A stretch of DNA of 32,745 bases, from contig WJIO01000208.1 of NCBI GenBank assembly GCA_014730235.1, forward strand, positions 1-32,745, given 5' to 3'. This document shows positions 1-32,745 of the stretch, piece after piece. The DNA is from Candidatus Poribacteria bacterium (lineage in GTDB: Bacteria; Poribacteria; DTPJ01; WJIO01). The notes under the pieces were generated by a model that searched no databases, was not told the DNA's origin, and saw nothing but the letters and a program-made list of their open reading frames with translations. The position numbers and the translations under genes were made by a program. Numbering within the stretch: the first letter of the stretch is position 1; each line of letters begins with the position of its first letter.

Positions 1-2
1 GT

Positions 3-308
3 TTATCAGGTGAGAAATTTTTAAGTAAATATACCAGGAATAAATATTTACTTGTAATAGTTGCCTCTGTTATTGCTATACAAATATGTATTATTTACAT
101 TACACCGTTAAATAAAATTCTTGGTCTAGTTCAATTAGGTTTAAAAGATTGGATAATTGTGACAATAGCTGTGTCTTTGTGTCTTATACCTGTGGAGAAT
201 TTTGCGGATAAAATATTCGTTAATAAAAAGCAGAAAGACGATATTAACAATATTAATGATATTCCAGATATGGAAAAAGACCATCTGGAAAACGAAGAAG
301 ATGAATGA
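3..308 (+). CDS. C-terminal fragment of a cation-transporting P-type ATPase (5' end outside window)
   Basis: Own translation in the frame starting at nt 3: ...LLVIVASVIAIQICIIYITPLNKILGLVQLGLKDWIIVTIAVSLCLIPVENFADKIF...; two hydrophobic helices with the L..LGL..L.LKDW pattern of Cation_ATPase_C. Stop TGA 306-308. Not in the ORF track. Confidence 0.65.
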   Translation, partial: LSGEKFLSKYTRNKYLLVIVASVIAIQICIIYITPLNKILGLVQLGLKDWIIVTIAVSLCLIPVENFADKIFVNKKQKDDINNINDIPDMEKDHLENEEDE

Positions 309-315
309 TTTTTAA

Positions 316-1032
316 TTAAATGTTAAATAAATTATTATTATCTTGATAATCATCATCATCCACATCCAACTCCGTTATTCCACCTTCCCAATCCCTGTGA
401 ATTTGCTCCTGCCATTTTCTTAATATAGTCAATTCGCGACTTTGTTGCAGTTCATTTTCTGAAAAACCATGTTTCTGATAAAAATCATTTATTAGCTCTA
501 TGGCATGATTTACATTCTCCATAGCACCGGCATAATCACTTCTATTTATGCAATCAAGACTTGCCGCTCTTGCTCTTTCCATAAGTACAAAGGGTCTGTA
601 TTTTTCATGGGATTCTATATATTCTTTGTTATCACTATATCCACTTATTATGTCCATTAGACTAAGATTATGTTCGGCATTTTCCCTGGCCTGTTCATAA
701 TCTCCAAGAGCAAAAAAGCATATTCTTCTATGGTAATACTGGATTAACTCATCATCCAGTTCTTCCATATCTTTTTTGTTTAATTTGAAGTTAGAGGCAT
801 CACCGTATTTTTCAATAAACTCTTTAATAAGAGATTCGTAATACTGAAGCAGAGATTTTGAATTATGCGGAGTCTTTCCATCAGGTCTACCGTTGGTTTC
901 CATCTGCAAAATTCCCATATCAATCCTTATTTGGATCTTCTCTTTCCCATCATCACCCAGTATTTTTCTTATAATTAAAGTATCCGGTTGATATTTCCAT
1001 GATTTAAGTATATTGGTTATGTCTTTTTCCAT
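316..1032 (-). CDS. Conserved hypothetical protein (TPR-like helical, 'IQIRIDMGILQMETNGRPDG' motif)
   Basis: ORF track 316..1044. The start is better placed at the ATG giving MEKDITN, preceded on the minus strand by AGGTGG. Confidence 0.7.
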   Translation of the reverse strand: MEKDITNILKSWKYQPDTLIIRKILGDDGKEKIQIRIDMGILQMETNGRPDGKTPHNSKSLLQYYESLIKEFIEKYGDASNFKLNKKDMEELDDELIQYYHRRICFFALGDYEQARENAEHNLSLMDIISGYSDNKEYIESHEKYRPFVLMERARAASLDCINRSDYAGAMENVNHAIELINDFYQKHGFSENELQQSRELTILRKWQEQIHRDWEGGITELDVDDDDYQDNNNLFNI

Positions 1033-1138
1033 AATTATCACCACCTGTAATTTATTATATCTCCTAAAATAAATATATCACTACAAAAGCTTATTGTCAA
1101 TGGAAATACCTGATGTTCGGATATGGGAAAATTTAAAC

Positions 1139-1167
1139 TTGACATCTTAACGTATGTATAGTATATT
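1139..1167 (+). promoter_or_regulatory. lexA promoter: TTGACA-N17-TATATT with a LexA-operator-like sequence in the spacer
   Basis: TTGACA 1139-1144, spacer 1145-1161 (tcttaacgtatgtatag), TATATT 1162-1167; 50 bp upstream of the lexA ATG. Confidence 0.7.
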
Positions 1168-1216
1168 ATATATAGGTTAATTTTTAGTTAATTTTAATGT
1201 AAAGAGGCTTGATATA

Positions 1217-1825
1217 ATGCGAAAAAAGCTGACTAAAAGACAAAAACAAGTTCTTGATTTTATAGTGGACCATATTCAGAATTCAGGTTATCCTCCAACA
1301 GTCCGTGAGGTAGCCAATGAACTGGGAATTTCGTCCAAGGGTGCTTATGATCATCTAACTGCAATAGAAAAGAAAGGATATATTAAGCGTGATCCAGCAA
1401 AACCTCGCGCTATTGAATTAATGGATTTTGTTGCAAATAGAATTAACGGGCCCTTGATTGAAATACCTGTTGTTGGTAAAGTTGCCGCTGGTGAACCTCT
1501 TTTAGCAAACCAGAACATTGAGAGAACTATTAGCCTATCCAAGGATCTGGTGCGAACTGAAAATCCTTTTGCATTAAGAGTAAAAGGTGATAGTATGATT
1601 AACGCTGGAATCCTGGAAGGTGATTTTGTTATTGTAAAGCAACAAAAAAATGCTGATCAAGGTGATATAGTAGTGGCTTTAATTGGTGAAGAAGCTACAG
1701 TAAAACGTTTCTTTAAAGAGAAAGATCACATTAAACTTCAACCTGAAAATACAACAATGGAACCAATAATTACTAATAATGTAAATATAATGGGTAAAGT
1801 TGTTGGTCTTTTCCGGGAAATGTAG
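1217..1825 (+). CDS. lexA: LexA repressor
   Basis: N-terminal winged HTH (LTKRQKQVLDFIVDHIQNSGYPPTVREVANELGISSKGAYDHL), Ala-Gly cleavage site (VAAGEP), catalytic Ser (GDSMI) and Lys (ATVKRF). Confidence 0.97.
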   Translation: MRKKLTKRQKQVLDFIVDHIQNSGYPPTVREVANELGISSKGAYDHLTAIEKKGYIKRDPAKPRAIELMDFVANRINGPLIEIPVVGKVAAGEPLLANQNIERTISLSKDLVRTENPFALRVKGDSMINAGILEGDFVIVKQQKNADQGDIVVALIGEEATVKRFFKEKDHIKLQPENTTMEPIITNNVNIMGKVVGLFREM

Positions 1826-1828
1826 AAA

Positions 1829-1865
1829 CATTGCATGCACCTCGTATTACGAGGTGCATGCAATG
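1829..1865. terminator. Perfect hairpin between the convergent lexA and oxidoreductase genes
   Basis: cattgcatgcacctcgta-t-tacgaggtgcatgcaatg: 18-bp perfect arms, 1-nt centre, 4 nt after the lexA stop; no obvious U-tract. Confidence 0.6.
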
Positions 1866-1881
1866 AATCTTTATGAATGTT

Positions 1882-2913
1882 TTATCCGTTTGAAAATTTT
1901 CTGCATTCACTGATAATCCTCATAACCTCGCGAGTTTCTTCCACAGGCACAAAAGATTTATGCCCCATAACAAAATATTCATAGCATTTCTGGTAAAAAT
2001 CAACAGAATGGTATTCGGATATGGGAATAATTTTCTCCTGCCAAGGTATAGTTTCTCCACTGCCATACCTTCGGTTTTTTGCTGCAAGACCTTCCTGAAT
2101 ATTTATATCTTCAAGTTCTTCTTCCTCATAATATCTTATTTTCCAGGCTTTTTGTTCTTCATCAAAGACAACACTCCCGCGCTTGCCTAATATTTGCCAG
2201 GGACGTATAGGATGAGCTGAAGCTTGATTAATCTCTAGATCTATAATAATCCCGCTTTCTGTCTCAATAATGGCTTTAACCACATCATCAGCATCCCCAA
2301 GACTGGCTATTGAACGTAAAAAACAAACAATGCGCTTCGACTTTGATCCGGAAAGATGGAGTGTCTGATCAATATAATGCGCTCCGTAGTTATTTAGCAT
2401 ACCACCGGCATTTTGCCTAAAAGCCTGCCAATCATTACGCCTGTTATAGCCAGAATTCGCCCTTCTGATCATGAAAACCGGTCCTATGATCCCACTGTTT
2501 ATAATATCTTTAAGGGCGATAAATTCGTTTCTGGCTCTATGGGGTTGATAAATCATCATCTTTTTACCATATCTGTTCATTGAATCAATCATAGCATCTG
2601 CTTCATCCAGTGATGAGGCCATAGGTTTGTCACAGAATACATGACAATCATTCTCAAAAGCCGCAATTGTATGTTCACAATGAAATTTCGTTGGTGAAGC
2701 AATAACTACCAGATCGATTTCCTGCGCTTTAAACATATTATTATGATCTTCGTAAGTTTTTACCCCAAATTCCAATCTGGCTTCATCAAGTCTTTCTGCA
2801 ACTGGATCTACTACAGCCATAAGCTCAAAACCCTTATTTTTAACTATTTCCGGGACATGGAATCTCCATCCAATGCGTCCCAGACCAACTACAGCAGTGC
2901 GAAGGATTTTCAT
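1882..2913 (-). CDS. Gfo/Idh/MocA family oxidoreductase
   Basis: N-terminal Rossmann motif VVGLGRIGWRFH, CDKPMASSLDEA, GGMLNNYGAHYIDQTLHL. Confidence 0.92.
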   Translation of the reverse strand: MKILRTAVVGLGRIGWRFHVPEIVKNKGFELMAVVDPVAERLDEARLEFGVKTYEDHNNMFKAQEIDLVVIASPTKFHCEHTIAAFENDCHVFCDKPMASSLDEADAMIDSMNRYGKKMMIYQPHRARNEFIALKDIINSGIIGPVFMIRRANSGYNRRNDWQAFRQNAGGMLNNYGAHYIDQTLHLSGSKSKRIVCFLRSIASLGDADDVVKAIIETESGIIIDLEINQASAHPIRPWQILGKRGSVVFDEEQKAWKIRYYEEEELEDINIQEGLAAKNRRYGSGETIPWQEKIIPISEYHSVDFYQKCYEYFVMGHKSFVPVEETREVMRIISECRKFSNG

Positions 2914-2931
2914 TTTATTTCTCCTGGAAAA

Positions 2932-4392
2932 TTATGGAAATAAATACCAGAGACAATCTTGTGATACATATATCAAATAACCTTTGGTTGGTGACATCTC
3001 AATCAATTCATTATTTAAATAATTGCGCTCATAAGAAAACATTAACCATTGATTCGCTATTGCATTATATGTAAATATTTTTGGATATCCAATCTCTATA
3101 GATGAAATCGCATCCTCAACCAGTTGATCTCTCGATGAGTTATAACCTATTATATTCCAGCCTTTTGTAAGCATAATATCGGTTTTAGCGGATTTTTTAC
3201 CTTCAATTAAAAGGACGGCATCATCATTCATATCAATCCAGTATCCCCTGCCTGCTTCTAATATTTCAAGGGTATTATATGATTCAGGATAACCGAAAAT
3301 ATATTGTAGCCATCCATGAGTGGGAATATATGTAAAAATACTATTACAAGAAGCTTCTATAGACTTAAAAACTGAACTTATACTATTGTCTTCTATATCC
3401 AGTGGTATTGATACCAGATTCCATCCAGCCCAGAGATTTAGTTCCATTTTCTGAATTTTTAAGTTAGCTGGTTCAATATTCACAAAGTAATGGGAGTCTG
3501 GAAATATAGTTTCATTACCTGCCAGATCAACTGCCTGAAAATAATATTCTGCAACACCAGTTTCGGTATCAGGGGGGATATTTCCATAGTAGATATGGCT
3601 ATCATATGGCGAAAACATCTTTATATCTGTAAAATTAATATCACCCGGCTTTTTCAACATCAAGTTTGTGATTGATAATCTAAAATTATCTGTAATTTCT
3701 GCCTGAAGAAATGCTCCAGCTTCAACAGCTTCAACAGGATTAGATGCAATAACGGGATATACATTATCTTTTACACTGGAAGTACTTGTAGTTTTATTCC
3801 AACAGGCGTTAAGCTCTATCAATGCTGTTATAATTTCATCTTTCTCTATTAGTCTAAGAGTTGAGGCATACAATCTAATGGATTTTCCGATTTTGCAGGC
3901 AGGTAAAGTAGATACATCTGTAATTATTTCTATTGAGTCGCTTTCTACGCGAGAAGAAAAATTGTCCATATACATATCATTTACCTTGAAGGATAATATG
4001 CCGATTTGTGAATTATTATAAATCCATCTGTGAGTGCGTATAAAGTTATATGTATCACTTATAGGATAGGATGCTTTCACAATTAATTTATATGTTTCTT
4101 CAACAATATATTGACCTTTCTCTCCCATATATAAATATGCAGGGGATATATACTCACCAGTATTAGAAATTTTATCAAAAGAAGTCTTTCCACCCGGACT
4201 TGTAACTCTGATTACACCCGATACATCAAAATTTATCGTTATAGGAAATACAAAACCTGCTGGCAAAGTTATTGATACTATACTTGGTTCTGAATATAAA
4301 TATTTTATGTTCCAACTCTCGCTACTGGCAAATACTGAGAAGTTAATAGAACATAATATAATCAAACACACTTTAACATATAAAGCTTTCAC
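2932..4392 (-). CDS. Secreted protein with tandem 'GWN-L/I-V/I' C-terminal repeat domains
   Basis: Signal peptide (VCLIILCSINFSVFASS); C-terminus holds two related units, LWAGWNLVSIPL...FTYIPTHGW...GRGYWI and LTKGWNIIGYNS...FTYNAIANQW...TKGYLIYV. Confidence 0.7.
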   Translation of the reverse strand: MKALYVKVCLIILCSINFSVFASSESWNIKYLYSEPSIVSITLPAGFVFPITINFDVSGVIRVTSPGGKTSFDKISNTGEYISPAYLYMGEKGQYIVEETYKLIVKASYPISDTYNFIRTHRWIYNNSQIGILSFKVNDMYMDNFSSRVESDSIEIITDVSTLPACKIGKSIRLYASTLRLIEKDEIITALIELNACWNKTTSTSSVKDNVYPVIASNPVEAVEAGAFLQAEITDNFRLSITNLMLKKPGDINFTDIKMFSPYDSHIYYGNIPPDTETGVAEYYFQAVDLAGNETIFPDSHYFVNIEPANLKIQKMELNLWAGWNLVSIPLDIEDNSISSVFKSIEASCNSIFTYIPTHGWLQYIFGYPESYNTLEILEAGRGYWIDMNDDAVLLIEGKKSAKTDIMLTKGWNIIGYNSSRDQLVEDAISSIEIGYPKIFTYNAIANQWLMFSYERNYLNNELIEMSPTKGYLIYVSQDCLWYLFP

Positions 4393-4449
4393 TTTGAATA
4401 TATATCCCCTTTACCTTTGTTTATAAGAATTCAGCATGAAGAAACAGAT

Positions 4450-4540
4450 GAAAATGCTCAAATAATATAGCTCTATGTCATTCCTGCTTCAAGCTTTTTC
4501 AAAAAGCTTGAAGCAGGAATGACAGCTTGATAGCATTTTC
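4450..4540. repeat. Palindromic core copy of the MITE/REP-like family (outer termini absent)
   Basis: Core 4476-4524 tgtcattcctgcttcaagcttttt-c-aaaaagcttgaagcaggaatgaca (24-bp perfect arms), flanked by gaaaatgct / agcattttc. Confidence 0.85.
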
Positions 4541-4604
4541 ATTTGCTAGTGTCCCTTTAAGCACTGCAACATCTGGTTTTAGTTAATTTTAGAAATATCA
4601 GTAA

Positions 4605-5075
4605 CTAATTTAATTCATCTTCCTTGGTTTTTGCCATGACGCTATAAATATTAATATATGGCTCCCCTGCATGCTTCTTCATCATATCACCGAATTCCCT
4701 GAGTCCGGAGCCAGTCATTTGAGTCAGCTGCATAAAAACCTGGAGTTTCCCCATCTCAGCCAGCATTATATAATCGTAAGCACCCGGATCTCTCTCAGCT
4801 TTTTCTGAACCAGGTAATGGCATTCTTTTTAAAATCCTCATATCCAAACCATCAATCTTACTCATTTCCGGAATCAGTTTTTCTTTAAGTAAAGCTTCTG
4901 CTTCTTTGGAATCAGCATTATCAGTTAACTTTAATCCTCCCAACACAACAATTGGACCGCTCATAAGTCCTGCCTGAGGTTTACCTCGTTCCTGAGCGAA
5001 AAGATTAGTTCCAGCGCTTAAAACCACTGCAATAAAAAGACCGATAATAATTCCAATCAATATTTTCTTCATCAT
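4605..5075 (-). CDS. Secreted small hypothetical protein
   Basis: Signal peptide/TM MKKILIGIIIGLFIAVVLSAGTNLFAQ; GGATT-type SD (aggagaaagatg) upstream; no recognised family. Confidence 0.7.
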   Translation of the reverse strand: MMKKILIGIIIGLFIAVVLSAGTNLFAQERGKPQAGLMSGPIVVLGGLKLTDNADSKEAEALLKEKLIPEMSKIDGLDMRILKRMPLPGSEKAERDPGAYDYIMLAEMGKLQVFMQLTQMTGSGLREFGDMMKKHAGEPYINIYSVMAKTKEDELN

Positions 5076-5270
5076 CTTTCTCCTTGCGGTATAGACCGCT
5101 ATAAAACTTGTGGTTTTGGTAGAAATTGCTTCGTCATTTCAACTACTTACTGAAAATTCTATAGTTAAATTGAGTTTCCCACACCTGACTGGATATATAC
5201 TAACTTATTTCTTTGTCCGTTTCAAGGGGTTCATTCAAGTTGTATTATTTGTATGTCTATCATAAAAACA

Positions 5271-5340
5271 TAAAAGCTTGAAGCAGGAATGACAAGCTGA
5301 GAGAATTTTCAATTATAACTACACTGAACCCGGAAGAGCC
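5271..5340. repeat. Right-half copy of the MITE family
   Basis: aaaagcttgaagcaggaatgacaagctgagagaattttcaattataactacactgaacccggaagagcc; no left half found. Confidence 0.85.
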
Positions 5341-5539
5341 AAAAAAGATAAACGAAAAGGGTATATATTGTTAATCAGCGGCAGAGGCGGAAGAATTGAT
5401 AGGAATTAAAATGCCTGATCTCAATAATCCCTCACCTATTATTGCCTCGCCGTCTCTCTGCATATCTATTGACACATGCCTAAAAGTGTGGTAGATTTTG
5501 TTATAAGCAAAAATATTAACTTTAATCCTGGAGGTATAT

Positions 5540-8014
5540 TTGTTTTTCCTGATTGTCTCAATTTTATTTTGTTTAATAATACCTCAGCATGTATTTGGTG
5601 AATTTACTATAGTTGAAAATGGACAGCCAGTCTGCTCAATTGTAGAATCTGATTTATTTTCATTGCAGGAGCGGTATGCCTTAGAAGAGATTAATCATTT
5701 TATAGAAAAATTTACTGGTTCAACACTGGATATTTTATCAGATTACCAGGAACTTCCGGCTGGCAATTTAATTGTTATAGGATTCACAGGCAGCAACAGA
5801 TATATAGCTGATCTTGAAAACAGAAGATTAATGAGGATAAATCCGCCATTATCTGAAGAGGAATATGTTATTAAATCTATAAATGACAACGGCAGGAAAA
5901 TAATGTTAATCCTTGGGGGTGATGAATCGGGTTTAATATACGGTATATATGACTTTATCGAGAAAATTATACAGAGCATAACTGGATTTAATCTGGTGGA
6001 TATAGATTTTCATGTGCCAAGGGTTAAAAATCTGGTAATTGAAGATCTGGATGTGCGGTTATCACCTTTTTATCCTGTCAGGTGTGCGCTTTCCTCGGAA
6101 GATCCTGTATGGATGAGCAGACACAGACTTAATATTAGCGGCGCAGAGGGTGTATGGAGTGGTACGGGGATTGATGACGGACTGGGTACAGCTTTTAAAT
6201 ATGTCTATGACAGCCAATTTGACACCATGCAGGATGAGTCATTAGATGCCCGTTGGGGACGTATTCTTGATCTTCGTCGAAGGATAAAGGAACTAGGAGT
6301 AAGGGGTGTGGAATCATACCTGTTCATGTATGTAATGGGAGAACCTACTAAGGCTATTATGCGGAATCACCCGGAACTGCTTGAAGAAAGGGTTTATTAT
6401 CCCCATTCCCGGAATGGCTCATATTATACCCCCCTTTCATGGACAAAGCCGGAAGCTCGCGAAGTGATGAAAGAACTGGTGAGAAGCATTGTGAAGACAT
6501 ACTCTCAATGGCTTACTGGATTTCATCTTCGGGCCTGGGGTGGGGAAACCCGTGCCCCTGATGGAAATAACGAGGAACTACAGGATTTATTATGGGATAT
6601 TTACATGGATATAATAGAGACAGCCAGAGAGGTAAAACCTGAATTTAAGATTATAATATCCGGTTATGACCAGTCCTGGCTTAAAGACCCGGATGGCCGT
6701 CACGCCAGAAAATTGCCAAAAGGAACAGTGCTAATGCAGAAGTGGGGGATAGACGGTGAACCCACAAACAATCCGGCTGTGGATGTGGACTTTATCAATG
6801 ATATAGGTGATATGGGACATTATATCATGGTGCTTTCCCATGATGTAGAAGAAGTAATGCCGCTGTGGATGCTGGAAAGCGATCTGTTTGTTGAAGGGGT
6901 GAGGAGGTATTCCAATAATCCAGTTGTTAATGGTTTAGGTGGATTTACCTTGCAAGGAATGGAAGGATTGGCCCATCTGGATAAAATCATAAGCGCACGA
7001 ATGAATTGGAATCCCAATGTAAATTATCAGTTACTAACAAGGAATTACCTTACAAGCTATTATGGAAAAAGAGCGGCAAGATATATAAAGGAGTCTTTAA
7101 CTATAAATACTGAAGTTCTTGCCGAATATTTTTCTGACTATGCTGGAACGCTTCTAATAACCGGCCAGTATGGCAACGGTTCAAGGGGTTATGCCACCCG
7201 ATTCTGGAATATTATAGGAACTTCATCAGTGAAAGATATAATTACTATGCCTAATTTTAATACAGTTGAATATGCCAAAAGAAGACTGTCATACCTGTTG
7301 CCAAAACAACAAGAATCGGCAAATGAAATGACTCTGGCTGACAAATTCGATTCTCCCACGACTTATCAGTCAAGACTGGATTATTCCGACGCTGTACATA
7401 TAATGAAAATCTGGGTGAGGTTTTTTGAATCCAGAATGAGACTGCTGGAAGCCCGGGAACTTGGCTTGCGAAACGGTGACATTAACCAGATAGCCCAGAA
7501 AATAACCAGCGCTATAGAATATATAAAAGAAGTACAATCAGAAATTGGCGGGATAAATAATTTTACTAACGTATTTACCCATGATAACGATTCGTCCCGA
7601 CAATCACTGCTGGATTTGCTGGATGAAGAGATCGCATATCTAAAATCCCTCGATCCGGAAGATATATTAATTAACTCAGGAACGGAAAAAGCAGGAAAAG
7701 CTGATAGTGAAAAGATCGAATTTAAAATAACGGAGGTGTTCAACCATCCAAATCCCGCCCGGGATTCGGCTTCTTTTTGTTACAAACTTACCAGCGAGGC
7801 GGATGGTGTGGAAATAACAATATACACGATCACAGGAAGAAAAATCCGTTATATACAAAGCGCATCGGCAAAAATGGGATACAACGAAGAAGATTGGAAG
7901 ACTAGGGATGATAGCGGAAATAAATTATCCAACGGTACATATATTTATAAAATAGAAGCCAAAAGAGGCGATGAAAGGGTTACAAAGACTGAAAAGCTTT
8001 CTGTTATGAGATAA
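5540..8014 (+). CDS. Secreted glycoside hydrolase-like protein (GH67/GH20-type N-terminal domain plus TIM-barrel-like region) with C-terminal FlgD/T9SS-like Ig domain
   Basis: Signal peptide; N-terminal EINHFIEKFTGSTLDIL...GGDESGLIYGIYDFIEKI resembles alpha-glucuronidase/hexosaminidase N-domains; C-terminal NHPNPARDSASFCYKLTSEADGVEITIYTITGRKIR...LSNGTYIYKI. Confidence 0.75.
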   Translation: MFFLIVSILFCLIIPQHVFGEFTIVENGQPVCSIVESDLFSLQERYALEEINHFIEKFTGSTLDILSDYQELPAGNLIVIGFTGSNRYIADLENRRLMRINPPLSEEEYVIKSINDNGRKIMLILGGDESGLIYGIYDFIEKIIQSITGFNLVDIDFHVPRVKNLVIEDLDVRLSPFYPVRCALSSEDPVWMSRHRLNISGAEGVWSGTGIDDGLGTAFKYVYDSQFDTMQDESLDARWGRILDLRRRIKELGVRGVESYLFMYVMGEPTKAIMRNHPELLEERVYYPHSRNGSYYTPLSWTKPEAREVMKELVRSIVKTYSQWLTGFHLRAWGGETRAPDGNNEELQDLLWDIYMDIIETAREVKPEFKIIISGYDQSWLKDPDGRHARKLPKGTVLMQKWGIDGEPTNNPAVDVDFINDIGDMGHYIMVLSHDVEEVMPLWMLESDLFVEGVRRYSNNPVVNGLGGFTLQGMEGLAHLDKIISARMNWNPNVNYQLLTRNYLTSYYGKRAARYIKESLTINTEVLAEYFSDYAGTLLITGQYGNGSRGYATRFWNIIGTSSVKDIITMPNFNTVEYAKRRLSYLLPKQQESANEMTLADKFDSPTTYQSRLDYSDAVHIMKIWVRFFESRMRLLEARELGLRNGDINQIAQKITSAIEYIKEVQSEIGGINNFTNVFTHDNDSSRQSLLDLLDEEIAYLKSLDPEDILINSGTEKAGKADSEKIEFKITEVFNHPNPARDSASFCYKLTSEADGVEITIYTITGRKIRYIQSASAKMGYNEEDWKTRDDSGNKLSNGTYIYKIEAKRGDERVTKTEKLSVMR

Positions 8015-8165
8015 TCTTGTCCTTAATTCTTCAAATTAAGTTTGGCAAGGTTGATGTAGGTTGGATTGAAATATCTTACCTTGACTAATAATCATAAGTT
8101 TGTTAGGATTTTTATATACAATTATGCATTTTACCATTAACGGATTATAAATATCGGAGGTTGTA

Positions 8166-10052
8166 ATGGGTAAAGGATACAACGGAAAAATTCTTAGAGT
8201 TGATCTGACAGAAGAAAAAACATGGATAGAAGAACCCGGAGAAGAAATTTACAGAACATATCTGGGCGGCGCAGGACTGGCTGCTTATTATATCATAAAG
8301 GAACTCCCCAAGGGAGTTGATCCCCTTTCACCGGATAATATGCTTGTTCTGGCATGCAGTGTAATAACCGGCACACCAGTACCCGGCGCATCCCGTTTTA
8401 CGGCTGCTGCCAAATCACCCCTCACCGGTGCTTATGGTGAAGCCGAAGCCGGCGGATGGTGGGGACCCGAATTGAAATGGGCGGGATTTGATGCCATAAT
8501 CATAAAAGGCAAAGCGTCAAAACCCGTTTACCTGTGGATTAAAGACGGTGAAGTTGAGATTAGAGACGCAGGTAAGATATGGGGTATGGAAACCGGAGAT
8601 TCTCAGGATGCTATAAAGGAAGAATTGGATGAGGAAAAAGTCCGTATTCTTCAAATCGGCCCCGGCGGTGAAAAGATGGTTCGCTATGCGTGCCTTATAA
8701 ACGAATTAAAACACGCCAATGGTCGAACAGGCATGGGCGCGGTGATGGGATCAAAAAACCTCAAGGCTATAGCTGTCCGGGGAACAAATAAGATTGAGAT
8801 GGACGACAAGGAATCAGCCCGGGAAGTCATAAGATGGCTGCGGGAAAACTATACATGGCAAACCGGCGACATGCACGATATGGGAACAGCAAGATTAACA
8901 CCATCCCTTTCTGAAAACGGTATACTCCCGACGCGCAATTTCAGAGAAGGTGCTTTTGAAAAAGCTTATGATATCAGCGGCGAAAAGATGAAGGACACGA
9001 TACTGGTAAAGCGCGGTACATGCTATGCCTGTTCTGTGGCTTGTAAACGAGAGGTAGAGGTAAATGAGGGACCTTACACAGTAAACAGAAAATACGGAGG
9101 TCCTGAGTATGAAACAGTTGCCTCATTGGGTTCTCTCTGTGGAATTGGTGATCTTGCTGCCGTATCCAAAGGCAACGAGCTTTGCAACAGATATACCCTG
9201 GATACCATATCCACAGGCGTTTCTATCGCCTTTGCCATGGAATGTTACGAAAATGGTTTGTTGACAAAAGAGGATACCGGAGGTATTGACCTGAGATTTG
9301 GCAATGCCGATGCTATGGTGAAAATGGTGGAGATGATCGGCAAACGGGAAGGATTGGGTAACTTGCTGGCCGAAGGTGTAAGAATAGCGGCTCAAAAAAT
9401 CGGTAATGGAGCGGAAAAATATGCCGTGCATGTAAAAGGCGAGGAAGTTCCTATGCACGAACCAAGGGGTAAGAGAAGCCTTGTTTTGGCCTACTCTTTA
9501 TCTCCCACCGGCGCAGACCACATGGAAGCCCCCCACGATGTCGTTTACGAGATGTTTAATTCGGAAGGACAGCACCCCTTGGCTCCTATGGGCTTAGTAG
9601 AGCCTGTGGACACAATGGAAATGGGACCACAGAAAGTAAGGGCTTTCTACTACGCAAAACAGTTGTTTGATTTTTATAACTGTATAGGCATGTGTGACTT
9701 TGTTGGTGTACCAATAGGCCCTCTTGCAATAAATCAGGTGGTTAAACATATAGAAGCCGTTACTGGATGGAATACAAGCCTGTGGGAACTACTGAAGGCT
9801 GGTGAAAGATCAAACGTAATGATGCGTATATTCAATTTCAGGGAAGGCCTGACAAAAGAGGATGACAAGCTGCCAGATAGACTTCACCAGGAACTTGAAA
9901 GCGGTGCTCTTGAAGGTGAAAGAATAGAAGAAGATAAGTTTGAGGAAATGAAGAAAACATATTACCGGATGGCCGGTTGGGATGATGACGGATACCCGAC
10001 GGAAGCTAAGCTGGAGGAGCTTGGTTTGGAATGGATAGAAGAATTTGTATAA
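8166..10052 (+). CDS. Aldehyde:ferredoxin oxidoreductase (tungsten/molybdenum pterin)
   Basis: NGKILRVDLTEEKTWIEE, TYLGGAGLAAYY, SPLTGAYGEAEAGGWWGPELKWAGFDAIIIKG, CYACSVAC cluster motif, late Cys in CIGMCDF. Confidence 0.95.
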   Translation: MGKGYNGKILRVDLTEEKTWIEEPGEEIYRTYLGGAGLAAYYIIKELPKGVDPLSPDNMLVLACSVITGTPVPGASRFTAAAKSPLTGAYGEAEAGGWWGPELKWAGFDAIIIKGKASKPVYLWIKDGEVEIRDAGKIWGMETGDSQDAIKEELDEEKVRILQIGPGGEKMVRYACLINELKHANGRTGMGAVMGSKNLKAIAVRGTNKIEMDDKESAREVIRWLRENYTWQTGDMHDMGTARLTPSLSENGILPTRNFREGAFEKAYDISGEKMKDTILVKRGTCYACSVACKREVEVNEGPYTVNRKYGGPEYETVASLGSLCGIGDLAAVSKGNELCNRYTLDTISTGVSIAFAMECYENGLLTKEDTGGIDLRFGNADAMVKMVEMIGKREGLGNLLAEGVRIAAQKIGNGAEKYAVHVKGEEVPMHEPRGKRSLVLAYSLSPTGADHMEAPHDVVYEMFNSEGQHPLAPMGLVEPVDTMEMGPQKVRAFYYAKQLFDFYNCIGMCDFVGVPIGPLAINQVVKHIEAVTGWNTSLWELLKAGERSNVMMRIFNFREGLTKEDDKLPDRLHQELESGALEGERIEEDKFEEMKKTYYRMAGWDDDGYPTEAKLEELGLEWIEEFV

Positions 10053-10074
10053 ATAAAAACACATTAAACATAAA

Positions 10075-10148
10075 GGCTCTTCCGGGTTCAGTGTGGTAAA
10101 GATAGGAAACTTCTTTATGCTGTCATTACTGTTTTCGCCGGAAGAACC
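10075..10148. mobile_element. Short MITE copy with 8-bp target-site duplication
   Basis: GGCTCTTCCGGGTTCAGTGTGGTAA...CGCCGGAAGAACC; direct repeats AACATAAA at 10067-10074 and 10149-10156. Confidence 0.85.
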
Positions 10149-10150
10149 AA

Positions 10151-10190
10151 CATAAAAAGACGACTTCTATATAGAAGTCGTCTTTTTATG
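10151..10190. terminator. Perfect 20+20 bp palindromic bidirectional terminator
   Basis: cataaaaagacgacttctat|atagaagtcgtctttttatg, with A/T tracts on both sides, between the convergent AOR gene and the 58-aa ORF. Confidence 0.85.
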
Positions 10191-10199
10191 TTCAGATTT

Positions 10200-10376
10200 T
10201 TATAATATTCCCCAACGTTCCGCAGCCCTTCTCATTATTCTTATAGAATGCCAGTCAACACCAGTATTTGAGCCATTTTTCTCATAAAAATTTGTATTTT
10301 CCACCTGATCTAAATTTCCCTGATTTGATTTGATTTTAGAGATTTTATCTTCCACTTCATAGAATGTAATAGTCAT
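10200..10376 (-). CDS. Small hypothetical protein (58 aa)
   Basis: Own translation: MTITFYEVEDKISKIKSNQGNLDQVENTNFYEKNGSNTGVDWHSIRIMRRAAERWGIL*; AGGAGG Shine-Dalgarno ~9 nt upstream (caggaggaataataaaATG); ~24 bp after the 336-aa gene. Below the ORF track size cutoff. Confidence 0.75.
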   Translation of the reverse strand: MTITFYEVEDKISKIKSNQGNLDQVENTNFYEKNGSNTGVDWHSIRIMRRAAERWGIL

Positions 10377-10400
10377 TTTATTATTCCTCCTGTAATATTC

Positions 10401-11411
10401 CTATTGATCACTACTAAACATTTCAAAAGCAGTGGCTTTTATCTCGCGATTTTTCTCTACCAGCCATTTCCATGAACAATCCCCACCCCGGTTTTCAGCC
10501 AATAGGAAATTAAATAATATTGCTTTATTTCTTTCGTTGGGTTTGCCCAGTATTCTATGGATATTAAAAGCCAATTCGCCCCTTGGCAAAGCACCATCAG
10601 CCCATGTATTTATGGCATTATGACACTCTTTGATGAAATTTTCCCATTTACTTACCGGAAGATTATCTTCAGGTAAATTCCCCCGCCATTTAAGAGCACC
10701 AATACTGGAAATCTGAATATCCATATAACGTGTAAATCGGTGTATACAAGGTGGAGAACTGGCTTTTAATATACCTTCCATTATTTCCCGCAGGTTTTCA
10801 TCTCCCATTTCAAGAACCTTTTGTTTTGCTTCTTCCACAAAAGAGTTTATCTTTCCCGGAATGTAAGGTTTATATTCCACGCCGCCTCTTGTAATATAAT
10901 AAGAAGTATAATCCTCATAATCTATCGGTGTCTTTTTCCCGTTATCACCCATTCCTGACAAAACTACTCCCATTAATCTTGCCGCAAGATTAGCGGAAAA
11001 GACCTCTGCAAGAGCTTCTTTTTCTGGAGAATGTTCCCCAAGCCACTGGTTGATCTTTTCAATTACAACTTTATCCGCTTTTATATTATTTTGGAAGTCA
11101 AAACCCAACCATTTTTGAACGCCTAACAAATAGCTGTTTATTAGAGACCACCGTTCTGGAGTCAACTGGTTGTGATAAATTAAATATGTCGGCTTGCCTG
11201 TTCTTACGGCTTTGCATATATGGAGGATATTATTTTTATACTCAGCGTTACCCCAGCAGAAATATGCCGCTTGTGCCATAATAGCCAGAGTATTGTCATT
11301 TACCTTACCAAATTTTTTCTCAAAATCCTTAACTCTGACTTTGAATCTATAATCCATTTTAAGCATAGCTTTACCAAAATCAATTATAGATATGGAAGCT
11401 TGATTTACCAA
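10401..11411 (-). CDS. Hypothetical protein (336 aa), no recognised family
   Basis: TTG start at 11411 with AGGAGGG SD about 6 nt upstream; own promoter at 11477-11505; mostly helical sequence. Confidence 0.75.
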   Translation of the reverse strand: MVNQASISIIDFGKAMLKMDYRFKVRVKDFEKKFGKVNDNTLAIMAQAAYFCWGNAEYKNNILHICKAVRTGKPTYLIYHNQLTPERWSLINSYLLGVQKWLGFDFQNNIKADKVVIEKINQWLGEHSPEKEALAEVFSANLAARLMGVVLSGMGDNGKKTPIDYEDYTSYYITRGGVEYKPYIPGKINSFVEEAKQKVLEMGDENLREIMEGILKASSPPCIHRFTRYMDIQISSIGALKWRGNLPEDNLPVSKWENFIKECHNAINTWADGALPRGELAFNIHRILGKPNERNKAILFNFLLAENRGGDCSWKWLVEKNREIKATAFEMFSSDQ

Positions 11412-11454
11412 TTTGGACCCTCCTAAATATAAGCGATATACAAAACCAGAATTA

Positions 11455-11505
11455 ATACTTAACGTTTGTTAAGTATATTCTACTAAAATTTTATAATCTT
11501 GTCAA
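11455..11505 (-). promoter_or_regulatory. Promoter (TTGACA-N17-TAGAAT) with an adjoining LexA-operator-like perfect dyad
   Basis: Minus strand: TTGACA at 11505-11500, 17-nt spacer, TAGAAT at 11482-11477; dyad atacttaac-gttt-gttaagtat 11455-11476 directly downstream of the -10. Confidence 0.7.
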
Positions 11506-11666
11506 GTATAAAATTGGAAATAAATTTGGCTTGATTGTTAATACTATACCAATTATAATAATACCGCCAATCGAGAATGTATTTTCATTTTCGAAAAAGC
11601 AAAATATGGACTTGGCAATCTGGTTTTTAATGGTAAGAGGATAAATCTCAGGAAGGAAAATTTACA

Positions 11667-12647
11667 ATGGTAAAATGTGCTCTTATAAGCGGTAAAGGCA
11701 TGGGTATAATGCACGGGAAAAATTTTGACAGTAATCCTGATGCCGAGGTTGTGGCTGTTTGTGAAATGGATCCGGAACTTCTTGCAAAGGCCAAAGAGGA
11801 ATTCGGAGTGCCGGGTTATGCGAGTATCGAAGAGCTTCTTGAAAACTGTGATGCAGAATTAATGCTGCTTATAGTAAATGAAACCCGACGTATTCCACCT
11901 TTACGTCAGTTAATAGCCGCTGGACGCAACGTGTTTACGGAGAAACCCCTGTGCGGTTTGGAGGGTCAGAACAGAGTTAAGGAAGAGGATGCAGCTATTG
12001 CCGCACCAGCCATAAAGGAATGGCGCGAATCCGATGTTAAATTTGGTATAGATTACAATTATCGCTTTTTCCGACACTTTAAAAAGCTTCACGAAGACGC
12101 TGTAGAGGGTAAATTTGGCAACATAAGGATGGTAAGAGCCAGGGCTCATTACGCCTGCTGGTCTCATGTTATTGACCAGATATTATGGACAATGGGTTTG
12201 CCTGAATGGGTCAGCGTTATGGGTGATCCCAGCGAATCCGGCGGCTGGCAGCGCATGATCCATATGAAATGGGTCAATGGTGCAATAGGCTCTCTGGACG
12301 GCGGTGAAATGTGGGGTTGGGATGACGATCCCCTGCGTATTATGATCGTGGGAGACGAAGGTTATGCCGAAGCTCGCGGTCTGGATGGCTGGTATCGACG
12401 CCGCAAGGCCTTTAACTCGGAAGAGCTGGAACTCTGGCAGGTGGAAGAAGGTGTCCAGGAATATAGGGAATCCTTCGGTAGAATGGCCAATGCTGTGGTT
12501 GAGTGTATGAAAGAGGATAAACCCTTCCCGGCTGATGGCAATGACGCCTGGAATGAGATATTATTTGAAGCTGCTGTCTACCGTTCGGCTGTTAATGACG
12601 GACAGAGAGTTTTCCTGAGGGATGTGGAAGATTCGGTTATGTCATAA
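11667..12647 (+). CDS. Gfo/Idh/MocA family oxidoreductase
   Basis: N-terminal nucleotide-binding region, AAGRNVFTEKPLCG, IDYNYRFFRHFKKLHE. Confidence 0.88.
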   Translation: MVKCALISGKGMGIMHGKNFDSNPDAEVVAVCEMDPELLAKAKEEFGVPGYASIEELLENCDAELMLLIVNETRRIPPLRQLIAAGRNVFTEKPLCGLEGQNRVKEEDAAIAAPAIKEWRESDVKFGIDYNYRFFRHFKKLHEDAVEGKFGNIRMVRARAHYACWSHVIDQILWTMGLPEWVSVMGDPSESGGWQRMIHMKWVNGAIGSLDGGEMWGWDDDPLRIMIVGDEGYAEARGLDGWYRRRKAFNSEELELWQVEEGVQEYRESFGRMANAVVECMKEDKPFPADGNDAWNEILFEAAVYRSAVNDGQRVFLRDVEDSVMS

Positions 12648-12652
12648 AAAAT

Positions 12653-12690
12653 GATTCATGGTCAATGAGTTTACTCATTGACCATGAATC
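12653..12690. terminator. Hairpin after the oxidoreductase gene
   Basis: gattcatggtcaatgagt-tt-actcattgaccatgaatc: 18-bp perfect arms. Confidence 0.65.
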
Positions 12691-12718
12691 TATATATACA
12701 GACTTCCGGAGAAAATGA

Positions 12719-15073
12719 ATGGAAAAAAATACAATTTGGTTTTATATATTAATTATTTGCGTTCTTGGACTAGCTGAAGCACAGGCAGAGGAAACACCTT
12801 CGAATATTTATGTAAATACAGTAGCAAAAGACATCATAAGCCTGGAAATCAAAAGCAGGCAGCATGTGGAATACGGTCACCAGATACCCTATGAAAAACA
12901 GGATGGCGATAAGATAAAGAAAAGCGGAATAAATACTTTATTATACAGAGATAGAAAACACATTGGTTACCTGATAGGAAAAGATAAGGATATATTATTC
13001 ACCCTGGATAAGCTTGCAGGAAAATCGCTGGATATATCTCCCATAACAAAACCCGAAAACTGGACTATTATATCAACTGACGATCAAAACTACCTCCAGA
13101 TTAAATCAGTCCATCCATCCAGCATCCATCGCAAATCCAAACCTACGGATTTTGGTCGCACAGGTCAATGGAAGTTCGACGCGCCGGTTGACCATTTTAT
13201 TTACCTTAAACTATCGCACCCTCTTCAGATTGGACACCATTATTCTCTCCTGCCAGTAAATTCAGATTTAAAACCTATGGAATTTACCTGGAATCCATCA
13301 AAACAGCGCAGTGAAGCCGTCCATGTTAGTCATCTTGGGTATCGTCCCGATGATCCTGCCAAGGTAGCTTTTCTGTCATGTTGGATGGGCGACGGTGGGG
13401 GATTATCCTACTCAGAGGTAGTGAAATTTCATGTCCTGGATAATTCCAGCCATGAAAGCGTGTTTGATGGTACAGTGAAGCTGTCAAAAGCCGCTGATGA
13501 TAAGACCGAAGATGCCTATAAACGCAATTACAACGGCACAGATGTATATATTATGGATTTTTCAGATTTAGATAAACCGGGCACTTATAGGATATATGTG
13601 GAAAATATAGGATGTTCATATTCTTTCAGGATTCAAGAGGATGTATGGCAGGACGCGTTCAAGGTATCAGCAAAGGGATTTTATCACCAGCGAAGCGGCA
13701 TACCTCTGGAACAGCCGTATACAGATTTTGATCGCCCAAGACCATTTCATCCTGACGATGGCCTTACCGTCCACACCTCTACTGCACCCCTTATGAATAC
13801 CGGCAACGGATTAAATAAAAACGACTCGAATTTTGGCAATCTGGTCAAAGGTAAAACCGATGAAGTTGTAGAGAATGCCTGGGGTGGTTACATGGACGCT
13901 GGAGATTGGGACAGGCGTATCCAGCATCTAGTCGTCACCAGACATCTGCTGGATCTGGCCCGGTTATTCCCGGATTATTTCCATAAGCTGTCCTTGAATA
14001 TCCCCGAATCAGGAAATGATCTGCCCGATGTAATTGACGAAGGACTTTTCAATCTTGATTGCTACCGTCGTATGCAGACACCAGATGGAGGTATAAGGGG
14101 AGGAATAGAATCGACAGAACATCCAAAAGTCGGTGAAGCAAGCTGGCAGGAATCCCTGACAGTTATGGCCTACGCGCCGGGAGTCTGGTCAAGCTATCTC
14201 TACGCTGCTACAGCCGCAAGAGCAGCCAAGTTGCTGGAAAAGCGCAAACCTGAGTTAAGCCAGACATATCTGGAAAGTGCAATCCGGGCAATGGAATGGG
14301 CGGAAAAAGAACTCCCAAAACTGGAAGAAGAGCCTCCTCACGATGTCCGGGATGCCCGAAATCTGGCTGCGGCTGAATTATGGCAGATTACTAACGATGA
14401 AAAATGGCATGAGCTTTTCCTGGATACCACAGCTTTTAAAGGACCAGGTGTTGAAACCTTTGTATGGCAAGAGCACGAACAAAGAGAAGCTGCCTGGGTC
14501 TACTCAAACACAGAAAATACTGATCCTGATATAAAGAAAAACTGCACAAACGCATTAATTAAAGAAGCGGATCAGCGTGTTGAACAATGCTATAAAATTG
14601 GTTTCCGATGGACCAAATATCCCTGGGCACCAACTGGTTATGGTGTTTTATCTGCACCTGATGGTGTTGGACTGGTAAGAGCACACATTTTAACCGGTGA
14701 TGATAAATACCTCAAAGCGGCAGTTCTGTCCTGCCAGACTGGGACTGGCGCAAATCCTATAAATATATGCTATACCACAGGTCTTGGATATAGACAACCC
14801 CAACACCCTCTCCATATAGATTCAAGAATTACCCACCAATCACCTCCACCGGGAATAACCGTCCTTGGCCCTATTGACACGAAAAATAAAAACCAGGAGT
14901 GGGCCCGGATGCTGGTGGATAAATTCTGCTATCCGCCAGTTAAGAAATGGCCCACCATAGAAGCCTACTGGGATGTATTCTGGTATCCAATAATCTGTGA
15001 ATTTACTGTCCAGACCCCAATGGCCAGAAATGCCTATGTGTGGGGTTATCTTGCCGCAAGACAGGAAAGATGA
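12719..15073 (+). CDS. Secreted glycoside hydrolase family 9 (endoglucanase-type) with N-terminal CelD_N-like Ig domain
   Basis: Signal peptide; VHVSHLGYRPDDPAKVAFLS (CelD_N); WGGYMDAGDWDRRIQH (GH9 DAGD motif); NDLPDVIDEGLFNLDCYRRMQTPDGGIRGG. Confidence 0.9.
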   Translation: MEKNTIWFYILIICVLGLAEAQAEETPSNIYVNTVAKDIISLEIKSRQHVEYGHQIPYEKQDGDKIKKSGINTLLYRDRKHIGYLIGKDKDILFTLDKLAGKSLDISPITKPENWTIISTDDQNYLQIKSVHPSSIHRKSKPTDFGRTGQWKFDAPVDHFIYLKLSHPLQIGHHYSLLPVNSDLKPMEFTWNPSKQRSEAVHVSHLGYRPDDPAKVAFLSCWMGDGGGLSYSEVVKFHVLDNSSHESVFDGTVKLSKAADDKTEDAYKRNYNGTDVYIMDFSDLDKPGTYRIYVENIGCSYSFRIQEDVWQDAFKVSAKGFYHQRSGIPLEQPYTDFDRPRPFHPDDGLTVHTSTAPLMNTGNGLNKNDSNFGNLVKGKTDEVVENAWGGYMDAGDWDRRIQHLVVTRHLLDLARLFPDYFHKLSLNIPESGNDLPDVIDEGLFNLDCYRRMQTPDGGIRGGIESTEHPKVGEASWQESLTVMAYAPGVWSSYLYAATAARAAKLLEKRKPELSQTYLESAIRAMEWAEKELPKLEEEPPHDVRDARNLAAAELWQITNDEKWHELFLDTTAFKGPGVETFVWQEHEQREAAWVYSNTENTDPDIKKNCTNALIKEADQRVEQCYKIGFRWTKYPWAPTGYGVLSAPDGVGLVRAHILTGDDKYLKAAVLSCQTGTGANPINICYTTGLGYRQPQHPLHIDSRITHQSPPPGITVLGPIDTKNKNQEWARMLVDKFCYPPVKKWPTIEAYWDVFWYPIICEFTVQTPMARNAYVWGYLAARQER

Positions 15074-15202
15074 TAAAGGCATTTTATTTGCTTTTACAAA
15101 ACAATTGATATGTAAACCTTTCAGTTGATTTTTTTCGTCTTTAATAGCAGGGAATATTTACTTTACGATGAAAGTTTGAATATATGTAATAATAAAATAT
15201 TA

Positions 15203-15365
15203 GGTTCTTCCGGCTTGAGTGTGGAAGTGTAAAAAACATCGTCCAATTAAGAAAAAAATATCCTCCATTTGTCATTACTGCTTCAAGCTTTTTCAAAAAG
15301 CTTGAAGCAGGAATGACAAGCTGAGAAAATTTTCAAATTATTACCACACTCAAGCCGGAAGAGCC
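15203..15365. mobile_element. Full-length MITE copy with 8-bp target-site duplication
   Basis: GGTTCTTCCGGCTTGAGTGTGG...CCACACTCAAGCCGGAAGAGCC; inner palindrome 15270-15318; direct repeats AAATATTA at 15195-15202 and 15366-15373. Confidence 0.92.
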
Positions 15366-15404
15366 AAATATTATAAATAACTTTTGAAGGAGATGAAGTT
15401 AAAC

Positions 15405-16253
15405 ATGAATACAATCAAGACTGGTATGTTAATGGTTTTGCTTACGGTCTTGCTGGTACTTATTGGCAGTTTCTGGGGGCAAGAAGGTGCTATATTTGCC
15501 TTCGCTTTTGCCATCATATTAAATTTTGGTACTTACTGGTTCAGTGATAAAATCGTATTGTCAATGTATCGGGCCAAAGAAGTTGATCCGCAGCAAGCAC
15601 CTGAGCTATACAGAACTGTAGAAAATTTATCAAAACGGGCAGGTCTTCCTATGCCGAGGGTTTACATTATATCCTCAGATACTCCAAACGCCTTCGCCAC
15701 TGGAAGAAATCCAAAAAATGCCGTTATAGCTGTTACCACAGGGCTTCTAAGGGCACTTGATCAGGACGAAGTTAAAGGTGTTCTGGCCCATGAATTATCC
15801 CATATTAAACATCGGGATACACTTATAAGCACCATAGCCGCTGCAATGGCCGGAGCTATAACCATGCTGGCCAGTATGGCCCGATGGGCGGCAATATTCG
15901 GTGGTTTTGGTGGCGGCGACGATGATGATGGTGGAAATATACTTGGCTTGCTGTTTATGGCCATATTAGCACCTCTGGCGGCTCTTATGGTACAGATGGC
16001 CATATCCAGGTCCCGGGAATATGCGGCGGACAAAAGCGGAGCTGAGATTTCAGGATCTCCAAATGGCCTCGCCAACGCTCTCAGAAGAATGGAAGCTGCT
16101 GTTCAGCATAGACCTTTAAATGCAAATCCATCTACAGCTCATATGTTTATCGTTAATCCCCTGAAGCAAAGCTTTGTAACAACGCTTTTCAGCACTCATC
16201 CCCCTATCCAAAAACGAGTTGCACGTTTAGAAGCCATGTCTTCAGAAAGATAA
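15405..16253 (+). CDS. htpX: HtpX-family membrane zinc metalloprotease
   Basis: HELSHIKHRDTL zinc motif, SREYAADKSGAEISG, N-terminal TM helices. ORF track starts at 15384; ATG 15405 with AAGGAG upstream is the more likely start. Confidence 0.93.
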   Translation: MNTIKTGMLMVLLTVLLVLIGSFWGQEGAIFAFAFAIILNFGTYWFSDKIVLSMYRAKEVDPQQAPELYRTVENLSKRAGLPMPRVYIISSDTPNAFATGRNPKNAVIAVTTGLLRALDQDEVKGVLAHELSHIKHRDTLISTIAAAMAGAITMLASMARWAAIFGGFGGGDDDDGGNILGLLFMAILAPLAALMVQMAISRSREYAADKSGAEISGSPNGLANALRRMEAAVQHRPLNANPSTAHMFIVNPLKQSFVTTLFSTHPPIQKRVARLEAMSSER

Positions 16254-16284
16254 TTAAAACCCTTAAAAATTTGTTAAAATTACT

Positions 16285-16406
16285 GGTTCTTCCGGATTTA
16301 ACGTGGTGATAATTTGAAAACTCTCTCAGCATATCATTCCTGCTTAGCAGGAATGATATGTTTATAAAGTTTTTTTCATTTTTACTACACTTAACTCTGA
16401 AAAGCC
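16285..16406. mobile_element. MITE copy with 8-bp target-site duplication
   Basis: GGTTCTTCCGGATTTAACGTGG...CTACACTTAACTCTGAAAAGCC; direct repeats AAATTACT at 16277-16284 and 16407-16414. Confidence 0.9.
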
Positions 16407-16409
16407 AAA

Positions 16410-17219
16410 TTACTTAATTGACTTAACTCCCGACCACAATGCCGCTAATTTTCCAACTGCGTCCACAGCAAAATTTGTCTGAGCTTCAAAATTCTTGAGA
16501 ATTTCTGCTTCAGTTAATCTGCGGTTGTATATCTTTAATTCATCCATCACCCCGGCGAAATAGCGATCTTGAGGCGGCATAGCGCCAATTATCCAGGGAA
16601 TATCAAATAACAAAAGCGGCTCTTTCAGAGCATCCTGAGGTGAATAATTAGGGGTCTCTTCAGCGTTTATATAAAGTCTGGGAAGACCATCATCAGCATG
16701 ATCCCATGTTACGGCCACGTGAACCCACTGATCTACCCATTCTTCGCTTCTTGTTCCCACCTGTGTTTCCGCATAAGCTGTACCGTTGGTGTGTCCAAGA
16801 TAAACCCCTAAACCGTAACTTGGATTTATTGAAAACTGTACGTAACGTTTATTTTGTCCCTGGTCGTATCTGGCAATAATTATATTTCGGTTTGGATCTT
16901 CCTGCCACTGACTGATTTTGATCCATGCTTCCAGGGTTATAGCATCTGTTATATCAAGCTTTTCATTAGCATCAATGGTAATCATACTACTTTTTCCATT
17001 GAATTCCAAACCTTCGTTTATTTTACCTTCAACAACATCAACATCCTTGGCTGAACCACTTATGTTTGCCCAAACATCCTTTACATTATTGTCGTTGACA
17101 GTGGGTTGATCAAACGTCCAGTAAGCCACCAGGCCGTCAGTGACAAAATCTTCAGCCAGAGAATAATTCAAGCAGCAAATTAACATAAAAAACGCAAATA
17201 GTATTTTTCTTCTATCCAT
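16410..17219 (-). CDS. Secreted LamG/concanavalin A-like domain protein
   Basis: Signal peptide; GLVAYWTFDQPTV...LEFNGKSSMITI...ITLEAWIKISQW...GVMDELKIYNRRLTEAEI. Confidence 0.9.
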   Translation of the reverse strand: MDRRKILFAFFMLICCLNYSLAEDFVTDGLVAYWTFDQPTVNDNNVKDVWANISGSAKDVDVVEGKINEGLEFNGKSSMITIDANEKLDITDAITLEAWIKISQWQEDPNRNIIIARYDQGQNKRYVQFSINPSYGLGVYLGHTNGTAYAETQVGTRSEEWVDQWVHVAVTWDHADDGLPRLYINAEETPNYSPQDALKEPLLLFDIPWIIGAMPPQDRYFAGVMDELKIYNRRLTEAEILKNFEAQTNFAVDAVGKLAALWSGVKSIK

Positions 17220-17230
17220 ACCCTCCTCCT

Positions 17231-18613
17231 CTATTTTGCAGGATTATCAGAAATCAGCAATTTCCTCATGGCTTCCATTAGAACTTTCTCCACCTGTGGA
17301 GCAACCCGGGATACATAGCTGGTTTCATATCCTCCCTGTGAATATGAAATCTCAGTGCCAATATAACCAGGACCGTAATCACCATAAGCCGCCATACATA
17401 CGGTTTTATCCGGCAGCATCTCCTGAGATGCCAGTTGGTACTCAACAAAAAGCTCTCCGGGCATATGAATAATGTATGTGTCACTCAATTGAAGACAGCT
17501 TAGCTGAATTTTTTGACCTGATTTACATCCCTGCGTCCATACCAGGTCTCTGGCTGCCCTGATCCTGCTGCGTATATCCGCATCCGGGTCACTGAGGGTC
17601 TTTTCCAGTTCTTCTTCACCATTAACCAGATGATCCCGCAGAGGCAGAGCAACAGGTATAGTTTTCCATTTCAGATCATCTGCTACAATAGGGATTTTTA
17701 CAGCGTTTTCCCATGCCTTCTCCATACCTTCTAACATTCTTTGGGCCAGTATAAGCCGGTTTACCGGCGAACCGTCGTTATATTTACCCGCCGCCACGTT
17801 TCCTCCCGCGCCGTTAAAATGAATATGGAACACATCCGGCAGTGTGGCTTCCCGGATTGATCTGGCCATACCCACAAAATCAGTGCTGACAGCTCCACTT
17901 CCATAAAAACTCTGTGGATGTGTCGCATAATATGTCATAGAGACTATGGCATGTTCTGAACACCAGAAAATAATATTCCGCAGATATGGGTCTATAACAC
18001 CTTCAGGAGCGGCTATAGCCTCTTCATCTCTGCATGAGCTATATCTTACATGTTTCACTTTGCCATCAGGCCCTAAAACGCGTCTGTTGGAAGCCACCTT
18101 TTCTACTTTCGCTTTGCCTACAGACATATGGGTAACTTCTACAGGTGATTTTAAAGCCTGACGTATAGCCTCGGATGTTCTGGTGATGGTGTGTCTGGTA
18201 AATTCCACCATAAACATGGATCCGCCAATGCCATGCTCAGAAAGCATTTCCTCTGCGGCAAAATCGCACCCGGGGGTGTCGTGCTGATGGACGGTATGGA
18301 CGCACACCCGATCTGGCGTAGTTCCTGCGGATTTTGCAAGCTCCTTTTTCCATTCATCCTGTCCACTGTTACCAATACCAACCCAATCTACAGCGCATAG
18401 CAATACAGGTGATTCATCGGTTATAAAAATTACCCCTCTGACCGTAAGACGGTCTATTATCTTTTTGGCGGGTTCAACTCCACCGCCGCAGAGGGGAGTA
18501 TCCAAAGGTGGTGTCGCATCCACCCGAAAAGTAGCAATTGAGAGATTTTCTGGTTCAACCTCAGTATTTCCATAAGCTAAAATAAGCGAAAGACATATTC
18601 CTAATTCAAGCAT
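17231..18613 (-). CDS. Neutral/alkaline non-lysosomal ceramidase-like protein
   Basis: FRVDATPPLDTPLCGG, VHTVHQHDTPG, YATHPQSFYG, HFNGAGGNVAAGKYNDG, IHMPGELFVEYQL; family-typical order. Confidence 0.8.
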   Translation of the reverse strand: MLELGICLSLILAYGNTEVEPENLSIATFRVDATPPLDTPLCGGGVEPAKKIIDRLTVRGVIFITDESPVLLCAVDWVGIGNSGQDEWKKELAKSAGTTPDRVCVHTVHQHDTPGCDFAAEEMLSEHGIGGSMFMVEFTRHTITRTSEAIRQALKSPVEVTHMSVGKAKVEKVASNRRVLGPDGKVKHVRYSSCRDEEAIAAPEGVIDPYLRNIIFWCSEHAIVSMTYYATHPQSFYGSGAVSTDFVGMARSIREATLPDVFHIHFNGAGGNVAAGKYNDGSPVNRLILAQRMLEGMEKAWENAVKIPIVADDLKWKTIPVALPLRDHLVNGEEELEKTLSDPDADIRSRIRAARDLVWTQGCKSGQKIQLSCLQLSDTYIIHMPGELFVEYQLASQEMLPDKTVCMAAYGDYGPGYIGTEISYSQGGYETSYVSRVAPQVEKVLMEAMRKLLISDNPAK

Positions 18614-18638
18614 TTTTTACTCCTGAGTTGAAATTAGT

Positions 18639-18744
18639 GCTTCTTCAGGGTTTAGTGTGGTAAAAATGAGGTTCTTCAGAGTTTAGTGTGGTTATAATTG
18701 AAAATCCCCTCAGATTGTCATTCCTGCGAAAGCAGGAATGACAA
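18639..18744. repeat. Degenerate MITE copy with two tandem left termini and a GAAA-loop hairpin
   Basis: gcttcttcagggtttagtgtgg 18639-18660 and ggttcttcagagtttagtgtgg 18670-18691; hairpin ttgtcattcctgc-gaaa-gcaggaatgacaa 18715-18744. Confidence 0.8.
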
Positions 18745-18825
18745 GCAAAGTGGGTTTTTCCTGTATAATTTGTGATTTTCTTCATTACAACATTAGTAAA
18801 CAGTGATCGGTTCTCAATTTATAGC

Positions 18826-19623
18826 TCAATGATCACTCTTAATTCTTCCCCACAAACCGGAGATTTTACCCGTTGCTTTTACAGCCAAAACGCTGTTCAT
18901 AGCCTGAATGATCTCGGCATCAGTTAATTCTGCCTTGAATACAGCCACTTCGTCAATAATTCCTATAAACGGCGAATTCCATGTGTTGCCGTAACGATGC
19001 ACCCCGACATATAAAGGTTGTGTTCCGTTTACTGTTCCATCTCTTTCGTGATTGACTGACTCTTTTAATTCCCCATCAACATAGAATTTCAACTCAGTAT
19101 CGTTTTTTACCCAGGCCACATGATGCCAATTATTCGCAGTGATTACAGCATCCATAGCATCATAGCCAAACATACCTTTAATGCTGTCTCTGAATTCCAC
19201 AAAAAGGTGGTCAGTTCCCGACTTGATAAATAATGAGGCTGTTTCCATACCATCACCAGCGACGGGCACACGCTTGGAAATAATCAACTGTGATTGGGCT
19301 GTGTCTAATTCATAAGTCTTTATCCATGCCGTATATGTAAATGGACCATCATCAAAACGAAGACTTTCATCGTCGGGAACTTCCACATACTGAGTAATAT
19401 CTCCCGCAAACTCCAGGGCTTTTCCCGATTTACCCACAGTCCACTGCACGTCACCGTTTATCACACCATGATTTTCATTTCCTGAACTGTCCCTGGCCTC
19501 AACACCCGCACCTTCATCAAATGATAAGTATAACAACAGATCATCATCTCTTACGGCATAAACTCCTGTAGTAATGGTGATGAAAAATAATATTACCAGA
19601 ATCCTTATAAAATATCCTTTCAT
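18826..19623 (-). CDS. Secreted LamG/concanavalin A-like domain protein
   Basis: Signal peptide; LLLYLSFDEGAGVEARDSSGNENHGVINGDVQW...FTYTAWIKTY...GIIDEVAVFKAELTDAEI. Confidence 0.92.
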   Translation of the reverse strand: MKGYFIRILVILFFITITTGVYAVRDDDLLLYLSFDEGAGVEARDSSGNENHGVINGDVQWTVGKSGKALEFAGDITQYVEVPDDESLRFDDGPFTYTAWIKTYELDTAQSQLIISKRVPVAGDGMETASLFIKSGTDHLFVEFRDSIKGMFGYDAMDAVITANNWHHVAWVKNDTELKFYVDGELKESVNHERDGTVNGTQPLYVGVHRYGNTWNSPFIGIIDEVAVFKAELTDAEIIQAMNSVLAVKATGKISGLWGRIKSDH

Positions 19624-19813
19624 AATATCCTCCCTTATAATTTATATACAGCATAATTTTCATTGGCATAAAGCCTTTTCATATTTACTGTAATCGTTAA
19701 AAAATGGATATAATTTATTTGTCATCATTATAAAGGTATTTTCTAAACACATTTTTCATTTTTTAACAATTACATTTACTATATAAAAGTTGCAGGATTA
19801 AAGCAAGAAAAAA

Positions 19814-22783
19814 TCATCTTTCTTTGGGCATTCGTGGAAATAAGGTTTCCAGCAGTCCTATGACATATTCATTTACCATAGGTTTTATAGTCATTTTAAT
19901 CTGCAAATATGCCTCATAAGGTGTTATCCTGCCGGCTATCATGCTGGTTATAATATCGTCATGGGCGGATAAGTTTATATTTGCTTTTTCTGTTTTATCT
20001 GAAATTTTCACCTCGCTTTCGGAAATGTCTATACAAGCCCGGTATTTCTTACCTATAATATTAATTTTTCCACTCCATAATTTGTAGTCACTGTCTTTTA
20101 TGCGCTTTGATAAAAGCGAAGATATTTCTTTAAGCAGCATAGGTAGATTTATCATCTTAAACATCTTTACACCTCCGCTGCGCTCAAGCTGGTATCCATA
20201 ACCCAGGAGAATATCCCTGATATATTTCTTTTCTGCAAGATCACCTCTGAACATCAGAATTTTTGTAAAACCTTTATCCAGAAGGTTGTTATGAGTTGCG
20301 CATAATAAAGCCATACCTATACCTTTTCTGTTATCCGTTTCTTTTACATGTAAATCCCATAAAATCGCCTCTTTTTTATCATGACCTTGTCCGGTTTTAG
20401 TGAATCCAATTATTCCACTATCTTTTTCTGCCACTTTAATGACAGAACCGGGATTTTTATGGCTTTTTATTTTTATCGCTTCTACATCCAACATGTCTGA
20501 GTAAGTCTCTCTGGCTATTTCTGTCATTTTCACTTCATCCCCTGGCGAAAAATCCCTTATGTTGATTCCCTCCACTACTTTTGCTGTTTCTCTTTTTAGT
20601 TTTCCTGTCATATGAAAGCTTTGGCCTACGTCAATAAACCCAAAACTCCTATACATGGCATGGGCGTTATTTCGTGTTCCGGTATGGAGATAAGCGCAGG
20701 AACAATTTTTAATCAACGGATGCTCCATCATTTGCTTCATTGTCCATCTGGAAAGCCCCTTCCTGCGATACGCCGGATGAGTATGCACCCACTGCACATA
20801 AGCTCCGTTGACATGAATATTGCCGGGAAAATGGCTTATGCTGTCCATATCCATGTAGATATTAGCAACCCTTCGGCCCTGTATAGTGGGAAACATCCGC
20901 AGGTGGTCTTCTTCATATTCAATATCCATACTTAATATATTTTTACCATTTTTATCTTTTAATTCATCCAGGGATATTTTACATCCGGCCTTTTGAAGGG
21001 CATATACAGCATCAAGCTGAAAGAGATAATCCTGCTCTCTGGCTGTATCAAGCAAAAGTTCCTTAGCTGAATTAATCCCATGACGCACAAGAGCCAGAGA
21101 AGCTATTGCAGACAGAGCCAAATCTTCATCATTGCAGGCAATATCTTCAAGGACAGATACGGCCCGGCTGTCAGAAACTGTTGAAAGATACATAGCGGCG
21201 GTTGTACGTTTATATCTGTTTTCTGATTTCAGGTCAGTCATAATTTCTTTTTGGGGTTTCTTTATATCAATATACCAGCGAATTAAGCTACAGATAGCCT
21301 TATTTCTTTCACTCGCAGATTGATTTCTGTCCGCGATGGCTTTTTCCAGAATTTTTGGCACTTCGCTTTTAAATTCATCGCTGTCAAACGGTTTAATCGG
21401 CAGCGGGTGCATTGTCGTTCCTATTTCTTTGAACCAGGGATAAAGATCAGTCTCTAACCCTCGACTGAGAAAATAAATAAATATATCCATTTCGGAAAAA
21501 TATCCCGGTTTTAGTATTTTTTCAAAATCTTTATCCTTTTCTGTTGCTGCTTTTACTAGTTTTACCAGCGAATCATCACCGTATTTTTTTATAATTTTGT
21601 TTAATATCCACAAGGATTTGGGATGGTATATGTATGTCTTTGTGATGTCAAAATCTTTATCCTCTATATGATCGAAGATTTTCTGGTATATTTCCTCTGC
21701 TTCTTTCTCATAACCCAGTAACTTCATAGCCGAAAGACCGAAAAACTGCCTGATAACATCAAAACTAAAGCCAGCGTACCATATTATTTGTCCCAGTGAT
21801 CCAAAATCCATCTGGCTTGCCATTTCAACACCCAGGGCATAAGCAAGCTTAGCATCATTCATACTGACTCCAATAGAGATGATTGAGTCTCCCCAGTTAA
21901 AACGATGTATGGCTGAATTATTTATTTCTATTGTATAACTGGCATCTTCTCCCTTTGGAAATTTGTTAATTATATCTGTCTTAATTGTTTTTGCAAACTC
22001 CAAACATTTGTCCACCCTATCGTTGGTGAAATCATTATAATTTATAAATATCCCGTTATCTTCCTTTGATCTGTATTCCAGGGATATTTCATCGGGTACG
22101 TTTTCGTTACTCTTGATCCGGGATATATGATTACAGGATAACCAATCAATAAAGGTCTTGCATAATCTTAGGTTATAATACGAGAATTCCAGGTCGTTTA
22201 TTATTACAATCCTGCCTTTACCATATTTCAAAAATGCGCCAACGGGTTCTTTTGTATCAGCGTTTTCCAGAAAAACCTCCCCATTATCAGGTACACTGAT
22301 TATACAGCAATTAGCTACAGGTATATATTCAAGATCCAGACCTTTTAAGGCTGGATGAGAAAGCATGCGCAGGCTTTTTTTGTGGTATCCATCCAGTAAA
22401 TTGCTTCCGTCAAAAACTATTTCACCACTACAGCTTTCCAGAGGTAAAAATTCAGCACCAAATATCCGGGCAATTTTATTCATGCGCATAACATAAACAT
22501 TGTCGTCTACATATTTCTGGTATCTACTGCTGCTGGATGCTAAAAGCAATCCACCTCCGTTTTCCACGAATTTTTTTATAAGGTAAATCTCATCATTCCT
22601 GTATTCCAGGGGTGAGTAACCACAAATAGTTACAACATCGTAATTTTTCAATACCGACCATTTGAGATAATCCCTGTTATCAGTCGTAATGTAAATATCA
22701 TCGGGTTCAAGATCGACCAAAGCTTTGGACCAACCTGAATCTCTGGATTGTTCCACAAGGATATGAATTTTCTCACAAGCCAT
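19814..22783 (-). CDS. Multidomain protein: GATase1-like N-domain, degenerate M60-like region, HEAT repeats, two GNAT domains and SCP2-like tail (Eis-like C-terminal half)
   Basis: FVENGGGLLLASSSS; AYALGVEMASQ...QFFGLSAMKLLG; HEAT-like region aa ~515-600; GNAT motif VQWVHTHPAYRRKGLSRWTMKQMM; second GNAT motif WDLHVKETDNRKGIGMALL; C-terminal SCP2-like region. Confidence 0.75.
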   Translation of the reverse strand: MACEKIHILVEQSRDSGWSKALVDLEPDDIYITTDNRDYLKWSVLKNYDVVTICGYSPLEYRNDEIYLIKKFVENGGGLLLASSSSRYQKYVDDNVYVMRMNKIARIFGAEFLPLESCSGEIVFDGSNLLDGYHKKSLRMLSHPALKGLDLEYIPVANCCIISVPDNGEVFLENADTKEPVGAFLKYGKGRIVIINDLEFSYYNLRLCKTFIDWLSCNHISRIKSNENVPDEISLEYRSKEDNGIFINYNDFTNDRVDKCLEFAKTIKTDIINKFPKGEDASYTIEINNSAIHRFNWGDSIISIGVSMNDAKLAYALGVEMASQMDFGSLGQIIWYAGFSFDVIRQFFGLSAMKLLGYEKEAEEIYQKIFDHIEDKDFDITKTYIYHPKSLWILNKIIKKYGDDSLVKLVKAATEKDKDFEKILKPGYFSEMDIFIYFLSRGLETDLYPWFKEIGTTMHPLPIKPFDSDEFKSEVPKILEKAIADRNQSASERNKAICSLIRWYIDIKKPQKEIMTDLKSENRYKRTTAAMYLSTVSDSRAVSVLEDIACNDEDLALSAIASLALVRHGINSAKELLLDTAREQDYLFQLDAVYALQKAGCKISLDELKDKNGKNILSMDIEYEEDHLRMFPTIQGRRVANIYMDMDSISHFPGNIHVNGAYVQWVHTHPAYRRKGLSRWTMKQMMEHPLIKNCSCAYLHTGTRNNAHAMYRSFGFIDVGQSFHMTGKLKRETAKVVEGINIRDFSPGDEVKMTEIARETYSDMLDVEAIKIKSHKNPGSVIKVAEKDSGIIGFTKTGQGHDKKEAILWDLHVKETDNRKGIGMALLCATHNNLLDKGFTKILMFRGDLAEKKYIRDILLGYGYQLERSGGVKMFKMINLPMLLKEISSLLSKRIKDSDYKLWSGKINIIGKKYRACIDISESEVKISDKTEKANINLSAHDDIITSMIAGRITPYEAYLQIKMTIKPMVNEYVIGLLETLFPRMPKER

Positions 22784-22981
22784 CTTTTAATCCTTTCGCA
22801 GCTAAACTTGATTTTCACAAATACTATATTAACCAATTTAGCATGCACTAAAAGCACTTGAATAGACCGATCTTCATGATGTGCAACGACTAAGCAGTAG
22901 AGATATATTGATCTTCCTTTCTAGGGGTTTTATGGAGAAAAATAATATAACTGAATACTTGTTGTGGGGGAGTTTAGATTG

Positions 22982-24871
22982 ATGAAAAAGATAAAAGCAT
23001 TAATATCCCTATTTGTGATTCTTTTTGTATTTCTGACTTTCAACTGTTTTGCTCAGAATAATAACACACAACCAAACGCTGATTTATGTTTTGTTATAGA
23101 TGTTTCCGGAAATATGACCGATGATGACACTGTATCTCTAATTAACAATATTACCGCAAAAACACTAAAAAGTGTTTCTGCAAACAGCAGGATATGTTTT
23201 ATAAAATTTTCAGCAAAACCCGAGCTTGTTATTCCCTTTACAAATATTTCAGAAGAGGATATGCTGGACAAATTTAAACAAACATTTGCCAGTTCCGAAA
23301 CTGAGAAACCGGCTCAAGCCAGAAATATAGTTGTAAAAAAGGGTGATACTCTGTGGGATCTGTCGGTAAAGTATTATGGTAATCCCTTTTTATGGAGAAA
23401 AATTGCAGAAGTAAACAACATCAGCAGATCAAAAGAATCCGATATACCTGTTGGTACTAAAATAATAATTCCGGATTTAGAGAGAAAGCTTCATATTGAC
23501 TCTCCTGAAAATTCTGAACACTCAAATATACCATCGGCTATAGAGAGAGCTATATATGAGTTAAAGCAAAATGGCAGAGCAGATTCCTCAAAAAGTATAA
23601 TTCTAATAACTAATGGCCTGATTAATATTGAAGACAGTCCAAAGGCAGTGGAAAAATACAGGTGGCTTAAGGAAGATCTGGCAAAAGAAAGCAAAAATGC
23701 AGGTATAAAAATATTCAGCTTTTTGTTTCATGAAAACGCAGAATTTGAGCTTATGCAAACTCTTGCCCAGAGAACCGGTGGTGATTATTATCGAATAAAA
23801 CAAACTGAAAACATAACTCCTGCCGTAAATAGCATGATAAAAATACTGCATAAAACTGAGGAAAAACCCACCCCCCAACCTCTGGTAAAACAAAAGGTTG
23901 TAAAAGATGAAAAAGCTGGCATTCCGTTAAGTTTGATTATCGCATCTGCCGCCGGTCTAGTTATTCTGGGTTCTGCTGCAGCATTTGTTTTGACCAAAAA
24001 GCGCAAAGGTTCCGGTGTTAGTAAGGGTAAAATCCCAGAAGCCTGTCTTGTGGATGTTGAAGGAGTTACCGATAATAATACATATATTATTGATAAACCC
24101 TTTGTTACCATTGGTAGATTAAAAGGAGACAACGTTGATATAGTAATTAATCAAAGTACTGTATCCAGTACTCATGCCCAGATAAGGTATAGAGACCGCC
24201 GCTTTTATCTTGTGGATCTGGGAAGCACCAACGGTACATATCTGAACGAAGAAAAAGACCGCATAACCGGCGAAGTAAGTCTTGAAAGCGGAGACATAAT
24301 CATTCTGGATCAATATAAGTTTAGATTTATGATACGGGGTAAGGCTTCTCAACACAAAACAACAGATAAAAGACAGGTGGTAAAACCACAAACCCAAACT
24401 GTGCAACCCCCTAAAAGCGGCGTAACACAGATAAATCCAGCCCATCGAACAGGAACAATGATTTCCACAGGTAAAAATGATGAATCAGCCAAGGATATAA
24501 AAATGCCTGAAGCGTATCTTGTAGATACAGGAAGCGTTACAGGTGAAAGGATGTATAGAATTTCAAAACCGCTGATGAGGATTGGACGACTGAATCGAGA
24601 GGATATAGATATTATTATCGAAAAGAATACGGTTTCAGCTATCCACGCCCAAATTGAATATAAAAATAACAAATTTTTCATTTCAGATCTGGGTAGCAGA
24701 AATGGAACCTATCTGAACGATACAAAAGAAAAGATAACAACCGAAACGGAACTTAACTGTAACGATATATTATATTTTGATCAATATAGATTTAAATTCC
24801 TGGTGCGCGGGCAAAATGATCAAAACAAAACTGAAATTAGTGTAAAGAGTAATCAAACAACTACCAGTTAA
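22982..24871 (+). CDS. Signal peptide-vWA (with inserted LysM)-TM-FHA-FHA protein
   Basis: vWA aa 39-292 (DLCFVIDVSGNM...SIILITNGL), LysM aa 121-170 (IVVKKGDTLWDLSVKYYGNPFLWRKIAEVNNI...IPVGTKIIIP), TM aa 319-344, FHA cores IGR..VSSTHAQI..STNGTYLN and IGR..VSAIHAQI..SRNGTYLN. ORF track starts at GTG 22964; ATG 22982 with GGGGGAG SD is preferred. aa numbering follows the track ORF. Confidence 0.9.
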   Translation: MKKIKALISLFVILFVFLTFNCFAQNNNTQPNADLCFVIDVSGNMTDDDTVSLINNITAKTLKSVSANSRICFIKFSAKPELVIPFTNISEEDMLDKFKQTFASSETEKPAQARNIVVKKGDTLWDLSVKYYGNPFLWRKIAEVNNISRSKESDIPVGTKIIIPDLERKLHIDSPENSEHSNIPSAIERAIYELKQNGRADSSKSIILITNGLINIEDSPKAVEKYRWLKEDLAKESKNAGIKIFSFLFHENAEFELMQTLAQRTGGDYYRIKQTENITPAVNSMIKILHKTEEKPTPQPLVKQKVVKDEKAGIPLSLIIASAAGLVILGSAAAFVLTKKRKGSGVSKGKIPEACLVDVEGVTDNNTYIIDKPFVTIGRLKGDNVDIVINQSTVSSTHAQIRYRDRRFYLVDLGSTNGTYLNEEKDRITGEVSLESGDIIILDQYKFRFMIRGKASQHKTTDKRQVVKPQTQTVQPPKSGVTQINPAHRTGTMISTGKNDESAKDIKMPEAYLVDTGSVTGERMYRISKPLMRIGRLNREDIDIIIEKNTVSAIHAQIEYKNNKFFISDLGSRNGTYLNDTKEKITTETELNCNDILYFDQYRFKFLVRGQNDQNKTEISVKSNQTTTS

Positions 24872-24898
24872 ATATAACTTCAGGAAAACAAAGTTTGA

Positions 24899-27800
24899 AT
24901 GAGGGACAAAATGTCACTTTTTTCCAAAATTGGGGATTTCTTCAGAAATTTTATCGGCGGTAAATCCAAAAAGTCCAACACCGAAGTTCCCACAGAAAAT
25001 AAACCTGCTGCAGGAACCGCACTCCGAACAGAATTAAGAACACAACTCAGAACAAAAATGAGTCCCATAGCTCCGGAATTAAGCGCAAAACAACTGGCTG
25101 AACAGCATGGATGGATGGACGGCCAAAAAAGTCAGCTTAGAATCTGGGAAAAGGGGGATATCATACTCGATACGTATCAAGTACTAAATGTGATTGCCGG
25201 TGGTATGGGATATGTCTATATTGTTGAGCACATGGACTGGAATGTTAAGATGGCTGTTAAATCTCCAAACCAGATGATGCTCTCGGATGAAATTCTTTTT
25301 ACACGTGTTCTTAAGGAAGCCGATTCCTGGATTGAATTGGGATTACACCCCCATATAGCTTACTGCTATTATGTCCGTCAATTGGAGAATATACCCCATA
25401 TATTTATTGAATATGTAGACGGTGGTAGTATGCGGGATTGGATCGTTGAAGGCAAATGCAAGGATCTGAAAGTCGGTATTGATCTGGCAATACAGTTTTG
25501 TCATGGTATGATTTACGCCCACAGCTTTGGTATGATCCATAGGGACATAAAACCGGAGAATATTCTTATCACACAGGATGGAACTCTGAAAATAACGGAC
25601 TTTGGTATAGCAAGAACCGGAGGCACAGAAGAAATCGAGATTAATTCCGATATAGAGATAGATGAAGAATTAAAACCTGATAATAAAAATACTACGTCTG
25701 TAGGTTCTATCATGGGAACTGCTGAATATATGTCCCCTGAACAATATAGGGATCCACATGGTGTAGATAAACGTGCTGATATTTATTCTTTTGGTGTATG
25801 TTTATATGAAATGTTCTGTAATGGCTTTCCTTACAGCAGTCCAGTAGAGGGACGAAAACCAGAGGAAAAACCTTTTGAACCCAGAAAAATGAGAAAAGGT
25901 TTGCCCGAAACTCTGGAAAGTATTTTGAAAAAAAGCGTCGCCTGGGATCCGGAAGAACGGCTTAATTCCTTTGATGAAATGCTGGAGATGCTGGTAGCTG
26001 TATACTATGAGGAATTTAATGAAGTAGCGCCTCATGCCCAGTTGAGAGATGCGGGACTAAGGGCTCAGGGTTTGAATAACAGGGCTGTTTCGTATGTGGA
26101 ATTAGGAAGGAAAAAAGAGGCTATAAAGCTATGGAGGGAAGCACTTAAGGAAGACCCTCAACACATAGAGGCAACTTATAACCTTGGTATAACCCTCTGG
26201 CGCAATGGTGATCATACAGACGATGAGCTTATACAGCAGTTAAGAGCTATAAAAACAAGCCATAAAAATCTCTGGCTTATTGACTATCTTATCGCCCTGG
26301 TGCATCTGGAAAGGGGTGACGCTGAATCATCTATACCACTTTTAAGAGAAGCCGCAACAAAACTGCCCCCGGATACAAGCGATGCTGCTCAGATTCAATC
26401 CGCTCTGGAACTGGCTCAATCCTCTGAAATTGTAGCAGCCAGATGTATAAGAACTTTTGACGGGCAAAATTCTGACATCAGGTCTGTATGTCTGACAGAG
26501 GACAGCCTGTATGCTGTATGCATATGTGAAAATGGAATAATTTACCTTTGGGACGTAAGTTCAGGAGAAATGCTACAGGAAATTCAGGCCCATAACAGCG
26601 AGGCCCATTCTATTTGTTTCAGCAACGATGGACTCTATATGGCTTCATCCAGCAATGACAAGACAGTGAAGCTGTGGGATGTTGAAACGGGAAATTGTGT
26701 TCGTACTCTTGAAGGTCATAAAGGATATGTTAATTCTGTACATATAAGCAGGGATAACAAATATATACTTTCCGGCAGCTCTGATGAAACCATGAAGTTG
26801 TGGAGCATAGAAAACGGTCAATGTGTAAACACTTTCGAACATGATAATGATGTTATCAGATCTGTATATCTCAGCGAAGACAACTCAAAAGCCGTTTCAG
26901 GAAGTAATGATGGTATAGTAAGAATATGGGACGTTAAGATAGGTGAATGCCTGAAGCTTTTAGAAGGCCATGCCGGTTATGTAACTTCTGTTTGTATGAG
27001 TGGAAATGGTAAGAATGTGCTTTCAGGAAGCCATGATAAATCAGTTTGTTTCTGGAATCTGGAAACAGATGAGTGTCTGAAAAGATTTGAAGGTCATAAA
27101 AGTTTTGTATGCTCTGTCAGTCTAAGCACAGATGGTCGCTATGCCTTATCTGGAAGCGATGATAAAACCATAAGGCTCTGGGATACTCATACCGGAAAAT
27201 GCCTTCGAACTCTGGAAGGTCATGATGGTTTTGTCAGGGATGTTCATCTGAGTTCTGATGGGCGATACGCCCTGTCAGGGGCTTCTGATAGAACACTTAT
27301 GCTCTGGGAACTGCCGTTAAGATGTCTGAGAATATTTGAAGGACATGAATCAGAAATTCATTCCGTTTGCATAAGCTCTGACGGAAGATATGCAATAACA
27401 GGAAGCGGTATATATGGTCAGGATAATGTCCTTCGACTGTGGGATGTCTGGACAAAGCAGTGCCTAAAGACATTCAAAGGACATACAGGCGTCGTATCCT
27501 CAGTATTTATGAGCAGGGATGGTTCTCTGGCTGTCTCAGGAAGCTATGATAACACTGTCAGATTATGGAATATGGAATCCGGGCAATGTATGAGGGTTTT
27601 TGAAGGACATTCTGATTATGTCAACACTGTATACATAACCAGAGATAACCGTTATGTTATTTCGGGCAGCAGTGATAATACCATAAAAATATGGGACACA
27701 GGTTCCGGATTGTGCCAAAAAACCCTTAAAGGTCATTCAGGATATGTAAACTCCGTATATACCACAAGTGATGATCTTAACCTCATCTCAGCAGGTAATG

Positions 27801-29410
27801 ACAAAAGCCTGCGTTTTTGGAATATAGAATCTGGTGAATGTATAAAAGTTTTTGAAGGTCATAATGACAATGTAAATTCTGTATGTATAACTAAAGATGA
27901 CAAAAGAGCTTTATCTGCCAGTGATGATAACACTGTCCGTATCTGGGATGTAAATACAGGTGAGTGTTTGAAAACTCTGGAGGGTCACAAAGGTTCAGCA
28001 ACGTCTGTATGTGTTAGCGAAAACAGCCGATATGCTCTGTCGGGAAGTAAAGATAAAACCCTTAGACTTTGGAATATAGAAACAGGTCAATGTCTGCGTA
28101 CTTTTGAAGGGCATACGGAAGAGGTAACTTCTATATATATCAGCGATGATCAAAGCTATGTGCTTTCGGTGGGCAAAGACAGAAATATGATAATGTGGGA
28201 GCAGCCTTTTGAACAATCAGGAACCTTCCCGCTCCGGCTTTCCAGGTCTATGTCCCACGCAGATCTGGTGGAGCTTGAAGCAAAAGCCAAAGAACTTTTG
28301 TCTAAAGCCGAAGATGCCTTATCTCAAAAAAGACTTAATGAAGCTCTTAATTTTGCCCAGGAATTAAGGGAATTGCCCGGTTATGAAAGGGCTGCCGAAA
28401 GTATGGATTTCTGGCGCAGACTATCTATGGTTTGTGAAAAGACAGGTGTCAAATCAGCATGGTACGTAAGAACCATGGAAGGACATAAAGATGGTGTATC
28501 ATCAGTAGTTATTACCGATGACGGAAAATATATAATTTCAGGTAGTATGGACGATACAATTAAGTTATGGGAAACGGAAACTGGTGAATGTCTTAAAATT
28601 TTTGAAGGTCATACCATGGACGTTCGGGCCATATCCATTAACTCCAACGGTAGATTCATCCTTTCTGGTGGAAGAGATAACACCATGAGATTGTGGAACG
28701 TTGAGTCCGGTGAGTGTCTCAGAGTATTTGATGATGGTGTTGGAAGTGTCTCATCAATTGATTTGAGTAAAGACGGGCGATTTGCCATATCCACAGGTGT
28801 TTCCAGTGAAGATAATAAGTCTGAAAATCTTATAAAACTGTGGAATACACTTACAGGTGAATGTCTGAAAATATTTGCCGGTCATACTAAATGGGTAAAT
28901 TCTATATGTCTTAGTGAAGATGAAAGGTATATTCTTTCAGGCAGCTATGATTCTGATCTGAGACTCTGGGAAATGTCAACAGGAAGGTGTATTAAGATAC
29001 TTGAAGGTCATGAAAGCTCTGTAAGTTCCGTATCATTCAGTCCTGATGGAGCTTACGCCCTTTCTGGTGGACATGACGGAACAATCAGATACTGGGATGT
29101 AACATCAGGGGAGTGTCTGAAGATATTGGAAGGTCATAATGATTGGGTCAATTCTGTAAAGTTTACTAAAGATGGTGTTTATGCCTTATCGGGTAGCAAA
29201 GATAAATCTGTCAGGTTATGGAATATAAAAACGGGTAATTGTCTGCATATTTTTGAAGGACATACCCACTGGGTTAATTCTGTATGTATAAGCTTTGATG
29301 GTCAATACGCAGTATCTGCAAGTGAGGACGAATCAATAAGGTTGTATGAACTCGATTGGGAACTGGAAGCAAAACAGTTGGCCAAGGCGTTTAATTATAA
29401 TAGGAGATAG
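24899..29410 (+). CDS. Ser/Thr protein kinase with TPR-like region and 21 WD40 repeats
   Basis: Kinase: AVK lysine, HRDIKPEN, DFGIA, MSPEQ, DIYSFGV; TPR-like NNRAVSYVELGRKKEAIKLWREALKEDP; 14 WD repeats at ~26444-28218 and 7 at ~28469-29368. Confidence 0.95.
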   Translation: MRDKMSLFSKIGDFFRNFIGGKSKKSNTEVPTENKPAAGTALRTELRTQLRTKMSPIAPELSAKQLAEQHGWMDGQKSQLRIWEKGDIILDTYQVLNVIAGGMGYVYIVEHMDWNVKMAVKSPNQMMLSDEILFTRVLKEADSWIELGLHPHIAYCYYVRQLENIPHIFIEYVDGGSMRDWIVEGKCKDLKVGIDLAIQFCHGMIYAHSFGMIHRDIKPENILITQDGTLKITDFGIARTGGTEEIEINSDIEIDEELKPDNKNTTSVGSIMGTAEYMSPEQYRDPHGVDKRADIYSFGVCLYEMFCNGFPYSSPVEGRKPEEKPFEPRKMRKGLPETLESILKKSVAWDPEERLNSFDEMLEMLVAVYYEEFNEVAPHAQLRDAGLRAQGLNNRAVSYVELGRKKEAIKLWREALKEDPQHIEATYNLGITLWRNGDHTDDELIQQLRAIKTSHKNLWLIDYLIALVHLERGDAESSIPLLREAATKLPPDTSDAAQIQSALELAQSSEIVAARCIRTFDGQNSDIRSVCLTEDSLYAVCICENGIIYLWDVSSGEMLQEIQAHNSEAHSICFSNDGLYMASSSNDKTVKLWDVETGNCVRTLEGHKGYVNSVHISRDNKYILSGSSDETMKLWSIENGQCVNTFEHDNDVIRSVYLSEDNSKAVSGSNDGIVRIWDVKIGECLKLLEGHAGYVTSVCMSGNGKNVLSGSHDKSVCFWNLETDECLKRFEGHKSFVCSVSLSTDGRYALSGSDDKTIRLWDTHTGKCLRTLEGHDGFVRDVHLSSDGRYALSGASDRTLMLWELPLRCLRIFEGHESEIHSVCISSDGRYAITGSGIYGQDNVLRLWDVWTKQCLKTFKGHTGVVSSVFMSRDGSLAVSGSYDNTVRLWNMESGQCMRVFEGHSDYVNTVYITRDNRYVISGSSDNTIKIWDTGSGLCQKTLKGHSGYVNSVYTTSDDLNLISAGNDKSLRFWNIESGECIKVFEGHNDNVNSVCITKDDKRALSASDDNTVRIWDVNTGECLKTLEGHKGSATSVCVSENSRYALSGSKDKTLRLWNIETGQCLRTFEGHTEEVTSIYISDDQSYVLSVGKDRNMIMWEQPFEQSGTFPLRLSRSMSHADLVELEAKAKELLSKAEDALSQKRLNEALNFAQELRELPGYERAAESMDFWRRLSMVCEKTGVKSAWYVRTMEGHKDGVSSVVITDDGKYIISGSMDDTIKLWETETGECLKIFEGHTMDVRAISINSNGRFILSGGRDNTMRLWNVESGECLRVFDDGVGSVSSIDLSKDGRFAISTGVSSEDNKSENLIKLWNTLTGECLKIFAGHTKWVNSICLSEDERYILSGSYDSDLRLWEMSTGRCIKILEGHESSVSSVSFSPDGAYALSGGHDGTIRYWDVTSGECLKILEGHNDWVNSVKFTKDGVYALSGSKDKSVRLWNIKTGNCLHIFEGHTHWVNSVCISFDGQYAVSASEDESIRLYELDWELEAKQLAKAFNYNRR

Positions 29411-29419
29411 TATTGCTTG

Positions 29420-30241
29420 ATGTCTATACTGAATAAAAGAGGTAAAAGCATGAAAATTCTGAAAGACATGTTCAATCGGAGAACATCTAAAGTCAAAGAC
29501 ATCGCATACTATGGAATAACGGATACGGGTAAACAAAGGGATAAAAACGAAGATAGCTATCTCCTTATGCCTGAAGCTGGGATATATGTTGTCGCTGATG
29601 GTATGGGCGGCCACAACGCCGGAGAGATTGCTAGTGTAAATACTATTAAAGTTATAAAAGATTACTTTAATAATGGTATTATTTCCAGTATGCGTCAGAA
29701 CAGGAACACAGTCTCGGAAAATTTGAAAAGAGCTGTTCTTATGGCCCATAATGAAATTATAGATTTAAGCCAGCAGGAAATCGGTCATAACGGCATGGGA
29801 AGCACTATTGCTCTGTCTTTCATATATAACAACATCCTTCACACCTGTCATGTAGGCGACTCCCGGGTTTACGTTATCAATGATACAGGAATAACCCAGA
29901 TAACCAGTGACCATTCCACAGTAGCAGAATTAGTGCAATCGGGGAAAATGACCTCAGAGGAAGCCCGTCTAAGCCCCTTAAAGAATCAGATTACCCAGGC
30001 AGTTGGCACACCCCTTATTATCGAACCCGAATATAACCATACCTACAGGTTAAAAAAGGATGATATGATTCTCCTGTGTTCTGACGGTCTATGGGATATG
30101 CTCTCGGATAACCAGATATACATAATCGTTAATCGGGGAAAAACACTGGAAAAGATATGCAAGGATCTGGTTTACATGGCAAATGACGCCGGGGGTGACG
30201 ATAACATTACAATAGTGCTTCTAAAAATAAAAACCAATTAA
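29420..30241 (+). CDS. PP2C-family Ser/Thr phosphatase
   Basis: DKNEDSYLL, VVADGMGGHNAGEIAS, HVGDSRVYV, LLCSDGLWDML, GGDDNITIVL. ATG 29420 lies just inside the track start; an ATG at 29450 is an alternative. Confidence 0.95.
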   Translation: MSILNKRGKSMKILKDMFNRRTSKVKDIAYYGITDTGKQRDKNEDSYLLMPEAGIYVVADGMGGHNAGEIASVNTIKVIKDYFNNGIISSMRQNRNTVSENLKRAVLMAHNEIIDLSQQEIGHNGMGSTIALSFIYNNILHTCHVGDSRVYVINDTGITQITSDHSTVAELVQSGKMTSEEARLSPLKNQITQAVGTPLIIEPEYNHTYRLKKDDMILLCSDGLWDMLSDNQIYIIVNRGKTLEKICKDLVYMANDAGGDDNITIVLLKIKTN

Positions 30242-30268
30242 TCCTACCAATGACATTTCCACCTTCAC

Positions 30269-32410
30269 TTATACATTGCTCCTGTTACGAAAACATGCAA
30301 GACTTATTCGTATCAGCGAATAATCTATTTTACCATTAAGAAACTCAAATATAGGTTTCAATCTTTCCATACCCACCTCTTCAGCAGCTTCAAGTATTTT
30401 TTCGTCAGTCTCTGCATCAACCCAGGGTGATGGATCGTCTATACCTTCGTTTTTTATATATTCTTCAAGATAATTTGATACTGTTGATAGTGCTCGATCT
30501 ACCGATTCAGCAACTTCCGGGATGGATATATCCTGTTCAAATAATTCAAATGCTTTTAACTTGGCAGTATTTACTTTGCGGCGTTTCCTTTTTAGCTGTA
30601 TATTAGTTTCAATGTCGTTATTATCGCAGTAGTCGGATATGGCTTTGACAAAATCTTTACCGTAAGTTGCGCATTTTTTCTGACCTACTCCGGTAATCTT
30701 CAGGAAACCTTTAAGTGTGGTAGGTCTTTTTCGGGCCATATCTCTTAACGAAGCATCGCTAAACACTACAAAAGCTGGAACACCCTGTTCATCGGCCTTT
30801 TCCCGACGTAAAGACTTTAGTATATCGAAAAGGTTAATGTCCACACCATCCCATGCTTTAGCGTCTTTTCTGGACTGCTTGTCGGCTTTTTCAACAGTTT
30901 TCAGCAGGTTTGGGGTTTCCTCACCTTTGAATACCAGCCAGCCTTTTTCTGTCAGGCTGATTGCGTTATATTCTCCCGTTCTCTGAAGGTATCTCTGGGC
31001 TATAAGCTGTTCGATCCAGCTGCGGATGGATTTCCTGCTTTCGTGTGAAAGTAAACCCCATGTGCTCTGTTTATCGTGTCCGAATTTAAGTATACGTTTT
31101 TCTTTAGAGCCAGCAAGTACCCTGACCACATGGACAGCCCCGAATCTGCCCTTTAACCTGGCCACACAGGACAGGATTTTTTGTGATACTATAAGGGAAT
31201 CCTCAAGCTGTTCCACCTCGTTAAGACAGATGTCGCAAGCTTCACAGGATTCTTTGTCGAACTCCTGACCAAAGTATGTTACTATGGCCTTATGCCTGCA
31301 CATGCTGTTTATGCAGAAATTATACATATCGCTGAGTTTTTTAAGACCGGCGTTTGTAACATCCGCATCCGAATTGCTCAGGATAAATTTCCATATGGCA
31401 AAATCACTTCCGGAAAAAAACAGATGACAATCGGCTTTCAGACCATCCCTGCCAGCCCGGCCTGTCTCCTGCTGGTAATTCTCCAAGGATTTAGGCATAC
31501 CAGCATGGATTATATAGCGTATATTGGACTTATCAATACCCATCCCAAAGGCGATGGTAGCTACTATGATGTCAGCTTCGTCCCTTATAAATGCATCCTG
31601 GTTGCTTTTACGCTCTGTATCAGACAAACCCGCATGATATGGCAGGGCTTTATAACCCTTTTCAAGTAGCTCTTCACACAATTCATCCACATCTGCCCGG
31701 CGTATGCAGTAGATAATACCTGATTCGTTTTTATGTTCGTCAATAATGGAACAAACCTGTTTTAATCTGTCATCCCTGGGAACTACGCTGTAAGAAAGGT
31801 TGGAACGATCAAACGAACCTATAATAACTTCCGGATCATCCAGCTTTAATCCCTGAACTATATCATCCTGAACTTGCTTTGTTGCCGTTGCGGTAAAGGC
31901 ATGTATGCTGGTTCCGGGAAAAGCGCTTTTTAGAATACTCAGTTTGCGATATTCCGGTCGGAAGTCGTGCCCCCACATGCTGATACAGTGGGCTTCGTCT
32001 ATGGCAAAAAAAGAAATCTGGACTTGTTTCAGAAAGGTCATGAAGCTATCAAGGATAAGTCTTTCAGGAGCAACATATAACAGCTTTATCCTTCCCTGAA
32101 AAACAGCATTTGCCACTACCCGTTTTTCCTCAACAGAAAGACTGCTGTTGATAAACGCCGCCGGAACTCCGCAGTTATTCAAAGTGTCAACCTGATCCTT
32201 CATAAGGGATATTAATGGTGATACCACCACAGCCATCCCCTCCATACACATAGCCGGAGACTGAAAACAAAGGGATTTTCCCCCGCCTGTAGGTAATACA
32301 ACTACTGAATCCCGGTTATTAAGAACACATTCTATAGCCTCCTTCTGAAGAGGTAAAAAGTTGTCGTATCCCCAGTATTTTTTTAATATTTCATATAACT
32401 TAATCATCAT
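30269..32410 (-). CDS. recQ: ATP-dependent DNA helicase RecQ
   Basis: VVLPTGGGKSLCFQ, FFAIDEAHCISMWGHDFRPEY, IATIAFGMGIDKSNIRYIIHAGMPKSLENYQQETGRAGRDG, CEACDIC zinc-binding region, HRDC domain. Confidence 0.97.
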   Translation of the reverse strand: MMIKLYEILKKYWGYDNFLPLQKEAIECVLNNRDSVVVLPTGGGKSLCFQSPAMCMEGMAVVVSPLISLMKDQVDTLNNCGVPAAFINSSLSVEEKRVVANAVFQGRIKLLYVAPERLILDSFMTFLKQVQISFFAIDEAHCISMWGHDFRPEYRKLSILKSAFPGTSIHAFTATATKQVQDDIVQGLKLDDPEVIIGSFDRSNLSYSVVPRDDRLKQVCSIIDEHKNESGIIYCIRRADVDELCEELLEKGYKALPYHAGLSDTERKSNQDAFIRDEADIIVATIAFGMGIDKSNIRYIIHAGMPKSLENYQQETGRAGRDGLKADCHLFFSGSDFAIWKFILSNSDADVTNAGLKKLSDMYNFCINSMCRHKAIVTYFGQEFDKESCEACDICLNEVEQLEDSLIVSQKILSCVARLKGRFGAVHVVRVLAGSKEKRILKFGHDKQSTWGLLSHESRKSIRSWIEQLIAQRYLQRTGEYNAISLTEKGWLVFKGEETPNLLKTVEKADKQSRKDAKAWDGVDINLFDILKSLRREKADEQGVPAFVVFSDASLRDMARKRPTTLKGFLKITGVGQKKCATYGKDFVKAISDYCDNNDIETNIQLKRKRRKVNTAKLKAFELFEQDISIPEVAESVDRALSTVSNYLEEYIKNEGIDDPSPWVDAETDEKILEAAEEVGMERLKPIFEFLNGKIDYSLIRISLACFRNRSNV

Positions 32411-32479
32411 GTTAATATCTTAGTTTGCTTTATTTAGCCCTCTCAATGAAATTGTATACGATTTTATTAAACCATCTAC

Positions 32480-32508
32480 AATATATCAGAATAGGATTTT
32501 TCAGTCAA
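32480..32508 (-). promoter_or_regulatory. Candidate recQ promoter TTGACT-N17-TATATT
   Basis: Minus strand: TTGACT 32508-32503, 17-nt spacer, TATATT 32485-32480; ~70 bp upstream of the recQ start. Confidence 0.55.
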
Positions 32509-32566
32509 CTTATAATATCTGAACTTCAGATATGAGTTCGGACAGAAACCCATGAGAGTTTTTATT

Positions 32567-32728
32567 GGTTCTTCCGGGTTCAGTATGGTAATAATTTGAA
32601 AATGCTCTCAGCTTGTCATTCCTGCAAAACTCTTATTCCTTTTTGCTTAAGCTTTTTCAAAAAGCTTGAAGCAGGAATGACAGTATAAAAAAGTTTCTTA
32701 TCTTTACCCCACTCAAGCCGGAAGAGCC
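32567..32728. mobile_element. Full-length MITE copy with altered core
   Basis: GGTTCTTCCGGGTTCAGTATGGTAATAATTTGAAAATGCTC...CCCCACTCAAGCCGGAAGAGCC; core right arm intact, left arm interrupted by 21 nt; no clear 8-bp TSD. Confidence 0.88.
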
Positions 32729-32745
32729 AATTATTTCATCGAAAA

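Follow-up and report, generated by a model that had tools for sequence, protein, structure and literature searches.

A predicted LexA-repressed operon of Candidatus Poribacteria encodes a putative accessory protein of a long-form Lhr helicase

Overview

A 32,745-nt stretch of DNA from a Candidatus Poribacteria genome, here called the window, carries a two-gene operon whose strong promoter is directly followed by a perfect dyad. Its sequence and related sites elsewhere make it almost certain that this dyad is a LexA box. The best explanation, with a probability of roughly two in three, is that the operon is LexA-repressed and damage-inducible and that its 336-aa product serves as an accessory to a DNA-repair helicase, namely a distinct long form of Lhr. 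The repair role is favored because the relatives of the 336-aa protein adjoin, or co-occur with, an extended Lhr repair helicase. The initial annotation had proposed a new SOS-regulated module with a checkpoint or defense function. The LexA site in this proposal has strong support from the boxes at lexA, recA, and uvrA, from a sister genome, and from lexA promoters across the phylum. The checkpoint or defense function found no direct support, and the gene neighborhood and the co-occurrence with the extended Lhr point to DNA repair.

Structure of the operon

The features of the locus are listed in Table 1. The promoter, previously described as strong, is real: TTGACA-N17-TAGAAT agrees with 11 of the 12 consensus bases, and a scan of 3 kb gave 17 promoter-like sites, of which it ranks first. 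The dyad, with the full sequence ATACTTAACGTTTGTTAAGTAT, lies right after the promoter as first reported; it directly abuts the -10 hexamer and covers the expected start point. Such overlap or abutment of operator and promoter is found in LexA-regulated SOS genes. The likeness to the site in the lexA promoter also held, with 16 of 22 positions identical. Within the window the dyad is the sole match at three or fewer mismatches, against 0.03 expected from shuffling.

Table 1. Features of the operon and of lexA in the window.
Feature	Position	Strand	Evidence
-35 hexamer TTGACA	11500..11505	-	promoter scan
-10 hexamer TAGAAT	11477..11482	-	spacer of 17 from the -35 hexamer
dyad ATACTTAAC-GTTT-GTTAAGTAT, putative LexA box	11455..11476	.	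perfect 9+4+9 inverted repeat
Shine-Dalgarno AGGAGG of the 336-aa gene	11419..11424	-	sequence
336-aa protein gene, TTG start at 11411	10401..11411	-	ORF, Shine-Dalgarno, relatives
Shine-Dalgarno AGGAGG of the 58-aa gene	10386..10391	-	sequence
58-aa ORF, ATG start at 10376, orphan	10200..10376	-	Shine-Dalgarno and position
bidirectional terminator hairpin	10149..10192	.	perfect 20-bp stem, loop of 4
lexA	1217..1825	+	LexA_DNA_bind and Peptidase_S24; TIGR00498, 240.8 bits
LexA box of lexA, TCTTAACGTATGTATAGTAT	1145..1164	+	within the lexA promoter

The description as a two-gene operon ending at a perfect terminator agrees with the sequence, since both ORFs have an AGGAGG at a suitable distance and are followed by the hairpin. 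The hairpin has an MFE of -28.1 kcal/mol (z = -9.3) and is common to the operon and the convergent gene at 8166-10052. That the 336-aa ORF is coding is supported by relatives 32-36% identical and free of stop codons. The 58-aa ORF may be coding, as its Shine-Dalgarno sequence and position suggest; no credible relative was found in 82 genomes, and searches of Pfam, PADLOC, NCBIfam, and PHROGs with its product yielded no usable match.

LexA boxes in the same genome

The window's own genome (G000, 5.5 Mb) has both LexA and RecA, the former encoded in the window and the latter on contig C360. Boxes were sought in it by pattern match. The pattern TACTTAACN4GTTAAGTA occurs at four places with at most one mismatch and at none in a reversed control. 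These are the dyad at 11455-11476 and sites on C115, C210, and C157, and all four have TTGAC(A/T)-N17-TANAAT directly before the box. When the 20-base pattern ACTTAACRTWTGTTAAGTAT was allowed up to three mismatches across the genome, 10 forward and 8 reverse matches were obtained, compared with 2 and 1 for the reversed control. They collapse to about 12 distinct sites, among which are lexA (C135:1145), recA (C360:10203), and uvrA (C53:12081). At all three genes the box overlaps the promoter and is related to the dyad, so that the operon has an operator of the type present at these SOS genes of the same genome. The lexA box follows a -35 TTGACA (1139-1144) and overlaps the -10 TATATT (1162-1167), while that of recA reads CTTTAC-N4-GTTAAG.

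The LexA encoded in the window is the probable regulator of the operon. The promoter of a second LexA paralogue (C153:5432-6019, L072) contains a different palindrome, AATACATTTGTATT, and this paralogue is for that reason not a likely reader of the dyad. An 81-aa ORF follows it on the same strand, as does a DinB-type polymerase.

Several other promoters in this genome bear similar boxes. At C267:32913-32932 (L026, L075) a LexA-type box overlaps TTGACA-N17-TATACT before a 30-aa hydrophobic peptide, MLDYILASVVMFSSLALFLMIILANQWKNV, possibly a small SOS membrane peptide. Separate box-bearing promoters at C157:9352 (L078) and C270:4359 (L079) each precede a gene group with a DUF3795 protein. In the C157 group there is also a protein of 1056 aa that weakly matches a BtrH_N-like family, and in the C270 group a DUF6144 protein. 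A near-perfect box with the same promoter layout lies at C115:1741 (L073) before a 122-aa glyoxalase/bleomycin-resistance (VOC) gene. The box at C210:1227 (L074) is perfect and has the promoter layout. No clear gene comes immediately after it, and a repeat-like insertion resembling positions 10073-10150 of the window follows. That segment (ccgggttcagtgtggtaaagataggaaacttctttatgctgtcatt...) recurs near the C210 box and partly near uvrA, and looks like a small dispersed repeat.

LexA boxes in other Poribacteria

A near-perfect dyad is present in only 5 of 85 Poribacteria genomes, one of which is the sister genome G001. There, a perfect dyad precedes thpR and the same-strand genes that lead to recA, and the promoter layout is equal to that of the operon within 2 bases. 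The four best distinct sites of G001 comprise this thpR-...-recA promoter, uvrA, lexA, and one unassigned promoter. A strong LexA-type box lies between TTGACA and TATAAT at C208:4265-4284 (L151) of G001, with no obvious ORF directly downstream; an SOS promoter or a small RNA are candidates for this site.

In most of the LexA-bearing Poribacteria examined, CTTAA(C/T)-N4-GTATAG is kept between the -35 and -10 hexamers of the lexA promoter. A weight matrix built from the lexA promoters of other genomes alone placed the dyad sixth in the window, and about one equally good site is expected per random window. The low rank arises because the second half-site differs, being GTTAAG in the dyad and GTATAG in the lexA boxes. 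The recA box obtains the same score as the dyad under this matrix. As a matrix from lexA promoters does not single out the dyad, the case for LexA depends on the boxes of recA, uvrA, and the sister genome, and not on the lexA boxes alone.

Conservation of the dyad upstream of orthologues, which the initial annotation had recommended checking, was not seen at the two relatives of the 336-aa gene (G056 and G074), near which a LexA box was sought and no matching dyad was found. The genome of G074 has only a divergent LexA, and none was detected in that of G056. A motif shared by the upstream regions of lexA, recA, and lhr in G074 was also sought and not found.

The distribution of lexA itself varies within the phylum. 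None of the 18 genomes of genus g3 (for example G002, G005, and G010) has a lexA match, and recA is found in nearly all of them. In the neighboring genus g6, lexA is mostly present.

The 336-aa protein family

The 336-aa protein was initially described as belonging to no recognized family, and indeed neither a curated family model nor a solved structure matches it. Searches of Pfam, NCBIfam, PHROG, PADLOC, and PDB gave no match. The best scores in Pfam (E 0.042) and NCBIfam (E 0.033) are far below the cut-offs, and the best in PDB is E 0.49. Weak likenesses to CheB, DpsA, and HetR (E 0.03-0.8) were rejected as chance.

Among the 85 Poribacteria genomes, relatives occur in two others, G056 and G074, both Candidatus Poribacteria MAGs of one genus and of the same phylum as the window's genome. 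They align over nearly the full length. No credible relative was found among about 300 further bacterial genomes or in viral contigs, phages, or plasmids. Two weak outside matches (E 0.002 and 0.006) were set aside, as they cover fewer than 50 residues and one contains stop codons.

The conserved residues of the family cluster in AQAAYxCWxxxEY and PPCxHRxTRYxDIxIxSIGALxWRG, with CxHRxTRYxD as an invariant motif. Structure prediction, which had been recommended for this protein, gave no usable model: the AlphaFold2 output, made with three sequences, is mostly helical and of low confidence (pLDDT 38 and 42).

Association with a long-form Lhr helicase

In G074, the relative of the 336-aa protein starts 1 bp after a 1802-aa frame (L037) that contains DEAD, DEAD_assoc, WH_Lhr, WH3_Lhr, and WH4_Lhr, which is the full Lhr domain set. 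Its true start probably lies some 90 codons further inside the frame, at the point from which it matches the protein of the window's genome. In G056 the distance is larger, with Lhr about 3 kb upstream of the relative. The two are separated by two opposite-strand genes (L038:2901-5846), one with an HD-CE domain; these may represent a conflict-system insertion. The lhr gene of the window's genome encodes 1744 aa and is located on a different contig from the operon (C296:2514-7748). Its product has DEAD_assoc and is 55.6% identical over 1739 aa to the G074 protein, and no LexA box within three mismatches was found in its promoter.

Of the 85 Poribacteria genomes, 9 have DEAD_assoc (PF08494), and all three carriers of the 336-aa family are among them. 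The Lhr proteins of the carriers measure 1744-1802 aa and are 50-56% identical to one another across orders; their identity to an ordinary Lhr of 1495 aa, also found in G074, is about 31-37%. They have a C-terminal extension of about 165 aa for which Pfam gives no match. By sequence, the Lhr of the carriers is a distinct subtype with its own C-terminal extension.

Among 384 genomes, the extension and the 336-aa family were each found in three, and the two sets are identical. The chance of this exact coincidence is about 1e-5 if the three genomes are independent in 85, and about 0.004 by genera (2/22). G056 and G074 belong to one genus, so that the co-occurrence amounts to two lineages.

Comparison with known systems

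The Bacillus-type LexA box is the palindrome CGAAC-N4-GTTCG. The Poribacteria sites are similar to Bacillus-type SOS genes in having an AAC-N4-GTT core palindrome over a sigma-70 promoter, and in a LexA with HTH and S24 peptidase domains. In contrast, the Poribacteria half-site is CTTAAC and not CGAAC. The 336-aa protein differs from the genes of the LexA/RecA SOS regulon in that it falls in no known SOS gene family.

LexA motifs differ between bacterial groups, and 17 motifs were known by 2021 (PMC8565304). A literature search found no paper that joins Poribacteria with LexA or names its motif, which limits, and does not prove, novelty.

The mycobacterial Lhr, a helicase of DNA repair, is required against interstrand crosslinks, and its gene shares a PafBC-controlled operon with that of Nei2, a damage-inducible partner (PMC11323726). 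The combination of an Lhr repair helicase with an operon partner, adjacent in G074 and here predicted to be damage-inducible, resembles this lhr-nei2 operon. However, a family search shows that the Poribacteria partner is not Nei2-like, and the Poribacteria Lhr has the additional C-terminal extension. In the window's genome it is the partner gene, not lhr, that has the predicted damage-responsive promoter, which would be controlled by LexA instead of PafBC.

The long form of bacterial Lhr is usually 1400-1600 aa, with 1538 aa in E. coli and 1507 aa in M. smegmatis (PMC10953399, PMC11323726). The long-form proteins of the carriers share with these two the DEAD, DEAD_assoc, WH_Lhr, WH3_Lhr, and WH4_Lhr domains. 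They differ in their greater length, and the last ~165 aa were not found in the Lhr of the other genomes searched.

Proposed mechanism and alternatives

LexA binding, damage induction, the partnership with Lhr, and the repair role of the 336-aa protein are predictions, and together they suggest the following course. In undamaged cells, LexA on the dyad would cover the start point and shut the strong sigma-70 promoter. On DNA damage, activated RecA would induce LexA self-cleavage and the promoter would fire, giving a bicistronic mRNA that ends at the hairpin. The 336-aa protein would then accumulate and work with the long Lhr, plausibly through the extension. Together they would probably process lesions such as crosslinks or blocked forks.

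A bolder form of this reading, for which the odds are about even, is a new two-part repair machine. It would consist of the Lhr subtype with a C-terminal docking extension and a mostly helical CxHRxTRYxD partner, the supply of which is set by LexA. Its host phylum would have an SOS regulon and a LexA box, CTTAAC-N4-GTTAAG/GTATAG, not found described in the literature.

The alternative that survives best, though unlikely, accepts LexA regulation and takes the product to be an SOS checkpoint protein or cell-division inhibitor like SulA, YneA, or SidA, unrelated to Lhr. A gene of this kind is a usual member of SOS regulons, the evidence for LexA control is good, the 336-aa protein is in no known repair family, and the 58-aa second gene is within the size range of small SOS effectors. 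Against this, the relatives of the 336-aa protein adjoin a DNA-repair helicase or are confined to genomes that have one. Inspection of the 336-aa sequence by eye revealed no membrane segment, and a better candidate is the hydrophobic 30-aa peptide that has a LexA-type box of its own at C267:32913.

Slightly less probable again is that the 336-aa protein and the long Lhr make up a conflict system directed against phages or plasmids, with the small subunit placed under LexA in the window's genome. The distribution is rare and patchy (3/384 genomes), the two proteins look inherited or transferred as a pair, and in G056 lhr is separated from the relative by the HD-CE gene and a second unrelated gene. 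However, neither operon protein matches a PADLOC model, no relatives occur in phage, plasmid, or viral collections, the neighbors in the window are metabolic and housekeeping genes, and characterized Lhr proteins are repair helicases.

That the dyad serves a different repressor as its operator and resembles an SOS box by coincidence is very improbable: its halves are both CTTAAC/GTTAAG, unlike those of the lexA boxes, and some box-bearing promoters drive genes not known from the SOS response (VOC/glyoxalase family, DUF3795), but the same perfect dyad with a near-identical promoter layout precedes the G001 recA operon, recA of the window's genome has the GTTAAG half-site in CTTTAC-N4-GTTAAG, and the second LexA paralogue appears to use the different operator AATACATTTGTATT.

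Significance

If LexA-repressed regulation and the partnership with Lhr are correct, a LexA box and a core SOS regulon would be defined for Candidatus Poribacteria. The SOS response would gain a protein family without a curated match, tied to an unusual Lhr helicase. The pair formed by the 336-aa protein and the long Lhr would make the function of the Lhr C-terminal region testable, together with the question of Lhr partners outside mycobacteria.
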